The notes beneath the pieces were generated by a model that saw nothing but the letters and a program-made list of their open reading frames with translations, was not told the origin of the DNA and ran no database searches. A program made the translations under genes and the position numbers. This document shows, one piece after another, positions 1 through 64,000 of a DNA stretch of 64,000 nt. This DNA is from a virus. Position 1 is the stretch's first letter, and every line of letters starts with the position of its first letter. Location of the stretch: positions 62,001 to 126,000 of IMG/VR virus record IMGVR_UViG_3300045051_000978. The stretch is one strand, 5' to 3'.

Positions 1-1
1 C

Positions 2-199
2 ACCATCACGGCCAGCACGAAGGCCGAAACACATCCCGACTCAGGATCGATGGTGGACAAACTGGACAACGCGCAAGCGGAGCGCGACAAGCTGGCAGCG
101 GAGAAGTACAAAGGCACGACGCCTCACGGGCGCGAGATCGTGCGCAAGAAGTTGGAAGCGGAGAAGAAGAAGCTCCTGGCCGAACGTTCGACCAGGTAA
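2..199 (+). CDS. 3' end of a coiled-coil protein (5' truncated)
   Basis: The frame is open from the first bases of the window and stops at TAA 197-199, giving at least 65 residues. They are very rich in Lys, Glu and Ala with heptad-like spacing (for example KKLEAEKKKLLAE), so a charged coiled coil is likely. The position two genes before the terminase large subunit makes a small terminase subunit or scaffold-like protein possible, but nothing visible proves that. The start lies outside the window. Confidence 0.6.
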   Translation, partial: TITASTKAETHPDSGSMVDKLDNAQAERDKLAAEKYKGTTPHGREIVRKKLEAEKKKLLAERSTR

Positions 200-205
200 T
201 CTGTT

Positions 206-227
206 CTTTGCAGTGTGCACTGCAAAG
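206..227. repeat. Perfect 22-bp inverted repeat, with a third half-site
   Basis: CTTTGCAGT and ACTGCAAAG face each other around a 4-bp GTGC centre. The half-site CTTTGCAGT recurs at 293-301, just before the HNH gene. It could be an operator or an RNA hairpin. The whole 200-305 interval holds no gene. Confidence 0.6.
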
Positions 228-305
228 ACCCGGCGGTAGGCCATCCCGTTCTATCCGGCTGCGTAGGCTGCCGGGCGTAACCATCGGCGGCTCTTTGCAG
301 TCACG

Positions 306-686
306 ATGGGAAAACGCCAGAGAAAATGGGCGCGCCGTGCGTATGAAAAGCTTATTCTCCAGCTCGGTGGAAGATGCGTTGTCTGTGGCTCTCTCCATAG
401 CCTGTCCATCGATCACAAAGACGGCAAAGACTGGAGGGCCTGCAAAGTCGAGTGGAGTCACCGCATCAGCATTTATCGACGCGAAGCTCGCGCAGGACTT
501 CTCCAGGTCATGTGCGTCAAGTGCAACAGCAAGAAGGGCGCACCCGAACTCCCAGTTTTCAACGACGCAGACGACGGACAGTACAGTTTGTTTACACCCG
601 ACAACGATGCTGTCGGCGATGCGGACGAAAGCCTGCTTCCGCAACAACCGTACGACTGGGCACCGACTGATGACGCGCCGTTTTGA
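306..686 (+). CDS. HNH endonuclease
   Basis: 126 residues. A zinc-knuckle HNH core is visible: CVVCG near residue 25, SIDHKDGKDW around residues 36-45 supplying the catalytic His, and CVKCN around residue 72 completing the metal site. The C-terminal third is acidic and probably disordered. HNH proteins beside terminases, as in the HK97 group, assist DNA cleavage during packaging, which is the likely role here. A free-standing homing endonuclease is the alternative. The next gene overlaps its 3' end. Confidence 0.8.
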   Translation: MGKRQRKWARRAYEKLILQLGGRCVVCGSLHSLSIDHKDGKDWRACKVEWSHRISIYRREARAGLLQVMCVKCNSKKGAPELPVFNDADDGQYSLFTPDNDAVGDADESLLPQQPYDWAPTDDAPF

Positions 687-933
687 GGTGATGCCTGGCG
701 CGTGCATTTCGGCAAACGAACTGAAGGTGCTTCACGCGGTTCGCGAGCTTCCGAACAAGTCCGCAGACTACATCAGTGCCGCGCTCGGCCTGAGTTCGCG
801 CAGGCTCAGCGCCACCCTGCGCAGGCTCAAAAACGACGGATTTGTAAGGATCAGGTACGCACCTATGTGCGTATACACTTTAACCGCGAAGGGCTTTTCT
901 GTCTGTGAGCACGCGCAAGCAAACCAAGACTGA
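670..933 (+). CDS. Small winged-helix DNA-binding protein
   Basis: 87 residues from ATG 670; ATG 691 is an alternative start. LKVLHAVRELPNKSADYIS, then SSRRLSATLRRLKNDGFV, then VYTLTAKG reads as a MarR/IclR-like winged helix with helix 2, recognition helix and wing. It overlaps the HNH gene upstream and TerL downstream. It may be a small-terminase-like DNA-binding subunit or a local regulator. A GTATAC site lies at 871. Confidence 0.6.
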   Translation: MTRRFEVMPGACISANELKVLHAVRELPNKSADYISAALGLSSRRLSATLRRLKNDGFVRIRYAPMCVYTLTAKGFSVCEHAQANQD

Positions 934-3037
934 GCGCGTCGATAGCGCAGCCGAAGACGTACTCCAGGGTGGGTCCAAGGACAGCGAGCTGAACGAGTAC
1001 GAGCGCAAGCTGTACGACGAACTCATCGAACGTTTACGGAATGGTGAATCCGACGTGATTGGGGATTTGTGGCGCTTGGACTACGTCAAACCGCCACCGG
1101 ACATTCGGAAATTCATCCTCGACGACTACTACGTAGGCGCAAGCCTCCGACCTATTCCGGGTGAAAACGAAGGCATCTGGCCTGCCTGGCTGGAAATCTT
1201 CACGAGGGACTTCGACCTAGACAGCTACATCCACAACCTGGTCATCACAGGATCACTCGGTATCGGCAAGACCTGGATGATGGTCACGGTGCTGCTGTAC
1301 CGCATTTGCATCGCGACGCACCTGAAGAACCCGCAGAACTTCTTCGGCATCAGCCGCGGGTCACGCATCATCTACAACTTCCTGTCCGTGACCAAGGAAG
1401 CGGTCCGCGACACGGCTTTCGGCGACGCCATGAACTTCATGGGCAGTTCGCCATACTTCCGCGAGGTGTGCGGCTTCGATCCAGACATGGACTACGCCGG
1501 GTTCCGCATCCCGATGCTGAACAGCCTACCTGGAGGCGGCACGTCGAACATCTACCTCACCGCCGGTTCCAAGGGTCAGCACATCCTTGGTCGTAACGTT
1601 GTCGGCGTGGGACTGGACGAAGGTAACTTCCGCCTGGAAAAAGACCCTGATCTGAAAGCGTACGTGCTCTATGACGCCGTGCGCACGCGTATCAGCAACC
1701 GCTTCCAGAAGCTGTCAACGTTTCTACCTGCCCTCTCTGTAATCGCGTCCTCGGCAGCAGACGAATCCAGTTTCACTGAAAAGGTCGTAGACGAAATAGA
1801 GAAGCAGAACGCGGCCCGCGATGCCGACAACGCAAAGCTGCCGCCTAGTCAGCACATACCCAAGACTCAGGTCGTTTACAGAAATGCCGTATACAAAATA
1901 AAACGGCACGCGCTTCAGGACATTGGCCCAAACCACCTCTGGTTCAAGGTCGCGTACGGGCTCAAGAACATGGAGCCCTACATCCTCACCGGCTGGTACC
2001 GTGAGGACGGAACACCGGTAGGCGACGAGTCCCACGAGGAACCACCGTCCGGCGCGAAAACGGAGCTGGTTCCGAAATTCTACTACGAGGCATACCGGCG
2101 CAACTGTCGCACGAACCTCCAGGCCCTGTCCGGCATCAGCGTCAGCGGCGCACACCGCCTGTTCGCCTCGATGGTGGATGTTGAGTGGTGCATCGCGCAG
2201 TCAGAAGCCGAGGGCGTTCCAAACTCCGTGCGCCCCGGCATCGAGCGCATGGCGATTTCCAACGAGGACGGCTCAAACATCTGGGATTTCCTCATCCACA
2301 AAAACTTCGTCCAACGTGTCGCCAGCCGCCACATTCCGAAAAGGCATCCTGATCGTTTACGATACGTGCACATCGACTTGGCTACGCAGAATCTGTGCGG
2401 CGTAGCCATCTGCCACCTGGTCGGCGCTCAGCTTGTTGAGGGCATCGTGAAGGAAGGAGGGCAACCATTCGACGAATACCGCTTGATCGTCGAGTACGAC
2501 TTCATCCTGACCATCTGCGCAGGTCAGAACAAACCCATCTCCATTGAGAAGGTGCAGAACTTCATCTTCTGGCTGCGTGATATATGCGGTTTCCGATTCG
2601 GAAAGGTAACTGCCGACATGTTCCAGTCCGAAAGCATGCTCCAGGCCCTCGACGCAAAGGGATTCGAGACGGACAAGCTCTCGCTGGACCGCGACAAGTC
2701 CGTCTACCATGCCTGGCGCTCTGGCTTCGAGGAGCGTCGAATTCGTTTACCGCGCAACGCCCAGATGATTCGAGAAGCCGAGGCCCTTCTCGAAATGGAC
2801 AAGAAATACGACCACCCACCGGACGGTTCAAAAGACACCACCGACGGCGCGGCCGGGGCCTACTACAACGCGATCACGTCTGAAGAGACGATGACCCTCA
2901 TGAGCGTCAATGCACCGACACTGGTCACGAATCGGCGCGCTGACGATCCGGAGGCGCAGCAGGTCGAGCGAGCGAAGGTACCTATCGAGACCGTTTTGCC
3001 GAAGGGGTACACCCGCGTGAAGAACTTCACTGCATGA
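905..3037 (+). CDS. terL: Terminase large subunit
   Basis: 710 residues from GTG 905, the phage DNA-packaging motor. Walker A is at about residues 115-123 (TGSLGIGKT) and a Walker B-like GVGLDEGNF is near 235. The C-terminal RNase H-like nuclease carries HIDLATQN near 490, TADMFQ near 567 and DTTDGAAGAYYN near 645, giving the expected acidic residues. It is longer than lambda- or T4-type TerL, with an N-terminal extension of about 100 residues. The start overlaps the preceding gene by 29 bp, and the stop overlaps the next ATG. Five GTTTAC sites lie within or beside it. Confidence 0.9.
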   Translation: MSTRKQTKTERVDSAAEDVLQGGSKDSELNEYERKLYDELIERLRNGESDVIGDLWRLDYVKPPPDIRKFILDDYYVGASLRPIPGENEGIWPAWLEIFTRDFDLDSYIHNLVITGSLGIGKTWMMVTVLLYRICIATHLKNPQNFFGISRGSRIIYNFLSVTKEAVRDTAFGDAMNFMGSSPYFREVCGFDPDMDYAGFRIPMLNSLPGGGTSNIYLTAGSKGQHILGRNVVGVGLDEGNFRLEKDPDLKAYVLYDAVRTRISNRFQKLSTFLPALSVIASSAADESSFTEKVVDEIEKQNAARDADNAKLPPSQHIPKTQVVYRNAVYKIKRHALQDIGPNHLWFKVAYGLKNMEPYILTGWYREDGTPVGDESHEEPPSGAKTELVPKFYYEAYRRNCRTNLQALSGISVSGAHRLFASMVDVEWCIAQSEAEGVPNSVRPGIERMAISNEDGSNIWDFLIHKNFVQRVASRHIPKRHPDRLRYVHIDLATQNLCGVAICHLVGAQLVEGIVKEGGQPFDEYRLIVEYDFILTICAGQNKPISIEKVQNFIFWLRDICGFRFGKVTADMFQSESMLQALDAKGFETDKLSLDRDKSVYHAWRSGFEERRIRLPRNAQMIREAEALLEMDKKYDHPPDGSKDTTDGAAGAYYNAITSEETMTLMSVNAPTLVTNRRADDPEAQQVERAKVPIETVLPKGYTRVKNFTA

Positions 3038-3396
3038 ACGCTCGACGCATCATCTCGACCCTCATCTTCTTTGCGCTGCTCGTCGTTTCCGTTTACACGC
3101 GAGCAGGTAAAATCGACCTGGAGTGGGATCACAGTCCAGACCCGCTGGTCGTCGGCTACCGCATTTACGCCGGCACGAACAGCGGCATGTACACGCAGAG
3201 CCAGACGGTCCCTCGAACCAACTGGACGACGTTTTCAAACCTGACCTACGCCGTGCGCTACTACTTTGTGGCAACCGCCTTCAACGCAGCCGGCGTCGAG
3301 AGCATTCCGTCGAACGAAGTCGCAGCCACCATAGGCCAGCCTCGCACGCCTTCCAACCTGGCACTCACCAACGCGCCGCCAAAACCCGGTACCTAA
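3034..3396 (+). CDS. Exported fibronectin-III-like protein A
   Basis: 120 residues. An N-terminal hydrophobic segment (about residues 6-22, IISTLIFFALLVVSV) looks like a Sec signal peptide or anchor. One FnIII-like module follows: LEWDHSPDPLVVGYRIYAG, then YYFVATAFNAAGVES, then SNEV. The start ATGA overlaps the TerL stop. An exported protein directly after TerL is odd, because phage FnIII domains usually sit in virion proteins without signal peptides. A surface role in the host is inferred. Confidence 0.75.
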   Translation: MNARRIISTLIFFALLVVSVYTRAGKIDLEWDHSPDPLVVGYRIYAGTNSGMYTQSQTVPRTNWTTFSNLTYAVRYYFVATAFNAAGVESIPSNEVAATIGQPRTPSNLALTNAPPKPGT

Positions 3397-3399
3397 GCT

Positions 3400-3723
3400 A
3401 TGAGGAAAACGCTCGCGCTCAGCTTTCTGGCCATCGTTGCCCTCACGTGCAGCGCCGGTCTGCGCGTCCGCTGGAAGGCCAATCCGGTAGAGGACAACGT
3501 GGTCGATTACCGCGTGTTCTGCGCCACAGGCGACACGCTGGTCTGGGTCAAATCCGCCGGCACAGCGACGCAGCTTGACCTCACGGGAACGGTACCTGAA
3601 GGACTGCTTCGACTCCACGTCACTGCCGTAGACGAAATCGGACTCGAAAGTCTGCCGTCTGCTCCAGCCTACTACACCAACAAGCGCCCCAGCCGGCCAA
3701 ACCTCAAGCAACCACAAGGCTGA
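3400..3723 (+). CDS. Exported fibronectin-III-like protein B
   Basis: 107 residues. The N-terminus MRKTLALSFLAIVALTCSAG is a typical signal peptide. One divergent FnIII-like sandwich follows: VRWKANPVEDNVVDYRVFC, then LRLHVTAVDEIGLESLPSAP. It is a paralogue of the preceding gene and of the proteins at 19766-20817. It ends in a basic, Pro-rich tail. Its stop overlaps the next ATG. Confidence 0.75.
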   Translation: MRKTLALSFLAIVALTCSAGLRVRWKANPVEDNVVDYRVFCATGDTLVWVKSAGTATQLDLTGTVPEGLLRLHVTAVDEIGLESLPSAPAYYTNKRPSRPNLKQPQG

Positions 3724-3956
3724 TGAACCCAATCGTACGTCGAGTCCTCGGAGAATCCGTTGAAGCCAAGCCCCTGGTGCGCTCGTCCAAGCCGCAGGAC
3801 ATCCTCGTGTGCCCGCACTGCCAGAAGGAAGTCTTGGAGAAGCACACGTACTGCGAGAACGGCGTCGATTATCACAGCGACTGCGGAGGGGCCATCGCGT
3901 TTCCGAAGCCGGACCCCGCTTCGATTCCTGCCTGGCTCAAACCCTACATGCCATGA
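3723..3956 (+). CDS. Small zinc-ribbon protein with LxE tag
   Basis: 77 residues. The start MNPIVRRVLGESVE carries the recurrent [IV]Vxx.LxE tag, here as LGE. A possible zinc site follows: CPHC near residue 30, then two further Cys (TYC and DC) and a His. It is coupled to both neighbours by start/stop overlap. If the tag is a capsid-targeting sequence, this is a packaged protein. Function is otherwise unknown. Confidence 0.65.
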   Translation: MNPIVRRVLGESVEAKPLVRSSKPQDILVCPHCQKEVLEKHTYCENGVDYHSDCGGAIAFPKPDPASIPAWLKPYMP

Positions 3957-4297
3957 TCGAGCCTTCCGAAATCGTAGACAGTCTGCTCGAAGCCTCGGGC
4001 AGCAAAACGCGCCGTCTGATTCTTCAGAAAATGGATGCTGTGCGAAAGCGTCCAGGCTTGAGCGCAAATTACGCTCAACTCGTCTCAGGCCCATTCGGTG
4101 CCATTCCATCGTATGCCGAAGAGGACCCCAACTCGGAGTGGTGGGATAGTTCTGCCGCTCAAAACCTGTTGCGAACGCTGACCGACATGCTGTCCCCTGA
4201 CAGCGATTACGGTGTCAAACCCGGTGGGCCGACCCACGTGTACCCCGGTGCCCGTCAGAGCTGGCAGAAGACTGACCGCGATGTTGCCGGCCGATAG
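3953..4297 (+). CDS. Tagged protein of unknown function
   Basis: 114 residues from ATG 3953, which overlaps the preceding TGA. The N-terminus MIEPSEIVDSLLEASG is a clear tag (IV, then LLE). The rest has no recognised domain, though the C-terminus is rich in Gly, Pro and aromatic residues. Its TAG stop is the first part of the TAGTTAG motif preceding the next gene. Confidence 0.65.
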   Translation: MIEPSEIVDSLLEASGSKTRRLILQKMDAVRKRPGLSANYAQLVSGPFGAIPSYAEEDPNSEWWDSSAAQNLLRTLTDMLSPDSDYGVKPGGPTHVYPGARQSWQKTDRDVAGR

Positions 4298-4304
4298 TTA
4301 GAGC

Positions 4305-4625
4305 GTGGCAGGCCAACGCATCGAGCTTCCAAAGCACAGCATGTGGAGCGACACTCCCGTCTACGAAGTAGGCGGCGAGGTGGTGTTCGGGCTCCTCAAA
4401 GATTCTGTCGTTCCCGATGCTTCCGACGAGCTGTACGTCGTGCCTACGGCCGGTGCGGGCAGGCTGGACCTGATCTCTGACCACGCCTACGGCACGCCTG
4501 AACTGTGGTGGGTCATCGCCCGCGTCAACAACATCGCTGACCCGTTCATCGGACCATCAACCGCACAGGAGCTGCGCATCCCAACGCGTGCGCGCCTGGT
4601 CAACCTCGGACTTCTCCAGGTATGA
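4305..4625 (+). CDS. Baseplate wedge protein, gp53-like
   Basis: 106 residues from GTG 4305. The core YGTPELWWVIARVNNIADP followed by ELRIPTRARL is the signature of the T4 gp53/LysM-like baseplate wedge family, in which a short LysM-like fold ends in a conserved IP-R-L motif. It is evidence for a contractile tail. It is coupled to the next gene by an ATGA overlap. TAGTTAG lies 3 nt before the start codon. Confidence 0.8.
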   Translation: MAGQRIELPKHSMWSDTPVYEVGGEVVFGLLKDSVVPDASDELYVVPTAGAGRLDLISDHAYGTPELWWVIARVNNIADPFIGPSTAQELRIPTRARLVNLGLLQV

Positions 4626-5281
4626 GCGCCGCATCCCGCATCGTGCATAAGCTCCTGGAAGATGATTTTGATTTTGATCTGCGAGACGAGATCGAACAGA
4701 TCAAAGCTCCCAAGACGCATCGTTGGAAAATTCAACAGCTGACGTTTCGCGGCTGGGCTGACGTAAAGGTTTCGACAAACAGAGGGTGGTACAGAACGCT
4801 GTATTTCGGCTCCGAAGCAGGCGCACGCGCTGAAATAGCCGGAATGCGCATCCCCGGCAATGACGATGACGAGTACCGGGTGGTAAGTGAGGAAGTACCT
4901 CAGGAGTTCGACCTGTACGAAGACGAGGACGATTTTCGCGACGAGATCGAAGCGATCCCCGTAACAAGCCGAACCGTTACGCGCATCGACGGTCGGTACA
5001 CGGAAGACGGCGATCTGTACGACCACGACACCCATGACCCCGTCGTCATGGAACTTGACGAGTACGACATCGAAGACGGGAAAACGCTTACAGACATCGT
5101 CGTTCGGCACCTAGTTGACGACGGCGCATGCTTCGCATCCAGCTCACACTTTCATCCTGGCGTCTGGTACGACGGTCAGTCCGAGTTCATCGACGATGGC
5201 AGCCAGCAATCGAGCTGGCATCTCAAGGGGTTCTCTGAGGAAGAGGAAGAAGCCATCTTCAAATCGATGATGGGGCGATAA
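4622..5281 (+). CDS. Tagged acidic protein
   Basis: 219 residues. The N-terminus MSAASRIVHKLLEDDFDFDL is a full-length tag with acidic follow-on and DEIEQI. A second, tag-like acidic block (YEDEDDFRDEIEAI) lies near residue 100, suggesting duplication. The protein is very acidic overall and no enzyme motif is visible. A GTAAAC site (5285) lies in the short gap after its stop. Confidence 0.7.
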   Translation: MSAASRIVHKLLEDDFDFDLRDEIEQIKAPKTHRWKIQQLTFRGWADVKVSTNRGWYRTLYFGSEAGARAEIAGMRIPGNDDDEYRVVSEEVPQEFDLYEDEDDFRDEIEAIPVTSRTVTRIDGRYTEDGDLYDHDTHDPVVMELDEYDIEDGKTLTDIVVRHLVDDGACFASSSHFHPGVWYDGQSEFIDDGSQQSSWHLKGFSEEEEEAIFKSMMGR

Positions 5282-5293
5282 AACGTAAACACT

Positions 5294-5767
5294 ATGCCAT
5301 ATCTCACAGAAAACCAACTTGCAACGACGCTGGACATGCCGGTGGCGCTGCCAGCCACTGAGCTGCGCCAGGGAGATTGGCTCGTGATCGCTTCCATCTC
5401 CGTCGTCACGCCCATGCGCCTGCGCTTCAAGCAGGTGAACCTCAGCCTGCTCTCCTGCTCGGTCAACACCAGCCTGATCGCCAACAGCAATCGCATCTTC
5501 GGCAACCTGGGATTTGTCTACCTCGCTCTCCGCAAGGACTACAGCGGAGAATCTCCCGGTTCGGCTGACGCGAAGGACGTTTTCGGCGTCACGGCGCTCG
5601 GAACTTACGCCAGACCCGGAGAAGAGCTGGTGCTGTCCGAAAGCGGTGTCTACTCTTGGATCATCGCCAACAACATGAAGGCGAGCGCCACGTCCAGCGT
5701 CCCTACCGACACCGAAATCAATTTCAGGGTCGCTGTGACAGGTATGGCTCGTCTGGAGATGGAGTAA
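5294..5767 (+). CDS. Putative virion protein, paralogue 1
   Basis: 157 residues, predominantly predicted beta strand. The stretch LPATELRQGDWLVIAS followed by MRLRFKQVNLSLL aligns with LPQTELKRGRSVRVAS and LELRSLTLHVL in the next gene, so the two are paralogues. It is placed between baseplate-type genes. A role as tail decoration or adhesin is likely but not proven. Confidence 0.65.
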   Translation: MPYLTENQLATTLDMPVALPATELRQGDWLVIASISVVTPMRLRFKQVNLSLLSCSVNTSLIANSNRIFGNLGFVYLALRKDYSGESPGSADAKDVFGVTALGTYARPGEELVLSESGVYSWIIANNMKASATSSVPTDTEINFRVAVTGMARLEME

Positions 5768-5771
5768 ACCC

Positions 5772-6191
5772 GTGTCTTACGTCAACACCGCCAGCTACGC
5801 CAAAACGCTCACAATCCCAATCAGCCTGCCCCAGACCGAACTCAAGCGTGGTCGGTCCGTGCGCGTGGCCAGTTGGAACCTGAAGCTGGGCGAGAGGCTT
5901 GAACTGCGCTCGTTGACTCTGCACGTCCTGCGCATCCTGACGCCAGGGCCGCAACCGATCTACACCAACACCGCGCTCGGAGCTGCCAGCGCCGGCATCT
6001 ACCTCGGGGAAACCGTCACGAGTCCTATCGCATGGACCTTCGTTGGAAGCGTGGGCGCAGCTTCCACCAACCCGTTCCACGTGCGCCGAATGATCACGCC
6101 AGGCACGTACACGGTCATCGTCAGCAACAACACTGCGAACCTTGATCTGGCGGTCTGCGCCACCGGCTGTGTTCGCCTGCTCAGCCTATGA
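5772..6191 (+). CDS. Putative virion protein, paralogue 2
   Basis: 139 residues from GTG 5772, four bases after the preceding stop. It is a small beta-rich protein and a paralogue of its upstream neighbour. Its stop overlaps the ATG of the large structural gene that follows, suggesting joint expression with it. Confidence 0.65.
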   Translation: MSYVNTASYAKTLTIPISLPQTELKRGRSVRVASWNLKLGERLELRSLTLHVLRILTPGPQPIYTNTALGAASAGIYLGETVTSPIAWTFVGSVGAASTNPFHVRRMITPGTYTVIVSNNTANLDLAVCATGCVRLLSL

Positions 6192-8686
6192 ATCAGCTCG
6201 AATCAGCCCTGGTTCTCCGCCTTCGGACTCCGTTCAAGTGGGGTTCTGCCATCGACGCAACGCCGGGTTCAACGATCTCTGAAAGCGGCGTCCTGCATCC
6301 TGTCTACGGAACGCAGACGTTCAACCCTCTGGACTACCAGTACCGCGACCGGCAGCTGCGCTACCTGGACCTGATCAACGCCGCGGCACTGGTGGACGTG
6401 GCGATGCAGGTCTCCGATGTCTGGAACGCTCCGACCGACTATCCATCGATGGAGGGTCCGGCTCCCAAGGCGATGCCGGCCATCGTGAGCGCGCAGCTCA
6501 CTTCGTACGGCGTCGGAAGCCTCGTGCGCTACGTCTCCGGCACCTCGACGCCCTATGACGCCCGCACGACCGACAACGACCTGTACGGCCGGGACCTGCT
6601 CCTGCACGAAATCCTGGCGCGTGCCTGCGCCATCTTCAACGAACCACCCATCACCCCGCTCGACAGCACAGGCACCGTCGTCCCCAGCACAGGCACCTGG
6701 TCGCTGGCGGACGGTCTCGAAACCCCAGCGGACATCAACGCAGCGCTCCCGCTGACCAAGTCCCTCTTCAAGAATCCGGATCGGCATCTGGCCGACCGCG
6801 ACAACCAGCTCGCAGCCTACGTGGCCCGCGTCGTCCAGGCGCTCAAGAACCCATTCGCGTTCGCGCATCGCCTCTACGTGCAGGCTGAGGACGTAGAGGC
6901 CACAGAGCCCGAGGTGTTCGTCCTGACCTCCGACACCAGCGCGCAGCGCGTCTGGACTGCCGAACCCGCTCTGAGCGGCCGGAACCGGATCATCTACGAC
7001 ATCGCCGACCAGACGCTTCAGTGGTTCCGCGAACGCCTGGATGAAGTCCACGTGCCCCAGCTGGTCGCCCTGGAGATTCCTGGCGTGCTGCCTGGGCAGA
7101 TCGTCAAAACGCTGCCGAACATCCCCAGTCAGACCGACGCTCAGTTCTGGCGGCAGAAGGCCGCTCGCGTGATCCCATTCGGTGGCTCCGTTTCAGACGA
7201 GCTTTCGCTCGGCTTCACGGCGTCCGACGCCGCGGTTGGAGGCTACACGCAGATCAAAGCAGCAAGCCTCACAGTCCCTGGAGAGCTTTCCATCACGCTC
7301 GACGGCGCTCTGGATGCCGGCGTACACCGCGTCGCCGTCCTGGCCGTACCGAACCCGACAGTCGAGATCGCCGGAGCCAGCAACGCCACCAACGACAGCG
7401 GGACGGACGGCGGAGCCACGTTTGCGGTGAACGTGGCCAGCGGAGCCATCGGAGTGAAGCGCTACCTGGTCATTGGCGGCGATGGCATCATCTACAACTC
7501 CGGCACCTACTACAGCGGAAACGTCTTCGACGGCGTCGATGGAGTCACCACGTACACACAGGTTGGCGCACCTTCCACCGTACGGCAGTATGCCATGGCC
7601 TGGAAGCTGGCGCTGCCCCCTGGCGCGTGGAAGCTGCGGATCGACTACACCAACGTCAGCGGTTCCACGACAGGCTTTGGCGTTGGAGCCAACTACGTCG
7701 AGGGAGGCAACACAGTCCAGGTCATCAAGGACACGACAGCGCTGCCGTTTACAGAAGCGAACGGCGTCGTTGTGTCGAGTGCCGAAGGCGCTTTTGACGT
7801 GCTCAACGGCAACGAATTCTCGATGCCGATCTACTGGAGCTACGGCGACGGTCAGCTGCACATCCGCAAGCTCACCTTCACCAACACCGACCTGACCGAC
7901 TGTCGGATCGCGATGTCCGGAACCATCGGCATCGGCGAAGCCCAGGTCAACGTGGTCGGCACCCGGTACCAGCCAGAGGTGCTCCTGTTCACTCTCCAAA
8001 ACGACGCCCAGACGCCGCAGACGGTCGTCACGTTCCGAATGGGCGGCACCATCGGAGTGGACCCTTTGCTGCCGATCCAGATCAAGCAGGTGGCTGTCCA
8101 GAACGTCGGCGACTACAATGCCACGCTCGATGCCGACGGCTTCCAAGGTTGGCGGCAGGAGTGCGTAGACCGTGCGGAACGCGCCATCGCGACGACGTAC
8201 AACACCACCGTGCGCGAATACGGCACAGCCTTCTTCCCGACCTTCTACAGCTCAGGCACCGCCTGGAGCGCCTACAACACCGAGGTGTGGATGGCCGTCG
8301 CGCAGGCCAAGCACCCAAGGCTGCGCGAGCTGACCGCGATTCCGACCACAGGGATCGCTCCGGGACGACAATACGAGGTAACGACCGGGCCAGTCACCTA
8401 TGCCAGCTCCGTCTACGTCGCAGGCGAGACTTTCTACGGCGTCGAAGGCGAGACCACGTATGCCGGCGGCAGCGTGGATCAAATCGGGGCCTTCCGGAAA
8501 TCGAACCCGGGCCACATCGGCAAACCTTGCCTTGTCCCGTACGGCCTCTCGTTCAACGGCAGCGTTGCATCCCTGACCGTCAACGGCACATCCGCGGTGC
8601 CCAGCGTCGTCGCCGCCCAACCGTGGATGATCGACCTTGGCTTCTACACGGCCCAGGAAGACTTCTGGATGCCCGAACAGCGTTGA
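6188..8686 (+). CDS. Large virion structural protein (tail or baseplate)
   Basis: 832 residues, beginning MNQLESALVLRLRTPFKWG. The N-terminal 330 residues appear partly helical; the rest is beta-rich with long Gly/Ser/Thr stretches. A short module recurs: IIYNSGTYYSGNVFDGVDG near residue 435 and VYVAGETFYGVEGETTY near residue 755, both of the form YxxGxxFxGVxGxTTY seen in phage tail proteins. Size and context suggest a baseplate or fibre component. The stop codon lies inside the -35 box of the next promoter. Confidence 0.7.
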   Translation: MNQLESALVLRLRTPFKWGSAIDATPGSTISESGVLHPVYGTQTFNPLDYQYRDRQLRYLDLINAAALVDVAMQVSDVWNAPTDYPSMEGPAPKAMPAIVSAQLTSYGVGSLVRYVSGTSTPYDARTTDNDLYGRDLLLHEILARACAIFNEPPITPLDSTGTVVPSTGTWSLADGLETPADINAALPLTKSLFKNPDRHLADRDNQLAAYVARVVQALKNPFAFAHRLYVQAEDVEATEPEVFVLTSDTSAQRVWTAEPALSGRNRIIYDIADQTLQWFRERLDEVHVPQLVALEIPGVLPGQIVKTLPNIPSQTDAQFWRQKAARVIPFGGSVSDELSLGFTASDAAVGGYTQIKAASLTVPGELSITLDGALDAGVHRVAVLAVPNPTVEIAGASNATNDSGTDGGATFAVNVASGAIGVKRYLVIGGDGIIYNSGTYYSGNVFDGVDGVTTYTQVGAPSTVRQYAMAWKLALPPGAWKLRIDYTNVSGSTTGFGVGANYVEGGNTVQVIKDTTALPFTEANGVVVSSAEGAFDVLNGNEFSMPIYWSYGDGQLHIRKLTFTNTDLTDCRIAMSGTIGIGEAQVNVVGTRYQPEVLLFTLQNDAQTPQTVVTFRMGGTIGVDPLLPIQIKQVAVQNVGDYNATLDADGFQGWRQECVDRAERAIATTYNTTVREYGTAFFPTFYSSGTAWSAYNTEVWMAVAQAKHPRLRELTAIPTTGIAPGRQYEVTTGPVTYASSVYVAGETFYGVEGETTYAGGSVDQIGAFRKSNPGHIGKPCLVPYGLSFNGSVASLTVNGTSAVPSVVAAQPWMIDLGFYTAQEDFWMPEQR

Positions 8687-8711
8687 CCGTGGACGCGAAA
8701 TCGTATACAGT
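8683..8711 (+). promoter_or_regulatory. Sigma70-like promoter, near-leaderless
   Basis: TTGACC (8683-8688), a 17-bp spacer, then TACAGT (8706-8711) preceded by GTA. The ATG at 8721 is only 9 nt downstream, so transcription would begin within a few bases of it. No Shine-Dalgarno is present. It matches the other promoters of this class in the window. Confidence 0.65.
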
Positions 8712-8720
8712 TTCGGCAGC

Positions 8721-8927
8721 ATGAAGCTCAGCACCGAAACCACCACGGGAACACTGCACAAGGACACCGCCGGCAAATGGTACGCCAGGACAGGCTTGAT
8801 TGCGAAGGCGTACCTCGACGGAACGATTCAGCACCGACCCGATCCCAACCTCGAAGGCGTCGAGGTCAACGTGACCCTCAAGGGCGCTGGACCCACCTGG
8901 GTTGTCACCGAGTACAGCTTCATCTGA
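8721..8927 (+). CDS. Small protein of unknown function
   Basis: 68 residues from ATG 8721, chosen because a promoter ends 9 nt upstream. The sequence appears beta-rich (TGTLHKDTAGKWYARTGLI). It is followed by a strong bidirectional terminator, so it is an isolated single-gene unit. Confidence 0.65.
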   Translation: MKLSTETTTGTLHKDTAGKWYARTGLIAKAYLDGTIQHRPDPNLEGVEVNVTLKGAGPTWVVTEYSFI

Positions 8928-8943
8928 TCCCGGCCTTGAAAGC

Positions 8944-8975
8944 AAAAAGCCCCCGCCAGCAAGCGGGGGCTTTTT
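8944..8975. terminator. Bidirectional intrinsic terminator
   Basis: A 13-bp stem (AAAAAGCCCCCGC paired with GCGGGGGCTTTTT) closes a CAGCAA loop, with a U-tract in both directions. It separates the + gene ending at 8927 from the - gene ending at 8992. Confidence 0.9.
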
Positions 8976-8991
8976 CGTGCTTCCAGGCACC

Positions 8992-9126
8992 TCAGCCGAG
9001 GAACGAAATCTGCGCAGTCGGGTACCTGGCAGTGATGATGCCCCGCGCCTGGGACTGGCTGGTTGCCTGGACCGTTTCGGTGAAGGTTTGGCCGTTCACG
9101 AAGACTCGCCAACGATAGGTGTTCAT
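8992..9126 (-). CDS. Small protein MNTYRWRV..., 44 residues
   Basis: ATG 9126 to TGA 8992. The protein begins MNTYRWRVFVNGQTF and contains ATSQSQARGIITARYPTA, a strand-strand-helix pattern resembling short phage DUF-type proteins. It is bounded by a promoter 8 nt upstream of the ATG and a terminator downstream, which strongly supports a real gene despite its size. Confidence 0.75.
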   Translation of the reverse strand: MNTYRWRVFVNGQTFTETVQATSQSQARGIITARYPTAQISFLG

Positions 9127-9134
9127 CGCCGAGC

Positions 9135-9162
9135 ACTATACGCCCCGTTGATATTTTGTAAA
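9135..9162 (-). promoter_or_regulatory. Sigma70-like promoter on the minus strand
   Basis: On the minus strand TTTACA (9157-9162), 16 bp, TATAGT (9135-9140), then 8 nt to ATG 9126. A GTTTAC site forms the -35 region. The upstream boundary is the terminator at 9164-9191. Confidence 0.6.
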
Positions 9163-9163
9163 C

Positions 9164-9191
9164 AAAAAACCACCGCCGTGAAGCGGTGGTT
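9164..9191 (-). terminator. Intrinsic terminator for the minus strand
   Basis: A 9-bp stem AACCACCGC/GCGGTGGTT with a six-base loop is followed on the minus strand by a run of T. It ends the transcript of the exported repeat protein at 9216-9545. Confidence 0.85.
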
Positions 9192-9215
9192 CTGGAACCG
9201 AAGCAAAGCGAAGGA

Positions 9216-9545
9216 TCAGTAGCCGCGAGGAGCCCGCGTGCCGACCTTGCCGGTGTAAGGGTTGATGTTGGGGTAGGTGGAGAAGTTGTTGTTGAACGAC
9301 CGATCAGGCGTCGTGCGGAAGTGCGGGGCGACGTAGGTGCCGTTACCGCGGAAATACGGCGAAACGGTGGTCACGCTGGGCGACGGCAGTCGCGGCATGG
9401 TGTACGTCGGCATGGTGTACGTCGGCGTACGGGGCATCGTGTACGTCGGCGTACGGGGCAACCCGTACCGATCCGCACCGCGGGATTCGCCACCAGGAAT
9501 GAGAAGAGCCGCGAGGGCAACTGCGACGAGAAGCATGGACTTCAT
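9216..9545 (-). CDS. Exported protein with PRTPTYTMP repeats
   Basis: 109 residues from ATG 9545 (MKSMLLVAVALAALLIPGG), a classical signal peptide with predicted cleavage near SRGA. Next come degenerate repeats of PRTPTYTMP, then a C-terminal motif GTYVAPHFRTTPDRSFNNN...NPYTGKVGT. That ending matches small exported bacterial proteins of unknown function that share a GTYVxPHxRTxPD...NxNPYTG signature (from memory). It is probably bacterial in origin and acts at or outside the host envelope. Confidence 0.8.
   Translation of the reverse strand: MKSMLLVAVALAALLIPGGESRGADRYGLPRTPTYTMPRTPTYTMPTYTMPRLPSPSVTTVSPYFRGNGTYVAPHFRTTPDRSFNNNFSTYPNINPYTGKVGTRAPRGY
9394..9460. repeat. Short tandem repeats inside the exported-protein gene
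   Basis: A 15-bp unit (GGCATGGTGTACGTC) occurs twice in tandem at 9394-9423. It is followed by a 24-bp unit beginning GGCGTACGGGGCATC and a partial second copy. They encode the Thr-Tyr-Thr-Met-Pro repeats, and slippage here could change repeat number in frame. Confidence 0.75.
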
Positions 9546-9589
9546 GGGCGTGAGCCTGCCTGAATGGCTGGCGAAGTTCAAGAACTTGT

Positions 9590-10015
9590 TTACGAAAAGT
9601 GCTTGCAGGCATCCCGAATCTGCCGAGCGTTTTCCCAGGCCAGCTCTGGCAGGTTCGACACCTTGGCCCAACGCACCTTTTCGGCGTCATCGTCGGCCAC
9701 CGCCTTCGTTCCTGCCGGCACCCATGTCCAGAAGAAGGTGAGGTGACCGATGTCTACGTCATCCTCCTCGAACTGGTGCATCTCGTCCGCCTCGATGCCC
9801 GTCTCCTCGGTCAGCTCGCGGTACGCTGCATCGCGGTCGCTCTCTCCGCTGTCCACGTGGCCACCTGGGCATGCCCATTTGCCCTTCATGGGCTCACCGC
9901 CACGCTTGATGATCAAGGCTTCCGGGTCCTCGCGGTTACGCAGGACGACGATCCCGACGTAGCGTGCCTGCTCTTCCAGCAAGCGCGCCGCGACTGCGTG
10001 AGCGATGCCTCTCAT
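9590..10015 (-). CDS. Nudix hydrolase with LxE tag
   Basis: 141 residues from ATG 10015. A complete Nudix box is present, GHVDSGESDRDAAYRELTEE then TGI (pattern Gx5Ex7REUxEExGU), around residues 50-72, so hydrolysis of a nucleoside diphosphate derivative is expected. The N-terminus AHAVAARLLEEQ matches the recurrent tag, which would make this a packaged, injected enzyme. The substrate cannot be told from sequence. The stop codon TAA lies in a GTAAAC site. Confidence 0.85.
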   Translation of the reverse strand: MRGIAHAVAARLLEEQARYVGIVVLRNREDPEALIIKRGGEPMKGKWACPGGHVDSGESDRDAAYRELTEETGIEADEMHQFEEDDVDIGHLTFFWTWVPAGTKAVADDDAEKVRWAKVSNLPELAWENARQIRDACKHFS

Positions 10016-10368
10016 GCTGTTGTCTCCACCCACTTGTAGGCGCTGATCGCGCCGCGCAGCGTCGGCTTGCACACACCGGCACGATGCGTGTTGCAGCAGT
10101 ACCAGGTCTTTCCGTTTACGACAGACTTCCAGACGGCCGGTGTCGGTTTGTCCTGGTGGCTGTAGTGCCAGACTGCTCCTGCATCCATGACCTGCTTCCG
10201 CTCCTTGGCTGTAAGCGCCACCTTGCCACGCTTCAGCTTCGCCATGGTCGGCCCGCGCTTGGCCTCCAGGACGCGCCGCGCAAATCCAGGCGGCATGTCC
10301 AGGACAACTTCAACCAGAGCCTTGACCTGAAAAGGCGTGTAGAATTCAGTCGGCATACGGGCAATCAC
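10012..10368 (-). CDS. Unknown protein, Cys-containing C-terminus
   Basis: 118 residues from GTG 10368, which overlaps the upstream stop; ATG 10356 is possible. The middle is basic (AKLKRGKVALTAKERKQVMD), and the C-terminus has WYCCNTHRAGVC, possibly a metal-binding or nucleic-acid-binding patch. No family was recognised. It is coupled to the Nudix gene. Confidence 0.6.
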   Translation of the reverse strand: MIARMPTEFYTPFQVKALVEVVLDMPPGFARRVLEAKRGPTMAKLKRGKVALTAKERKQVMDAGAVWHYSHQDKPTPAVWKSVVNGKTWYCCNTHRAGVCKPTLRGAISAYKWVETTA

Positions 10369-11585
10369 AAACTCTCACGCCAGCGCGCAGACGCCAGAAA
10401 GGTTTCAGTCGTACCGGAAATCCTGGTCGCGCAAATCCAAATCTGGTCGCTGACCCCGGCGATGCTTGCTCCGAGCGAAAGAAAGCCCCTGATCTCTCCC
10501 GATGACGAAGGCGAATACCCACCGCCTTGCTGATCGTACCCGCTGAGCACGATGAAATTCGGACTGCTTACTGTTGTCGCATTGGTTGGAGTAGCCGATT
10601 CAAGCGCACTGTTCGTGACTGGTACCCACGTCGGCGCTGTACCGGCCAAGGTAGGGTTGAAGCACACCACGTATCGGTACGTGGCCGTAGACGTACACAA
10701 AATGTTAAAACTGATCGGTCGAACAGTTGCGCTTTGATGCGTGGATTTCAGGCGAAGCCCGAGCACTGGATAAAGACTAGTGTCGTTGTTCGTTACCAAC
10801 CCAGTGATGCCAGTATCAACTCCGCGCTCAACACCCGTATCGTCAAGACCACCCTCACTGGTTACCGTGCAGCAGATGCAGTCCATGCTCGTAGCTGCTC
10901 CGGCTCCCGTGTTGCTAATCTCGTAGCGCATCGGGAGGTTAGGCGTCGAAGTGTAAACAGACGTTTCAATGTTGGCGTGGTCGATCTGATGCGCGATCAA
11001 GATACGACCATCGAGCACGAACCCAAGGCGTATGCTGCCAACGCCAAGCCACTCGAAATCGAAGTAGAACAGCTGCGCTTTTGTCAGATCGAGTGTGAAG
11101 CCGCTGTAGCCGCCACCGTCGAGCCTGTCGAGATTCCAACCTGACTGAGGGTATACACGATCAACACCTGCCTTACGAACGACGAACGACAAAGTCGTAC
11201 CGTCAAGTTGAAGGAAAACACCGTTGTTGCTGTCGTACAAACCAGCCCGTTTGATCACGCTAGCCACACCGCCATTGAAATTGAACGTCATGAACGCAGT
11301 GTGGCTCTTACCCGGCTGGTAATTGAACCGCCGGAAAGTCTGGCGCACACGTGTGCCAGCAGTAGCGTTCGAGACAGCCAGCCGAATGCGAGCGTCGGAC
11401 TGCAAGTACGTGCTCGAAGTTCCTGAACCTGAAATTTGCTGATCGTCCCAGAAGAGGGTCGGCATGTCCGCCACGATCAGCTTCGAGTCGAACAGCGTTT
11501 TTGGCTCGCTGGTGCGCAGTCGGCCGAAAGCGTCTCGGTACGCTTGAGCCTCGTTGGGATGCGGATTTGGTTGAAAAAGTCCCAT
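10365..11585 (-). CDS. Putative tail or particle structural protein
   Basis: 406 residues. The N-terminal stretch AFGRLRTSEPKTLFDSKLI followed by a YQPGKS motif near residue 90 is, from memory, shared by virion proteins in several myoviruses and marine phages. The remainder is beta-rich with many Thr/Ser/Gly, as in concanavalin-like fibre domains. It heads a group of minus-strand tail genes. Confidence 0.65.
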   Translation of the reverse strand: MGLFQPNPHPNEAQAYRDAFGRLRTSEPKTLFDSKLIVADMPTLFWDDQQISGSGTSSTYLQSDARIRLAVSNATAGTRVRQTFRRFNYQPGKSHTAFMTFNFNGGVASVIKRAGLYDSNNGVFLQLDGTTLSFVVRKAGVDRVYPQSGWNLDRLDGGGYSGFTLDLTKAQLFYFDFEWLGVGSIRLGFVLDGRILIAHQIDHANIETSVYTSTPNLPMRYEISNTGAGAATSMDCICCTVTSEGGLDDTGVERGVDTGITGLVTNNDTSLYPVLGLRLKSTHQSATVRPISFNILCTSTATYRYVVCFNPTLAGTAPTWVPVTNSALESATPTNATTVSSPNFIVLSGYDQQGGGYSPSSSGEIRGFLSLGASIAGVSDQIWICATRISGTTETFLASARWRESL

Positions 11586-11588
11586 AGG

Positions 11589-11939
11589 TCACCTGATCAA
11601 TTTACGTTTGGCAGCCGCAGCTACAGCCACGAGCGTCTCCGCCATCCTCACGAGCCACGCCTTCTGTGGTGGCGGCAGCTGATCCTCTGGTTTGTTCTTG
11701 CTGCGGGCTTTACCGGTCATCTCCAGCACTACCTCTCGAACCAACGGCTGCACGACGTGTCCGTCTACACGTGGCATACCGTCCGAACGATTGGCCATCA
11801 CGTAGACAACGCAGTCATGCGTTACGTTTACAGAATTGTAGCCGGGTCGTCCGGCCACCTGCCGAATGAACTCCCTGATCAATTTCTTGATCTCATCGCG
11901 ATGCTCACCGACATCGGGTGATTCGTAGCGCTGGATCAT
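11589..11939 (-). CDS. Unknown protein between tail genes
   Basis: 116 residues. A helical N-terminus (DEIKKLIREFIRQVAG) is followed by VTHDCVVYVMANRSDG and an Ala/Lys-rich C-terminus (VAAAAKRKLIR). No family was recognised. It overlaps the upstream gene by ATGA. A GTTTAC site lies at 11826. Confidence 0.55.
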   Translation of the reverse strand: MIQRYESPDVGEHRDEIKKLIREFIRQVAGRPGYNSVNVTHDCVVYVMANRSDGMPRVDGHVVQPLVREVVLEMTGKARSKNKPEDQLPPPQKAWLVRMAETLVAVAAAAKRKLIR

Positions 11940-12478
11940 CGAACGCTGCCGAGGTAAGTTGTCAGTACACCGTTACCGGCGACGTAGGCCGCGCTGATAT
12001 ACTTGCTCGGACCAACCAGCACGTGCACGACCGACTCCCTGTCCACCGCTTCCACGTGCCAGTTCACGCCGTCCATGGAGCTGCGCGTCTGCACAGACAC
12101 CGTCCCGTTTATCAGGTGCTGCACCGTGTGATATAGGCGACCAGCAACAAGCGCCGCTGGCGAAGCCCCTGGGCCTGTGGCGGCGTTGAAGAGCGTGGTC
12201 TCGTAGAGCGTACCCGCACTGACGGACAAGGCAATCGCCTCCAACGTAGACTGGCGCAGGACGTTGCCTTCGTCGTCCACAGGCTGAACAGGCACGACGA
12301 CAGACGCTGCTCCGCGAGGCTCCGCAGCCGTTCCGAACGGCAGCCGAACTTCAGTTCCAGCCGACTTCAGCTCAACCGCGCCAATGGCGTTGGTACCTGA
12401 CGAAAAAGTCGCAGTGATCGCAGACGTTACATCTGGATCACGCACAAAGGTCACCGGTAGACCGCCGCTGTCGATCAT
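11936..12478 (-). CDS. Putative tail fibre or head fibre protein
   Basis: 180 residues, Ala/Gly/Thr/Val-rich. RSSMDGVNWHVEAVDRES followed by an AYVAGNGVLTTYLGSVR ending resembles phage fibre or decoration proteins. Coupled to the next minus-strand gene. The start lies opposite the 5' region of the divergent FkbM gene. Confidence 0.55.
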   Translation of the reverse strand: MIDSGGLPVTFVRDPDVTSAITATFSSGTNAIGAVELKSAGTEVRLPFGTAAEPRGAASVVVPVQPVDDEGNVLRQSTLEAIALSVSAGTLYETTLFNAATGPGASPAALVAGRLYHTVQHLINGTVSVQTRSSMDGVNWHVEAVDRESVVHVLVGPSKYISAAYVAGNGVLTTYLGSVR

Positions 12479-12506
12479 CTTGTCCTACCTACCCGTTCTT
12501 AGAGGC

Positions 12507-13106
12507 ATGTATTCGCAGAACGACGAGGAACGCCACATTGTAGAACACCTTTCCGGAATTGCGCCGGCTGACGGTCGCTTCCTGGACATCGGCGCGTACG
12601 ACGGCAAAACGCTCAGCAACACCTACCGCCTGGTCGAGCTGGGCTGGGGCGGGCTGTGCATCGAGCCATCGCCGTACTGCTTCACCCAGATGCTCAACAT
12701 TCACCGCGGCAACGAGCGCGTGCAGCTGCTCAACACTGCCGTGATCCCGGGAGCCCACGCGGCCATTCTACCATTCCACGATTCTCAGGGTGACGCTGTC
12801 AGCACCCTGGTGGACTCGCACGTGGCCCGCTGGTCCTCCTCGGTCAAATACCGAAGCTTCTTCACCCAGGCCATGCCGTTGCGCGCCGTGTTCGCCCAGT
12901 TCGGCGTCAACTACGACTTCATCAACCTAGACGTGGAAAGTCTGAACATCGACCTGTTCCGCGAACTGCCGTTCGACCAGCTGACCCGCCTGAAGCTGAT
13001 CTGCGTCGAACACGACGGCCACTACCCGGAGATGCTGACCGAGCTGGCCAAGCACGGTTTCCGCCTGTTGGCGCAGAATGGCGAGAACATCATCGCCGGC
13101 CGGTAA
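12507..13106 (+). CDS. FkbM-family methyltransferase
   Basis: 199 residues from ATG 12507, preceded by an AGAGG ribosome-binding site. FLDIGAYDGKTLSNT (about residues 24-38) is the SAM-binding motif I, IEPSP follows, and INLDVESLNIDL is the characteristic later motif. FkbM enzymes O-methylate sugars or small molecules. It is a + strand gene embedded in minus-strand tail genes, like a moron. Glycan methylation on host surface or virion is inferred. Confidence 0.85.
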   Translation: MYSQNDEERHIVEHLSGIAPADGRFLDIGAYDGKTLSNTYRLVELGWGGLCIEPSPYCFTQMLNIHRGNERVQLLNTAVIPGAHAAILPFHDSQGDAVSTLVDSHVARWSSSVKYRSFFTQAMPLRAVFAQFGVNYDFINLDVESLNIDLFRELPFDQLTRLKLICVEHDGHYPEMLTELAKHGFRLLAQNGENIIAGR

Positions 13107-13127
13107 TTACGGTGGAGCCGTTTGGGC

Positions 13128-13155
13128 TTGAAAACCGTAAACAATTTGATACCCT
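13128..13155 (+). promoter_or_regulatory. Candidate promoter before the 13162 gene
   Basis: TTGAAA (13128-13133), 16 bp, TACCCT (13150-13155), then 6 nt to ATG 13162. A GTAAAC site sits in the spacer. The match is weaker than in the TTGACG sites but has the same geometry. Confidence 0.4.
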
Positions 13156-13161
13156 GCTGCC

Positions 13162-13644
13162 ATGTCTGAAATCGCGCCCAGCCTCGTCGGTAAGCTCCTG
13201 GAGGACGGTGAGCAGCCTAATCCCGAACGGGAAGAGCTGCATCGTCCGGAGGACGCAGACAAGTGGGAAGGTGCCTACAGGACCTTCGACGAGCTGTGGG
13301 CGCTCAAGCAGAAGCAGATGGAGCTGTTCCGCGAGCTGGGCGCGTCCATCGCCTACCGGCGGGCTCTGCACAAGGTCGGTCTGGTGCCTGGACAGGTGAA
13401 GAATGTCGTGCGCGCCAGTGACATCTACGAGACGACGCCCATCACGCCTGGGCACCCGCTCAAGGCCATCCGCTTCAGCTACGCGAAGCGGTATCCGAAT
13501 GCCCTGGTCGGTGTCGTCACCAAGGACGACCGACACGTCTACTTCCACGATCCCGTGCCGCGGCAGTACGGCGAGCAGGCACCGACCTACGCCGAGTTCA
13601 ACGCTAAGCGGCAGGCGGCTCGGGAACAGGCAGCGGGTTACTAG
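13162..13644 (+). CDS. Tagged protein of unknown function
   Basis: 160 residues. The N-terminus MSEIAPSLVGKLLEDGE is a tag. A charged helical region follows (WALKQKQMELFRELGASIAYRR), then a small mixed domain with VGVVTKDDRHVYFHDPVPR. It is convergent with the next gene, the 3' ends overlapping by 41 bp. Function unknown. Confidence 0.7.
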   Translation: MSEIAPSLVGKLLEDGEQPNPEREELHRPEDADKWEGAYRTFDELWALKQKQMELFRELGASIAYRRALHKVGLVPGQVKNVVRASDIYETTPITPGHPLKAIRFSYAKRYPNALVGVVTKDDRHVYFHDPVPRQYGEQAPTYAEFNAKRQAAREQAAGY

Positions 13645-14482
13645 GCTCAGCGTAGAAAGCCGAGAAGGTGACGGGCAGAATTTCGGACGTGCGCAGCCGC
13701 ATGTCGTCGGGCAGATGCACGCGGACGTTTACAAATCCGCGATCCATGAGGTGCTGCCGAATGGTGCGCGCAATGTCGCCGACGTTCTGCCGCGTCATCT
13801 TCTGCCGCAGCCTTCGCCCACCTGACGCGTGCGTGATGACGCGGGCGCTTACGTTGACGATTCCCTTCCCCTCGTACCAGTTGACGTGCTCGATCTCGTA
13901 GACACCTGGCACGACAGCGCGCAGCTTCGGCAGGAGATCGCCGTGCTCGTTGGGCCACTGAATCTCGTCGGCGATTGAGCCGTCGTCGTCCAGGCTCTCT
14001 TGGCGCGAACCAAACTTGCGCTGCCACTCCTGTTCCTTCCAGAGCCTGCGTTTCTTCGCGATGGACCACCAGTCCCTGTACTTCGGCGGCGCGTACAGCT
14101 TGGGCGCGACCCTGAACGAGACCATGCCTCGCCCAGGCGCATCACTGAGGTTCACGTAGACCTCCACGACAAAAAGATCGTGGGCCGTCGCGAAGCGCTC
14201 TGCACCGCGGCGCAGACGCGTGCGTAGAGCCGACTGTGATGTCTCGGGCGGAGCCTGTACGTCAACCTGGAGGTAAACGTCCCGGTCATCGTGGCCGAGA
14301 TCGCGGCTGTCGTGGGCCAGGTGAAACTTCCAGGGTTGAAGATTGTCGTTGAAGAATTTGACGACCTCTTCTTTTGAAAACGCCGTGGGCGACGCGGCAC
14401 GAACCAGCTCCTCCGAGTCAAAGTCATCGGGCGCTCCATCTTCCAGGAGCGCCCGCGCAACCGAACTGGCCGACGAGATCAC
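13604..14482 (-). CDS. Large tagged protein
   Basis: 292 residues from GTG 14482, which follows the TAGTTAG motif by 3 nt. The N-terminus MISSASSVARALLEDGAPDD is the tag. The body is mixed alpha/beta with two similar-looking strand pairs (VYLQVDVQAPP, VFVVEVYVNL) and a Pro-rich end. No catalytic motif is evident. Confidence 0.7.
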   Translation of the reverse strand: MISSASSVARALLEDGAPDDFDSEELVRAASPTAFSKEEVVKFFNDNLQPWKFHLAHDSRDLGHDDRDVYLQVDVQAPPETSQSALRTRLRRGAERFATAHDLFVVEVYVNLSDAPGRGMVSFRVAPKLYAPPKYRDWWSIAKKRRLWKEQEWQRKFGSRQESLDDDGSIADEIQWPNEHGDLLPKLRAVVPGVYEIEHVNWYEGKGIVNVSARVITHASGGRRLRQKMTRQNVGDIARTIRQHLMDRGFVNVRVHLPDDMRLRTSEILPVTFSAFYAEPSNPLPVPEPPAA

Positions 14483-14835
14483 GCCCTAACTAGCGGCGTC
14501 TGCGCGGCCAGCCATGCCTGGTAGCAGCGTTCCGCGGCCAGCTTGGAATCGTCGCGAGCACTCATCATCTCGCGAGCGCGTTGCTTGGCCTTGAACAGCA
14601 ATCCTGTCGGGAACCAGTGCGGCGCGGCAACGCTCAGGCGCTGACGGATCGCCTCGTAGCGTGGCGTATCCACCTCCGCCCGCTGCTTCACAGCGCTGCC
14701 TGAGTTCGGGTTGACGGACCGAAGCCGGTGCTTGTGCGCCCACTTCAGGTCACGGATGTTGGCACTCAGCTGTCTGTACTCGGCGCGCCACTCAGAACGC
14801 CACAGCAGGTAATCTTCCTTGGTCTTGAATTCCAT
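14479..14835 (-). CDS. Basic helical protein of unknown function
   Basis: 118 residues, strongly basic and helical (RSEWRAEYRQLSANIRDLKWAHKHRLR). Could bind nucleic acid, but no domain was recognised. It overlaps the following gene's GTG start (GTGA). Confidence 0.6.
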   Translation of the reverse strand: MEFKTKEDYLLWRSEWRAEYRQLSANIRDLKWAHKHRLRSVNPNSGSAVKQRAEVDTPRYEAIRQRLSVAAPHWFPTGLLFKAKQRAREMMSARDDSKLAAERCYQAWLAAQTPLVRA

Positions 14836-14837
14836 AA

Positions 14838-15047
14838 TCAGCGATCAAATACGGGGTTGATGTCAGCCAGTCTGTAAACGTTATCGACGCGCCTGTCGTT
14901 CTCCTTCCAGTCCTTGTTGATGGACTCGGCGAAGCGACACGCAGCCGCGTCATCCTCGAAGGTCAGCACTTCCGTCTGCGTATCGGTTCGCCGGCAACAG
15001 CCGCAGAAGTAGCCGTTGCCAACGGTGTAAACAACGAGGTAGGGCAC
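14838..15047 (-). CDS. Small Cys-containing protein
   Basis: 69 residues from GTG 15047. YFCGCCRRTDTQTEVLTFED then CRFAESINKDW suggests a small strand-helix domain with a possible metal site. Function unknown. Confidence 0.6.
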   Translation of the reverse strand: MPYLVVYTVGNGYFCGCCRRTDTQTEVLTFEDDAAACRFAESINKDWKENDRRVDNVYRLADINPVFDR

Positions 15048-15070
15048 CTACGTGGGTTCAGTCTGTTCGC

Positions 15071-15445
15071 TCATGGTATCAGTCGAAGGCGCTTGGTGAT
15101 GTGTTCCACTTCGTCTCTGGTGGCCGGGCCAAATCCGAGCGCCGTAACGGTCGGCTCGCCGCCAAAGAAATCGGGGCATCCTGAGTCCACGACCAGGAAA
15201 TGGGGGATGCCAGAGGAAGCGCAGAGATCGGCTGCGCGCAGGAGATGAGAGTAGGACGCGGTGAGGGCGACCTTGGTGCCAGGAAGGTCAGCAGCGTACG
15301 CACGCGCCACCTCCGGCCGGGAGGACTGCGAGGACAAAAAAGAGCCCAGGAACGCGTGTCCAGCTTGGCTGGCAGCTTTTCCTGGGGTCATGCCGGCGTC
15401 GGAGCGGACGACGGCGTACAGACGAAGCGTTGGGTCAGACGACAC
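15071..15445 (-). CDS. pth2: Peptidyl-tRNA hydrolase 2-like protein
   Basis: 124 residues from GTG 15445. The PTH2 pattern is visible: MTPGKAASQAGHAFLG (family GKxAAQxxHA), GTKVAL, GIPHFLVVDSG, and GGEPTVTALGFGPATRDEV (family TVTALGxGP). Pth2 is the archaeal/eukaryotic-type enzyme that releases peptides from peptidyl-tRNA; bacteria also have Pth2-like proteins. A phage copy could rescue stalled tRNA during infection. The catalytic Lys and His of the first motif are present. Confidence 0.75.
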   Translation of the reverse strand: MSSDPTLRLYAVVRSDAGMTPGKAASQAGHAFLGSFLSSQSSRPEVARAYAADLPGTKVALTASYSHLLRAADLCASSGIPHFLVVDSGCPDFFGGEPTVTALGFGPATRDEVEHITKRLRLIP

Positions 15446-15543
15446 CTCTTCCGTGAGGATCGGAGGAGGGGTAGAGTTGGAAACCTACGTCGGCTTCACG
15501 TGGGACACTTTTGCTTGAAGCGTTGAAGGTGTCAAGCGCGAGT

Positions 15544-15951
15544 TCAGAACTGACGGTGAAAAGCTTTGATCAGCTCTTCACCGCCGGCATCCAGTGCCTT
15601 CAGGCGCTTGCGCACGCTGTGCTTCCCACCGTGGTCACGACAGGAGACGTGCCGACCCTGCACGCCGTGGAACACCTCAGCTTGGTAACCGATACTGTCG
15701 AGGTAAACGTCCAATCGCCAATCGGGCAAGCGCCCAGTGAACACCTGAACGTCTACAGTTCTGACGATTACGAAGCCGGCACCTTTGACGCCACAGAGCT
15801 TCAGCTGCCCAGGTTTCACGACCTCGACAGATCGAAGATGAAAGGCAGACCCTTCGGAAATGATCACAGGCTGCGTGCCGTTCCGCATGACCGGAGTTGG
15901 GCGTGTGAACACAGCCAGCAAACCATCACGGACTGCCTTCTCGTGCTTCAT
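15544..15951 (-). CDS. Unknown protein
   Basis: 135 residues from ATG 15951. Beta-rich first half, then a basic C-terminus with CRDHGGKHSVRKRLKAL. No family recognised. Coupled to the next gene upstream by ATGA. The 98-nt gap to the Pth2 gene holds a TTGACA (15531-15536) but no convincing -10. Confidence 0.55.
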   Translation of the reverse strand: MKHEKAVRDGLLAVFTRPTPVMRNGTQPVIISEGSAFHLRSVEVVKPGQLKLCGVKGAGFVIVRTVDVQVFTGRLPDWRLDVYLDSIGYQAEVFHGVQGRHVSCRDHGGKHSVRKRLKALDAGGEELIKAFHRQF

Positions 15952-16475
15952 GCCTGGATGGTTGGAGGCGTGGGGCGCTCAGGCGCAGGCTCCGCGGCGG
16001 GCGCAGAGACCGCAGACTTCTTGGGTGGCGCAGACTTCTTGGGTGCCGTCGGTTTGGGCGTAGGCTTCTTGGGTGCCGCGGTCGGCTTCGCCTTGGTCTT
16101 CAACGCAGCCTTGGCTTTCCTGTGTGCCGCCCAGCGCTTCTTGGCTGCCGCGACGATCTTGGCGCGGCCGGCTTCGCTCAAACGGTACGGAGCCTTGCTC
16201 GACTGCTTGGGCGCGGCCCCGTAAACCGTAGACGGCTGCACGACGCGCACCGTCGCGTCGGTGACCAAGCCCATGCGCTGAAGAATGGTGCCGACAGCAC
16301 CACGACACGTCTGCGCGAACGGCTGGGCAGGGTCGTACAAATGCCAGATGTGCCACCAGAGGTTCAGATACTTGGGCTTGAGCATCTCGTCGATGGCCCG
16401 CACATCGAACTGCATGCACGCCACAGTCCATCTCTGCATGAACTGCTTGATCTCGGCTTGGGACGGGGTCTTCAT
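15948..16475 (-). CDS. Protein with histone H1-like Ala/Lys/Pro tail
   Basis: 175 residues. The first 75 residues look globular and contain many Trp (NLWWHIWHLYD). Then LSEAGRAKIVAAAKKRWAAH, a basic helix found in many DNA-associated proteins, leads to a long tail built from repeats of AxPKKPTPKPTAPKKSAPPKK. This looks like a nucleic-acid-binding tail of the histone-H1 type and could compact or tether DNA. Confidence 0.7.
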   Translation of the reverse strand: MKTPSQAEIKQFMQRWTVACMQFDVRAIDEMLKPKYLNLWWHIWHLYDPAQPFAQTCRGAVGTILQRMGLVTDATVRVVQPSTVYGAAPKQSSKAPYRLSEAGRAKIVAAAKKRWAAHRKAKAALKTKAKPTAAPKKPTPKPTAPKKSAPPKKSAVSAPAAEPAPERPTPPTIQA

Positions 16476-16478
16476 GGA

Positions 16479-16775
16479 TTACTGTCTCGACGCCAACGCC
16501 CTTTCGTAGAAGAAAGCACGGTGCTCCGGAGGAACGCGACAAATCACGACCGTGGGTGAAAGCTGGGTGATCATCGCTTCATACCCGGTGTTCCCGCCTT
16601 GGGTAAACCGGACAACCAGCAGGCGCATCGTGGGCGAAATGCCTTCAAACCCAGAAGCTGTCCCGCCTTTCGGAGCCGGCGGAGGCGGGTTGCACGCCGT
16701 CCAGACGAACTCCGTTGCGCGGGCGCGATCCATCAGATCGCAGACTTGGGCTTGAACTCCCTTGAACAAGGACAC
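16479..16775 (-). CDS. Small protein of unknown function
   Basis: 98 residues from GTG 16775, selected because a promoter lies just 6 nt upstream. A Pro-rich stretch (NPPPPAPKGG) separates two small ordered parts. No family recognised. Confidence 0.6.
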   Translation of the reverse strand: MSLFKGVQAQVCDLMDRARATEFVWTACNPPPPAPKGGTASGFEGISPTMRLLVVRFTQGGNTGYEAMITQLSPTVVICRVPPEHRAFFYERALASRQ

Positions 16776-16781
16776 GGCAGA

Positions 16782-16809
16782 ACTGTATACGATTCTGCCG
16801 TTCCGTCAA
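16782..16809 (-). promoter_or_regulatory. Sigma70-like promoter, leaderless geometry
   Basis: Minus strand: TTGACG (16804-16809), 16 bp, TACAGT (16782-16787), preceded by GTA. GTG 16775 is only 6 nt downstream. No Shine-Dalgarno fits in the gap. Confidence 0.65.
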
Positions 16810-16817
16810 CCGCAATC

Positions 16818-17774
16818 TCAGCTGTACCCGGCGAACTCGAAACCGTCAGGCAGGCCATCACCGTAGCCGTTCACCTCGTTTACGTGCCGCTCTGGATCGT
16901 GCCGGATCGTGATGTATACGCGGTCCATCTCGCCACGGGGCATCGCCTGTCCAGGCTGAAGCTTGATCTTGGAATTGTCGCAGAAAACCGTGACCGTGTA
17001 CCCCTTGTAGCCGTAATCGGCGATCTCGGCAAAATGACGACGCAGGTCCTCGTAGATGCGCTGCATGTCCGACCTGGTGATCCTGCGGTCGAGCGACCGA
17101 GGAACCGCGGTGACGCACAGCTCCTGCGGACCTTTTGACGAACGCCGCCGGTAGACGCTGACGCCGAAGCCCATTCCGCGGAAGACCCGGCGGATTGAAG
17201 GGATGTCGATTTGCATGAGCGGCTCCATGCTCGAAAGCAGCTCGTCGAAATCGTACGCGCTGTCGTCTTCGACGGACTCGCTGATGCTCTGACCGATCTT
17301 GCGGAACCTGTCGAGGACCTGGCCGCGCTCCTGCCAGTCTCTGATTGAGCTTGCCTGCCCGATGACCTCCTCGATCTGCTCCAGGAAGTACCTCAGGCGC
17401 GACCCCTCGATGTCAGGTGTTTTGACGACGAGCTTCGTGTTCGCCTGAGGCGTCGCACGCGGATTGTGCGGGTCATCGCTATCCGTAGACAAAACTGCCC
17501 CAAGCCATTCAGTGAGCTGCTCCCCTGAATCACCGACGCGAGTGCGACGAATCAAAGTGACGACAAGACCGGACCATGTGAACGCGCTCCAATCGCTGCC
17601 AATATCCCACGCTGGATCGAGCTTGAAGAGCTTTCGGTACGGACCTTCGGGTTCGCGCTTGTTGGTCGTGTAGCCGTACTCGCGAAGCGCAGACCTGTAG
17701 TCGAGCGCCTCGACCTCGTCGGTAAAGTCGAAGTCGTCCTCCAACAGCCTGTTTACGATTGCAGCAGCGCGCAC
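16818..17774 (-). CDS. Large tagged protein
   Basis: 318 residues from GTG 17774, which follows TAGTTAC by 3 nt. The N-terminus MRAAAIVNRLLEDDFDFTDE is the best example of the tag. The body contains predicted helices around residues 120-170 and a C-terminal mixed domain with YKGYTVTVFCDNSKIKL. No enzyme motif seen. Confidence 0.7.
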   Translation of the reverse strand: MRAAAIVNRLLEDDFDFTDEVEALDYRSALREYGYTTNKREPEGPYRKLFKLDPAWDIGSDWSAFTWSGLVVTLIRRTRVGDSGEQLTEWLGAVLSTDSDDPHNPRATPQANTKLVVKTPDIEGSRLRYFLEQIEEVIGQASSIRDWQERGQVLDRFRKIGQSISESVEDDSAYDFDELLSSMEPLMQIDIPSIRRVFRGMGFGVSVYRRRSSKGPQELCVTAVPRSLDRRITRSDMQRIYEDLRRHFAEIADYGYKGYTVTVFCDNSKIKLQPGQAMPRGEMDRVYITIRHDPERHVNEVNGYGDGLPDGFEFAGYS

Positions 17775-17784
17775 ACCGTAACTA

Positions 17785-18204
17785 TCAACGTGCGCGCAGC
17801 TCCATGCACAAAATCAGCTGCCTGCCGCACTCCGGGCACCAAGCTTGAAACGTCGCTTTCACTTCGTCTTCAGGCTTTGACAGCCGTCGAAAAGCCTTCA
17901 TGTCGAACGGCACTGTGAACCGTGAATGGTACGTGTTTTCAGCCGAAAACAGATGGGCGAACCTACCCGATAAAAAGCCCGTCTGGAGGTAACCAACTTG
18001 TCCGGCCCCTGGTAGTTTGGCTGCGATCTTTGCCGCCCTGTCAAACATGAGCGTGTTGTACCGCTCGTTTTCCATCAGCACGACAGCACGCGAGTGCAAG
18101 CCCCGCAAATCGTGGTCCAGAGACCGAGCTGCCGTCTGAAGCAAAGATCGGTACGAAATAGAAGTAAACCAGCTCAGCGTGAGAGCTGTTCTGTTTACAC
18201 TCAT
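17785..18204 (-). CDS. Unknown protein with CPEC
   Basis: 139 residues. CPECGRQLILC at the C-terminus may bind zinc with a distant partner. The rest (RSLDHDLRGLHSRAVVLMENERYNTLM) appears helical. It diverges from the + gene at 18273 across a 68-bp gap that contains GTCTAC but no convincing promoter boxes. Confidence 0.6.
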   Translation of the reverse strand: MSVNRTALTLSWFTSISYRSLLQTAARSLDHDLRGLHSRAVVLMENERYNTLMFDRAAKIAAKLPGAGQVGYLQTGFLSGRFAHLFSAENTYHSRFTVPFDMKAFRRLSKPEDEVKATFQAWCPECGRQLILCMELRAR

Positions 18205-18272
18205 GAAATTAGGAGTTGAACGAAAGCGCCGACAGATGCAGATTACCGGAATAGCGTTCGGTTTGTCTACAG

Positions 18273-18746
18273 ATGAAACTCAAGGTCATCATCAGCGGAG
18301 GGCAAACTGGAGCCGACCGCGCCGGTTTGGATTTTGCACGCGAAAACGGGATGTACCACGGCGGCTTTTGTCCGGCCGGCAGGCGTGCAGAAAACGGACG
18401 AATACCAGAACAGTACAAGCTGATCGAGCTGGACACGGACGACTACGCAGTGCGTACCGGCCTGAACGTGCTCATCAGCGACGCAACCGTGATCGTACAC
18501 GCCAACCCGATCACGCCTGGATCGGCGCTGACGATCCGCTGCTGTGAAGAAGCCAATCGGCCCTACCTGCTGATTCCTGTGAACATGGTTCCTCTGGAAG
18601 CAGCTTCAGCCCTCAGGAAATGGGTGTGGGCGCGAAATATCCGAGCGCTGAACGTGGCTGGCTCCCGCGAATCGCGCTGCCCAGGCGTCTACGCCTACAC
18701 GCTCGACATCCTCAATCGAGCGCACGCGATGGATCAGCCCGAATAG
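18273..18746 (+). CDS. SLOG/putative molybdenum-carrier-like protein
   Basis: 157 residues. IISGGQTGADRAGLDFA at the N-terminus, HGGFCPAGRRAENGRIPEQY, and RTGLNVLISDATVIVHAN match the putative molybdenum carrier family, a Rossmann-like SLOG member that binds nucleotide-like ligands. The SGGQTGAD loop is intact. SLOG domains are used as sensors or nucleotide hydrolases in phage-defence conflicts, so a signalling or nucleotide role is plausible. Confidence 0.8.
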   Translation: MKLKVIISGGQTGADRAGLDFARENGMYHGGFCPAGRRAENGRIPEQYKLIELDTDDYAVRTGLNVLISDATVIVHANPITPGSALTIRCCEEANRPYLLIPVNMVPLEAASALRKWVWARNIRALNVAGSRESRCPGVYAYTLDILNRAHAMDQPE

Positions 18747-18753
18747 TTAGGCC

Positions 18754-19011
18754 GTGAACAGTCTGGTCGCAAAGGTCACAGGCATCAACGAAGCCGCGGA
18801 GCACACGGTGGAAGGCTTCATCGCCATCGGACCTGACGGCCGGGTGTTCAACGGCAACGGGCAGACCGGAGCCTACGTCGTGCGCAGCGCCAATTACCTC
18901 GCCAGGATCGCCTTCCCGGGTTCTGCCATCGTGCCGGTCAAGCTGACGATCCAGGCTGACCCCTCCATCGACCCCGCAGTCCTGGCTCGCGCCATCGAGA
19001 GCATGCGCTAA
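18754..19011 (+). CDS. Small protein of unknown function
   Basis: 85 residues from GTG 18754, 3 nt after TAGTTAG. VEGFIAIGPDGRVFNGNG followed by AYVVRSANYLARIAF suggests a small alpha/beta fold. Linked to the SLOG gene by a 7-nt gap. Confidence 0.6.
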   Translation: MNSLVAKVTGINEAAEHTVEGFIAIGPDGRVFNGNGQTGAYVVRSANYLARIAFPGSAIVPVKLTIQADPSIDPAVLARAIESMR

Positions 19012-19162
19012 AACGCGGACGCCCTGCGACCGCGCCCAAGAAACGCAGCCGCAGGGCTCCTTGCATGGCACTCAAACTCCCGCTTACGTCCTAACTACGT
19101 TGGAGCAAATCGTCAACAATTTGCTTGCACCACTACTGTTTTCGCGTATGCCCATGCCCTGC
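19012..19162. other. Intergenic region before the PEP-CTERM gene
   Basis: A hairpin with 8-bp arms GCCCTGCG/CGCAGGGC (about 19020-19060) lies after the upstream stop, but lacks a U-tract. A short inverted repeat GCAAAT/ATTTGC lies around 19101-19120. A weak candidate promoter (TTGCAC, 16 bp, TATGCC) ends 10 nt before ATG 19163. No other gene seen. Confidence 0.4.
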
Positions 19163-19798
19163 ATGAAGCACATTATCCTCAGCCTCCTGATGGCCGCGGC
19201 ATTCTCCGCCAACGCCTCCAACATCACCATCGACACGCTTCCGGCGACTTCCAACGTCGGACCGTTCTCGGACACCTCCATCGCAACCTGGGGCCAGACG
19301 TTCCGCTCTCCTGGAGCTGGCACGCTCGACCGGTTCCGGCTGTCGCTGGACATCGTCGAACCGGGCGAGTTCAAGTTCTACCTCAGCGAGTGGGCCGGCG
19401 ACCGAGCCACCGGAGTCCTGCTCTACGAGAGCATCCTGCTCAGCCCTTCCGCTGGCGATTTCCTCCTCGACGTTCAGCCGAACGTGGCGCTCAAGGCCAA
19501 CACCGACTACGTCGCGTTCGTAAACAATTCGGCGTTCAGGAACACCGGATTGCCCCTGAACGCCGGAATCGACACGGGTGCCAGCTACCTCGGCGGCAAC
19601 CTCTATTTCAACGACAACGGCACATCGTTTCCCGCCTTGTCCGTCTCATCCTGGATTGACGTTGGTCTCGACGCGGCTTTCCGCGCCGACATCACCGTCT
19701 CCACTGTCCCCGAATCCGGAAGCACGACGCTGTACGGTGCGATGGCCCTTGGTGTACTGGCCTGGCTACGGTTCCGTCGGAATCAGCAGCAGGTTTGA
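19163..19798 (+). CDS. Exported protein with PEP-CTERM-like sorting tail
   Basis: 211 residues from ATG 19163; in-frame ATGs exist at 19148 and 19154. MKHIILSLLMAAAFSANA is a signal peptide. The middle is a beta-sandwich-like domain (TWGQTFRSPGAGTLDRF...). The end VPESGSTTLYGAMALGVLA plus LRFRRN is a complete PEP-CTERM tripartite tail: VPE-x-GST motif, membrane helix, Arg cluster. In bacteria this tail is recognised by exosortase. This phage copy should be anchored or sorted in the host envelope. It is flanked by exported FnIII-like genes. Confidence 0.85.
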   Translation: MKHIILSLLMAAAFSANASNITIDTLPATSNVGPFSDTSIATWGQTFRSPGAGTLDRFRLSLDIVEPGEFKFYLSEWAGDRATGVLLYESILLSPSAGDFLLDVQPNVALKANTDYVAFVNNSAFRNTGLPLNAGIDTGASYLGGNLYFNDNGTSFPALSVSSWIDVGLDAAFRADITVSTVPESGSTTLYGAMALGVLAWLRFRRNQQQV

Positions 19799-20200
19799 TG
19801 GCACCCCCTCGACCACGCCGTTCAACGCCGACATCGAGACGAACGTCAACGGCTTACTGCCGCCGGCTACGCCACTCATCAAAACCTTCTGCGCTGTCTT
19901 GGGAAGGTCCACTGAGTTTGTAGCACCACCGCTTCGCCACCAGTACAGGCGATACCCGCTGATTGAAGTGTCTACGGTTTGATCAGGCAGCAAAGGCTGC
20001 GTCCAGGAAAACACCTGAGCACCGCGGCCCACGATGTAGACACCAGACAGGTTTGTAGCGTCCGTCACAGGGACGCTTGGAGCCGCTACCGCAGAGACCG
20101 AGATGACGCGCAACGCGCCTTTCTCGGTCTCTTTCTTTGCCGGAGCAGCCGTCTTGCACCCAACGGCCATCAGGAGCAAGACAAGCGGTAGGAAGCGCAT
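19766..20200 (-). CDS. Lipoprotein with FnIII-like module
   Basis: 144 residues. MRFLPLVLLLMAVGCKT is a lipoprotein signal with lipobox A-V-G-C, Cys at residue 15. A linker and an FnIII-like module follow (VFSWTQPLLPDQTVDTSISGYRLYWW). It overlaps the convergent PEP-CTERM gene by 33 bp and is preceded two bases upstream by the stop of the next FnIII gene. Confidence 0.75.
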   Translation of the reverse strand: MRFLPLVLLLMAVGCKTAAPAKKETEKGALRVISVSAVAAPSVPVTDATNLSGVYIVGRGAQVFSWTQPLLPDQTVDTSISGYRLYWWRSGGATNSVDLPKTAQKVLMSGVAGGSKPLTFVSMSALNGVVEGVPSNLLLIPTEP

Positions 20201-20202
20201 GC

Positions 20203-20817
20203 TCAGTTGCGGCGCACGTTGACGGACGCCGGGATGCGGAGGTTGAGCGCAGCGCTCTGCGCGGACTCAAGGCTGTTCGTGCCGACGGCTGAAACCTGCA
20301 CGGCGTAGAGCACTCCGGGCACGAGGGACGGCAGATCGATCACCACAGGTGACGCTGTTCCACGTGGAACGGTGAGCATCAGCACGCCGTTCGTAGACAC
20401 CTTGAAACTGCCCACCGAGGTGTCGGCGTACGGAAACGTGACGCCAGCCTTACCGCGCCCACGGTTTGCTGCGGCAAGCGACACAGGAACCGCCGGAGGC
20501 TGCGGCGTTGCTACCGTCGCCGAAACTTCGTTCGAGAACTCCGACTCCAGCCCGGCCGAGTTGAACGCGGTGACTGCGAAGTAGGTGGTGATGTCGTAGA
20601 AGACGTTGGTGACTGTATACGTCGTCACCAAACCCAGCGTGACGGTGTTCGTGTAATTCCGAGAGGCCGTACCGTAGTAGACCTTGTACCCTGCCAGATC
20701 GGGCTCCGTGTTCGCGTCCCACGCGAGACCCACCGAGGCAGCATTGATTTTCGGGCCAATGAGAATGGCCACGAAAAGCGTAAACAACAGGACAACTTTG
20801 TTGGTAATGTTCTTCAT
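20203..20817 (-). CDS. Exported protein with FnIII-like modules
   Basis: 204 residues from ATG 20817. MKNITNKVVLLFTLFVAILI is a signal peptide with cleavage near INA. First module: VGLAWDANTEPDLAGYKVYYG, then FAVTAFNSAGLESEFSNEV, a canonical bacterial FnIII. A second, divergent module ends PGVLYAVQVSAVGTNSLES. It is the largest of four exported FnIII-like proteins in this window. Confidence 0.8.
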   Translation of the reverse strand: MKNITNKVVLLFTLFVAILIGPKINAASVGLAWDANTEPDLAGYKVYYGTASRNYTNTVTLGLVTTYTVTNVFYDITTYFAVTAFNSAGLESEFSNEVSATVATPQPPAVPVSLAAANRGRGKAGVTFPYADTSVGSFKVSTNGVLMLTVPRGTASPVVIDLPSLVPGVLYAVQVSAVGTNSLESAQSAALNLRIPASVNVRRN

Positions 20818-20823
20818 GGGCAA

Positions 20824-20865
20824 AGTGGGCCGTGGTTTGCGGCCCTGCCCTAAGTAGAACCCAAC
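20824..20865. other. Short intergenic hairpin
   Basis: GGGCCG and CGGCCC pair around a TGGTTTG loop between the genes at 20817 and 20866. On the minus strand it lies just before ATG 20817 and could act as a weak terminator or mask translation. Confidence 0.4.
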
Positions 20866-21120
20866 TCAGCCGTGCAGTATTTGCGGCCCCAACGTAGCGC
20901 CCATCACGCGAGGCGGCTCAGGAAGGTCAAGCGGTCTGAGCGCTATCCGCACCATCACCTGCGCATAGCTGCTGTTGAATGTGTTCTGGAGCATCTCTCC
21001 CTGAAGCGTCCAGCCCTTGGCCAGAAGGGCGTTTACCCCTGTCTCGAAGTCCTCGGCGGTTGCGGCGCGCACGATCTTCAGCTCTACGGGTTGCGGATGC
21101 AGCGGCATGTTCATGCTCAC
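20866..21120 (-). CDS. Small protein, DUF1737-like
   Basis: 84 residues; ATG 21120 or a second ATG six bases later. AEDFETGVNALLAKGWTLQGE is the short strand-helix pattern of proteins annotated DUF1737-like. It overlaps the 3' part of the sigma-factor frame by 194 bp, which is unusual here and discussed as a finding. Confidence 0.6.
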   Translation of the reverse strand: MSMNMPLHPQPVELKIVRAATAEDFETGVNALLAKGWTLQGEMLQNTFNSSYAQVMVRIALRPLDLPEPPRVMGATLGPQILHG

Positions 21121-21799
21121 GTAGAACCGACTTGGCGCGAATCTTCCGCCGAAGCTTGTCCAAAATCCGACCGTGCATCTGGCATACGGCAGCCAGCGTT
21201 ACCCCGAAGTGGTTGGCGATAGCCTCGAACGTCGAATCGTGCATGTAGCGCTGAATCAAGACGTAGCGCTCGCGCTCAGAAAGGTCGTCGAGATAAGGAG
21301 CCAGGGACCGAAGCTCGTCGCTGAGTTCGACGGCAGCGCTGGGCGTCGGCCGGTCGTCTGGCAACACCTCTTCCGGGGCGACTCCGTGGCAATAGGTGTC
21401 GATCAGCTTGAACAGCTCGACTTCAGACTCCGGCAGGCTGAGCAGCTCGCCGATCACGTCATGCGCGACATCCGCGCCGCGCAGCTGCTGAATCGTCTGC
21501 CTGTGCTCGTCGTACCGGTTGAAGCGCTCCAGCTCAGATCGCGTGAAGAAGCTCTGCCGGCGAAGCTCGTCGTAGATCGCGCCTCGAATTCTGAGGGCCG
21601 CGTACGCCTTGAAAGTTGCTGGATTACCTCCAACGCCTCGAACCGCCGCCTTCCACAGCCCTACGAGCCCTGCCGAGCGTAGCGCCTCAATGTCCAGCGA
21701 CCCTACCTGGCTGAGGCCCGAGATCACGTTCTGAGTGACCCCAAGCGCGTACCTGTAGTATTCCTCGAATAGGCGCTCAGCCTCGACGTTCGGCTGCAC
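20927..21799 (-). CDS. RNA polymerase sigma factor, sigma28-like
   Basis: 290 residues in the open frame. Region 2 is visible at about residues 15-85 (DIEALRSAGLVGLWKAAV, then AYAALRIRGAIYDELRRQ) and region 4 at about 165-225 (LSERERYVLIQRYMHD then SFEAIANHFGV-like helix-turn-helix text). FliA/WhiG-type factors are of this kind. A phage sigma would redirect host RNA polymerase. The last 65 residues are an Arg-rich tail overlapping another gene and may not be a normal part of the protein. Confidence 0.8.
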   Translation of the reverse strand: MQPNVEAERLFEEYYRYALGVTQNVISGLSQVGSLDIEALRSAGLVGLWKAAVRGVGGNPATFKAYAALRIRGAIYDELRRQSFFTRSELERFNRYDEHRQTIQQLRGADVAHDVIGELLSLPESEVELFKLIDTYCHGVAPEEVLPDDRPTPSAAVELSDELRSLAPYLDDLSERERYVLIQRYMHDSTFEAIANHFGVTLAAVCQMHGRILDKLRRKIRAKSVLREHEHAAASATRRAEDRARRNRRGLRDRGKRPSGQGLDASGRDAPEHIQQQLCAGDGADSAQTA

Positions 21800-21807
21800 G
21801 CCATAAC

Positions 21808-23157
21808 CTACGCATGGGGATCGGCCAAAACGCCAGTGGTAAACGTCTTCTCAACGCTGGTGCGCCCTTCGGAGTAGAGCGCCAGCGGAATGCGAAGCCC
21901 GACCGAGAACAGGTTCGCAAGGTCGTCCGTTTTGAGATTTTCGACGCGGCAGGACGTGATCGGACGCACACGTTCCAGCTGCGCAGACTGACGTTTACGC
22001 GCTTCCAGGTCGTCAGCGTCGAGCGGCTTGAGGGCGAACGGCTGCGAACTGCGAAGGCCCTCGGTAAGGCGAAAATCACCCACGCGAGCAATCTGGTCGA
22101 GGCAGGTCACTGCCAGCGCGTCGAGCCCGCCGTTTGTCTTGGCGACATCGATGCTGTACCGGAGGATGTCCAGGTTCCACCAGCCGCAGCGAAGCTTGCT
22201 CTGCCACGGATTCTCGGGGTTGTACTCGTCCGGCAGCGCCTGCGTAAGCAGATCATCCTGACCTACAAAAGGCCCGGCTCCGTGGCGTGTGGCGTAGGCG
22301 CGGATGACTCCGATGACCGTCCGTGGGCACCTGACCTCAGCTTCGTCCAGGACGACGTGCGCGTTGCGCGCCGTGGTGGTGGACCAAGTCGTGTACGGAT
22401 GGAATCCGTAATTCTCGTCGAGGAGAACGCCCTGGGCACCCTCCATGATCGCCGTATCGTACCGGTTGAGCAGCTCCGCAACCTCCATCGGATCGTTCAG
22501 GATCGTGACCTTCTGGCCCCAGGCCACGTAGCGCTGGACCAGGTCTGAAACAGGCACGTCCATGGTGCTCAACTCCTTGACAACGATCTTGTTGGTCAGA
22601 TCGAGCGGAAAGCGCCCCACAGTCTGCCGCATCACGGTTCGCAGGTGCTGAAGCTTGGTTTCAAGCAACTCAGGCTGAAGAACATCTTCGATCACCGGAG
22701 CCATGGTGAGCGCCGCGGTGGCGTAGGCGACCGTCTCGCCGATGCCCATACCGCAGCTGCCGTGCCGGTTGTCGCCGCGGGCCAGCTCGCGCAGCCGGTT
22801 GGCCATCCGGTGGTAGGGCGTGGTCATCAGGCACCGGCCGTCCACGTACATGCGGTTGAACGCTCCGGTGACGCCTTGCTTCACGAGGTGAGCTTCCTCG
22901 TGGACCATCGCCAGCGGGTTGACCAGACACGGCCCGGCCAGGAGCGTCCGGCACCCTGGAACAAACGTCCCTGAGCCGAACTGCGCGAAGCAGTGGTGCT
23001 TCCCTGAGATCGCATCGACGACGTTATGGCCGGCTTGGGCTCCTCCGTTGAAACGGACGACCAGCTCGGCTCCGTACCGGCGCACCAGGGCATCCACCAC
23101 GGTGCCCTTGCCGGAGTCTCCGTATCCCAGGTCAACGACGACGAACGCGTTTTTCAC
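21808..23157 (-). CDS. Divergent adenylosuccinate synthetase-like enzyme (PurA/PurZ family)
   Basis: 449 residues. The P-loop is GYGDSGKGTVVD, where E. coli PurA has GDEGKGK: the catalytic Asp is kept but the next Glu is Ser. AQAGHNVV keeps the His of PurA GHNAGH. RHGAGPF matches RVGAGPF. The guanine-specificity motif TKLD is TCLD here, so GTP preference may be lost. Phage PurZ enzymes make 2-aminoadenine precursors but replace the Asp with Ser, so this is not a typical PurZ. It is likely a purine nucleotide ligase acting on IMP or dGMP-like substrate. Confidence 0.8.
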   Translation of the reverse strand: MKNAFVVVDLGYGDSGKGTVVDALVRRYGAELVVRFNGGAQAGHNVVDAISGKHHCFAQFGSGTFVPGCRTLLAGPCLVNPLAMVHEEAHLVKQGVTGAFNRMYVDGRCLMTTPYHRMANRLRELARGDNRHGSCGMGIGETVAYATAALTMAPVIEDVLQPELLETKLQHLRTVMRQTVGRFPLDLTNKIVVKELSTMDVPVSDLVQRYVAWGQKVTILNDPMEVAELLNRYDTAIMEGAQGVLLDENYGFHPYTTWSTTTARNAHVVLDEAEVRCPRTVIGVIRAYATRHGAGPFVGQDDLLTQALPDEYNPENPWQSKLRCGWWNLDILRYSIDVAKTNGGLDALAVTCLDQIARVGDFRLTEGLRSSQPFALKPLDADDLEARKRQSAQLERVRPITSCRVENLKTDDLANLFSVGLRIPLALYSEGRTSVEKTFTTGVLADPHA

Positions 23158-23314
23158 GGTAGCTCACTCGATCAGGTTCAAAGTTCAACTCACGCCGCGT
23201 CATGTTGCGCACTTCGGCGTCCGCATGCAAAATCGATTCCGCAGTCACCTCGCCCTCCATCTTCACCTTGACGCCTCCGGATTTGCCGGTGGCGCGGAAG
23301 GCGTATCGTTTCAA
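23132..23314 (-). CDS. Small basic protein
   Basis: 60 residues from TTG 23314, which overlaps the upstream stop (TTGA). KRYAFRATGKSGGVKVKMEG then SILHADAEVRNMTRRELNF looks like a small DNA-binding or signal-type fold, but no family is recognised. It overlaps the PurA-like start by 26 bp. Confidence 0.5.
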   Translation of the reverse strand: MKRYAFRATGKSGGVKVKMEGEVTAESILHADAEVRNMTRRELNFEPDRVSYREKRVRRR

Positions 23315-23670
23315 AACGGGTGCAGCTCCATCTCCATCTCGTCGATCTGTTGGCATAGGTCAAAGTAGCGTTCGGTCCATTTCAGATCACCGCGTTTACA
23401 CCCGAGCGAGTTCACCTCGCAGGTGTGTCGAGTGCAGATCGGTCGAAGATGAGGGAGCACCGTACACCCGGCCGGTCCCATGAACGGCAGCCGAGGATGA
23501 CCTGTTCGCGCCAGGGTGACGCCCCACTTCTCCTGCGCCCAGCGCTCCGCTTCACGGCAGTATTCGGCACCGCAGCACGAGTTGGGTACTCGACACGCAG
23601 CGCACTCCGGCCGCGTCAGGTCCGACAGCTGGCGGTACAGCTCAACCAGCTGCTCTTCGCCAGGGCTCAT
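23311..23670 (-). CDS. Cysteine-rich protein, possible Fe-S or zinc cluster
   Basis: 119 residues with about ten Cys: CAACRVPNSCCGAEYC near residue 25-40, then GCTVLPHLRPICTRHTC. This resembles the CxxC...C clusters of YkgJ-like metal-binding proteins. No catalytic domain is obvious. Coupled to neighbours on both sides. Confidence 0.65.
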   Translation of the reverse strand: MSPGEEQLVELYRQLSDLTRPECAACRVPNSCCGAEYCREAERWAQEKWGVTLARTGHPRLPFMGPAGCTVLPHLRPICTRHTCEVNSLGCKRGDLKWTERYFDLCQQIDEMEMELHPF

Positions 23671-23972
23671 ACCGACTTGATGAAGCTGGAAATATCCCTG
23701 ACCAACCGCAATTGATCCTCGGGGAATTTTTCCAAGGTGCGTTCATCGGCAACCTCCAGGTCCTTCTCGCCGTATACCAAAATCGCGCCGCAACGACCGC
23801 AGACCGACAGGTCACCCGGCTTAGGTGAAACCTTGTCAGCATCAGTGACCGCTGTCGCGCCGTCCATCTTGACCAAGCACACCGGGCACTCGTACCACTT
23901 TGTTTTCACGGAGTGCTCCGCGACAACGATGACGCGCTTTTCAGGGCGCATCGGTCCAGTGGGGTCTCTCAT
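23667..23972 (-). CDS. Zinc-ribbon protein
   Basis: 101 residues. CPVC near residue 30 and CGRC near residue 58 form a four-Cys zinc ribbon, followed by a helical C-terminus. It is the first gene after a terminator and a promoter, and leads an operon with the Cys-rich, small basic and PurA-like genes. Confidence 0.7.
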   Translation of the reverse strand: MRDPTGPMRPEKRVIVVAEHSVKTKWYECPVCLVKMDGATAVTDADKVSPKPGDLSVCGRCGAILVYGEKDLEVADERTLEKFPEDQLRLVRDISSFIKSV

Positions 23973-23979
23973 TGTTTAC

Positions 23980-24008
23980 AGTTTACGCATCAGTGCCTTC
24001 AGTTTCAA
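23980..24008 (-). promoter_or_regulatory. Sigma70-like promoter on the minus strand
   Basis: TTGAAA (24003-24008), 17 bp, TAAACT (23980-23985), then 7 nt to ATG 23972. Two GTTTAC-type sites (23974, 23981) overlap the -10. Transcription should start almost at the ATG. Confidence 0.6.
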
Positions 24009-24010
24009 TA

Positions 24011-24040
24011 CAAAACGGCCCCAGGTTTCCCTGGGGCCGT
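24011..24040 (-). terminator. Intrinsic terminator with GNRA loop
   Basis: An 11-bp GC-rich stem (ACGGCCCCAGG paired with CCTGGGGCCGT) closes a GAAA tetraloop on the minus strand and is followed by TTTTG. It ends the vWA transcript. Confidence 0.85.
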
Positions 24041-24092
24041 AGTGCTGAACAAGCCAACCGACCAAGCTGCCTGGAAGCCGACCAGGCAAAGA

Positions 24093-25100
24093 CTACAACC
24101 GCGGCGTGCGCTTGCCGGCGGTCTCGACCAGGGTTCCGCCCGTGACCTTGGCACCCTTCACCACGCTCTTGGTGCCTGCATACGTCGCCAGCGCCGTCGA
24201 AGCAGCAGCGACCGCCGCGGCCGACAGGCCGACATCCTTCAGCGCCGTGCCGACCTCGTCCAGCTCGTAGCCCTCGCAGAGCCCGATGGTCGTCGTGATG
24301 GTCTCCACAACCGTACCGGCATCAGCCATCTTGATCAGGTTCTGGCCGAACATCTCCTTCAACGGCTCGACCACTTTGGGATCATTGAAATGGCTCGTGC
24401 CTCCTGGCAGCAGCCAGAACACCTCGAAGCGCTCGCGCAGCTCCGCCAGGATGGACGGCGTGGGAATCGGTTCGCCGATGTCGTCGCCGATGACCTTCTT
24501 CACCTCGGCAGGGCTGACCTGCTTGTACGGCAACTCGTCACCAAGGAAAAAGGCGTAGCCCTTCTTGCCCCGCTTGTTGACGCTGTCCAGATCGGTGTGC
24601 CGCGCCAGGAAGTACATGCCCAGCTCGTAGGACTCCGTGTGCTGCCCGCCGCCGTTGCCCTCCAGGAAGATGTTGGTCAACGCCGCATCCATCTCGTTGC
24701 CGGCCTCGAACTGCCCGACCTGGAGGGGCACCTCGTCGCTCTTCGCGTCGCCGATGGCACCGAAGAGAATGTGCGGATGCTCGATGAAGCCGCGCTTCAC
24801 CAGGGCAGCCATCAGCTTGCCGAGTTTTTCGACGAAAACACGCGGCGTGTTCGCCATGGACCCGGTCACGTCGAACATGATCGCGACCGGGATCGAGTTG
24901 GGATGAACGTCACTGTCGAACGACTCCCGAATGACCTTGCCTGCCTTGTTCTTGCGTGACGGATCGAGGGTTTCGTGCAAGGAAGACGCTGCCGTGCCTG
25001 CCCTGACGGCAGCAGTATGTGCGAACACATCCGCTCCGGTTGATTTCGCCGTCGTGAGACGGGCCGAATAGACTGCATCACTGTAGCTGGAACCACCCAT
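24093..25100 (-). CDS. von Willebrand factor A domain protein
   Basis: 335 residues. A vWA domain begins at about residue 70 (IPVAIMFDVTGSMANTP); DVTGSM is a perfect MIDAS metal site. Downstream text (HILFGAIGDAKSDEVPL, then KGYAFFLGDELPY) fits the rest of the fold. The C-terminal 60 residues are Ala/Thr/Gly-rich. A strong AGGAG ribosome-binding site precedes ATG 25100, unlike most genes here. It is the first downstream partner of a J-domain/pseudokinase gene. Confidence 0.85.
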   Translation of the reverse strand: MGGSSYSDAVYSARLTTAKSTGADVFAHTAAVRAGTAASSLHETLDPSRKNKAGKVIRESFDSDVHPNSIPVAIMFDVTGSMANTPRVFVEKLGKLMAALVKRGFIEHPHILFGAIGDAKSDEVPLQVGQFEAGNEMDAALTNIFLEGNGGGQHTESYELGMYFLARHTDLDSVNKRGKKGYAFFLGDELPYKQVSPAEVKKVIGDDIGEPIPTPSILAELRERFEVFWLLPGGTSHFNDPKVVEPLKEMFGQNLIKMADAGTVVETITTTIGLCEGYELDEVGTALKDVGLSAAAVAAASTALATYAGTKSVVKGAKVTGGTLVETAGKRTPRL

Positions 25101-25129
25101 GGGTATCTCCTCTTCTGGTTGTTGACGGT

Positions 25130-25678
25130 TTACTGACGAGACTGAAAAATCGTAGACAGCGTAAGCGCGCCATCAGGGATGGGAGGCAGGTTGGGAGGCT
25201 CAGGACGCTCGGTCTCCAGATTGGCAGCAGCGCGTTCCTCGTCCCGCTTCTGATCCTCAAGCGCCCGGTTGTTCTGGTACGCCCAATGACCTGGCACGTA
25301 CTCGACGAAATGAACGTTCGGGCCAGAAAAAGGAAACCGGTCAGGTCCGCTACCGCCCAGGACCATCAGCTGACCCTCGGCTGCGCGCTTCAGCTGCACC
25401 TCGGCCAGAAGAGCATCGACAGCCCCCGGCGGCACCATGCGGCTGTCGATGCAGGCCACGCCAAAAGGCAGGTCCTTGAACTCCATCGCGAAGAACTCCA
25501 GGAACTGGTTGCGCGGAGTCTGCGGCCTGAAGTAGCGCCATTCGAGCGCTGTCACGAAGTGCAAGAAACCGGCACGGAGAGCCATGCCGACGTAGCACTG
25601 AATGTGTGGGTTTTGCTGAACAGCGCGCACCGCTGGCATCAGCGGGCTTTCAATCACGCCGGACATGTCTTTGAACAT
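25130..25678 (-). CDS. Unknown protein between vWA and J-domain/kinase genes
   Basis: 182 residues from ATG 25678. Hydrophobic core segments (VGMALRAGFLHFVTALEW) and a Pro/Glu-rich C-terminus (ERPEPPNLPPIPDG). It sits between the J-domain/pseudokinase and vWA genes, so is likely a component of the same system. No family recognised. Confidence 0.6.
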   Translation of the reverse strand: MFKDMSGVIESPLMPAVRAVQQNPHIQCYVGMALRAGFLHFVTALEWRYFRPQTPRNQFLEFFAMEFKDLPFGVACIDSRMVPPGAVDALLAEVQLKRAAEGQLMVLGGSGPDRFPFSGPNVHFVEYVPGHWAYQNNRALEDQKRDEERAAANLETERPEPPNLPPIPDGALTLSTIFQSRQ

Positions 25679-25682
25679 AGAT

Positions 25683-26753
25683 TTACAGTGTGAAGTGCCG
25701 AAACGAAGGTTTGCCGAAAGCGTTCCGAAGAACCGTGTCAAAATCGGTATACAGTTCAATGGCCTCCTGCGTCCGGCCGCTGTAGCCGAGCAGGCAGGCG
25801 CGCAGCACCGAAGCCATCGCCCTGGGCGCGTGGTCGAGCCCGCCGATCAGCTGCTCGAAGCACTTCACCGCCATGTACAGGTCGAGCCCATAGCTCGCCG
25901 GCATCTTCTTGCGCACGTCCTCCGGGTAGTAGAGTGCGCTGTCCTCGGCCATCGCCTTGGGCTTGTCGCCCTTCTTCACGGCATAGGAGAAGTCGAGAAG
26001 GATGCCGTTGTGCGCTCCCTTCTCGGTCTTGTCCAGGAGGCAGACCAAAACGTGCTTCGGCACAACAGCCGTGTGCACGTACCCGGCCCCATGCACGGCC
26101 ATGAGCGCACCGACGAGCCGGCGGAACATCCAGGCCGCGTCCGGCACAGCGATGCCGCACGGGTGTCGCTCGATGATCTCGGCCAGAGTGTGGTAGCCCG
26201 CACCCGGGTCTTTCAGGACGTTGACGCGCCGACCGTCCACATCGAACTGGTCAACGAAATGTGGCAGGTGAAACTCGCAGAGCTGCTCGGTCTTCGCTGC
26301 CGCGGCAGCTTCACGTATGGCTTTCAGCGCAGCGCGCTCGTTGTCGAGCAGATCGTTGTCACCTGGGTGACGCGCCGCTTTGAATATCAGGGGCGCGTCC
26401 TTGGCGCTGGACGCGTAACCGCTGTAGACGTTCGAGATGTCCCCAGGCGGGCGCACGCGCACGAGTTTGTACTCGGCCTTCTTGGTCGCGACGGTGATGT
26501 TGACGACATCGCGCTGTCCGAAGGTACCGGCAGCGATCTTGTCGTCTGCCTCCACTTTGAAGTCGTCGAGCAGCTTGAAGCACTCCTCCGCGATCTTCTT
26601 TTCGCGCTTGCCGCTGTACAGGTCAGGATGAACCACCTTGGCCAGCTCGCGATACCGCTTCTTAACGTCTTCGTCCGGTTTTCCGTTTACAGGAAACACG
26701 TCCTCGCAGTAGCGAGCTTCAGTCAAGATTGTCCTGGCCTCAGTGAGCGTCAT
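25683..26753 (-). CDS. J-domain fused to a protein pseudokinase
   Basis: 356 residues. The N-terminal J-domain (about residues 15-70) has KKRYRELAKVVHPDLYSGK with the HPD motif, so it should stimulate an Hsp70. A protein-kinase-like fold follows: LIFKAARHPGD (VAIK-like Lys), NERAALKAI (alpha-C Glu), VHTAVVPKHVLV where HRDxKxxN is expected, and LLDFSYAV where DFG is expected. The catalytic Asp and Asn are lost, so it is probably a pseudokinase. ATGA overlap joins it to the small lipoprotein gene. Confidence 0.8.
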   Translation of the reverse strand: MTLTEARTILTEARYCEDVFPVNGKPDEDVKKRYRELAKVVHPDLYSGKREKKIAEECFKLLDDFKVEADDKIAAGTFGQRDVVNITVATKKAEYKLVRVRPPGDISNVYSGYASSAKDAPLIFKAARHPGDNDLLDNERAALKAIREAAAAAKTEQLCEFHLPHFVDQFDVDGRRVNVLKDPGAGYHTLAEIIERHPCGIAVPDAAWMFRRLVGALMAVHGAGYVHTAVVPKHVLVCLLDKTEKGAHNGILLDFSYAVKKGDKPKAMAEDSALYYPEDVRKKMPASYGLDLYMAVKCFEQLIGGLDHAPRAMASVLRACLLGYSGRTQEAIELYTDFDTVLRNAFGKPSFRHFTL

Positions 26754-26902
26754 TGCGTGAGTAGCGAATAGTTGACCGGCGGCATTGGAATCACGTTGTT
26801 GGTGCTCGGCGGCGCGAGCGGAGGCGCAGGAACGGGCGCAGGCTCCGGAGTGCGGCAAGCGGTGAGGACGACGAGACCAAGGAGAGCAAGAGCTGCTTTC
26901 AT
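26750..26902 (-). CDS. Small Pro-rich lipoprotein, Rz1-like
   Basis: 50 residues, start ATG 26902, stop TGA overlapping the next ATG. MKAALALLGLVVLTAC ends in a lipobox LTAC with Cys at 16. The mature peptide is Pro-rich (PEPAPVPAPPLAPPS), as in the outer-membrane spanin Rz1. No adjacent inner-membrane spanin is evident, so a role in lysis is only one possibility; a surface role in the operon is another. It is too short to be found by length filters. Confidence 0.7.
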   Translation of the reverse strand: MKAALALLGLVVLTACRTPEPAPVPAPPLAPPSTNNVIPMPPVNYSLLTQ

Positions 26903-27384
26903 AGGCGGAAGAGCATGCAGGATTGGATTTCGGTTTTCGACGGCCGAAGGATACGACCGTTCTGTGGTTCCATGAAACCGATTTCCAAAGTGCCGCCTTG
27001 GTGCAGCGTGTGAAAAAACGCGTTGACCGCGTGCGGCCCCTGCGCAGGCGTAAACCAGAATTCACCGAACGCCAAACCGGCCGCAGGCTTCACCGGTCCC
27101 TTGCCCGGCTGGCGGGACTCCTGGATGGTGCGATTGTTCAGGAGCTGCGCGTAGCCGGCGCACATGCGGGAGAAGTCGTCACAGTCGTTGGCGTCCGCCT
27201 GATACTGGCCGATGCCGAGAACCTGCATGGTCTGCAACCACGCGTCCGAGAACGTGGACTCAACCCACGGAAGCGACGGCAGAAGGTAGGTCTCGTCCGA
27301 AAACAGCAGCGCGTTTGCGCTGATGCCACAGGCAACAGCAGCACGGACGAGTTCGTGAGACTGGGCTTGAGTGAAGTAGCTCAT
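26899..27384 (-). CDS. Papain-like fold protein, MOA-type
   Basis: 161 residues. DANDCDDFSRMCAGY around residues 65-78 supplies a candidate nucleophile Cys, GPHAVNAFFHTL a His, and IGFMEPQNGR a third site. The NDCDDF...HAxN...EPQ arrangement is that of agglutinin-like (MOA C-terminal) papain-fold domains. Function could be a cysteine protease or transglutaminase. No signal peptide. Confidence 0.55.
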   Translation of the reverse strand: MSYFTQAQSHELVRAAVACGISANALLFSDETYLLPSLPWVESTFSDAWLQTMQVLGIGQYQADANDCDDFSRMCAGYAQLLNNRTIQESRQPGKGPVKPAAGLAFGEFWFTPAQGPHAVNAFFHTLHQGGTLEIGFMEPQNGRILRPSKTEIQSCMLFRL

Positions 27385-27791
27385 GCTGGGGAGAACTCCA
27401 TTCGAGTGTAGTCCGCAAAGCGCTTTCCGGATTTGCGGTGCGCGTTGATGGCGACGACTTCACGCAGACCGGCGCTCGTGAGGCTGACAATCGGATGAAT
27501 ACCTGTGCCACCGACACTGACGTAGCCTGCCTTCTCCAGGTCATCCAGACAGTCCCAGTCATCGTGCCCGGATTCGGTTCCGTTTTTCAGGCGGGTGGAG
27601 TACACCTCCCGCCAAGTCAAAAGCGCCGCGTGCCGATCCGTGCGCAAACCTGGATGCCGACCCACATTGCAGCGCAAGCGGCTGCGGTCTACTTCCGCGT
27701 GCTCACCAAGAAGGTTTGCGCAAGCTGCGCCGACGTAAGCCAGCAAACTCCAATGGTCCTGGCCAAATTCGTCAGGCGGAATCGTACGCAC
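27381..27791 (-). CDS. Unknown protein
   Basis: 136 residues from GTG 27791, chosen because a promoter lies 6 nt upstream. The second half (DDLEKAGYVSVGGTGIHPIVSLTSAGLREVV) resembles a winged helix. It heads the operon running through the papain-like, lipoprotein, J-domain and vWA genes. Confidence 0.6.
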   Translation of the reverse strand: MRTIPPDEFGQDHWSLLAYVGAACANLLGEHAEVDRSRLRCNVGRHPGLRTDRHAALLTWREVYSTRLKNGTESGHDDWDCLDDLEKAGYVSVGGTGIHPIVSLTSAGLREVVAINAHRKSGKRFADYTRMEFSPA

Positions 27792-27797
27792 AGTAAA

Positions 27798-27826
27798 ACC
27801 GTATACAAACAGGCAACGTGAGTCAA
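27798..27826 (-). promoter_or_regulatory. Sigma70-like promoter on the minus strand
   Basis: TTGACT (27821-27826), 17 bp, TACGGT (27798-27803), preceded by GTA. GTG 27791 is 6 nt downstream. It should drive the five-gene operon down to the vWA gene. Confidence 0.6.
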
Positions 27827-27828
27827 CC

Positions 27829-28029
27829 TCAGTTTCGCACGATGTCCTTGACCGGCGTGATGTCGATCTCGCCGATGCTGCTCAGGTCGTTCTTATCCCC
27901 CACGCCGAGAACGCGCTGGCTGTACAAGCCGCAACGCAGACAACGTCTCCGCTGGAAGATCGTGTAGCCGTGAGCGTGCGACAGCATCCACTTCGACCAC
28001 TTGTGCATGAACGGAAAGCATCTTTTCAT
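27829..28029 (-). CDS. Small protein with CxxC
   Basis: 66 residues. RRRCLRCGLYSQRVLGVG near residues 27-45 with upstream His suggests a small zinc-binding fold. Follows the upstream gene by an ATGA overlap. Function unknown. Confidence 0.55.
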   Translation of the reverse strand: MKRCFPFMHKWSKWMLSHAHGYTIFQRRRCLRCGLYSQRVLGVGDKNDLSSIGEIDITPVKDIVRN

Positions 28030-28352
28030 GGCGTATACGGAATCAGTTTAAGGTCGTAATCGTCAACCACGCCAGTCTCCCAGTCCCTGCGCTCGTTGCA
28101 CGCGATGACCGTGTACAGCCCGTCTTCAACCGAGTCCAGGTTCACGATCATCTGCGCAGCCAGGTCAGCCCCAACAGCGCTGATCTCCTCTTCCAGAAGG
28201 CATGCCTGCGGCCCCGAGAGTTTACGCATGAAGCTCACGTCGCGCCTGACGGAAAGCCCGCGGCGCGTCGCCCAAGTGGACGTGCGCACGCGCACCACGG
28301 TGCGGTACAGCCGCTCCTTCGTCTCATCCACCGGATCGAGTTCCAGGTTCAT
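28026..28352 (-). CDS. Unknown protein
   Basis: 108 residues from ATG 28352, which overlaps the upstream stop. TTRRGLSVRR-like basic segment (ATRRGLSVRRDVSF), helical middle, beta C-terminus ending PYTP. No family recognised. Confidence 0.55.
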   Translation of the reverse strand: MNLELDPVDETKERLYRTVVRVRTSTWATRRGLSVRRDVSFMRKLSGPQACLLEEEISAVGADLAAQMIVNLDSVEDGLYTVIACNERRDWETGVVDDYDLKLIPYTP

Positions 28353-28627
28353 ACGCCAAGCTTCTGCCGCAGCGCGGACCACGCGGCGTCGGTCGGCTCA
28401 GCAAGGACGCCCATGCGGTGCAGCAGCATGATCTGGTAATCCCGTGCGCCGCGGCACAAGTGCGTCTCAGGCTTCCCGTGCAAACGAGGATGGTGGCAAA
28501 CCTGCGAAGTCTTCAAAACGCGTGCCTCCACCTTCGCACGAACCTGCCTGTCGCCTCGCGGTCCGAACGGGCACGTCGGACAACACTTGGCCATCACCTG
28601 CATATCCCTGACGATCACTTCATCCAT
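28349..28627 (-). CDS. Cys-rich small protein
   Basis: 92 residues. CCPTCPFGPRG, CHHP and HLCRGARDYQ give five Cys and His in a pattern seen in phage-encoded small metal-binding proteins. No further function can be given. Confidence 0.6.
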   Translation of the reverse strand: MDEVIVRDMQVMAKCCPTCPFGPRGDRQVRAKVEARVLKTSQVCHHPRLHGKPETHLCRGARDYQIMLLHRMGVLAEPTDAAWSALRQKLGV

Positions 28628-28857
28628 TGCCTGAGCTGTTTGCTGAGCCGGCCGTAACGTCGCGCACGGCGCATCAACTGTTCGTGTTCAAACGAGCGCG
28701 GAGCAAAGCCGCTCGCCTTCAGACGAGCGGCTTGTTCTGCCTCAGCCAGTGCCCGCAGCAACGTAGGACTCTGCCTACGCACCGCGTACCCGAGCGTCGC
28801 GGCTTCAAAGTCTTCCAGCAGCGATGACGTGCTCGAAGTCTTCGGTTCGGAAGGCAT
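28615..28857 (-). CDS. Small helical protein with LLED motif
   Basis: 80 residues. TSSTSSLLEDFEAATLGYAV near the start contains LLED but lacks the preceding I/V-V, so it is only a weak candidate for the recurrent tag. The rest is helical and basic (RRARRYGRLSKQLRQ). Confidence 0.55.
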   Translation of the reverse strand: MPSEPKTSSTSSLLEDFEAATLGYAVRRQSPTLLRALAEAEQAARLKASGFAPRSFEHEQLMRRARRYGRLSKQLRQWMK

Positions 28858-29212
28858 AGTGGATGGCGGCGCGGCTCATCTGGGCATCCAGAGGGTGCAC
28901 GTTGCGCTGAACCAGGGCTTGGATGCGCTCGCGCACTTTGTTGACGGCCTTCTTGAACGCCGCCTCGGTCTTGATCTGCTGGTTCCAGGAGACGCTGATG
29001 TGAACCACGCGCAGGACGCCGTCTGCGTCTACGGACGCAATCATGCGCATGCCGTCACGCCAGTCGAACACGTGCTTACGCAGCTGACCAGGGCGCTTGA
29101 CGAGGCCGGCAACGACAGCGCCAGTCTGCACGTCCGGGTAGAGAGCCTTCGGAAAGCGCTCCCTGATCTCCTTGTCGGTTTCCGGCTCAAAGGGTAGGCG
29201 CTCGTCGCTCAT
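28805..29212 (-). CDS. Unknown protein
   Basis: 135 residues. VLRVVHISVSWNQQIKTEAAF and KAVNKVRERIQALVQ suggest a mixed alpha/beta protein. Overlaps the next gene by 53 bp. No family recognised. Confidence 0.55.
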   Translation of the reverse strand: MSDERLPFEPETDKEIRERFPKALYPDVQTGAVVAGLVKRPGQLRKHVFDWRDGMRMIASVDADGVLRVVHISVSWNQQIKTEAAFKKAVNKVRERIQALVQRNVHPLDAQMSRAAIHYAFRTEDFEHVIAAGRL

Positions 29213-29214
29213 GG

Positions 29215-30015
29215 CTACGCCTCCAGACCCAGCACCAAATCGTCTACATTTTCAACGACAAACTGCGCGAGACGCAGCGGAGCGTCCGCATCCATCTTGC
29301 CCTCGGCATCCGGCTTGGCCGCAGCAGCGAGGCGGGCCAGCTCGAACCGAAGGCGCTTCGCGTTCAGGACCATGTCCACCGCAGCCATCACGTTGGGGAA
29401 ATGCTCCTCGATGATCGGCCGCACCGCGTTGGCCACCTGCCGGTGCTCCTTCTGCGTGGTCGGCTCCTCGCGCACCATCAGGTAGTGAATCCAGGACCGG
29501 ATGCTGCCCTTCATGTAAAGGCGCGTGCGCGTCGAAAGCGGCAGAACGAACCGAGCCGTTTCGTTGGATGCACCACGCTCGATGCACTCCTCGTACAGGA
29601 GAAACGAGCGGGAGATGTGATCGGTGACGCGCTCGTCCAGGGCCACGTTGCCCAAGGGCTCCTCGCTCGATTGCCGGCTGGTCGCGCCCGGCTTGCGCAA
29701 CTCGATGGGCTCCGACTGCGTGACCTTGGCATACCGCTGGCTGAACTCCTGGAAGCGAAAGGAGTGGTGGCGCAAAATCTGCGCAGCGATGGCCCGGCTC
29801 GTGGTGATCTCCACCGTCACATCCGCCTGATCGAACACCGACCAGTGCTTCTTGCGGATGCAGTAGGCAAGGAGGCGCGGAGCCGTGGCCGTGTTGAGCT
29901 GGTTGTTCGGATTGCTGACGCGTGCTTCGTAAACAATCAGCTGCTCTGCTGTCAGCTCCTGGCCGTCTTCGTCGCGGACAAAGGACTTGGTGATGGAAGC
30001 AATGGTGACGTTCAT
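29215..30015 (-). CDS. thyX: FAD-dependent thymidylate synthase
   Basis: 266 residues from ATG 30015. The ThyX signature appears as RHHSFRFQEFSQRY (family RHRxxSxNExSxRY, first R and S present), with further support from SNETARFVLPLSTRTRLYMK, the typical later ThyX motif. It makes dTMP from dUMP using FAD and methylene-folate. The start overlaps the upstream stop. ThyX is common in large phages. Confidence 0.9.
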   Translation of the reverse strand: MNVTIASITKSFVRDEDGQELTAEQLIVYEARVSNPNNQLNTATAPRLLAYCIRKKHWSVFDQADVTVEITTSRAIAAQILRHHSFRFQEFSQRYAKVTQSEPIELRKPGATSRQSSEEPLGNVALDERVTDHISRSFLLYEECIERGASNETARFVLPLSTRTRLYMKGSIRSWIHYLMVREEPTTQKEHRQVANAVRPIIEEHFPNVMAAVDMVLNAKRLRFELARLAAAAKPDAEGKMDADAPLRLAQFVVENVDDLVLGLEA

Positions 30016-30320
30016 ACGGGAGTTTGGTTTTCGGGTACTAGAACAGCGTCGATCTGGCTCTGAAGCACTGGGTCGCTGACATGCGGACGAACTGTACACA
30101 AAACCACCAGGACCTGCGCAAGCTTTCTGCGCAGCTGTTCGATTTCGCGTTTGGCAGATTGCGCGTACCCGGCACCATCGAGCAGCTCCTCGGTCTGGTG
30201 ATCCAGCCACTGCTCAATGGTGAGGTCCTTGCGGTCGAGGCTTACCCCGTACTTCCTCAACCCGGTCGCGTCGCGCTCAAGAAGACGACCAATCAGATTC
30301 TCCGTTACCTTAGACGCCAT
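30012..30320 (-). CDS. Tagged small protein, RKYG family
   Basis: 102 residues. LRKYGVSLDRKDLTIEQWLDHQTEELLDGAGY near residue 20-52 is a motif block shared by many phage proteins annotated as MazG-related or unknown. VTENLIGRLLERD at the N-terminus matches the recurrent tag (LIGRLLE). Coupled to ThyX. Confidence 0.65.
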   Translation of the reverse strand: MASKVTENLIGRLLERDATGLRKYGVSLDRKDLTIEQWLDHQTEELLDGAGYAQSAKREIEQLRRKLAQVLVVLCTVRPHVSDPVLQSQIDAVLVPENQTPV

Positions 30321-30325
30321 GCTCC

Positions 30326-30658
30326 CTAGAACGCGGCATCCGGATCGATGCGCGAGTACCAGAGGGAAAGCATATAAGCGACCGCGGCAACCTTGTGCCG
30401 ATAGCTGACGTGGAACGAACCCAACACGGCGCGCAGGTGGCGCATGGCTACCCTGTGGTCAATGCCGTCCTTGGGCTCGTAAACAGTTGCTTGAGGCAGC
30501 CCGTCGTAAAACCAGCGACTGGCCAGGACGTGCCAAGCGTTGGTGGTATCGTAGAATTCGGCAGGAATCGCCTCTTCGCCTGGAAGCAATGTTGCCGATT
30601 GCGTGGGTAACGCGGTGTCGAAGTCGCTTACCTCTTGTGGCTGGATTGGGATAGCCAT
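30326..30658 (-). CDS. Unknown protein
   Basis: 110 residues. HVLASRWFYDGLPQATVYEP followed by HLRAVLGSFHVSYRHKVAAVAYML, predominantly helical. No family. A GTAAAC site is in the coding sequence. Confidence 0.55.
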   Translation of the reverse strand: MAIPIQPQEVSDFDTALPTQSATLLPGEEAIPAEFYDTTNAWHVLASRWFYDGLPQATVYEPKDGIDHRVAMRHLRAVLGSFHVSYRHKVAAVAYMLSLWYSRIDPDAAF

Positions 30659-30855
30659 CGAGTGATAGCCGCCGGGCTCTGATCTTCGAGCTTCCGAACA
30701 GCGATGTTGTCCTCAGGACTGAATCGACGGTGGTCGCCACGCACCTCGCACATCAAACCCGCGTTTGGGTAACACAGGGTGACCTCACCTGAGGCTAAAC
30801 GCGCCTCGTAGAAGTCTTTGTCGTAATCCCCGTCCCACGCGCCGAATTCAGGCAT
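30628..30855 (-). CDS. Small protein
   Basis: 75 residues beginning MPEFGAWDGDYDKDFYEARL. It overlaps the gene at 30658 by 31 bp. No family recognised. Confidence 0.5.
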   Translation of the reverse strand: MPEFGAWDGDYDKDFYEARLASGEVTLCYPNAGLMCEVRGDHRRFSPEDNIAVRKLEDQSPAAITRWLSQSSHKR

Positions 30856-30904
30856 AGCTCAAAACGTGTCCGTACTCAACATAGGTAGCGAGGCTGCGTT
30901 TCGT

Positions 30905-31114
30905 TTACACAAAACTGTTGCAGCTGTTCGCAGGCTCGCCGATGTCGCCCAGTGCCGTGAGGTTGATTTTGCCGATCAAGCGGCGCAGGACAGCTCGATC
31001 CGCCTTGGTGACGCGCCAGAGCAGGGTCCTGTACGGGCTGCGCACTCCCCAAGTCGTGAGGTTGGTGACGTGAATTCGCAGCGTTCCGCGCTGCTGTAAC
31101 GTCAACCAGGTCAT
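30905..31114 (-). CDS. Small basic protein
   Basis: 69 residues from ATG 31114. RGTLRIHVTNLTTWGVRSPYR and RAVLRRLIGKINLTALGDI suggest a small alpha/beta fold. A longer upstream frame exists but is out of phase with the known neighbours. No family recognised. Confidence 0.5.
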   Translation of the reverse strand: MTWLTLQQRGTLRIHVTNLTTWGVRSPYRTLLWRVTKADRAVLRRLIGKINLTALGDIGEPANSCNSFV

Positions 31115-31134
31115 GGGGATAGTTGCCGAAGCCT

Positions 31135-31479
31135 CTACGGCAACTGACCGGGCTGGATGTCGAACCTTCTTCGATGGCCGCTCTCCACCCAGATGCCCGC
31201 GATGTGGTTTCCGTCCTTGTGCGCGTGCACGCTTTCCAGGAGGCCGTTTTCGTCGCCTTGTGTCCATGTTCCAGTCTGGGTTGCCGGTGTGATGCGCAGC
31301 TTGTATCGGATTGGCCGGCGCGTCCGCTCGTCGATGCCCTTGCAGAATGAAGCCTCGAATGCCTCCGGCCGCTGCTGCACCCATTCCAGCTGGCAGGTTT
31401 CGACTGCGCCTCGGCTGTCGAACTCAGACAGCTTGATGTTCCACGGCTGGGGTGAAGGCTCGGTTGTCGGTGTCGTCAT
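31135..31479 (-). CDS. Unknown protein
   Basis: 114 residues from ATG 31479. IKLSEFDSRGAVETCQLEW then RYKLRITPATQTGTWTQG, a beta-rich sequence. Overlaps the upstream gene by 56 bp. No family recognised. Confidence 0.5.
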   Translation of the reverse strand: MTTPTTEPSPQPWNIKLSEFDSRGAVETCQLEWVQQRPEAFEASFCKGIDERTRRPIRYKLRITPATQTGTWTQGDENGLLESVHAHKDGNHIAGIWVESGHRRRFDIQPGQLP

Positions 31480-31648
31480 AAACGGTGAACTGATCGAGGT
31501 TGATGCCCGTGCAGAACTCGCGCAGGTCGTGCAGGAGCGCCTCTGTTGAAAAATACTGGCGCGTGTTGATGGCAATGGCGGTGCCATTCAACTCGAACCG
31601 GAACCCGTAAGTTCCAGGCACGTACTCGAACAGCACCAGCTTCAGCAT
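31424..31648 (-). CDS. Small protein with good ribosome-binding site
   Basis: 74 residues from ATG 31648, chosen because GGAGG lies five bases upstream. MLKLVLFEYVPGTYGFRF then FSTEALLHDLREFCTGI. No family recognised. Confidence 0.55.
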   Translation of the reverse strand: MLKLVLFEYVPGTYGFRFELNGTAIAINTRQYFSTEALLHDLREFCTGINLDQFTVYDDTDNRAFTPAVEHQAV

Positions 31649-31664
31649 TCCATCCTCCAGAACG

Positions 31665-31943
31665 TCATTGGAGGTTGAGCTGCCACTTCGGGCTGTAGGG
31701 GTCTGCGGCGTCAGGGGTGAGGGGCTTGAGGGCATCGATGATCTTCTGGGTGGCTTTCCAGTCCACGCGCTTGACGTTCTTGCCCGGCGGGCGAAACACG
31801 AGATGCAGCTCGTGCCGACCTTCATCGACCAGGGTACGGAACTGGAACACACGATCCGGGAAGCCCGGCCTGTGGACCAGGACATGGTCGCCTTGAAGCT
31901 GCGTGATTGTCTCGCGTTGGGTCAGATCGAGAACAGGTCGCAT
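31665..31943 (-). CDS. Unknown protein
   Basis: 92 residues. HVLVHRPGFPDRVFQFRTLV then ELHLVFRPPGKNVKRVDW suggests a beta-rich small domain. It diverges from the + gene at 32025 across an 81-bp region. Confidence 0.55.
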   Translation of the reverse strand: MRPVLDLTQRETITQLQGDHVLVHRPGFPDRVFQFRTLVDEGRHELHLVFRPPGKNVKRVDWKATQKIIDALKPLTPDAADPYSPKWQLNLQ

Positions 31944-31966
31944 GGACTGAAGAACGGTTTTTGAAG

Positions 31967-31995
31967 TTGACCGGCGTGCTCAAAGTGTTTACATT
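31967..31995 (+). promoter_or_regulatory. Sigma70-like promoter in a divergent region
   Basis: TTGACC (31967-31972), 17 bp, TACATT (31990-31995), preceded by GTT. The leader to ATG 32025 is about 29 nt, longer than at the other sites. A GTTTAC site forms the -10 core; a weaker TTGCGT-15-TAAACA match exists on the other strand through the same hexamer. Confidence 0.55.
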
Positions 31996-32024
31996 TTTCG
32001 AGGACGACGCAAGCCCTTTCAACC

Positions 32025-32231
32025 ATGACCACACGAGACCCGAGAAACGACCCGCAGCCTGGAGACGTGATCCGCAAAGGCACCGCCCACCGCGTCATCG
32101 AGCGGCACGTCCTTCGCGTCCACGAGAACAACGTCTACTACCGCACGTCCAACTCTCAAATCGAGAAGTGCGCCTGGATCACGACGTGGCGCACGTGGGC
32201 CAGGGACGCTTCCGTCGTCAACAAGTCCTGA
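32025..32231 (+). CDS. Small protein
   Basis: 68 residues. DPQPGDVIRKGTAHRVIERH followed by SQIEKCAWITTWRTWARDA resembles small phage proteins of unknown function. First gene of a plus-strand run of small coupled genes. Confidence 0.6.
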   Translation: MTTRDPRNDPQPGDVIRKGTAHRVIERHVLRVHENNVYYRTSNSQIEKCAWITTWRTWARDASVVNKS

Positions 32232-32234
32232 GCC

Positions 32235-32909
32235 ATGGCCAGAGGCAAAAAGGACCGCAAGGTCGAGACGATCCATCACCGGTCAGGGGTGAAGGTGGAC
32301 ATCATGTTCGACCCGAACCCTGGCGGTGAGTACGGGCTCACCTTCAGTGCGCGTGTTGGCGACAAATGGTTTCGCGAGCCGAGCGCTGCTGCCATCAAGC
32401 GCGCCGTCTACAAGTACCTGGACGAGCAGGTTCAGATGACATGGATTCCCGTGATCATCGTTTCCGAAATCGCACCCTTCCACCCTGGGACCGCTTCTTT
32501 CGTCGGCATCGAGGTCACACGTGCCTACATGGCCAACGGTGCTGATGGTGCTGTCCGCCGGCTCAACTGGGACGACTACCACGCCGAAGCCAACACGTTC
32601 GCCGGTCCTTCCGAAGGGGAAAACGTGGACGCTTGGCGGCTCCTACGCGCCCAAACGGCGTACCTGGGCATCAAGAGCGTGCCTGACGGCCTACCCTTCG
32701 TCACCAAGAGCAGCGACAAGGAGACGCGCATCCTGCCGTACACGGAAGAATTGTACACAGGACTCGTCGAGATCGACCGCGGCATCGAGCGTCTGCGCGA
32801 GAAGCTGCGCGAGCTGCTTGGCAACAAGGATGGCTGGTCACGGATCGCCGAGATCGGCAGCCAGATGATGAGGATGCTTCCGGCTCCGACTGAAAATGAA
32901 GGCGAGTGA
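32235..32909 (+). CDS. Unknown protein with helical C-terminus
   Basis: 224 residues. Mixed N-terminal half (RSGVKVDIMFDPNPGGEYGL) and a charged C-terminal helix (DRGIERLREKLRELLGN) that may be a coiled coil. Overlaps the following ATG. No family recognised. Confidence 0.6.
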   Translation: MARGKKDRKVETIHHRSGVKVDIMFDPNPGGEYGLTFSARVGDKWFREPSAAAIKRAVYKYLDEQVQMTWIPVIIVSEIAPFHPGTASFVGIEVTRAYMANGADGAVRRLNWDDYHAEANTFAGPSEGENVDAWRLLRAQTAYLGIKSVPDGLPFVTKSSDKETRILPYTEELYTGLVEIDRGIERLREKLRELLGNKDGWSRIAEIGSQMMRMLPAPTENEGE

Positions 32910-33177
32910 AATCACCGTCGGCCGGGTCTACACGAACGGGCGCACCTTCCGGTGTGTCCTGGCCGTAGACGACGCCGGCAAGGTCCAGGTGGCCGAGGTG
33001 CAGCAGGGGCAGCCCAGGACGACCACCATGCGACGCTGGATCGGCAGGACGACGCTGGCGCGATGGGCGGTCCGCGACGCCCTCTGGAGCCAGTGCTGCA
33101 ATGTCCCCTACGACATCGTTGGCAGGACGACGCTGCACGCCAGATGCCCTACCTGTGGAGAATCCTGCGACCCATGA
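32896..33177 (+). CDS. Small protein with C-terminal CxxC
   Basis: 93 residues. CVLAVDDAGKVQVAEVQ near the start and ARCPTCGESC at the end suggest a zinc-binding C-terminus. Coupled to both neighbours. Confidence 0.6.
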   Translation: MKASEITVGRVYTNGRTFRCVLAVDDAGKVQVAEVQQGQPRTTTMRRWIGRTTLARWAVRDALWSQCCNVPYDIVGRTTLHARCPTCGESCDP

Positions 33178-33428
33178 TTGCCTACATCGGCTGCCTTAGG
33201 AACACGCACACGGACGAGGTCGAACTCATCCGCAAGCTCTGCGCATTCGAGGGAATCATGGTGTTCGAGATGCCTGTCCAACACCTCAAAACCTACTACA
33301 AGGGCGGACGGCCAGTCGTCGTGTACGGCAACGAATTCATCGACGTACCCAGCGAGCGCCGCGTTGTCGTTTACGGTTTCTATGCTTTTGTCGAGCACCT
33401 CACCAAGCACGGTTTGATTCGCGCATGA
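33174..33428 (+). CDS. Unknown small protein
   Basis: 84 residues from ATG 33174, which overlaps the upstream stop. HTDEVELIRKLCAFEGIMVFE suggests an alpha/beta unit. GTTTAC near the 3' end. Confidence 0.55.
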   Translation: MIAYIGCLRNTHTDEVELIRKLCAFEGIMVFEMPVQHLKTYYKGGRPVVVYGNEFIDVPSERRVVVYGFYAFVEHLTKHGLIRA

Positions 33429-33613
33429 ACGCACCAGGAAAAACCAGGCACAAGAAGCTTCTGATCGCCCTAGGCAGGCCCAAGCACTTTCTGTTTACGG
33501 TCATGAACCGACAGCGGCGGGCCTGCGGTGCAATGTCCGGAGAAGGTACCACCGACAAGAGTGAGGTCGATTGCCTTCAGTGCCGTAAAACCGTAGCCTT
33601 CAAGGAGAGCTGA
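33425..33613 (+). CDS. Small basic protein with CxxC
   Basis: 62 residues. HKKLLIALGRPKHFLFTVMNRQ then VDCLQCRKTVAFKES suggests a possible zinc-binding C-terminus. ATGA overlap with the upstream gene. Confidence 0.55.
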   Translation: MNAPGKTRHKKLLIALGRPKHFLFTVMNRQRRACGAMSGEGTTDKSEVDCLQCRKTVAFKES

Positions 33614-33616
33614 CGC

Positions 33617-33877
33617 ATGAACCCACGAGGCCGACTCATTGCCCAGTGGTACGTGTTCTGCAACCTCTGTTCCAACCAGCACCTGCTTGGAAAGCCGCGT
33701 ACAACTTCAGTCAAGGAGGCTGAAAAGCGCATTCGGGCTGATGGCTGGGTCTCGCACCGCGAAATGGTCATGGGCGAGCGCCTGACCTACTGGACCTGCC
33801 CGTCTTGCGCGGCAGATCGCAAACGCTTCTTCGAGCGCGAGAAAGCGATTCGTCAACGCCGGCAATCTCGATCCTGA
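33617..33877 (+). CDS. Zinc-ribbon-like small protein
   Basis: 86 residues. VFCNLCSN near residue 14 and WTCPSCAADRKR near residue 60 form a plausible four-Cys zinc ribbon, followed by a basic C-terminus (REKAIRQRRQSRS). Confidence 0.65.
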   Translation: MNPRGRLIAQWYVFCNLCSNQHLLGKPRTTSVKEAEKRIRADGWVSHREMVMGERLTYWTCPSCAADRKRFFEREKAIRQRRQSRS

Positions 33878-33886
33878 AAGGCAGCC

Positions 33887-34348
33887 ATGACCGAAAAAGA
33901 ATGTGAGGGTATCTTCACCACGGCCGGCATTCCGTTTACGCACAAATGGGAGCTGATGAACCAGTATTGGCCTCGTGCGTATCCCGACATGATCCTCAAC
34001 AGCCCCTGGTGGCTCGTGGAGACGCCTATGGGCCTGATCCGCATTGGCTGGAGAAAGCGCGTGATCGAGATCGACTGGTCGCACACGCGCTTCGAGCACA
34101 AGGTGACCACGGACAGCGTCACCATCAGCAACACGAGCGTGCACGCCTGGGAAATGCCGAAGGCCGCTGAGTACCTGAAGAATCTGTATACGGCTTGGTT
34201 GTCCCTGCCGAGTCAGCGCAAGTGCGCAGTCGATGGGTGTACCCAGCACGCGTCCTGTGAGCTGGCTGTCGAAGGTGAATGGTTCCCTGTCTGCACCACA
34301 CATTCGACCAACGTGCTCATGCCGCGTCGCCAGCTTCAACTCCAGTAA
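33887..34348 (+). CDS. Unknown protein
   Basis: 153 residues. RAYPDMILNSPWWLVETPMG, then VIEIDWSHTRFEHKVTTDSV, with a Cys pair VDGCTQHASC and VCTTH near the end that may bind zinc. No family recognised. Confidence 0.55.
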   Translation: MTEKECEGIFTTAGIPFTHKWELMNQYWPRAYPDMILNSPWWLVETPMGLIRIGWRKRVIEIDWSHTRFEHKVTTDSVTISNTSVHAWEMPKAAEYLKNLYTAWLSLPSQRKCAVDGCTQHASCELAVEGEWFPVCTTHSTNVLMPRRQLQLQ

Positions 34349-34352
34349 TCCG

Positions 34353-34754
34353 ATGGCCTTCGAGATCAAGCCAGACCGCTACTTCATCGGCATGTGGCAT
34401 TACCCGTTGCCGCCACTGCTCTCGGAGTACGGCAAGGGCGGCAACGTCTGCTGCATGGTCTGGCGCGATCCAGGGATGCCGCCGGATACCTGGACGCTTC
34501 AGTTTCGATTTCGGCACTACAAGGACGACCGCGTCTTCGAGCACAGCGACAAGATGTCCTGGTACATTGGCACGCTCAACGGCGCAGAAGCCGACATCGA
34601 GAAGCGCGTGGGGATCGTCTACAACATCCAGACTATTGCTGCCGGCAGCACGCTCGACTTCTATCCGCTTCACTGCACTGGCGATGAAGCGTTGACCAAG
34701 TTTCAGGAGAAACCGCCGTACTGGATGCACATCCAGCAGGCCCTTGCCGAATGA
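34353..34754 (+). CDS. Unknown protein
   Basis: 133 residues from ATG 34353. WRDPGMPPDTWTLQFRFRHY, DMSWYIGTLNG-like text (DKMSWYIGTLN) and a hydrophobic core. The stop overlaps the next ATG. No family recognised. Confidence 0.55.
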   Translation: MAFEIKPDRYFIGMWHYPLPPLLSEYGKGGNVCCMVWRDPGMPPDTWTLQFRFRHYKDDRVFEHSDKMSWYIGTLNGAEADIEKRVGIVYNIQTIAAGSTLDFYPLHCTGDEALTKFQEKPPYWMHIQQALAE

Positions 34755-34951
34755 CACGCTACCCTCGACGTGAGATGGTGCGCTACCGCCGTGTGCGGCT
34801 GAAGCGCGTCCAACGGCTCCACCCCTTTCCGGCCGACGGCGTTCCCGTTGCCTCCTGGCGCGAACTCCAGGACGGCAGCGTCGAATGCACAACGCCCGCC
34901 GGCCGGAAACACATCTACGCACCCAACCGAATCACCTGGACCCTGCGATGA
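34751..34951 (+). CDS. Small basic protein
   Basis: 66 residues, basic N-terminus (RYPRREMVRYRRVRLKRVQR). ATGA overlap. Nucleic-acid binding is possible from charge alone. Confidence 0.55.
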   Translation: MTRYPRREMVRYRRVRLKRVQRLHPFPADGVPVASWRELQDGSVECTTPAGRKHIYAPNRITWTLR

Positions 34952-35280
34952 GCAAAAACGACATCCGAGTTGCCCTATCCCCGCTCAGCGGGCGCGTTTA
35001 CGCGGGGCGCGTCAACAAAGACGGCATGACCTGGCGCGAGGGGCACAAATGGGATGTGACCGGCGACGTGATTCGTGCCGTGGTGCACCTTCTGGAGAGA
35101 GGCCCGCACCTGGTTCGTGTTGACAACGAGCCAACCTACGTCCTCAAACTGGAGAAGATTTCGAGCGGCGGTGTGGAAGCCCAGTCCCAAGCGGGAAAGG
35201 CGGCGTCAGCAGCTCCCGGGCTCCGGAAGCGCTCGTCGGGACACACCGGACCACGCAGGCGGACAAAAGGCACTACGTGA
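34948..35280 (+). CDS. DUF7446-like protein with a questionable C-terminus
   Basis: 110 residues. IRVALSPLSGRVYAGRVNKD matches small phage proteins I recall under DUF7446. After YVLKLEKISSG, where such proteins usually end, a basic low-complexity tail (about 36 residues) follows and may simply be read-through into a structured RNA region. The stop is at 35278-35280. Confidence 0.6.
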   Translation: MSKNDIRVALSPLSGRVYAGRVNKDGMTWREGHKWDVTGDVIRAVVHLLERGPHLVRVDNEPTYVLKLEKISSGGVEAQSQAGKAASAAPGLRKRSSGHTGPRRRTKGTT

Positions 35281-35282
35281 TT

Positions 35283-35417
35283 GCCCCAGCGCTTGGCGGC
35301 TGCCTACTCGGAGGCAGCGGAAGAGCCCGCGGGTGATCAGCCACGCGTGATGCGTCTGTCATACGGTCCGCAGCAGCCAGGCCGAGCAACCTGCCTGTCG
35401 CTGGGGTAGCGCCCAGC
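35283..35417 (+). ncRNA. Structured RNA candidate
   Basis: No gene lies in this stretch on the + strand. A 9-bp closing stem (35283-35291 with 35399-35407, one G-U) encloses a second stem (35292-35297 with 35376-35381) and at least two hairpins, including GCTGCCT/AGGCAGC (35299-35318). The 3' arm of the closing stem, GCTGGG (35400-35405), can instead pair with CCCAGC (35412-35417), giving two exclusive folds as in a switch or attenuator. No known RNA family was recognised. Confidence 0.5.
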
Positions 35418-35425
35418 CCGCTCGA

Positions 35426-35548
35426 TTACTTCTCCACCACGTGAACGACAGCCGTCGTGGTCGCCTGATGCACGATGACGATCACGGCAACCGCCGCAGC
35501 GAACGAAATCAGTGCCATCAGCGCCAGTTTGAGATTCTCCCTGTTCAT
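35426..35548 (-). CDS. Small single-pass membrane protein
   Basis: 40 residues from ATG 35548, overlapping the upstream stop. MNRENLKLALMALISFAAA followed by VAVIVIVH is one long hydrophobic helix. Could be a holin-like or virion-associated peptide. It is too short for length-filtered gene calls. Confidence 0.65.
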   Translation of the reverse strand: MNRENLKLALMALISFAAAVAVIVIVHQATTTAVVHVVEK

Positions 35549-36306
35549 TTGCGCGTGATGATGTTGTCGATCCCGCCGAAGTAGTTCAAGTCGTTGTTGC
35601 TCGCAGTACCGCCCGCCGGATGGCAGATGTAAACGGCGGTCATCGTGGTCGCAGCACCTGAGTTGAAACGCGTGTCCCCGGTGTAGTCGATCATCAGGAC
35701 GCCGTTGTACGTGACCTTGATGAAGCCGGACAGGCCAAGCCTAATTTCGTAGCGAATGCCACGCCAATTACCTGCATCGGGCGTGATCGCACCCGTCAGC
35801 GTCGGAAGAACGCCTGATGCGGGAGCCGCAGAATCTCCGGCCGTACTGTTCAACCAGACACCGAACACATTGGTGCTTCGTATACCGAATGCGTGCCAGC
35901 GCGTGCCGTTGCCGATGGTCAGCCACCCTGCGATAGACGAGCTGTAGCCCTGCGTTGCGTCCTGCTTCGCGTACCCGCCGAGGCTTGGAAACTTCACATC
36001 GGAATCGATGCGTAGATCGGTGGTGATGCCCTGGTTGGTGAGGTACGTGCTATTCAGGATCGTCTGCGTCCTGAACAACGAATTCTGGCTACCTCCCACC
36101 TGTGACTGCGTTGGAAAACGCAACGCTTGACCGCCATTTTGGCCGGTCCAAATAACAGGCGAATAGCCAAAGTCACCACCGAACGACCAGCCGGTCGCCG
36201 GGCTGACGACGCCGCTTTCAAAGCCGGCCGTATGCAGGAGCGTCCACACCTTGGACGTGATGCGCTTCGATCTCGAAAGCCCGCGTGGACCGATGACCAG
36301 GCTCAT
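35545..36306 (-). CDS. Putative structural protein, concanavalin-like
   Basis: 253 residues from ATG 36306. The sequence is beta-rich: TGFESGVVSPATGW-like text, KFPSLGGYAKQDATQGYSS, RYEIRLGLSGFIKVTYNGV. Resembles lectin/LamG-type folds in phage tail fibres. Overlaps both neighbours by ATGA. Confidence 0.6.
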   Translation of the reverse strand: MSLVIGPRGLSRSKRITSKVWTLLHTAGFESGVVSPATGWSFGGDFGYSPVIWTGQNGGQALRFPTQSQVGGSQNSLFRTQTILNSTYLTNQGITTDLRIDSDVKFPSLGGYAKQDATQGYSSSIAGWLTIGNGTRWHAFGIRSTNVFGVWLNSTAGDSAAPASGVLPTLTGAITPDAGNWRGIRYEIRLGLSGFIKVTYNGVLMIDYTGDTRFNSGAATTMTAVYICHPAGGTASNNDLNYFGGIDNIITRK

Positions 36307-36719
36307 GCTGCGGTGTCTCCTGTGAGGAGGAAGTCGTTCGTTCCGTGTGCGAAGAGCGTCACCACCGCGTACTGCGCGGCGGTCTTGGTGTGGGACTGGC
36401 TGTTTCGGACGGTGGCACCGCTGCCGGTGACGGTGACCTGGCCCGCTCCGAGCTGGGTGAGCGCGACGCTGAAGCCCTGGCGCAGCCCTGACGGCACCGT
36501 GACAGCGATGGCCCCAGCGTTGTTCATCAGCAGCGTTCGCCCGTCGTCCGTCGATTGAATCGTATACGCGGTGCCGTTCTGCGTCGCAATCGTAGACGCC
36601 GGAACGGTTGTCCCGTCTGACGTGCTTGTTCCGGTGGACGAACTCGTGTAAACGACAGCCGCGCCGTCGGCTTTTGACGGATCGGGCACAGGAGTAGTTG
36701 GCAAGCCTTGTCGCGACAT
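36303..36719 (-). CDS. Putative tail fibre domain protein
   Basis: 138 residues. TLLMNNAGAIAVTVPSGLRQ then GFSVALTQLGAGQVTVTGSG is the common beta-fold that follows tail fibre shafts. Starts opposite the + glycosyltransferase. CTAAATA (36726-36732) lies 6 nt before its ATG on the minus strand. Confidence 0.65.
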   Translation of the reverse strand: MSRQGLPTTPVPDPSKADGAAVVYTSSSTGTSTSDGTTVPASTIATQNGTAYTIQSTDDGRTLLMNNAGAIAVTVPSGLRQGFSVALTQLGAGQVTVTGSGATVRNSQSHTKTAAQYAVVTLFAHGTNDFLLTGDTAA

Positions 36720-36736
36720 GACATCCTAAATAGACG

Positions 36737-37507
36737 GTGACCCTTTTCACGCCCATCTGCGAACGGTGTACCCTCTTGCCGTACTACCTCAGGTACTACC
36801 AACGCCTTGGGATCGATCAGTTTGTCCTGGCACTCTGGAACGGGCCGGACAATCCGGAGATCGAGGCCATCCGAGCGTTCAGCCAGGGCTACAACGTGAA
36901 GATCGAAACCTCCGTGCGCTGCGCGTATGAGGACTACTGCGGGCCGGCTGAGACGAATGGGCTGAACGACCTGCGCGAGCGCTACGTCCGCGCCGACGAG
37001 TGGTACGTCATCGCCGACCTGGACGAGTTCTGCTGGTTCGGTGGCTATCCTCTGACCGAGCTGCCCCGGATCGCCGAGGAACGGGGCTTCCTGGCCGTCC
37101 ACGGGCGTTTCCACGACCGCCTGGGTGAGAACGGCCGGCTCATGCCCGTGCCTGTCAACGGCAGCCTGGACAACACGTACCCGTGGCAGGTCTGGCTCAC
37201 CAACCGAACAGGAGCCTGCCACGACAAGGTCTGCCTGGCGCACAAGAGCGTCCCGATCCACAGCGGGCACCACGAGGCACCTGGCATCGAACGCAGCCAG
37301 CTCTGGCACGACCTTCTCGAAGTCCACCACTTCAAGTGGATCGCGGGCGTTCAGCACGTCCTGCGCGCCCGGCACAAGAACTACGTGCGTCAGGGGCACT
37401 ACTGGGCCAACGAAAGCCGGGATTTCCTCGGCATGCTGAAGGGCGACTGCTTCGACCTGTCCATCCCCGAGCTTGGGGCGCAGCGCGCTCGACGCCTGGG
37501 CATCTAG
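36737..37507 (+). CDS. Glycosyltransferase, family 2/92-like
   Basis: 256 residues from GTG 36737. LLPYYLRYYQRLGIDQFVLA at the N-terminus and VIADLDEFCWFGG with the DxD metal-binding motif mark a GT-A fold glycosyltransferase, as in the glycosyl transferase family 2_4/92. HGRFHDRLGE and a His-rich stretch follow. It is a + gene inserted among minus-strand tail genes. It may modify the phage fibre or host glycans. Confidence 0.75.
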   Translation: MTLFTPICERCTLLPYYLRYYQRLGIDQFVLALWNGPDNPEIEAIRAFSQGYNVKIETSVRCAYEDYCGPAETNGLNDLRERYVRADEWYVIADLDEFCWFGGYPLTELPRIAEERGFLAVHGRFHDRLGENGRLMPVPVNGSLDNTYPWQVWLTNRTGACHDKVCLAHKSVPIHSGHHEAPGIERSQLWHDLLEVHHFKWIAGVQHVLRARHKNYVRQGHYWANESRDFLGMLKGDCFDLSIPELGAQRARRLGI

Positions 37508-37764
37508 CGCTGCATGTCGAAGTCGGAGCAGGACATGAAGTAGCCGCACCTCGGGCACCGCAGCTTGCACTTCAGCTCGGTCAGCCTACCGCCGCAGTTG
37601 AGGCAGTAGAGCCAGTGCTCACCCAGCTCTACGCGTTCAGGCGTATCCAGGTGTCCAGGTACTCCAGCTTGTCCTTCCTGAGCAGGTCCTCTCGCTCCTC
37701 CAGGTGCTCGATCTGCTGAAGAAGCATCGTCACCAGGGGGACAGCTTTGCGAAGCGTCACGCAT
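37504..37764 (-). CDS. Zinc-ribbon frame without a clear start
   Basis: The recognisable part is the last 43 residues: HWLYCLNCGGRLTELKCKLR and CPRCGYFMSC form a clear four-Cys zinc ribbon. In frame, no ATG or GTG lies between residue 1 of this ribbon and ATG 37764, which would overlap the preceding gene by 136 bp. It may start at a rare codon near 37645 or be reached by frameshifting from the 37629-38285 gene, whose stop (TAG) lies just before it. Confidence 0.45.
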   Translation of the reverse strand: MRDASQSCPPGDDASSADRAPGGARGPAQEGQAGVPGHLDTPERVELGEHWLYCLNCGGRLTELKCKLRCPRCGYFMSCSDFDMQR

Positions 37765-38285
37765 CGGGAAATCGAATACCTGGGCGAATCGTGGAAGGAG
37801 TAGCCGATGCGCGTACCATCCTCCGCCCACTCGCGGCTGCGCACTCCGATCTGAACCCATTCGTCACCCTCGGATCGAACGGTCACCGACAGGGCCAGTT
37901 CCCCGGGCAGCTCCTTCTCGTAATACTGCGCCCAGTGCTCAGGGCTCGGAGCGAGGCGCGCCACGTCGAAGCCCATCTGGCGCAACATCTGCAATTCCGG
38001 AACCTGGTTCCACCTGAACTCCGGCGTGTCGGCGTAATCGTCCAGGGCGTCGCCGAAATCGACATCCTCGTCTTCCAATAGCGTCTCAACCACTCTGTTG
38101 ACGTGCTGACGCATCTTCTTGAAGTGCGCAGCAGCAACGGAAATCGGCATGCGTCGGGGCTCCAGCATCTGCACCAGGCGCGCAATCTCCTGCTGAATGA
38201 GCGTCGTGGACTGGCCTGTCGAGTCGAGCCTATCCAGCTCGGCGCGCAGCTCATCGAGACGATGCTGTATTTGTTTACGGTTCAT
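37629..38285 (-). CDS. Tagged protein, internal tag
   Basis: 218 residues. A coiled-coil N-terminus (KQIQHRLDELRAELDRLDST) is followed at about residues 63-75 by NRVVETLLEDEDVDFGD, the recurrent tag with acidic follow-on; ATG at MPISVAAAHF could be the real start. The C-terminus is helical and charged (QQIEHLEEREDLLRK). Function unknown. Confidence 0.65.
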   Translation of the reverse strand: MNRKQIQHRLDELRAELDRLDSTGQSTTLIQQEIARLVQMLEPRRMPISVAAAHFKKMRQHVNRVVETLLEDEDVDFGDALDDYADTPEFRWNQVPELQMLRQMGFDVARLAPSPEHWAQYYEKELPGELALSVTVRSEGDEWVQIGVRSREWAEDGTRIGYSFHDSPRYSISRCVTLRKAVPLVTMLLQQIEHLEEREDLLRKDKLEYLDTWIRLNA

Positions 38286-38854
38286 CGAGGCGCGCCGGCT
38301 GCATTCGGACCTGGGTTGTTGCGGCTCACTCCGGCAGCGTTAAACCCGACTCGAAGATTTGTCCCCGCAATCGCCCCATCCGACTGAACACCTTTGCTAC
38401 TGTCTACGAAATCAAGCACAGCCGCAGGCGCTAAGGTCTCGATAGGTATAAACAAGGGTGCGTCAACAAGTCCGGTACCAGTCTCGCCGTCAGCAACTCG
38501 AAGCTCCACTTCCTTCGACAAGCCGTCTGTGTTTGGCAGTGCGTTAAACAGCGCTACGAGAGCTGCCGCAGTCAGTGTCGAAGCACCTTCGCTGTCAGTC
38601 GGAAAAAGTACGGTTGCTGAAAACGAATTCGTTTCTATCGTGATAGGCTGGTCAGCACCGAAATTAAGCATGGTCATACCAAACGTGCCACGATCCGGTG
38701 CCCGATTGATGATGGTTACGTTGCTGTTCGGATTCAGCAATCCGCTGGTGGTCGCTGTGCCAGGAACAAGCGTCTTGGCCGAAGATTCAACAGCACCTGC
38801 GACGTTGGGGCCTGCGTCGTACTGAGCGTTTGGGTTGTTTCGAGCGTAGGCCAT
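38282..38854 (-). CDS. Putative virion protein with repeated termini
   Basis: 190 residues. The N-terminus ARNNPNAQYDAGPNVAGA is echoed at the C-terminus as SRNNPGPNAAGAPR. The rest is Ala/Thr/Gly-rich beta. Low-complexity structural protein. TAGTTAGG occurs 9 nt before its ATG. Confidence 0.6.
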   Translation of the reverse strand: MAYARNNPNAQYDAGPNVAGAVESSAKTLVPGTATTSGLLNPNSNVTIINRAPDRGTFGMTMLNFGADQPITIETNSFSATVLFPTDSEGASTLTAAALVALFNALPNTDGLSKEVELRVADGETGTGLVDAPLFIPIETLAPAAVLDFVDSSKGVQSDGAIAGTNLRVGFNAAGVSRNNPGPNAAGAPR

Positions 38855-38863
38855 AGTCTTTTC

Positions 38864-39652
38864 CTAACTAGGCTCATTGCCGAAGGTGGTCGTCCAGTCG
38901 ATCCAGTTGAAGCTTACCTCGACGGACACGTCGCCAAGCGTAGCCTCCACGCTCTCCAGGTCCAGCGTGTTGTAGATCGTATTGACCTCCTCGACGCGCA
39001 TGTTGCTGAACTTGAAGCCAGCCCGGCGCAGCGCTCCTCGAAGCGTGTTGGTCGCGAACAGCGCGAACTTCCTGACGCTCTCCTTCGTCAGCTCTGGAGC
39101 AGGAATCGCACGGGCTCCCGCCTCGTTCCACATAGCCCTGTGTTCCTGATCGAAGAAGGTTCCAATCACGGTGAAGGTTTCATCCTTCGCCTCACCGTGC
39201 ACCTCGACGCTCATCCAACCGCGGTCGTAGAGGTCGTCCTCGATGCCAGCCTTGAGCCGCTTCTTCGGCGCATCCCAGTCCAGCTCGCCGAGCGTCGCCT
39301 CCAGGTCAGGGTCCAGCTCGTCCTCCAGGAGAGTGCTGACCACACACGCGGCGCTCTCGACAACGTCCTCAGCCGACAGCTCTCGGTTCGGCTCAAACCC
39401 GTCCATGGCGTCACCCTTTCCGTAATCAGCGCGTACCTGACCAGCGCTTGTTGCGATTTCGTGTGCCTGCTCCCTGTCTACAAACTCACCACGATCCGTA
39501 ACGAACCCATCCACCCACGGACTATGGGCAATGAACGCCTCGTACGAACCGGACTCGTCGCGAAGCCGGTCGTAGATGTGCGCATGACTGGGACCGGTCA
39601 AAACCCGCCCATCCTTCAAACGCACAGCCGCAGCTTTTATGCGCGTCGTCAC
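38864..39652 (-). CDS. Tagged protein with N-terminal domain
   Basis: 262 residues from GTG 39652, which overlaps the upstream TGA. AAVRLKDGRVLTGPSHAHIY and GFVTDRGEFVDREQAHEIA form an N-terminal domain common in phage proteins. VVSTLLEDELDPDLEATL around residue 105 is the recurrent tag in an internal position, so cleavage there would remove the whole first domain. A C-terminal mixed domain follows. Confidence 0.65.
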   Translation of the reverse strand: MTTRIKAAAVRLKDGRVLTGPSHAHIYDRLRDESGSYEAFIAHSPWVDGFVTDRGEFVDREQAHEIATSAGQVRADYGKGDAMDGFEPNRELSAEDVVESAACVVSTLLEDELDPDLEATLGELDWDAPKKRLKAGIEDDLYDRGWMSVEVHGEAKDETFTVIGTFFDQEHRAMWNEAGARAIPAPELTKESVRKFALFATNTLRGALRRAGFKFSNMRVEEVNTIYNTLDLESVEATLGDVSVEVSFNWIDWTTTFGNEPS

Positions 39653-39957
39653 AGGTAACACTCCGGATGGTAGATGGGATCAGGGCTCCCTGGTTTGAGC
39701 GGCGCGTCAGGCTCATGCACCGACAGCGCGCCGCAGATGTTGCAGACGACCGTGTCCGAGAGCGTGCCGAGCTGAACCTCCTCATGCCTGGAGCCCTCGC
39801 GTCGGCTTGCGGCTTCGGCGTAAATCTCGTCCGGGTCCGTCGTGCCGTACGCCGCGTAGATCATCTGCACAGCTGTCTCGGGCATGGCGTTGACTTCGTC
39901 GGTCAGATCGTCGCCGTCCGCTTCGAGCAACTTGTTTACGATTCGATCAGCGTTCAT
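39649..39957 (-). CDS. Tagged small protein with zinc motif
   Basis: 102 residues from ATG 39957. MNADRIVNKLLEADGDDLTDE is a perfect tag. VVCNICGALSVHEP and HPEC at the C-terminus suggest a zinc site. Coupled to both neighbours by ATGA/GTGA. The tag's Val-Asn is encoded GTAAAC, one of the over-represented hexamers. Confidence 0.7.
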   Translation of the reverse strand: MNADRIVNKLLEADGDDLTDEVNAMPETAVQMIYAAYGTTDPDEIYAEAASRREGSRHEEVQLGTLSDTVVCNICGALSVHEPDAPLKPGSPDPIYHPECYL

Positions 39958-40589
39958 GGCAGTACGCTTCCCTGGGCCACGCGAGCGAGCTGCGCTTCCT
40001 TGGTAGCCTGATGCACGCAAAACTGCGACAGCAGCTCGTCGTTCGGAAATCCCTGCTCGATGAGGGAGAGCGGATCGTCAGCGATCATCGCGCATTGCCG
40101 AAAATACTCGGCCCGCGCTTCGTACCATTCTGCGTACGAATACTTCGCCTTGGCCTGCTCGTACTCCGGAGTTCCCCACGAATACGAACCTTCCGCGTGC
40201 ACTTTGCTGCCTGTGTAGTCACCAACCATCACGTCGATGACGATGATCGGCGCGCCATCGTCTGGACCTGGGTAGAGCGTGATGCCTGGAAAAATCCGCC
40301 TCAGGGTGAATTCACCGTACCGACCTGGGACAGGCCAAAGCGGATAGTCCTTCTGCTGCTTGCGCGGCGGCGTGTAGTCGGTCTCAGCCTCGCACTTGTG
40401 GATGCTGAGGATGAAGTCCGCAGGAGCAAAGTGAATGATGTCCCGCAGCTCAGCAGGCCATGCCGCCCGCGCCTCCTCAACGGAAGCAGCGACCGCCGCG
40501 TCGGCTGCGTCAATTTCGTCCACAAGATCAGCCTCGTCGTCGTCGAGACCGTCTTCCAGCAACCTGTTTACGATACGCGCCGCGTTCAT
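39954..40589 (-). CDS. Tagged protein
   Basis: 211 residues. MNAARIVNRLLEDGLDDDE is the tag, followed by a very acidic segment. The body includes IHFAPADFILSIHKCEAE and PLWPVPGRYGEFTLRRIF, and a helical C-terminal part (YEQAKAKYSYAEWYEARA). No family recognised. Confidence 0.7.
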   Translation of the reverse strand: MNAARIVNRLLEDGLDDDEADLVDEIDAADAAVAASVEEARAAWPAELRDIIHFAPADFILSIHKCEAETDYTPPRKQQKDYPLWPVPGRYGEFTLRRIFPGITLYPGPDDGAPIIVIDVMVGDYTGSKVHAEGSYSWGTPEYEQAKAKYSYAEWYEARAEYFRQCAMIADDPLSLIEQGFPNDELLSQFCVHQATKEAQLARVAQGSVLP

Positions 40590-41767
40590 GACTGCGTTCG
40601 GACGTAGGGTGCTTTGCCGGTGGCAGCAAACGCCGCCCTGACCTGCTGCCTGTACGTCGCGTCAGGAGGCACGTAGGTTCCGCCCTCGGTCGTGTACCCG
40701 AAGTCGGAGATGGAGTGGATGTCGCCGTCGATCTTGCGTCCTGGGTACGCTCGCTGAAACTCCTCTATGTCCAGCCGGCTCGGCGTCTCCGGCGGCTCTT
40801 CGTCCTCCCAGTCCTCAGTGTCCGCGTAGGGCATGTACTCGATGCAGCGACCGCTGGCGTCGAACACGTGCTCTCCCCAGTCGGAGACAACCTTGATTCG
40901 CAAAACCTCCGCCGGCTTGAGCTGATCGATCTCATCGCGCAGATCGTCTTCGCTCTCGTCGATGTAGTCGTCCTTCAGCGCTGGCCATACCGGATCAAAG
41001 ATCAGCCCGAAACTGTTGCCCAGCGAGCGCGCCTCGAACTTCCGGATATGCGGATACAGCTCATTGAACGTCGCGTATACGGTTTTTTGCGCTTTGTCGG
41101 CACGCTCGATGTACGGTTCGTCGCCGTCTGGAACACTCCAGTACACAGCAAACATGTCCTTGTGACTGCCATCGGGCATCGCCATGGCCACGGCATGGCA
41201 GAGCGTGCCAGGCAAGCCGCGCTGACGGAGGCCGCGCACCAGGTCCTCAGGGTCGAAATACTCCGGAAGCTGATCGACCTCGTCCTCAATGTCCTCGATC
41301 AGTTTCCGCACAACCCGGTGCGCTGCGCTCTCGGGCACAGCCTTCCACTCGGTCCGGTCAATGCCCCACTCCTCGACATACTTGGCCATGTCCCGATCCG
41401 CCAACGCGGTCTGGAACGCGGTCTTCCAGCTTTTGGTGTGGCCTTCCTCGGTCTCCCGGTACTTGCGGCGCGCCGTTCGCAGCCAGGTCCGCCAGGCGCG
41501 CTCAGCGTGCTTCTTGGCCTCAGGAAGCTTGGCGCGCTTCAGCTCACCGTCGCGGATCGCACTCAGGCCACGGGGATACTTGATGGATGCCCAGACGCGC
41601 TTGATCTCCTCGTCGCCGGGGAAGACCACCGCCATCGCCGTCAACGAATCCTCCCAGTCGTTGGCTCCGACATACAGCGACCAGCCTGCGCCCTTCTCGA
41701 CGGAGTCGAAATTCTCCGGCTGCCGGAAACGCTCCGAGGACTTCTGCGCTTTCTCGTGGAGGTTCAT
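40586..41767 (-). CDS. Large protein with two internal tag-like segments
   Basis: 393 residues. Positively charged first part (RTARRKYRETEEGHTKSWK), tag-like RVVRKLIEDIEDEVDQL at about residues 150-166, and a second acidic segment ESEDDLRDEIDQL near 275. The last 110 residues (RLDIEEFQRAYPGRKIDGD and following) are homologous to the C-terminal half of the neighbouring 41770-42234 protein, so a module is duplicated. Confidence 0.65.
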   Translation of the reverse strand: MNLHEKAQKSSERFRQPENFDSVEKGAGWSLYVGANDWEDSLTAMAVVFPGDEEIKRVWASIKYPRGLSAIRDGELKRAKLPEAKKHAERAWRTWLRTARRKYRETEEGHTKSWKTAFQTALADRDMAKYVEEWGIDRTEWKAVPESAAHRVVRKLIEDIEDEVDQLPEYFDPEDLVRGLRQRGLPGTLCHAVAMAMPDGSHKDMFAVYWSVPDGDEPYIERADKAQKTVYATFNELYPHIRKFEARSLGNSFGLIFDPVWPALKDDYIDESEDDLRDEIDQLKPAEVLRIKVVSDWGEHVFDASGRCIEYMPYADTEDWEDEEPPETPSRLDIEEFQRAYPGRKIDGDIHSISDFGYTTEGGTYVPPDATYRQQVRAAFAATGKAPYVRTQS

Positions 41768-41769
41768 GG

Positions 41770-42234
41770 TCAGAGCTGTCCGTCAGCGTAAAGCCGGTCC
41801 TGAACTCGATTCATCGCCTCCCTGTCGAGCTTGCCGTACTCCGGGTACGCCGCAGCCCTGATTTCGCGCAGGTGCATGTCGCGCCGCCAGTCCTCTTCGG
41901 GCGCGCCGTACTCCCCGTTGGCCATCCAGAAGCCCCAGTCCAGGATGTCGTGATGACCGTCGAGCGGGAACGTCGGATACGTCCTCCTGAACTCCTCGAT
42001 GTCGAGACGCACCGGAGCGTACTCCGGGTTCATGTCGTCCTCACCCGGGCCGTAGGTGAGGTTGTCCTCTACCACGTTGCCGTAGCCGTCGAAGGTGATC
42101 TCGCCGTGGCTGGAGCCGAGCGTAATCGTGATGGTGGCCGGATCGTACGGTACATGCTCGATCTGCTCGATCTCGTCGTTGAAATCGGCGTCGTCCTCGA
42201 TCAGACGGTTTACGATTTGATCAGGCGTTTTCAT
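41770..42234 (-). CDS. Tagged protein sharing a module with its neighbour
   Basis: 154 residues. MKTPDQIVNRLIEDDADFND is the tag; NDEIEQI follows. RLDIEEFRRTYPTFPLDGHH begins the module that is repeated at the end of the 40586-41767 protein. Overlaps the next gene by 14 bp. Confidence 0.7.
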   Translation of the reverse strand: MKTPDQIVNRLIEDDADFNDEIEQIEHVPYDPATITITLGSSHGEITFDGYGNVVEDNLTYGPGEDDMNPEYAPVRLDIEEFRRTYPTFPLDGHHDILDWGFWMANGEYGAPEEDWRRDMHLREIRAAAYPEYGKLDREAMNRVQDRLYADGQL

Positions 42235-42760
42235 CGTCCTCGTTTTCCGCGTTGAGCGGCGTGATGGTGAAGCCTTCCCAGTAGCCACTGCCGAAAACGC
42301 TCTCGAAACCGTACATGCGGTACAGGTCGTAGATTTTGTGCGGGAGCGGAAGGGCGTGCCACTCAAACTCAGCCATACCGTTCATCTGGGCAACTTCGCC
42401 GAAATCAGCCCAGTCGTACTCCGTCTCAAGGTTCAGGTTTTTGGCAATGTCAGCCCGGTCAAAACGTTTACGGCTTTCATCTCCAAGCGTGTCGCTGATG
42501 TTGTAGATGAAGATGTACTCGTCGCCAACGTCAGCCCAGGCGATGCCGTACTCAAACAAACTCTCTTCCAGGCTCGCATCCGGACCCTCAAAATTCAGGT
42601 AATCCAGATACTCCAGATGCTTGAGGTTGTCCGTGTGGTGGAGGTTGTCCGGCACCGGCAGGAACGCCGGAATTGCTTCGATGTCCGAACGGAGATCGTC
42701 GTCTCCGAGATCGTCGTCCTCCAGGAGACGGTTGACCGCGGTCTGTGCCAACGTCTTCAT
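42221..42760 (-). CDS. Tagged acidic protein
   Basis: 179 residues. MKTLAQTAVNRLLEDDDLGD is the tag; DDLRSDIEAIP follows. Acidic, aromatic-rich body (FEYGIAWADVGDEYIFIYN). The start overlaps the next gene by ATGA. No family recognised. Confidence 0.7.
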   Translation of the reverse strand: MKTLAQTAVNRLLEDDDLGDDDLRSDIEAIPAFLPVPDNLHHTDNLKHLEYLDYLNFEGPDASLEESLFEYGIAWADVGDEYIFIYNISDTLGDESRKRFDRADIAKNLNLETEYDWADFGEVAQMNGMAEFEWHALPLPHKIYDLYRMYGFESVFGSGYWEGFTITPLNAENEDDENA

Positions 42761-43092
42761 CGGATCACCTCCACCTTCCAGCCGGCGTCGCTCCACTTCT
42801 TCATCTCCTGCTCGATCCAGCGCTGCGCCTCGTCCGAATCCCGCACAGGCTGGTGCGCAGCCTTGATGACGCGCAGCTTGCCGGTGTAGTCGTCGAGCCA
42901 CCACTTCGACATCCGGTACTCGAAACGCGTCTTACTCCCAGGCGCAGGTTCCAAACGCCACTCCACGCGCTCCGGATCGTTCCTGGCGACGAAGCCCGCC
43001 GGGTAGTCGTACTCGCTGGGCTGATCGAGCGGATCGTCGATGTCGTAGGCCGACATCTCCAGCAAACGATTGACGATGCGCTGCGCGTTCAT
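42757..43092 (-). CDS. Tagged small protein
   Basis: 111 residues. MNAQRIVNRLLEMSAYDID is the tag. The middle contains SKWWLDDYTGKLRVIKAAHQ and the C-terminus is helical (QRWIEQEMKKWSDAGW). Overlap with the next start. Confidence 0.7.
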   Translation of the reverse strand: MNAQRIVNRLLEMSAYDIDDPLDQPSEYDYPAGFVARNDPERVEWRLEPAPGSKTRFEYRMSKWWLDDYTGKLRVIKAAHQPVRDSDEAQRWIEQEMKKWSDAGWKVEVIR

Positions 43093-43493
43093 TTGACCAC
43101 CCACCCTCCAAAGAAGCCGTCGTGCCTGACGTAAACGTCCCGCCACTCATCGGCGTATTCGCCGGTTTCAATGTGCGTCAACGAGTCAAAGTCCACACAG
43201 CCCTCGTCCCAAACGTAGCCGACAACGCTGCAATCGCGCCGCACCTTGACCGGCACGTCGTGGTCAGGGTCAATGTCCGGGCACTCGTACCTGGCCAGGA
43301 AAAAGTCCTTCTCCGAGCAGCGCTCAGGATTCTGAAGCTCAGTGGGCGTAAACGGCCAGCGGGCCACGCCACGCGTCACCTCCGCGTGCGCGGTCTCCAG
43401 CTCGTCGCGGATGTCGTCGTCCTCCGACAAAACGCCACGAACCCCGCCGGATTGCTCCAGCAGGGTTCGTACGATGCGCTCGGGCGTCTGCAC
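43089..43493 (-). CDS. Tagged protein, end of the tag cluster
   Basis: 134 residues from GTG 43493, 3 nt after TATTTAG. MQTPERIVRTLLEQSGG is the tag, and DDDIRDELE follows. The rest is acidic with C-rich stretches (NPERCSEKDFFLARYECPD). It begins a block of nine minus-strand genes (43493 to 37629), eight of them tagged. Confidence 0.7.
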   Translation of the reverse strand: MQTPERIVRTLLEQSGGVRGVLSEDDDIRDELETAHAEVTRGVARWPFTPTELQNPERCSEKDFFLARYECPDIDPDHDVPVKVRRDCSVVGYVWDEGCVDFDSLTHIETGEYADEWRDVYVRHDGFFGGWVVK

Positions 43494-43520
43494 GACCTAA
43501 ATAGCTGGTCAGCTGAAAGG

Positions 43521-44015
43521 TCAGCCCGTGCAGGGCGGGCACACAACCGCCTGGAAGGTCTCCTCGTGTTGGGACGGCACGTCGCCTGCCGCGTTCACCT
43601 CGACGACCCAGCCAGCCCTACGCCACGCTGCCGCTTCAATTTCGATCCTGAAGCCCTCCGACGGACCGTAGACAAGCGGCTTGCCGGCCACGATCTCGTT
43701 CATCAGTTTGTGCGCGTCCGTCAACGACACGCCAGGGCTGCGCTCGCGCAGACAGCGCATGGCCCTGATCTTCGCGTAGTCACCCGACTGAATACCCACG
43801 ACCCGCATTTCCTTGTGCACGACCGCACCGGGCGGAGGGCCTTCCGCGAGGCGCTTCGGATTGGCGTTGAAGATGGACAGGCCCAGAGCGAACAGCTCCT
43901 CACTGTAGACCGAGGCAGCCCACTCCGTGACCGTATTCAGGTCCTCTCCCTTCACGCGCCGGATGCACTCCAGAAGCTCACGCAGCGCGGCCTGTTGCTC
44001 GATGGTGGCGCTCAC
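43521..44015 (-). CDS. Protein with an L7/L12 C-terminal-like domain
   Basis: 164 residues. KIRAMRCLRERSPGVSLTDAHKL around residues 105-130 follows the pattern of the ribosomal L7/L12 C-terminal domain (KIxxIRxVRExxGLxLxEAKxL). Such domains occur in phage proteins where they bind other proteins. The C-terminus has VVCPPC. Stop overlaps next ATG. Confidence 0.6.
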   Translation of the reverse strand: MSATIEQQAALRELLECIRRVKGEDLNTVTEWAASVYSEELFALGLSIFNANPKRLAEGPPPGAVVHKEMRVVGIQSGDYAKIRAMRCLRERSPGVSLTDAHKLMNEIVAGKPLVYGPSEGFRIEIEAAAWRRAGWVVEVNAAGDVPSQHEETFQAVVCPPCTG

Positions 44016-44299
44016 TGATTGGCTTTCTGGTAGCGCAACCCTTCACGCCGGCCGCTGATGTACGACTGCACGACGAGTGCTCGCTCCTCGATGCGGCGGT
44101 GCCACGCCCGAACCTTGACGAGGCGGCGAAGGTCCATCTCACACTCGTTCAGCTCAGCTTCGGTCTTGGCCGTCTTGGCGCGCTCCAGGACAGCGTCGAA
44201 CTGCCGGTAGAGGTCCTGGGTGTCCATCGCCAGCCAGTACATGCCGTAGACGAGCAGGCCACCGATGACGATTCCGATGAAGATCAGGAGATAGGGCAT
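44012..44299 (-). CDS. Small membrane-anchored protein
   Basis: 95 residues. N-terminal transmembrane helix (YLLIFIGIVIGGLLVYGMYW) followed by a charged coiled-coil-like tail (FDAVLERAKTAKTEAELNE). Resembles phage o-spanins or anchors but without evidence of lysis function. Confidence 0.65.
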   Translation of the reverse strand: MPYLLIFIGIVIGGLLVYGMYWLAMDTQDLYRQFDAVLERAKTAKTEAELNECEMDLRRLVKVRAWHRRIEERALVVQSYISGRREGLRYQKANQ

Positions 44300-44317
44300 A
44301 GGGGTCGGAAGTGTGGT

Positions 44318-44719
44318 TCAGATGTTGTCCTCGTCGAGCAGGAAACTGACGGCGTAGCACTTCCACATTCCGCTCACCTTGGTCTCGACGAACGCGTGCC
44401 TGTTGACGAAATGCTTGCAGAAGACGCAGAAGGCGTCGGCGTCCTCCTGCCTGGGCATCTTGACCGACACGTACGCGCCACGCGCCGTGATCTCACCGGT
44501 AACCGGCAGCGATGCGCGGAGACCGAAGGAGGTGCAGATGTTCTCCAAGCGCTCCATCAGGATGCGCGCCGCCACGGTGACAGGGTCAGTGTCCGAAATG
44601 GGCGTGAGAGCGTCATCGACCTGCTTGAGAGCTTTGGGATCGTTGGCGAGCAGCCAAAGCCGAATAGCCGGCGTCTGCGCGATGACGTTGAGGGCGTTAA
44701 AAGCATCGGTGATCTTCAT
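44318..44719 (-). CDS. Unknown protein
   Basis: 133 residues from ATG 44719. ARILMERLENICTSFGLRAS and EDADAFCVFCKHFVNRHA, the last with a possible Cys/His site. No family recognised. Confidence 0.6.
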   Translation of the reverse strand: MKITDAFNALNVIAQTPAIRLWLLANDPKALKQVDDALTPISDTDPVTVAARILMERLENICTSFGLRASLPVTGEITARGAYVSVKMPRQEDADAFCVFCKHFVNRHAFVETKVSGMWKCYAVSFLLDEDNI

Positions 44720-44726
44720 GGTGGTA

Positions 44727-45014
44727 TCAGGTGGTGGTGACGCGGCCGGTGAAAACGTTGACGACACGAGCGCCAGGACCGAAGGCGGCGCGCATCTCAC
44801 ACAGCTCCTCCGAGGTCGGCTCCTTCTGGTTGGCACGGTACTCGGCGAGGAAGGCGTCCAGCTCCTGGTCGCGTACGGCTTCCATTCGGGCCAGCTCAGG
44901 ACCGGTGATGCCCATCTCCTTCAAGCAGTCGGTCGGCGGGACCTGATCGTTGCTATTCCAGCGGCGGATGCCCTGGGCATCGAGGTGGCTGTCGGCGAGG
45001 AAGCGTGCGTTCAT
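44727..45014 (-). CDS. Unknown protein
   Basis: 95 residues. Charged helices (PELARMEAVRDQELDAFLAE) and an ending VVNVFTGRVTTT. No family recognised. Confidence 0.55.
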   Translation of the reverse strand: MNARFLADSHLDAQGIRRWNSNDQVPPTDCLKEMGITGPELARMEAVRDQELDAFLAEYRANQKEPTSEELCEMRAAFGPGARVVNVFTGRVTTT

Positions 45015-45023
45015 GACCGGGGC

Positions 45024-45320
45024 TCAGATGAAGTTGAGGCCGCGGAACTCCATGGCGAACTTGAGGCCGGGAATCTGCTTGGCGCGCTCGTCACCGACAG
45101 CCTGGGCGATCAGGCGGGCCAGGGCCACGAAGGTGGTGATGACCTGACCGTGCTTCTCGCGAGCGAGCTTGTGCTCGTACCAGCCGGGCTTCTTGGTGTC
45201 GGCCGGACCCATGGCCTTGTAGTGCTCAACCGCGTCCTTGGCGCGATCCCAGGCGAGATCGAAGTCGAGGCCGAGGGGGCTGCTCTTGCGGAGGTCAACT
45301 TTCAGTGCGCCGTTCGTCAT
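45024..45320 (-). CDS. Unknown protein, promoter-proximal
   Basis: 98 residues. KVDLRKSSPLGLDFDLAWDR and EHKLAREKHGQVITTFVALA. First gene after a leaderless promoter whose -10 lies 6 nt before the ATG. No family recognised. Confidence 0.65.
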   Translation of the reverse strand: MTNGALKVDLRKSSPLGLDFDLAWDRAKDAVEHYKAMGPADTKKPGWYEHKLAREKHGQVITTFVALARLIAQAVGDERAKQIPGLKFAMEFRGLNFI

Positions 45321-45326
45321 GGCGCT

Positions 45327-45354
45327 ACTGTATACGGAATGACGCTGCCGTCAA
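45327..45354 (-). promoter_or_regulatory. Sigma70-like promoter, leaderless geometry
   Basis: Minus strand: TTGACG (45349-45354), 16 bp, TACAGT (45327-45332), preceded by GTA. ATG 45320 follows 6 nt later. Confidence 0.65.
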
Positions 45355-45364
45355 CCTCAAATAC

Positions 45365-45847
45365 TCAACCGCTCGCTTTTTCTGGCAGGAGGCCGCGCAT
45401 ACCCGACGCCTTCAGCCGCTCGTAGAAGGTCGTCCTGGTCGCCGAATTGTAGACGTACGGCAGGAACACGGCCAGGAAGTCCGCCTGCTTCAGCGCGATC
45501 AGGCTGAGCTGCACCTCGACCCAGTCCTGCATGAGCTTCCAGGCCGTGCGCTCAGCCTGAGGCAGGAAGTCCTCCGCGGTGTACTCGCGCCGCACGCGCC
45601 GCTGCCGGGCGCAGAAGTCGTCATGCAGCCGACTGGCCAGCGCACGCGCATTCACCGGCAGATGGACAGTGACCGAGCTACCGCCCACATCGATGTCGAA
45701 CTTCAACGCAGCCACGTCGGCCGCTGGACCGTACTCCTTCACGACGGAGGCAGCGCCAGCCTTAGCCAGGGCCTGCTCGATGCGCGCAATGGTGCGCTCC
45801 ACAGGCACGGCGCTCGTGTAATTCTTGATCTTGAACGTTGGCTTCAT
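45365..45847 (-). CDS. Unknown protein
   Basis: 160 residues. KPTFKIKNYTSAVPVERTI then ARIEQALAKAGAASVVKEYG is a conserved-looking N-terminal part, and RTTFYERLKASGMRGLLP ends the protein. I have seen similar proteins in large phages without function. Confidence 0.6.
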   Translation of the reverse strand: MKPTFKIKNYTSAVPVERTIARIEQALAKAGAASVVKEYGPAADVAALKFDIDVGGSSVTVHLPVNARALASRLHDDFCARQRRVRREYTAEDFLPQAERTAWKLMQDWVEVQLSLIALKQADFLAVFLPYVYNSATRTTFYERLKASGMRGLLPEKASG

Positions 45848-46035
45848 ACCTGTCCTGTTTCAACGAACTGCCAGTCACGGTAAAAGGTCTCCTTCAGCAC
45901 CCAACCGCGCCAAAGCATGCCTTTGATCAGCAGTCGGTCCTTCTTTTCCACCATGATCCGTGCAGTGGAATTGTACGCCTTGCGTTGAACCAATCGGCCT
46001 ACAAACGTTGTTTGTTTTGGGCTGGAACTTTTCAC
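45844..46035 (-). CDS. Small basic protein
   Basis: 63 residues from GTG 46035. MVEKKDRLLIKGMLWRGWVLKE-type segment. Diverges from the + tagged gene at 46050; the 14-bp gap is built around GCTAGTTAGC, so both start codons sit next to the same motif. Confidence 0.55.
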   Translation of the reverse strand: MKSSSPKQTTFVGRLVQRKAYNSTARIMVEKKDRLLIKGMLWRGWVLKETFYRDWQFVETGQV

Positions 46036-46049
46036 GGCTAGTTAGCTGC

Positions 46050-46472
46050 GTGAAGCGCAGCCGCAACATTCAAGACCCGGCAAGAGTCGTCGCGGAGTGC
46101 CTGCTCGAAACGGCGGACACCTCGTCGAACTTCTGGCTGGGCAAGGGCAAGCTGCATCACGCCATCTATGGGCACGAGCAGTGGGTCGTAGACAATTTTC
46201 CAGACCTGGCCCTGGAACACTCTGGCGGCGACGAAGAACGCGAGGAGCAGCGCTACGAGAACTACGCGATTGCCGAGAAGGCCGGTTACGTCCGTGCGAC
46301 ACGCATCCGAGACACCCTGTACATCGACACGACGACGTACGAGCGGACCTGGACAGACCTTCCGCGGAAGGATCGCAAAGCTGTCGAGGACTACGCATTT
46401 GCCGGCAACCTCGCCGTGGTGTTCGATGGCATCACTGTGCTTGAACGCCCACATGATCCGTCAGCTTCCTGA
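46050..46472 (+). CDS. Tagged protein, isolated plus-strand gene
   Basis: 140 residues from GTG 46050, 4 nt after TAGTTAG. NIQDPARVVAECLLETAD is a good tag. LHHAIYGHEQWVVDNFPDL follows. It overlaps the convergent gene by 12 bp. No family recognised. Confidence 0.65.
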   Translation: MKRSRNIQDPARVVAECLLETADTSSNFWLGKGKLHHAIYGHEQWVVDNFPDLALEHSGGDEEREEQRYENYAIAEKAGYVRATRIRDTLYIDTTTYERTWTDLPRKDRKAVEDYAFAGNLAVVFDGITVLERPHDPSAS

Positions 46473-46664
46473 GCTGGACTTGGAAATCTTCACCGACCGC
46501 ACCGTGCGTGATCCAGGACGATCCACCGTGACCTTCCCAGGCACCGGCCACACCGAAACCGTGTAGTAGTCCTCCGGCTTGATGCGCAGCGCAGCGCGCA
46601 CGTTCTCGTCCTGGCCGAGCGGGTCAGCCAGGTACTTTTCGAGAAGCGGTTGCGGAATGGTCAC
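46461..46664 (-). CDS. Small protein
   Basis: 67 residues from GTG 46664, which overlaps the upstream TGA. TIPQPLLEKYLADPLGQDE then RIKPEDYYTVSVWPVPG. No family recognised. Confidence 0.55.
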   Translation of the reverse strand: MTIPQPLLEKYLADPLGQDENVRAALRIKPEDYYTVSVWPVPGKVTVDRPGSRTVRSVKISKSSSGS

Positions 46665-46981
46665 TGGAGGAGTTTGAACAGCCGCTCGACCTGGCTGTCC
46701 GCCAGCATGATGTCCTCGTCGTGCAGGAACTGCCGCACTGCTGCGACACGATCTCGCTCGTTCGTCACCACCTGGATGCCGCTGGTGATGTAGTTCGCCT
46801 GGGCCATGTGCCGAACGGTCTTGAACCAGTCGCAGATGGCCGGGATCGCTTCCTCCTGCGTCTTGCCCTGGAGATGCTGGGCAAGCGTGAGCGCGAAGAG
46901 CTGCTCGCTCATCTCGCACTGCCGGTTCATCTGCTCCACCTGCTCGTTGGTGGCCCGTATACGAAACGTGATCTCTTTCAT
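46661..46981 (-). CDS. Unknown protein
   Basis: 106 residues, mostly helical (TNEQVEQMNRQCEMSEQLFA). GTATAC near its 5' end. No family recognised. Confidence 0.55.
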   Translation of the reverse strand: MKEITFRIRATNEQVEQMNRQCEMSEQLFALTLAQHLQGKTQEEAIPAICDWFKTVRHMAQANYITSGIQVVTNERDRVAAVRQFLHDEDIMLADSQVERLFKLLQ

Positions 46982-46995
46982 ACCTGGTAGAACTG

Positions 46996-47427
46996 TCAGA
47001 CTGCACCTTCACGGCTGATGACATACCGATCCGAAGGCGCGATGATCTCGGCGTGCATAGCGCGGATGGCGACTGCCGATAGGCTCTGGTCACCCGCGGA
47101 AACAGCGCTGAACATCACGTGATCCACGCTGCCGTCATCGTGCGTAGACAAGACAAAGGCGTGCAGCACGATCTGGTTGCTCTTGTCCACCTCGCTGCCG
47201 ACTGCCCTCCTCAGCTCGGTTGTAGCGCTGCCCCTGTAGTCAGGACTACGCGGCTGAAGCTCGACCCCGAGCGCAGCCCGAATGTCATCCATATCGACCA
47301 CCATGGCTGCCAGAGTGGAATCGTCGGCGAAGACGTAAGCAACCAGGTTGGGGTACGCCGCGACCAGGTGCGCGCCCTTGGTGTGCGCCCTGAGCAATTG
47401 ATCCAGACTGAATCGTGCTGTCATCAT
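46996..47427 (-). CDS. Unknown protein
   Basis: 143 residues from ATG 47427. YVFADDSTLAAMVVDMDDIR and LHAFVLSTHDDGSVDHVMF suggest an alpha/beta fold. No family recognised. Confidence 0.55.
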   Translation of the reverse strand: MMTARFSLDQLLRAHTKGAHLVAAYPNLVAYVFADDSTLAAMVVDMDDIRAALGVELQPRSPDYRGSATTELRRAVGSEVDKSNQIVLHAFVLSTHDDGSVDHVMFSAVSAGDQSLSAVAIRAMHAEIIAPSDRYVISREGAV

Positions 47428-47437
47428 AGGTGATCCT

Positions 47438-47758
47438 TTAGCTGGCTGAGTAATCGCTTCCTCGTCTGAACCAATGGCAGCGTGGCCAACTGTCGCTTGG
47501 GCCTTTACCCCACAGGTAGCACTTGTCCACCCTGAACGACTCTGCGTGCGGCACGTTGTCATGACGCACGAACTGGTGCTCGGGCTCGATCCAGATGCCG
47601 TAGATGACGATGGCCCCGCGGCGCAGCTCGACGAAGCGCCCGAAGAACACTTGCATGTGGCCGTTCAGCATGCGCGTCCCGTAAACAGTATCGGTACGGC
47701 TCAGCTGACGAGGTGTGCGCTCGTGCAGGTTCTCGACGCGTTTGTTCTCTCGTTTCAT
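47438..47758 (-). CDS. Unknown protein
   Basis: 106 residues from ATG 47758. FFGRFVELRRGAIVIYGIW then Trp-rich ending (SDSWPRCHWFRRG). No family recognised. Confidence 0.5.
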   Translation of the reverse strand: MKRENKRVENLHERTPRQLSRTDTVYGTRMLNGHMQVFFGRFVELRRGAIVIYGIWIEPEHQFVRHDNVPHAESFRVDKCYLWGKGPSDSWPRCHWFRRGSDYSAS

Positions 47759-47760
47759 GC

Positions 47761-47907
47761 TCAGCAGGGATCGTGGTGCCACCGGACTTCGCCGGTACGT
47801 GTGTTGCGGTAACGGTGCGAGAAGCTGTGCAGCCAGGGAATGCTCGCTTCGAGCGTCCAACCGACCTTGAGCCACCAACGCAGCTGAATGCACAGTTTGC
47901 GCATCAT
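47761..47907 (-). CDS. Small basic protein
   Basis: 48 residues from ATG 47907, overlapping the upstream TGA. MMRKLCIQLRWWLKVGW and HRYRNTRTGEVRWHHDPC. The TGxVRW ending looks conserved. Too short for length-filtered calls, but the exact ATGA overlap supports it. Confidence 0.6.
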   Translation of the reverse strand: MMRKLCIQLRWWLKVGWTLEASIPWLHSFSHRYRNTRTGEVRWHHDPC

Positions 47908-48269
47908 CGCCCTGAGAGCATGGCCAGCATGATGAGCAACGCATCGCGCTGCTGATCAGACGGCGGAGTGTGCTTCACGTAGAGACCGGCCACGATGTCG
48001 TCGCCCACGCTCTCCTGCTTATGCCCACCGAGCGCGAGGGCACAGGCCCCCAGGGCTCCCGTGGCAGCGGACAGCTCGCCTTCCCCGACGGCTTCGTCGT
48101 GGTACTTGTTGGTGTAGGCTTCGTGCGCGTCCACGACCATTCGATTGGAACGGAGCACGTCCGCGACCCGCGACCGGAAGGCAGCGGCCGACTCATCTTC
48201 CGCCTTGGGCGCGATACCGAACTGCCCGACGTACATGCTGGCGATTTCGATTCCGTCTGATGCTGGCAT
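47904..48269 (-). CDS. Unknown protein
   Basis: 121 residues. FRSRVADVLRSNRMVVDAHE, Ala-rich middle and helical end (QQRDALLIMLAMLSGR). No family recognised. GTTTAC lies in the gap just upstream of the ATG. Confidence 0.55.
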   Translation of the reverse strand: MPASDGIEIASMYVGQFGIAPKAEDESAAAFRSRVADVLRSNRMVVDAHEAYTNKYHDEAVGEGELSAATGALGACALALGGHKQESVGDDIVAGLYVKHTPPSDQQRDALLIMLAMLSGR

Positions 48270-48295
48270 AGTGTGTTTCTTTGTTTACGGGTTGA

Positions 48296-48853
48296 TCACG
48301 CAGATTCAACCCAGGTTTGGAGGGGAAAGATTTTGCGGTCGCCACCCAGGCCGTCCCTGTGCAACAACGAGCAGACGCCCTCGGCCTGCTCCTTGGTGTC
48401 GTGGGTGTCCTTGGAGACGTTGTGCGGGTACTCGGTGCTGACCTGGACCGGCCACTTGGCGCAGCTGCGGTACTTCCCGATCTGCGTGGTCAGCACGGGG
48501 TTGTCGATCTTGCGCACGATGTCCAAGGCGAACGGACAGCCGATGATCTCAGGGTCCCTGGCAGCGCTGACGCCCTTTGCGTAATCGACAGCCTTCTCGA
48601 AATCCGTAAACACCGTGCGCGTGGCCAGGACACGCGCCATGGGCTGATCGCTGTCGTCGTTGCAGATGACGAGGAAGCCCGGGTAGCCGGTGATGGCGAC
48701 GGCTTGCCGGTAGACGGCGAGCTTGGCGTAGTAGGCAGTCCACTCCGGCGCATCTCGGTCGCTGACCGTGGCGAGACTGCGGGTGGCGGCGTGGGCGGCG
48801 TTCTTGGCCGCATCCACGTCACGCTTCAGCTGGATGATCTCTCGACTCGTCAT
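48296..48853 (-). CDS. Phage protein with HNVSKDTHDT motif
   Basis: 185 residues. The C-terminal part, with EYPHNVSKDTHDTKEQAEGV then GDRKIFPLQTWVE, is a widespread phage motif of unknown function, often annotated hypothetical. The N-terminus is coiled-coil-like. Coupled downstream. Confidence 0.65.
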   Translation of the reverse strand: MTSREIIQLKRDVDAAKNAAHAATRSLATVSDRDAPEWTAYYAKLAVYRQAVAITGYPGFLVICNDDSDQPMARVLATRTVFTDFEKAVDYAKGVSAARDPEIIGCPFALDIVRKIDNPVLTTQIGKYRSCAKWPVQVSTEYPHNVSKDTHDTKEQAEGVCSLLHRDGLGGDRKIFPLQTWVESA

Positions 48854-49185
48854 AGGGGTTTCTCCTCGAAGAACGCCGCCTGGAACGGTCCGACCTGCTC
48901 AGCCGGGCGGACAGCGCGGATCAGGTTACCGAGGGCTCGCGTCATGCTGATGCCGGCACCGTACTTGGCACCGACGTGCGCCATGACAGGCGCGAGCCTG
49001 CCCTCGGCCATGATGCGACGAACCAGGACGACGAAGCGCTCCGCAGTGATGCCCTCGCTGCGCAGCAGGCCGGCGCGGATGCGATCCTGAAGATCAGCCA
49101 TGTCCTGCGCCACCGTCTTGCCCTGGGCGCGCAGACTGGCTTCGTAACGCATCCGGTTGCGCGCTGCTCGCTGCTTCTGGGTCAT
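48850..49185 (-). CDS. Unknown protein
   Basis: 111 residues, helical and basic. RMRYEASLRAQGKTVAQDMA and ISMTRALGNLIRAVRPA. No family recognised. Confidence 0.55.
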   Translation of the reverse strand: MTQKQRAARNRMRYEASLRAQGKTVAQDMADLQDRIRAGLLRSEGITAERFVVLVRRIMAEGRLAPVMAHVGAKYGAGISMTRALGNLIRAVRPAEQVGPFQAAFFEEKPL

Positions 49186-49191
49186 ATTCGT

Positions 49192-49452
49192 TTACACTGG
49201 GAGTTCCGTTTTGAACATCTCGCGCCACTCCTGGCGCACGAGCGCGCCGTAGCCTCGGGTCACGAGACCGCGAGCTGCCTGAAGCGCCTTGCGCCTCCAC
49301 GCTTCGCTGACGCGCTTCTGGTTCATCTTGCCCCAGTAGTGGTACCAGGAGGCGTTCTGGCGAAACTGCCTGAACAGGTCCTGATCAGGCGCAGGCATGC
49401 GGCGGAAGCGAGCGCGCTCCTCGGCACTGGCATACTGTGCTGCGGTCTTCAT
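49192..49452 (-). CDS. Small basic protein
   Basis: 86 residues. RFRRMPAPDQDLFRQFRQNA and KALQAARGLVTRGYGALV. Its TAA stop is part of GTGTAAAC, one of the over-represented hexamers. Confidence 0.55.
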   Translation of the reverse strand: MKTAAQYASAEERARFRRMPAPDQDLFRQFRQNASWYHYWGKMNQKRVSEAWRRKALQAARGLVTRGYGALVRQEWREMFKTELPV

Positions 49453-50009
49453 GACTTGGCTTTGAGGTAGAGGGTGCAGCCGGTGATCCAGATGCGCCGC
49501 ATGTCGCGGGCATCCTCAGGTGTCTGCTTGTAGTTGAGCCACCGGCATCGAGCGTAAGCGTGTGTGAACTGGATGGCGCGCTTGGCAGATCGAGCGCGCA
49601 CGTGAAGCACGAGCTGGCGCGTCTGGTCGCCGGCCGCAGTGACGCGGTAGTTGTTACCGGCCGTCTCCCTGTTGACGACCATCGAGTCGAACGCCGGCAC
49701 CAGCTCCGGGTGCATCTCGATCTCCTTCACCGGAACGGGCAAGCGCCCAGGCATGGTAACGGTCCAGATGCTCTCCCATTCGTACACCTGGACGTGTCCG
49801 GCGTGCCCGCTGAAGAGGAAGTGTCCGAACCTCACGTGCTGCCGCAGGACCACGCGCTCCTTCCGCCTGTAGTCGAGGAACGTGCTCAGCGCCTCCGTCT
49901 GCTCCGGGATGTTGGCGAACGGAATCAGCTGCCCGCGCTTGGTGATGGCGAACGCGCCGGACGCCGGAGCGTAGTGGAACTGACAGCCGTAGTAGGGTTC
50001 AGATTTCAT
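49449..50009 (-). CDS. Unknown protein
   Basis: 186 residues. IWTVTMPGRLPVPVKEIEMH and YRVTAAGDQTRQLVLHVRAR, beta-rich with a basic C-terminus. No family recognised. Confidence 0.55.
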   Translation of the reverse strand: MKSEPYYGCQFHYAPASGAFAITKRGQLIPFANIPEQTEALSTFLDYRRKERVVLRQHVRFGHFLFSGHAGHVQVYEWESIWTVTMPGRLPVPVKEIEMHPELVPAFDSMVVNRETAGNNYRVTAAGDQTRQLVLHVRARSAKRAIQFTHAYARCRWLNYKQTPEDARDMRRIWITGCTLYLKAKS

Positions 50010-50033
50010 GGTCAGACGGGTGGGCGATGACGG

Positions 50034-50609
50034 TTACGTGGTGACGCCAGGGATGCTGAGGACTTCGCTGAACTTGGCGAACAGTTCGTCCGCGGTGCGT
50101 CCGGTGACGTAGATTTGCAGGCGAGCGCCGGCAGGGCCTTCGCCATCGGTGCAGACCGTGACGAACTTGTTGTCGTTGCCAAACGCAACGCGCAGGCGCT
50201 CATTCACCTCTTCGGCGATCCGCTTGGCTTCGTCGCGGATGCCGCTGTGCTTCTTCCGATTCGCTTCCTGCTGATCGAGGGTGGCCTTCGCGATGGGAAT
50301 CTGCTCACCGATCCACTGGCTGACGACGGACTCCCAGTTGGCGTCGGTGGTCTTGACGCGCAGCTCGGCCAAGCAGTGGATGCGTCCCTTGCAGCCGCGG
50401 CGGGGGTCCACCTCGAAGACCAGGGTGGAGAAGTCGGAGGAGTTGCGCGTCCGACGCACGCCGATGGACACGCCTTCGCGGTGGATGAAGGTCTGCCAGC
50501 GGTTGTGGTAACCCTGACGGAGAAGCGCCTCTTCGCTGCGCAGGAAGCCCAGGCGCATGAGGGCGGGGGCGACAGACTCGGCGGAGACGGACTCGGTTGC
50601 GGCGTTCAT
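50034..50609 (-). CDS. Unknown protein, promoter-proximal
   Basis: 191 residues from ATG 50609, 9 nt after the -10 of a promoter. RVAFGNDNKFVTVCTDGEGP then LQIYVTGRTADELFAKF. No family recognised. Confidence 0.65.
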   Translation of the reverse strand: MNAATESVSAESVAPALMRLGFLRSEEALLRQGYHNRWQTFIHREGVSIGVRRTRNSSDFSTLVFEVDPRRGCKGRIHCLAELRVKTTDANWESVVSQWIGEQIPIAKATLDQQEANRKKHSGIRDEAKRIAEEVNERLRVAFGNDNKFVTVCTDGEGPAGARLQIYVTGRTADELFAKFSEVLSIPGVTT

Positions 50610-50618
50610 TGTGGCGTC

Positions 50619-50647
50619 ACTGTATACAGAATGAACGCCACCGTCAA
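50619..50647 (-). promoter_or_regulatory. Sigma70-like promoter, near-leaderless
   Basis: Minus strand: TTGACG (50642-50647), 17 bp, TACAGT (50619-50624), then 9 nt to ATG 50609. Strong match. Confidence 0.65.
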
Positions 50648-50664
50648 CCACAAATGTGAAACGT

Positions 50665-50961
50665 TTACAGAAGCTGCGTCATCGGTTCCTGGTCTGGTGG
50701 CTCAGGCAGGTTCGGATCAGGCAACACGTCCGGCACGTCTTTGAGCGCCTGGGCAATCGCCTGAACCGTGCGCACCCAGAGATCGCACTGGCGTGGATTA
50801 TCAGAGAAGGGCACGTCGTCCGAACGCCGGTACGCTTCAAGCACCAGATCGAAGCCGTTGATCGTGATCACCTCAGGCACGTTGGTGCTGTGCCCACGGC
50901 AACCGTTTGGAGTGCAGGGCTGCCCGCACTCGTACTCACCGCAGACAACCTCAACGTTCAT
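50665..50961 (-). CDS. Cys-rich small protein
   Basis: 98 residues from ATG 50961. CGEYECGQPCTPNGCRGHST near the start is a dense Cys cluster likely to bind metal. C-terminus is Pro/Leu-rich (DPNLPEPPDQEP). Confidence 0.6.
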   Translation of the reverse strand: MNVEVVCGEYECGQPCTPNGCRGHSTNVPEVITINGFDLVLEAYRRSDDVPFSDNPRQCDLWVRTVQAIAQALKDVPDVLPDPNLPEPPDQEPMTQLL

Positions 50962-51236
50962 GGCTCCGATCCTCCCAGCCAATCTGCGCTGTACCAGCCG
51001 GCGTCGAGCCAACCCTGCTCAACGCCGTGGCAGCACTTGCTCTGCACCACGATGCCGGTCACCGCTCCAGGGTCTTCCTGAATGCCCGTGACGATCACCT
51101 GGATCGGAACAAACTGACAGTATTCGCACACTCTTCTATCTGTTCGCCTAAACTCTGGCATCTGTGCGTAGTGGGAGAACAGGCGCGCACCAGGCGTGAT
51201 GCGCGCCGCCGTTTCCCGGGTGAAGCGCACACTCAT
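50958..51236 (-). CDS. Small protein with CxxC
   Basis: 92 residues. CEYCQFVPIQVIVTG and KCCHGVEQGWLDAGWYS suggest a zinc site. Coupled to both neighbours. Confidence 0.55.
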   Translation of the reverse strand: MSVRFTRETAARITPGARLFSHYAQMPEFRRTDRRVCEYCQFVPIQVIVTGIQEDPGAVTGIVVQSKCCHGVEQGWLDAGWYSADWLGGSEP

Positions 51237-52345
51237 ACCTGCACGGGTTCAGCGCCGTCGTCTACAGCTTCAGCACCTTCCTGGAGCACGTAGTCCTGCC
51301 ATGGGTGGTCGGGTACGCCGATCCAGGTGCAATCCTCTTCGTAGACCTGCGTCACGCCCGCGCCGCGCAGCCGGCCCTTGGAAGCGTTGACACCCCGGGC
51401 AACGAACGTGCAGCGCTGCAAACGCGTCTGCTCGATGTACGCATTCGGCGCAGCTTCGAGCAGGATCGCTTGAGCCCACTCCGTGTTGCTCTGCTTGAAT
51501 ACGAAACGCGAATCAGCAACGACCATGCGCGTGCGCAACGTGCCCTCGGCCACGGCGCGGAAGTCGAGCGCCCAGTTACAGTCCCAGGCGCTGAAATTGC
51601 GCACCAACACGTCCGCGGCGTTGTCCGTGTCGCAGAAGATCGCCCGAATGAATCCCTCGCTCGTGCAGTCCGTGATCGTCGTGCGGTCGTTGACACCGAA
51701 GCCGGCGTGCGCGGGCGTCGGCGCAAGCACCTGAACGTTGGTGACGTGATTGGCCATGTGCAGAAGACCAGGACGCTTCACGCAGCCCATGTAAACAGCC
51801 GTGATGTAATTCTCCACACCAGCGAGCGCCCGCGTGATGACCCTGCAATCGACGATGCTGTTGCCGCCGTCAGCAAGCGCTTCAGCTGCGTTGTTGACCA
51901 GGATGCCGAAACCTTCATTCACCTCGCCCGACCAGACGCGCATGCCCACCACGTCCTGGACGACCACATCCTTCACCGTCGCGCAGGTCGAGTAGATGTG
52001 GATCGCAACGGTCGGCACCTTGATCTCGGAGCAGTCCAGGGTGAATCCCTCCATCCGCATGGCATGGGAAACGCCCTTGGTGCGCGCACCACCCGTCAGC
52101 AGCTCAACGTACTGCGCGTCCTTCCCTCCGATCTTCGTGTCCACGTTCCTGGCCTTGATCTTGGTCAGGTGCGAACCAGCACCGATGAGGAAGCAGCCTG
52201 GAGCAAGGACGCACAGGTCGTTGCTCTCGAACGCGAATCCGCCCTGCGTCGTGTACTCGCCTTCCATCAGCTGGAAGGTTGTCCCGGGCTGCCGGTTGTT
52301 GCGCAGCACCGTGTCGATGGAGCCTGGAGGAATGGTAATGGTCAT
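51233..52345 (-). CDS. Beta-helix tailspike or receptor-binding protein
   Basis: 370 residues. MTITIPPGSIDTVLRNNRQP, then repeated short strands with N/D turns (LVNNAAEALADGGNSIVDC, VTNVQVLAPTPAHAGFGVND, ADSRFVFKQSNTEWAQAI), as in pectate-lyase-like right-handed beta-helices. In phages these bind and often cleave host surface polysaccharide. It matches a phage that also encodes glycan-modifying enzymes. Confidence 0.75.
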   Translation of the reverse strand: MTITIPPGSIDTVLRNNRQPGTTFQLMEGEYTTQGGFAFESNDLCVLAPGCFLIGAGSHLTKIKARNVDTKIGGKDAQYVELLTGGARTKGVSHAMRMEGFTLDCSEIKVPTVAIHIYSTCATVKDVVVQDVVGMRVWSGEVNEGFGILVNNAAEALADGGNSIVDCRVITRALAGVENYITAVYMGCVKRPGLLHMANHVTNVQVLAPTPAHAGFGVNDRTTITDCTSEGFIRAIFCDTDNAADVLVRNFSAWDCNWALDFRAVAEGTLRTRMVVADSRFVFKQSNTEWAQAILLEAAPNAYIEQTRLQRCTFVARGVNASKGRLRGAGVTQVYEEDCTWIGVPDHPWQDYVLQEGAEAVDDGAEPVQV

Positions 52346-52857
52346 GGCGTCTGTGTGTGTTCCAGTTTGCTGAAGTGCTCGGCAGCCCCCTTCATTCCCC
52401 GCTCCGAGCAGACACGTTTGAACAGCCTAGCAAGCGTAGCGCGCTCCTGGGCGTCAGCGTACGACATGAGATCGTGGGCCGATGCGTGCATGTACTTCGG
52501 GTCGAACCAGACCTCGTCCGCCGTGGTCTTCACGGCACCCTCCTCGTCGTACGGCCGGTGCTCGTTGTCCAGGCGGATGGCCTCGGCCAGGATTAGAAGG
52601 GCGTTGCGGACACGCAAGCTCGAACCGCCGCCGGCATGCGTGCGAAAGCGCGTGCTCGGCATCCCGGATGGTTCGGTCAGAGACATCCCCAACCAGGCGT
52701 CACCGTCGTCGCTGAAGATGATGCGTATCTTGGGGAAGAAGGTGCCGTCGTGGTCGTCGTGCGACCGCTCGTAGATCGTTCGTGTGCGGAGCTGCGGCAG
52801 CCAGAAGTTATCTTCCAATAAGCTCCGCACCATAGACTGGGCTTTTTCTGGGGTCAT
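52342..52857 (-). CDS. Tagged protein
   Basis: 171 residues. MTPEKAQSMVRSLLEDNFW is the tag (MVRSLLED). The body has IRIIFSDDGDAWLGMSLTEP and RNALLILAEAIRLDNEH. No family recognised. Follows the tailspike by ATGA. Confidence 0.65.
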   Translation of the reverse strand: MTPEKAQSMVRSLLEDNFWLPQLRTRTIYERSHDDHDGTFFPKIRIIFSDDGDAWLGMSLTEPSGMPSTRFRTHAGGGSSLRVRNALLILAEAIRLDNEHRPYDEEGAVKTTADEVWFDPKYMHASAHDLMSYADAQERATLARLFKRVCSERGMKGAAEHFSKLEHTQTP

Positions 52858-53035
52858 AGTCGTCAGGTTGGTTGTCGAAGGCTGAGAGGACGAGCAGCAG
52901 GAAGATGACGAAAATACAGAGGAAGCCGATCACCAGGATGGTCGTATGAAAGCGCGTGCGCCATGCGACGTGCGCCATCAGCTCATCGGGCGGTTCATCG
53001 GCCGATGGTTCCGTAAACAACCAGCGCAGCTTCAT
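52808..53035 (-). CDS. Small membrane protein
   Basis: 75 residues from ATG 53035. One strong transmembrane helix (TTILVIGFLCIFVIFLLLVL) in the centre. Overlaps the next gene by 50 bp. Confidence 0.65.
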   Translation of the reverse strand: MKLRWLFTEPSADEPPDELMAHVAWRTRFHTTILVIGFLCIFVIFLLLVLSAFDNQPDDYDPRKSPVYGAELIGR

Positions 53036-53313
53036 CGCATCGCCCATCCTTGCACGCGCACGAGGTTGCCGTCTTCATCGTACGTCAGGTGAAGCCGCGC
53101 CTTGTTCGAGCGCGCAATGGATCGATGCGCCTCGACAAGCACGGCATCTTTCTCCGGGAAGCGCGACACGAGCCTGTCACCCTCGTAGTGATTGACCTCG
53201 GCGCTGCCGGTGTGCGCGATGTTCACGAAGCGCCGCAGCACCTCCTGCTCCACCTGCTCCAGGTCAACGGTGATGACCTTATTGATGGTCAGGGTTTTCT
53301 TGGGCGGCTGCAT
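53032..53313 (-). CDS. Unknown protein
   Basis: 93 residues from ATG 53313. [20 protein letters not shown] then [20 protein letters not shown]. Overlaps the HldE 3' end by 35 bp. No family recognised. Confidence 0.55.
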
Positions 53314-54763
53314 GGATGGATGTGCTGGACAGTGGGAGGTTGCGGTGAATGTATACGGCTTGTCCACCGTATTTCTGGACCTTCTCACGCTCCTCGATGC
53401 CGGCGGGCGTGTCCTTCGATTCGTCGCCGTGAACGACCACATCAGGACGCAGGCGCTCAATGAGCGCGGCTGGTGAAGACTCGTCAAACCCCACTACTGC
53501 ATCGACGCAGGCCAGGGCTGCAAGGACTTCAGCGCGATGTGACCAGGTGTTGATCGGGCGGTCCTGGCCCTTGAGTTCACGAACGCTGCGGTCGGAGTTG
53601 AGCGCCACGATCAGCTTGTTGCCGAGCGCGCTGGCCTGCTTGAGCAGGTCCACGTGCCCAGCGTGCAGCAGATCGAAGCAGCCGTTGGCCATGACGATGA
53701 CCTCCTCCGGCTCGCGCTGGTCGTAAACCTCAATGAAGTCGTCCACCGTCTCAAACACCTTCTGTTCCCAAACCGTCTGCGGCAGTGCGTCCAGGAGCTG
53801 CTCGCGCAACACTGGCGCTGTATACGGCATGGCCACACAGATGCGTCCAGCCTCGCACGCCAACTGACACGCCTGGTCGAGTGGCACGTTGCTGCCAAGG
53901 CACAGCCCGAGCACTGCGGCGATGGTGTCACCTGCGCCTGTCACGTCCATCACCTCCACCTCGCCAGCCTTGGCGTGCTTCGCGAATTTGCTGGTCCGCT
54001 GGTGGTAGTAGATGCCCTCGTGCCCCGCGGTGATGACGACACCGTACGCGTTGAAGCGCTCCATGAGGTGACGCATCACGTCACCGATGGGCGTGTCCTG
54101 TGTGATCGTGCGCCCGTAGAAGTGCTCCGCCTCCGTCCAGTTGGGCTTGATGAGCGTGCATCGTGCGTACGCCTCCACCGCGGCTGATCCAGGCTTCGGG
54201 TCCACGATCCACGGAATGCCGCGACGGTCGCAGAACTCCTTGATCACGATACAGGCTTCCGGCGTCACCGTGCCCTTGCCGTAATCCGAAACGATGACGG
54301 CATGCACCTCGTCCTTCGTTTCGAGGAAGCGCGCCAGGAAGGACGCGTCGCAGGTACAGGCAGCGTCGTGATCGAGGCGCACGTACTGGTGCATGCGCTG
54401 CCCCTGCCGGCCGATGATGCGCGTCTTGCGCGTCGTGTAGTTGGCCGAGGCTGCGGGCGTGATGGTGAGTCCGTGACCGCTGACCAGGTTCATCAGTCGC
54501 CTGCTGGTGTCGTCGTTGCCGTAGCAGGTGATCAGATTTGCCTGACCGCCGAGACTCACGACGTTGGCCGCGACATTGCCTGCCCCTCCCAATCTGTAAA
54601 CGGTTTCGTGCGGCTTGAGGACCGGCACAGGCGCTTCAGGCGACAAGCGCGTCGGCGTGCACTCGACGTACTCGTCCACCATCACGTCGCCGAAGACGAC
54701 AACCTTTTTGTTTTTGAAGCCGCGAACGGCCTGTCGCAGTTGATAAGCGCTACTGGAGTTCAT
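53279..54763 (-). CDS. hldE: Bifunctional heptose-7-phosphate kinase / heptose-1-phosphate adenylyltransferase
   Basis: 494 residues from ATG 54763. The N-terminal ribokinase-like kinase has [17 protein letters not shown] and DVTGAGDT (near residue 273). The C-terminal nucleotidyltransferase begins [17 protein letters not shown] near residue 355, with the HxGH-type motif. The pair makes ADP-heptose precursors for LPS inner core. Both domains are complete and length fits HldE. A phage copy suggests LPS or glycan remodelling. Confidence 0.92.
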
Positions 54764-55157
54764 GGATAAGGTTGAGCGGCCCACTGTAATTGACCAGTAT
54801 GGACCGATCACCTGTCAGAACCGCAGCGCAGAACCTGTGGTGACCATCGATGATGGATGGCCTGAACGGAGTCGTCTGGTGCCATATCCAGTCGATGGCG
54901 ATGGGGTCTTCCCAGCCTGTGTCGATGAGCCAGGCGATGCGGCCCATGTGGTAGGATTTGTCGCGCAGCTTGACCGGCAGGTGCTTCACCTGATGTGGCA
55001 CGCCAGCATAGGCATCCGCTTCATGCGACACGTCAAAAACTGTAAACGGATTAGCCTCGTACGGATTCAGGTACTGCGCGATCCGTACGAGGCTAAGTTC
55101 GCAGATCAGATCGTCAGTTCGCCTGAGCTTGCACGTCAGCTGCGGGTTCGGGCGCAT
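54750..55157 (-). CDS. ParB/Srx-like protein
   Basis: 135 residues from ATG 55157. [18 protein letters not shown] is the GHHR motif of ParB/sulfiredoxin-fold domains. These domains bind nucleotides or act as nucleases. A GTAAAC site lies in the coding sequence. Overlaps the HldE start by 14 bp. Confidence 0.65.
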
Positions 55158-55377
55158 CACTGACCGGTACACCCGACGGATCACCTGCACCGGCTTGAAG
55201 CTTGACGCTGTCTTTGACAGCTGCTTTGTGTTCTGCGATCTGGCGCTCGATGCTCTTCGCGACTTCATACAGGCGATCTGACTCACGCCGAAGAGCGAGG
55301 GCGCGTCTACGCGTCGCTGCGGCCATCTCGACAGCTTCGGCGATTTCCACGGAAACAGAAACGACGCTCGGGTTCAC
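55114..55377 (-). CDS. Coiled-coil protein
   Basis: 87 residues from GTG 55377, just before the upstream stop. EIAEAVEMAAATRRRALAL then LYEVAKSIERQIAEHKAAVK is a likely coiled coil; the C-terminus is Pro/Ala-rich. Overlaps the next gene by 44 bp. Confidence 0.55.
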   Translation of the reverse strand: MNPSVVSVSVEIAEAVEMAAATRRRALALRRESDRLYEVAKSIERQIAEHKAAVKDSVKLQAGAGDPSGVPVSDAPEPAADVQAQAN

Positions 55378-56057
55378 ACCTCTTTTGCGAGATTGGATTG
55401 GTACTTGACGACCAGGGCAAAGCGCCCGTCCTCCATCTGGCGCGCCGAGCGCACCCAAGACCTGATCGTGCCGTCCTCCAGCTTGCAGCCGTAGACGTAA
55501 GCCGGCTCGCCGGTCGCCTCGATGAACAGGTTGGCCGAACATCCGTGCGTGATCGTGTACTCGCCACCCGTCCGCACATGCTTCACGCGATCCCCCGGCG
55601 CAAACAGCCAGGCCGGCGTGAACTCACGACGCACCGTCTCCTTCGACCGGCACATCCGGATCACGTCGCACAGGAACTGCACGACATCCGGCGACGCCAG
55701 GGACTCGGTCGCCTCGCGCAGCAGGACCGCGGCGCGGTGGGCCAGCTCCATGGGCGTAAGATCGCAGCTCCCGGCCACCGCAGGCAATCCGCCTTCAGGG
55801 GCGTGCTCCGCCTGATTGAGCGCCAGGACGACAGCCATTGCTGCCGCATCCCAGGACGCCGCGATGTCAGGCTTGGTCTTCCGCAGCTCGGTGAAGTCCG
55901 GCAGCTTGTCGCCGTTGAACGCCTTCCAGCCGCGAGTCTCGCAGTATTTCGTATACGCGATGTCGCCGGGTCGGTTGGGCTCGTGCTCAGGCTCGCTGAT
56001 TGGGGTGCTCGCCGCAGGCGGACCTTGATCTTCGTCGTCGTACAGGTTTTGTCCCAT
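55374..56057 (-). CDS. Unknown protein
   Basis: 227 residues. ASWDAAAMAVVLALNQAEHA, then FAPGDRVKHVRTGGEYTITH and VYGCKLEDGTIRSWV, a beta-rich segment of the kind found in SH3-like domains. No family recognised. Confidence 0.6.
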   Translation of the reverse strand: MGQNLYDDEDQGPPAASTPISEPEHEPNRPGDIAYTKYCETRGWKAFNGDKLPDFTELRKTKPDIAASWDAAAMAVVLALNQAEHAPEGGLPAVAGSCDLTPMELAHRAAVLLREATESLASPDVVQFLCDVIRMCRSKETVRREFTPAWLFAPGDRVKHVRTGGEYTITHGCSANLFIEATGEPAYVYGCKLEDGTIRSWVRSARQMEDGRFALVVKYQSNLAKEV

Positions 56058-56087
56058 GGTGATGTGCTTTGAGGGTTGACCGAAAGG

Positions 56088-56345
56088 TTACTCAGCGATG
56101 CGCCGCCGGTATTCTGCGACGCACTTCTTGGCGTCCAGGCACGAAATCGAAGTGCGCGCCTCAGCGCTTTTCATGATCAGCTCGCTGCGCTTCCATCGTC
56201 CGCACAGGCAGGTAGCGGCCCTGTCTTCGATGAAGTGAAAACGGTTGCTGCTGATGCAGGTCGGGAAAGCCCAGACGCCGTGCAGCCTCTTGACGTGTGC
56301 TCGCGCACTGGTGATGGCAGCCGGTGGTTGAGGAGGCGGCTTCAT
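56088..56345 (-). CDS. Small Cys-rich protein, promoter-proximal
   Basis: 85 residues from ATG 56345. CISSNRFHFIEDRAATCLCG and SCLDAKKCVAEYRRR suggest a zinc-binding protein. Its promoter -10 is 11 nt upstream. Confidence 0.6.
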   Translation of the reverse strand: MKPPPQPPAAITSARAHVKRLHGVWAFPTCISSNRFHFIEDRAATCLCGRWKRSELIMKSAEARTSISCLDAKKCVAEYRRRIAE

Positions 56346-56356
56346 GGGATCGGCAG

Positions 56357-56385
56357 TCTGTATACGAAAGCTGCGCCTGCGTCAA
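56357..56385 (-). promoter_or_regulatory. Sigma70-like promoter on the minus strand
   Basis: TTGACG (56380-56385), 17 bp, TACAGA (56357-56362), then 11 nt to ATG 56345. It lies at the end of the helicase gene; the -35 overlaps its last codons. Confidence 0.55.
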
Positions 56386-57938
56386 TACTCGCCCTCGGCG
56401 TCGTCATCGTCGCCAACGTCGTCCTTGGACACGCGGCCGGCATTCATGCGCTCGCGCAGACGGAGCAGGTACTCGTTGGGCTCGCCGCGGAAGAGACCGT
56501 GCACAGCCCCATTGAGCGCGACCTGTTCGATGCCGCGGGTCATGGCCACGTACAGCAGGTTGATCTCGTTGGAGTCGATGCTGCGGAACACGTCGTCGCC
56601 CTTCACCGGCTTCTTGCTTGGCTCCAGGGGCGTGCCGACCTCATCAGTGAGGAACGGGAAATCGTTGGCGATACGCACGCGCCGCCACTCGCGGCCCTTG
56701 GCGCGATGCGCGGTAACGAGCAGCACCTCCGCATCCTCGTCAGACACCAGCCTGGACTGGATGCGCTCCACCACCGACGGCAGCGTGGTCGAGTACGTCT
56801 CGACGATGTCCATCTTGCTGGCGAGTTGCGTATCCCCACGACGCGTTGCCCACGCCTTCAGTTCCTCCCAAGGTGCGAAGATGCGCGCCAACGGATTCTT
56901 GCACTTCTCCGAGCGCCCCTGGTGTGCCTGAAGCAGGTCGAGCAGCTCCGCCATGAAGCCGTTGAAGCTGTCGCCGCCTGTGAGCGCGATCTTCGTTCCG
57001 CGCTGCGCCAGGGCGTGCGCTTCACGGAACAGCGACGCGTTGCCGCGGAAGAGATGCGTATACGGAAACGGCAGGGTGACCGGTTCGCCTTCAGCTTCCG
57101 GATTGATGCACTCGGTGTAGACGCGGTCGTTTCCGACGAGCGGGTGCTCGATGGGGTAGAAACGGTTCAGGAACTCCGTGGCCATGTCCGCCAGATTGTC
57201 ACCGAAGCGCCAGGACTTGGTGAGGAAGTAGCGCGCACCGCGCAGATTGTCCATGGCGTCCACCGCGCCGTTGAAGGCGTAGATTTGCTGGAAGGGGTCA
57301 CCGACAGCCACCACGCGACAGCGCTTCGCATCCAGCTGCTGGTTGAGGATGTCGAGCATGAGCGGGTTCGCATCCTGCGCCTCGTCGAGCAGGATGGCGT
57401 CCTGCTTCAGCTTGGGCTGACTCAGCTGGTAGAGCTTGAGGTAGCAGTTGTGCGTCATGTCGAGCTGCCCGGTGCGCAGCGCGTCGAACACCTTCTGCGC
57501 ACGCTCGGCGATCACGTCCCGGATCGCTTCATCCTGCTCGGCCTCGAACCTGAACGGAACCACGTCGGCCGTGATCTTCGGGTGCGCGCTGCGCATGAAG
57601 ACTTCGACCGTGTCCACCACGTCTACAGCCTCGGGCAGGCTGATCCTGAGCAGCTTGGCGACCGAGAAGAAGCTGATGAAGCCCGATAGCTGCCCACGAA
57701 TGCGCATGGCGCTGTAGGCCAAGGAATGGATCGTCGAGCAGTACGTGTTGCTGGGGAAGGCCGCTTCGGCAGCTTCGCGCACCGACTTGTTGTACGCGAG
57801 GTAGAGGAAACGCGAGTGCGGGCGAGCCTCAGCGTAGCGCGCAAGTGTAAACGTTTTGCCGGTGCCGGCGTAGGCGATGATGCTCTGCGCGTCGTCGTCC
57901 TGCGAGTCTACGATTGCTGATTGTTCTTCGGTGAGCAT
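56382..57938 (-). CDS. UvrD-family helicase
   Basis: 518 residues from ATG 57938. Motif I IAYAGTGKTFTL near residues 20-31, motif II ILLDEAQDANP near 195, motif III GDPFQQIYAFNGA, and motif VI LLYVAMTRG near 480 are all present. The family unwinds DNA in replication, repair or recombination. The end is acidic (DDVGDDDDAEGEY). Overlaps the next gene by 31 bp. Confidence 0.9.
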   Translation of the reverse strand: MLTEEQSAIVDSQDDDAQSIIAYAGTGKTFTLARYAEARPHSRFLYLAYNKSVREAAEAAFPSNTYCSTIHSLAYSAMRIRGQLSGFISFFSVAKLLRISLPEAVDVVDTVEVFMRSAHPKITADVVPFRFEAEQDEAIRDVIAERAQKVFDALRTGQLDMTHNCYLKLYQLSQPKLKQDAILLDEAQDANPLMLDILNQQLDAKRCRVVAVGDPFQQIYAFNGAVDAMDNLRGARYFLTKSWRFGDNLADMATEFLNRFYPIEHPLVGNDRVYTECINPEAEGEPVTLPFPYTHLFRGNASLFREAHALAQRGTKIALTGGDSFNGFMAELLDLLQAHQGRSEKCKNPLARIFAPWEELKAWATRRGDTQLASKMDIVETYSTTLPSVVERIQSRLVSDEDAEVLLVTAHRAKGREWRRVRIANDFPFLTDEVGTPLEPSKKPVKGDDVFRSIDSNEINLLYVAMTRGIEQVALNGAVHGLFRGEPNEYLLRLRERMNAGRVSKDDVGDDDDAEGEY

Positions 57939-58189
57939 GTCGTTTCCTTTGCGCGCTTGGCGGCTTCCTCGCGTGCGAACACCTCCACCAGGGTCAGGCC
58001 CTTCGGCCTCTGCTCCGGTGCGAGCGCCGCAGTCGCTTCTGCCAAGAACGCATCGGCGTTGGCTTCTGCCCACTGATCAGGCGTCAGGTGCGCAGGCGAT
58101 TCGCCGACGTGTTCCGCGTGGTTCTTCCAGCCCAGCGCGTACGCACGCGCCAAGGCACGCGCTACCTTTTGTATACAGTTTTGCGTCAC
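57908..58189 (-). CDS. Small helical protein
   Basis: 93 residues from GTG 58189, overlapping the upstream TGA. KVARALARAYALGWKNHAEH, Ala-rich helices. No family recognised. Confidence 0.55.
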   Translation of the reverse strand: MTQNCIQKVARALARAYALGWKNHAEHVGESPAHLTPDQWAEANADAFLAEATAALAPEQRPKGLTLVEVFAREEAAKRAKETTCSPKNNQQS

Positions 58190-58692
58190 TCGCGTCCAGC
58201 TTCTTTTCGGTCCGTGGCGATGCAGCGATCCACCCAGGGCTGCGCCGCCTGGACGACATCCTCGACCTTGTCCACGTAGACCCAGTGCGTGCGGTAGTGG
58301 CCCCAGCCGGACCGGTAGATGTCGTCATCCGGCTTGTCGTACTGACGAACAGGCAGCGCCACCTGGACGAGGAAGCCGAACTTGCCGGCGCGATGTGCTG
58401 CTGTGAGCAATTCCTCCGCGTCGATGTTCTCCTCACGCACCATCTTCTTGCCGGCGCAGGATGAGCACTCGGTGCCCTTGTCGCTCTCTCCGGTGCCATC
58501 GCACGCTTCGCACTCCACCAGCTCGCGAGGATCGGCGATCTCCAGGAGCTTGATCAGCTCGTCCGGATCATCGTCCACCAGCTCCTTGAAATCGTCCGAC
58601 GGGCGGGCGGCGATACCGGCAAGCCAGATGATTTTGTGTACGGCTAGATCGGCGTCGAACAGGTCGGACGCCAAGCGTCGATGATGGCTCAT
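58186..58692 (-). CDS. Protein with a DnaJ-type zinc motif
   Basis: 168 residues. CEACDGTGESDKGTECSSC near residues 60-79 resembles the CxxCxGxG zinc repeats of DnaJ. The rest is helical and acidic. The neighbouring helicase suggests but does not prove a link to replication. Confidence 0.65.
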   Translation of the reverse strand: MSHHRRLASDLFDADLAVHKIIWLAGIAARPSDDFKELVDDDPDELIKLLEIADPRELVECEACDGTGESDKGTECSSCAGKKMVREENIDAEELLTAAHRAGKFGFLVQVALPVRQYDKPDDDIYRSGWGHYRTHWVYVDKVEDVVQAAQPWVDRCIATDRKEAGRE

Positions 58693-58895
58693 TGATCGTC
58701 TCCGACGCTGATGATGTGCGTGCGCTTGCCGCTGTAGTCGTACGGCCCGTCAGCCACCTCGTGGCAGGTTGCCTTGCAGCCGTTTTCCTGGGCCAAGGTG
58801 CGCGCCCAGCCCTCGGCGTCAGCCCGGTTGTTGCGGTTGACGTGTACGTGTTCCTTGCCGTCCCATTTGCTCGTGTATCTGATTTCGTAGGACAT
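58689..58895 (-). CDS. Small protein
   Basis: 68 residues. VNRNNRADAEGWARTLAQEN and a beta-rich end (GPYDYSGKRTHIISVG). ATGA overlap with the next gene. Confidence 0.55.
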   Translation of the reverse strand: MSYEIRYTSKWDGKEHVHVNRNNRADAEGWARTLAQENGCKATCHEVADGPYDYSGKRTHIISVGDDQ

Positions 58896-58898
58896 AGG

Positions 58899-59252
58899 TC
58901 ATGCGGTGCGATGGTAACGTTGAGGTTCAGAGAACTGTGCGCCCTTGGCCAGCTCCGCGGCACGGTGATCCTCGGCTTTCTTTTTGTCTACGAAAACCCA
59001 CAGGTATCGCCAGGTCATCGAGTGCCCGTTGGTCTGATCGAAGATCGCCCAGACATTCTCCGCACCCTTCACGTGCCCGCGGCGCATCGTCATCTTGACG
59101 GCACGCTTCTTATCGCGCTGCCGCATGTACCCGGCGCGCTTGTACGTGTGCTCGAACCAGGTAGCGTGCGCCCCTTCCTCAAAGGAGGGTTCGTCGTCTT
59201 CAACAGCCAACAGGATCAGGCTGCGAGTGGGGAGGTACTGAGTTCCAGGCAT
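58899..59252 (-). CDS. Unknown protein
   Basis: 117 residues from ATG 59252. SLILLAVEDDEPSFEEGAHA and AVKMTMRRGHVKGAENVWAI. No family recognised. Overlaps the upstream gene. Confidence 0.5.
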   Translation of the reverse strand: MPGTQYLPTRSLILLAVEDDEPSFEEGAHATWFEHTYKRAGYMRQRDKKRAVKMTMRRGHVKGAENVWAIFDQTNGHSMTWRYLWVFVDKKKAEDHRAAELAKGAQFSEPQRYHRTA

Positions 59253-59569
59253 GGCAGGTCGATGCGGTGAATGATCTGGTTGGGAAGACGGAACAGGGCG
59301 ATGCCGATGCCCTCCTGATGTTCGTAGCGCAGCAGCCAATCGCCTGGGCGCATGTCGTAAACGATTTCCTCGAAGCGTGCATCCAGGTGGCGCGACGCCT
59401 CATCACGCCGGAGCAGCTCGGCGACATCGCGCACGAACGCCGCAGCAGACACGTTCTGCGCGACGGCCACAACCTGGACCGGTTTGAGGCCGGGTGTGTT
59501 GAATCGCTCCGGGAGATTGAATCGCGTGGACCAAGGCAGATTACCGAACGGGAACAGGAACTTCTTCAT
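59216..59569 (-). CDS. Unknown protein
   Basis: 117 residues. PGLKPVQVVAVAQNVSAAAF then YDMRPGDWLLRYEHQEGIGI. No family recognised. Confidence 0.5.
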   Translation of the reverse strand: MKKFLFPFGNLPWSTRFNLPERFNTPGLKPVQVVAVAQNVSAAAFVRDVAELLRRDEASRHLDARFEEIVYDMRPGDWLLRYEHQEGIGIALFRLPNQIIHRIDLPCLELSTSPLAA

Positions 59570-59946
59570 TTGAGGCGCAGTTGATCGCGAATCGTGTCGA
59601 GTGAACCCATGTAGCCTGCGCGCTCGAAAGCGTACTGCCGCTGCAACACCTCACCAGCGTTGCTCGGCGGAGCGCACTTCAGGACCTTCACGCACGCTGC
59701 ATGTGCTTGGTCCAAAAGAACGCGACGGCTGAGCGTGCGCACCAAGAACAGCGCGCTGATGGTCGTAAACGAGCCGTGGACCACAGCTCCGCGCATGTCG
59801 TCGTCCACAATTCTGTTTACGAACAGCACGAGCATCGCGCCCAGAGCGGCAAAACCGACCATCAGCGCCAGGTAGTTCCACTTCGACTGTACGCTGATCT
59901 GCTCGAAAACCTGAACGACTTTATGCCGATCTGCTTCTTCGTCCAT
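59566..59946 (-). CDS. Membrane protein
   Basis: 126 residues. A hydrophobic segment YLALMVGFAALGAMLVLFVN near residue 25-44, then FTTISALFLVRTL, suggests one or two membrane passes. The start diverges from the + gene at 60085. Confidence 0.6.
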   Translation of the reverse strand: MDEEADRHKVVQVFEQISVQSKWNYLALMVGFAALGAMLVLFVNRIVDDDMRGAVVHGSFTTISALFLVRTLSRRVLLDQAHAACVKVLKCAPPSNAGEVLQRQYAFERAGYMGSLDTIRDQLRLK

Positions 59947-60084
59947 CTACGCGAGGGGGTTGAGGTGTGAACTGACGAGCGCCCGCTCGTCACCGGGACC
60001 GTTTACACTTCTCGCTTGCCAAAATCAAGCCGTCAACCGAAAAAGTATCCCGCCATACGGCCTCTTCCCACAACCATTCCTCCC
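59947..60084. promoter_or_regulatory. Divergent intergenic region
   Basis: The 138-bp gap between divergent genes holds GTTTAC at 60001 and a possible minus-strand promoter (TTGATT, 17 bp, TAAACG). No clear promoter for the + gene was identified. Confidence 0.35.
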
Positions 60085-60489
60085 ATGCCTGAAAGCGAAA
60101 ACCCCCGAGAAAAGTTCCGCGCACGCCTTGCGAAGCTCACTCAAAAGCCCGCCCAAAATCCCGGTACCAAGCGCGCTCCCAAGTCCAGCTTCGTCAGCGA
60201 AAAGCTGGAAGCAGACTTTGAACGGTTGAAGGGCTTGGCGAAAGTCCTCAAGCCTTGCGACTGCACGCACGATTCTGAAGTCCCGCGATGCAGCCATATC
60301 GAACGCAGGATCAAAGCCAGGGCGGAGCGAAGTCACCTGCTGGAAAAGGACCAGGTTTACCTGTGCTTCGTCTGCGCAGATGAGCTAAAGGCGGGCTACA
60401 CTGATTTGTCGAACTGGACGAACGGCATCTGCGATGGGTGCGGACACCTGCAAGCTCGCGAATGCGCCATCCCAGTTCCTGAGGACTAG
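60085..60489 (+). CDS. Zinc-binding protein with basic N-terminus
   Basis: 134 residues from ATG 60085. PCDCTHDSEVPRCSH near residue 60 and CFVCADELKAG then GICDGCGHLQARECA give two Cys clusters. Basic linker rich in Lys/Pro (LTQKPAQNPGTKRAPKSS). Likely a nucleic-acid-associated zinc protein. Confidence 0.6.
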   Translation: MPESENPREKFRARLAKLTQKPAQNPGTKRAPKSSFVSEKLEADFERLKGLAKVLKPCDCTHDSEVPRCSHIERRIKARAERSHLLEKDQVYLCFVCADELKAGYTDLSNWTNGICDGCGHLQARECAIPVPED

Positions 60490-60495
60490 CCTCCC

Positions 60496-60702
60496 ATGCT
60501 CCTCGTCTTCGCCGCTACCCTGGGCTACCGGCTGCTCCTCTTCCTGGTTTGCGTAGGGGCGCTCTGCACCTACTTCTACGGAGTGCCCCCTCCTGGACCG
60601 GACATCTTCCTGGTGGCGTTCTCCATTGCGCTGGGTCCATGGCTGCGCGCTGGATACGTCCGTTGGCAGGCTGAGCGCGCTTTCCTGCTCCGCAAATCCT
60701 GA
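60496..60702 (+). CDS. Membrane protein with two hydrophobic segments
   Basis: 68 residues. LLVFAATLGYRLLLFLVCVG and IFLVAFSIALGPWL. Could be holin-like by size and topology. No other evidence for lysis. Confidence 0.55.
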   Translation: MLLVFAATLGYRLLLFLVCVGALCTYFYGVPPPGPDIFLVAFSIALGPWLRAGYVRWQAERAFLLRKS

Positions 60703-60710
60703 ACACGCTT

Positions 60711-61037
60711 ATGCTCGCCGTACCCTGGGTGGCTGAACATCACGCCCAACCTGCTTCAGGCACTCCCGTTCCTGGAATGGTCTCTGATCTGCCCAGGGTA
60801 CGCGCTTTAGTGGAGGAGCTGCATGCCTGCTCCTGCACTCCGGGCTGCTTCACCTACGGCTGCAAGCACACCGTTCGGCGTTTGAGGGCTCGGCTCTGGG
60901 CTCCCACGTATGGGGCGGTGCTGTGCCGCATCTGTGCTGAGGAGCTGGGGGTGCCGCTCAAGAGTGCTGAGGTTGCTCGGCGCTGCTCCAGCTGTGCTTC
61001 CTGGCACGCACATGAGGTCTTGAGCTGGCCTGCATGA
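60711..61037 (+). CDS. Cys-rich small protein
   Basis: 108 residues. HACSCTPGCFTYGCKH, then LCRICAEELGVP and RRCSSCASWH, about nine Cys. Likely metal-binding. The stop overlaps the following ATG. Confidence 0.6.
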   Translation: MLAVPWVAEHHAQPASGTPVPGMVSDLPRVRALVEELHACSCTPGCFTYGCKHTVRRLRARLWAPTYGAVLCRICAEELGVPLKSAEVARRCSSCASWHAHEVLSWPA

Positions 61038-61417
61038 TGAGCGTCGAGCCTGAAGCACGTGCGCTGGCGGCTTCCTTGGTGCGCGATCTGCGTGCTGCCT
61101 TGCGCCCCAGGGTGATCGTGCTGCGCATTGGCATCCTGGCCTGGCTGGTTGCCCTGGGCTTCCTGGTGCTCGATCTCGCCTTGGCGCACTGGTGGACGGC
61201 TCTTCTGGTGCGCGTACCCCTCTTCGCGATGGTTTCGTTCATGGTCTGGGAGGTGCGTTTGACCGTCCAGCTGTACCGCCGGCTCATCTGGCTTTACCAG
61301 CGCGTGCAGGCTCAGGACGAGCGCAGTCGGGAGTACGTGGTTCTCGCCAACAAGATTGTGCAGGCTGTGAACAAAAATGGTTGGACAACCGCGGCGAGAA
61401 AAACGTATACAGAATGA
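61034..61417 (+). CDS. Membrane protein with two hydrophobic segments
   Basis: 127 residues. GILAWLVALGFLVLDLALAH and TALLVRVPLFAMVSFMVW, followed by a charged helix. Coupled by ATGA to both neighbours. Confidence 0.6.
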   Translation: MMSVEPEARALAASLVRDLRAALRPRVIVLRIGILAWLVALGFLVLDLALAHWWTALLVRVPLFAMVSFMVWEVRLTVQLYRRLIWLYQRVQAQDERSREYVVLANKIVQAVNKNGWTTAARKTYTE

Positions 61418-62037
61418 CCATGACCGACTCCTCCGACGAATTCATCACTGAAATGCCTGACGGCAAACCGAACGCCAAGCTGGCCAGCGCGCATGAACGC
61501 GTGAGGGCCATCCTGGATGAAGCGGGACTGTACTACGACTGCACTTTCACGGACGGCAAGAACGGCGTTGTTTTTACCAAGCTGCCCGTCGATACCGACA
61601 CGCCCACACCGGAGGAGGCTCTGAAGCGCATAGCGCCTGACGATCTGTCGAAGGTTGCCAGTGTTATGGCCTTCCTGATCGACGCTGATCTCACGCACGC
61701 CGGCCGCAACCTGATGCTGTGCAGTGCCATCTTCGACCTGATCTACGCGGGCAAGGCTCCGAAGCTGTCCGCCGAGAGCTTCGGACAAAACATTTTCATG
61801 GCGCTCGGACACTTTGCATCGAGCTTCGACGAGTTGCTGGCCATGGCCAAGAAGGCTTACGAGAACATGGAAAGCGTGCACGAGGAGCTGCAAGCAGTCA
61901 TGAACGAGGTCGTGAACGCACACAAGACGCCGGAAGAAGCGGTTGCAGACGTGCAGAAACTCATGCGCAAACGGGGCTTCAAGCTCGGCAGCGCACGCGC
62001 AACGCCTCCCTCGGAGGAGAAGGAAGGTGCAGCGTGA
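61414..62037 (+). CDS. Unknown helical protein
   Basis: 207 residues from ATG 61414; ATG 61420 is 8 nt after GTATACA and may be used. PDDLSKVASVMAFLIDADLT and EELQAVMNEVVNAHKTPEEA suggest an all-helical protein. Coupled to the next gene by GTGA. Confidence 0.6.
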   Translation: MTMTDSSDEFITEMPDGKPNAKLASAHERVRAILDEAGLYYDCTFTDGKNGVVFTKLPVDTDTPTPEEALKRIAPDDLSKVASVMAFLIDADLTHAGRNLMLCSAIFDLIYAGKAPKLSAESFGQNIFMALGHFASSFDELLAMAKKAYENMESVHEELQAVMNEVVNAHKTPEEAVADVQKLMRKRGFKLGSARATPPSEEKEGAA

Positions 62038-62549
62038 GCATCAGCATCGTTTCGCCCAAGGACCTCAAGCTCACCCCTGAGCAGGAGGAGACTTCCAAGC
62101 GCTGGCTCAAGCTCTGTGACGAGATCACCGAGTTCGCCAAGGCTCGTGGCGTGGTCCTGATGGGCTACATGGCCGTCAACAGCCTCACCGGCCAGATCGC
62201 GCAGCAGACGGCCGAGTGGAGTGGCTGCCTGAGCCAGGAGCCCAACTGGGATGCTGTGGTGGCCGCGGTGCCGCCGGAGAAGATGGAGACCTTCGTCATG
62301 CTCCAGCTCGCCGGCCTCCAGCAGGCTGCCCTGCTCCTCAGCAAGCAGCTGATGATGCTCAACGCAGCTGCCCAGGCTGCCAGCGACGAACTCGCCTCCG
62401 ACGCGCTGCCCAAGACGGTGCAGATCATGTACGAAGTGCACCAGGGCATGCAGCATGGTGCCCGCATCTTCCAGGAACGCTACAAGCACCTCTTCGACAA
62501 GCTCGATGAACCGAAACCTTCCCCAGGGCCTCCCGACGGGGGCGATTGA
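62034..62549 (+). CDS. Unknown helical protein
   Basis: 171 residues from GTG 62034. LMGYMAVNSLTGQIAQQTAE and MLQLAGLQQAALLLSKQLMM, helical with Ala/Gln/Met-rich stretches. The tail ends PSPGPPDGGD. No family recognised. Confidence 0.55.
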   Translation: MSISIVSPKDLKLTPEQEETSKRWLKLCDEITEFAKARGVVLMGYMAVNSLTGQIAQQTAEWSGCLSQEPNWDAVVAAVPPEKMETFVMLQLAGLQQAALLLSKQLMMLNAAAQAASDELASDALPKTVQIMYEVHQGMQHGARIFQERYKHLFDKLDEPKPSPGPPDGGD

Positions 62550-62922
62550 AGTCAGCACCTGCACGGTCCCCGGCTACTACTGGTGGCTGCCCTCCTGCGC
62601 TGTCAACGAGGCGCAGGAGGAGAAGCAATGGACCATCGTCAGCTTCCATCCGGACAACCCGCAGCGCCAGAAGTCCGGCTGGTTCCTTGGCCCGCTCCTG
62701 TGCCCGGTGGCGAACAAGCCTGCGGTGGCGTCGCGTCTGCCCAAGGGCCTCGAAGCGGCCGAGGGCCTGCGTGTGGACTTCAAGGACTTCGCTCGCCACG
62801 CCAAGCCCGACGAATTGCTGGTGCTCGCGGAAGTCCTCTCACGCGCCTGCATCGCCGAGCAGTGGTTCGAGATGGCGGCGGTCTTCCGTGAGTACATCAG
62901 GTCGTGCAAGAGGAAGACCTGA
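62506..62922 (+). CDS. Unknown protein
   Basis: 138 residues from ATG 62506. EVSTCTVPGYYWWLPSCAVN, FVxLP-type core and a helical end (LVLAEVLSRACIAEQWFEM). No family recognised. Confidence 0.5.
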   Translation: MNRNLPQGLPTGAIEVSTCTVPGYYWWLPSCAVNEAQEEKQWTIVSFHPDNPQRQKSGWFLGPLLCPVANKPAVASRLPKGLEAAEGLRVDFKDFARHAKPDELLVLAEVLSRACIAEQWFEMAAVFREYIRSCKRKT

Positions 62923-63203
62923 TCGATCACGACGCCCTCGTCGATGACAGTCTGCCCAGTCGAGGTTTCTACACCTTCACTCGGGCACGAGTTTCGTATA
63001 CGTTCCTGGAGGACAGCCTCGAAGTCGCCTGCCACCACTTCTTCGAGTACCTCCAGGAACACCACCATGCCCTGCGCGTGGCGGAGGAACCTGTTCACTA
63101 CGTCCTGAAACACTATGAGTGGTCCTACCGCCCGCCGGACGACCCGGATGCCCCACGTCCCTTTCGATACCTCCGGCACTACTACGCGCATCGACGCGTT
63201 TAA
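62904..63203 (+). CDS. Small protein
   Basis: 99 residues from GTG 62904. RARVSYTFLEDSLEVACHHF and YEWSYRPPDDPDAPRPF. No family recognised. Confidence 0.5.
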   Translation: MQEEDLIDHDALVDDSLPSRGFYTFTRARVSYTFLEDSLEVACHHFFEYLQEHHHALRVAEEPVHYVLKHYEWSYRPPDDPDAPRPFRYLRHYYAHRRV

Positions 63204-63444
63204 GCTCCACCCTGGCGACGTGCTGATCGGCACCACGGCGGAGGAGTGCGCCGGTCCCGGCTGGACCAACAAGCCCCTCTGGGTCCACATCCGCACCGTG
63301 GACGGCAAGCTGCGCACCGAGTGCCTCCAGCCTGAGGATCAGCCTCGAATTATCGCCATGCTCCACCACCTCAAAGCCTGGCTCGACCAGCGCTTCCTGG
63401 GCATCCTGGATCGCGCTCTTGTGCGCGCCCGAAAGAAGCCATGA
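63148..63444 (+). CDS. Unknown protein
   Basis: 98 residues from ATG 63148; a longer start at 63115 is possible. LHPGDVLIGTTAEECAGPGW then IRTVDGKLRTECLQPEDQ. No family recognised. Confidence 0.5.
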   Translation: MPHVPFDTSGTTTRIDAFKLHPGDVLIGTTAEECAGPGWTNKPLWVHIRTVDGKLRTECLQPEDQPRIIAMLHHLKAWLDQRFLGILDRALVRARKKP

Positions 63445-63644
63445 ACCTCGAAAGTACGCCAGAAGAGCTACGCACCGCTGCGAAGGTACTGCGCAGGCAG
63501 CTCCATGCCATCGTCTACGTTTACACGGAGATGGGCCTCATCTCACGCATGCTCTCCTGGTACAAGTATCACCGCATGCGACACGCCCTTCTCTTCCTGA
63601 TCGCCGGCCTTGAAATCGAGGCGGATAGGATCGAAAAAGTGTAG
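63441..63644 (+). CDS. Small helical protein
   Basis: 67 residues. LRTAAKVLRRQLHAIVYVYT and RHALLFLIAGLEIEADRI. Helical, possibly membrane-peripheral. Starts with an ATGA overlap. Confidence 0.55.
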   Translation: MNLESTPEELRTAAKVLRRQLHAIVYVYTEMGLISRMLSWYKYHRMRHALLFLIAGLEIEADRIEKV

Positions 63645-63677
63645 ACAATTTGATCACCCTACTCTACTACTCTTCTC

Positions 63678-63860
63678 ATGATCCTCGCCCTCGCCACCAA
63701 CATGAGCCTTGCCGTCGCTGTGATCGCGACGCTCTTCTCCGTCGCCCTTCTCAGCCAGCCCTACGTGCGCGCCTTTGGTGGTCGCATGTCCGTCTGGAAA
63801 CTTGGCCTTCTCCACCTCCTGCTCGGTGCCGCCGTCTATGTCATCGCCCGATCCCTCTGA
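63678..63860 (+). CDS. Small membrane protein
   Basis: 60 residues. Hydrophobic segments MSLAVAVIATLFSVALLSQ and LLHLLLGAAVYVIA. Holin-like topology by size. Overlaps the next gene by 23 bp. Confidence 0.55.
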   Translation: MILALATNMSLAVAVIATLFSVALLSQPYVRAFGGRMSVWKLGLLHLLLGAAVYVIARSL

Positions 63861-64000
63861 ACGACTGCGGCTCGCGCATCTCCTGATCCGCCAGCGCCGG
63901 CAACGCGAGGAAGCACGTTTCAAGGAAGCCCTGCGCGACAAACGCTGGAGCGCTCTCCCCGGCCAGGATGGGATCACCCTTGGCCTCCTGATCGCCGAAC
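63838..64000 (+). CDS. 5' end of a basic protein (truncated)
   Basis: At least 54 residues from ATG 63838, running off the window. LRLAHLLIRQRRQREEARFK is a strongly basic helix. Nothing more can be said. Confidence 0.5.
   Translation, partial: MSSPDPSERLRLAHLLIRQRRQREEARFKEALRDKRWSALPGQDGITLGLLIAE

Follow-up and report, generated by a model that had tools for sequence, protein, structure and literature searches.

A tailed-phage protein with a signal peptide and a PEP-CTERM-like tail nearest the VPDSG-CTERM variant

What is known of exosortase sorting comes mostly from comparative genomics and from work on flocs and biofilms, and the locus described here raises the question of whether a phage can encode a protein destined for such a pathway and, if so, what that protein might do. 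We analyzed a window of 64,000 nucleotides, bases 62,001-126,000 of a virus record of 126,921 bases, centering on P0001, the 211-aa product of the ORF at 19163-19798 on the + strand. Coordinates refer to the window unless otherwise stated, and the parts of the gene are as follows:

19163..19216, + strand: predicted SPase I signal peptide MKHIILSLLMAAAFSANA, cut after ANA (judged by eye and with a crude hydropathy rule)
19217..19705, + strand: core of P0001, 163 aa, without Cys, rich in Ser/Thr/Asn, poor in Lys/Arg, no internal helix
19706..19726, + strand: VPESGST motif, PEP/VPDSG-like
19727..19768, + strand: short C-terminal hydrophobic helix TLYGAMALGVLAWL
19769..19795, + strand: basic cytoplasmic end RFRRNQQQV

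The signal peptide, VPESGST motif, membrane helix and Arg-rich end named in the first-pass annotation are all present at exactly these positions, with MKHIILSLLMAAAFSANA at the N-terminus and VPESGST-TLYGAMALGVLAWL-RFRRNQQQV at the C-terminus. Since its codon usage follows that of the phage (score 59), the ORF is very probably coding; its GC3 is 0.81 compared to 0.75 in the phage. The start codon is uncertain: ATG occurs in frame at 19148, 19154 and 19163, and the longest ORF starts from a TTG at 19061. Compared to the phage proteome, the core has no Cys (0% vs 1.2%), more Ser (10.4% vs 6.3%), Thr (8.6% vs 6.7%) and Asn (6.7% vs 3.6%), and less Lys and Arg (4.9% vs 10.6% combined). By the hydropathy rule only, no further helix lies between the signal peptide and the tail helix. 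The hydrophobic stretch of the tail, TTLYGAMALGVLAWL, is short and only modestly hydrophobic (mean hydropathy 1.5), and AlphaFold2 run on the single P0001 sequence gave a pLDDT of 32.5.

PEP-CTERM proteins, as described by Haft et al. 2006 (PMC1569441), combine a motif, a helix and a basic end with a signal peptide and no helix between, and their cargo has few Cys and basic residues, abundant Thr, Ser and Asn, and little homology elsewhere. P0001 resembles this class (PF07589, TIGR02595) in its signal peptide, cargo composition, tripartite C-terminus and lack of an intervening helix, and its C-terminal helix is followed by a basic cluster (RFRR) at the very end, which is a PEP-CTERM feature. 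It agrees with the description of Haft et al. (PMC1569441) except in the exact motif and the model score, since PEP-CTERM tails have a near-invariant Pro-Glu-Pro, whereas P0001 has VPES, with Ser in place of the second Pro of PEP. This substitution need not abolish function because natural members of a phage PEP-CTERM family, at loci L239, L243 and L269, carry VPES as well. P0001 resembles VPDSG-CTERM (PF18205, TIGR03778) in its VP-acidic-SG motif, helix and basic end, although VPESGST has Glu for Asp and the tail scores under the 25-bit cut-off. The VPDSG-CTERM variant was reportedly described in Verrucomicrobia, and exosortase C is said to be its proposed partner. In GlyGly-CTERM tails a GlyGly motif precedes the helix, and in MYXO-CTERM tails a Cys does. 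The helix and basic end are also common to P0001 and the GlyGly-CTERM and MYXO-CTERM tails (TIGR03501, TIGR03382; PMC3237569), but the P0001 tail contains neither a GlyGly motif nor a Cys.

We then set P0001 against the curated models, for which the cut-offs are 20.7 bits for PF07589, 16 for TIGR02595, 25 for PF18205, 22 for TIGR03778, 15.85 for TIGR03382 and 15.5 for GlyGly-CTERM. The whole protein fell below every curated cut-off, whether for PEP-CTERM, VPDSG-CTERM or the other sorting models, and no VPDSG-CTERM match in the record exceeded its cut-off. When the tail was scanned alone, it matched sorting-tail models only, all weakly. VPDSG-CTERM was the best Pfam match (13.7 bits, E 0.058, covering positions 2-23 of 26), MYXO-CTERM gave 15.8 bits (E 0.016), GlyGly-CTERM 14.5 bits and PEP-CTERM QFxxD 13.8 bits, while PF07589 gave 7.0 bits. 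Trimming the tail raised MYXO-CTERM (TIGR03382) to 16.3 bits and GlyGly-CTERM to 16.0, both over their cut-offs, and these scores would favor a different C-terminal sorting enzyme, of the rhombosortase or MYXO-CTERM type, acting on the tail in place of an exosortase. We consider this improbable, since the cut-offs are reached on the trimmed sequence only, the GlyGly motif and the Cys of those tails are missing, and VPESG fits VPDSG/PEP. The weak GlyGly-CTERM and MYXO-CTERM scores can be attributed to the helix and basic end.

P0001 might be an ordinary exported single-pass inner-membrane protein with a positive-inside C-terminal anchor, one that carries VPESGST by coincidence and is not handled by any sorting enzyme. 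Accessory membrane proteins are common in phages, and the failure of P0001 to reach any curated cut-off is consistent with such a protein. We scanned 59 control tails, of which 22 were natural hydrophobic and basic ORF ends taken from phage records and the other 37 were scrambles. None of the 59 matched the VPDSG-CTERM, MYXO-CTERM, GlyGly-CTERM or PEP-CTERM models matched by P0001, and a single control matched another tail model, GPS-CTERM (E 0.0035). Profiles of our own were more divided. A first profile ranked P0001 first among 7,894 ORF ends, a partly circular result because three of its tails came from P0001 similarity or from beside such a match. P0001 was absent from the top matches of a profile built from 24 phage VPEP[ST]TW tails, ranked 18 of 7,894 when planctomycete tails plus two other bacterial tails were used, and ranked first (E 0.083) when the phage and bacterial sets were pooled. 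That profiles of canonical tails fail to single out P0001 again speaks for an ordinary membrane protein; the exclusive match of the tail to sorting-type models, unlike the natural ends and scrambles, and a core composition that fits PEP-CTERM cargo speak against it, and we regard it as unlikely, though still a serious contender. Taken together, the model, control and profile results suggest that the tail is of sorting type above chance, yet not canonical PEP-CTERM. We read the tail as one of the right architecture that has diverged too far for a model to call it PEP-CTERM. By these comparisons, P0001 is PEP-CTERM-like, nearest the VPDSG variant, and not a canonical PEP-CTERM member. The first-pass label of a PEP-CTERM-like exported protein thus holds as a resemblance, in signal peptide, tripartite tail, absence of a helix between and core composition, but not as membership by the curated models.

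Searches with the core returned no relatives in phages, viral contigs, genome contigs or plasmids, and no Pfam, NCBIfam or PHROG model passed with the whole protein. Several candidates were examined and rejected: L294 is an argininosuccinate lyase matched at chance level; L138 is an exported protein whose core looks faintly similar, although the match is not significant when all 392 genomes are considered; and L140 has only a canonical PEP-CTERM tail in common with P0001. A possible likeness of the core pattern to that of a bacterial PEP-CTERM family was set aside, as no search bore it out.

The genomic setting of P0001 bears on whether it is a phage gene at all. The landmarks used here are as follows:

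905..3037, + strand: terminase large subunit homologue, which marks the record as a tailed phage
18273..18746, + strand: cpYpsA SLOG-family protein, upstream neighbor of P0001
19766..20200, - strand: predicted lipoprotein (MRFLPLVLLLMAVGC), convergent, with a 33-nt overlap with the 3' end of the P0001 gene
20203..20823, - strand: exported fibronectin type III (FN3) protein; phage record G004 holds a relative (58%)

The terminase large subunit has uncultivated relatives at 52-69% identity and distant relatives in many tailed phages, and 18 tRNAs are clustered at one end of the record; together these identify the record as a tailed phage. Another tRNA, with a CUA (amber) anticodon, lies away from this cluster (L002:16958-17031, - strand; record 36958-37031). 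It is called Pyl by ARAGORN and scores 45 bits with the Rfam tRNA model, and suppression of TAG by the phage through this tRNA is possible. We also observed an N-terminal tag like NARxIVNRLLEDD in 16 of the 151 predicted proteins of the record, compared to 1 of 279 internal blocks. The tagged proteins include those at window positions 4622, 9590, 13162, 13604, 16818, 39649, 39954, 42221, 43089, 45960 and 52342, with others in the record, and the tag is possibly a capsid- or virion-targeting signal.

Closer to P0001, an 85-aa ORF also lies upstream, and the gene adjoins those of two other exported proteins, the lipoprotein and the FN3 protein. An inverted repeat of 15 pairs with a loop of 6 is located inside the P0001 ORF at 19530-19565, with a T-containing tail beyond it on the - strand, and may mark the end of the - strand lipoprotein and FN3 transcript. 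The FN3 gene, tried as a clue to the host, matches many phyla. This phage encodes three small exported FN3-like proteins in all, at 3034-3396, 3400-3723 and 20203-20823; the first two directly follow the terminase, and relatives of the first and third occur in G004 (about 109 kb). Beyond the FN3 gene lie a sigma factor and then an adenylosuccinate synthetase homologue of PurA/PurZ type (21808-23157, - strand; GDSGKG motif), which has relatives in L012 and L013 and among Mycobacterium phage proteins that bear the annotation 2-aminooxy adenylosuccinate synthetase.

Compared to eight related phage records, 18.3-21.8 kb is accessory, with only the FN3 protein recurring (58%, G004), and no relative of P0001 was found in any of the eight. 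This lack of conservation (0 of 8 records) and of viral relatives would fit a chance pick-up of a host gene, an assembly chimera or a spurious ORF with no phage role. However, the ORF agrees with the phage in codon usage and GC, no host-like block surrounds it, and both flanks are phage, with the terminase side common to all TerL relatives and the genes at 24-27 kb common to G006, G007 and G008. We find such an origin very hard to credit.

The first-pass annotation had considered a phage copy of such a protein unexpected, which does not hold for viral contigs at large. When we searched these contigs with a DNA pattern for VPEP[ST]TWA[FL], all 30 stretches recovered were in-frame, true PEP-CTERM ends, and from these sequences it is beyond doubt that other phages encode PEP-CTERM proteins. 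Several of these have hallmark genes as neighbors: L158/L183 carry terminase, portal and major head protein, L155 has terminase and portal, and L172 encodes a virion structural protein. The cores of 17 of the 30 proteins form one cluster, and the core of P0001 is unrelated to these. One family within the cluster, queried with L158:10121-10783, has 60 loci with near-full-length matches on viral contigs (L214-L273 and L154-L183). PEP is kept in 45 of the 60, others carry VPES, VPEA or VPET in that position, and 12-14 of the 60 have portal and major head homologues no more than 2.5 kb away. No PHROG family matched this family, the largest phage PEP-CTERM family seen here. Its members are like P0001 in being phage-encoded, in their signal peptide, in their length of about 215 aa and in their natural VPES variants, and differ from it in their unrelated core, canonical tails, smaller phages and proximity to portal and head genes. 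A short-tail search of the phage collection, which had little power, found no match, and we found no description of phage-borne PEP-CTERM proteins in the literature searched. More interesting than P0001 itself is that canonical PEP-CTERM proteins recur in uncultivated phages.

Some of these phage proteins are very small. The 369-kb record L168 encodes two adjacent PEP-CTERM proteins (about 830-1815), one of only 75 aa, and L155 encodes one of about 52 aa (about 530-760). Both short proteins consist of a signal peptide and a tail with little between, and they are possible exosortase decoys. By analogy, P0001 could flood the host exosortase and thereby keep the host's own surface proteins from being sorted while the phage infects, but its 163-aa core would be superfluous in a decoy, and we give this role only a slim chance.

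Exosortase (PF09721) was not detected in the phage record or in 16 other phage records, so the enzyme, if one is used, presumably comes from the host, with the phage apparently contributing the substrate. As the first-pass annotation proposed, P0001 may point to a host with exosortase and to surface modification during infection. With close to even confidence, we favor P0001 being an exported phage accessory protein that uses host exosortase-type sorting to alter the surface of the infected cell. P0001 would be exported by Sec and its signal peptide cleaved, and the tail would hold it in the inner membrane, exposing the VPES motif on the periplasmic side. An exosortase-family enzyme of the host could then cut at VPES, and the core would be passed to the outer envelope or to the exopolysaccharide or matrix. 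The most likely purpose would be a changed surface of the infected cell, e.g., receptor masking, superinfection exclusion or altered matrix behavior.

We prefer host-dependent sorting because the tail matches only sorting models while none of the 59 controls does; because the core composition, the signal peptide and the absence of internal helices and of relatives fit PEP-CTERM (PMC1569441); because other phages encode PEP-CTERM proteins, as seen in the 30 pattern matches and in the 60-locus family with its VPES variants; and because the gene adjoins two exported-protein genes. Against it stand the missed curated cut-offs, the canonical-tail profiles that mostly miss P0001, the short hydrophobic stretch, the lack of a relative showing conservation of the tail, the failure to detect an exosortase in the phage record and the low pLDDT of the core.

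More tentatively, and with somewhat less than even confidence, we propose that phages of exosortase-bearing bacteria recurrently encode substrates for the host sorting enzyme and in this way dress the cell surface or matrix, with P0001 as a VPDSG-like case beside families of the L158 type. If this is true, the exosortase system would be a point of contact between phage and host, involved in surface remodeling, superinfection exclusion or escape from the matrix, and the phage genes would provide small, testable exosortase substrates.
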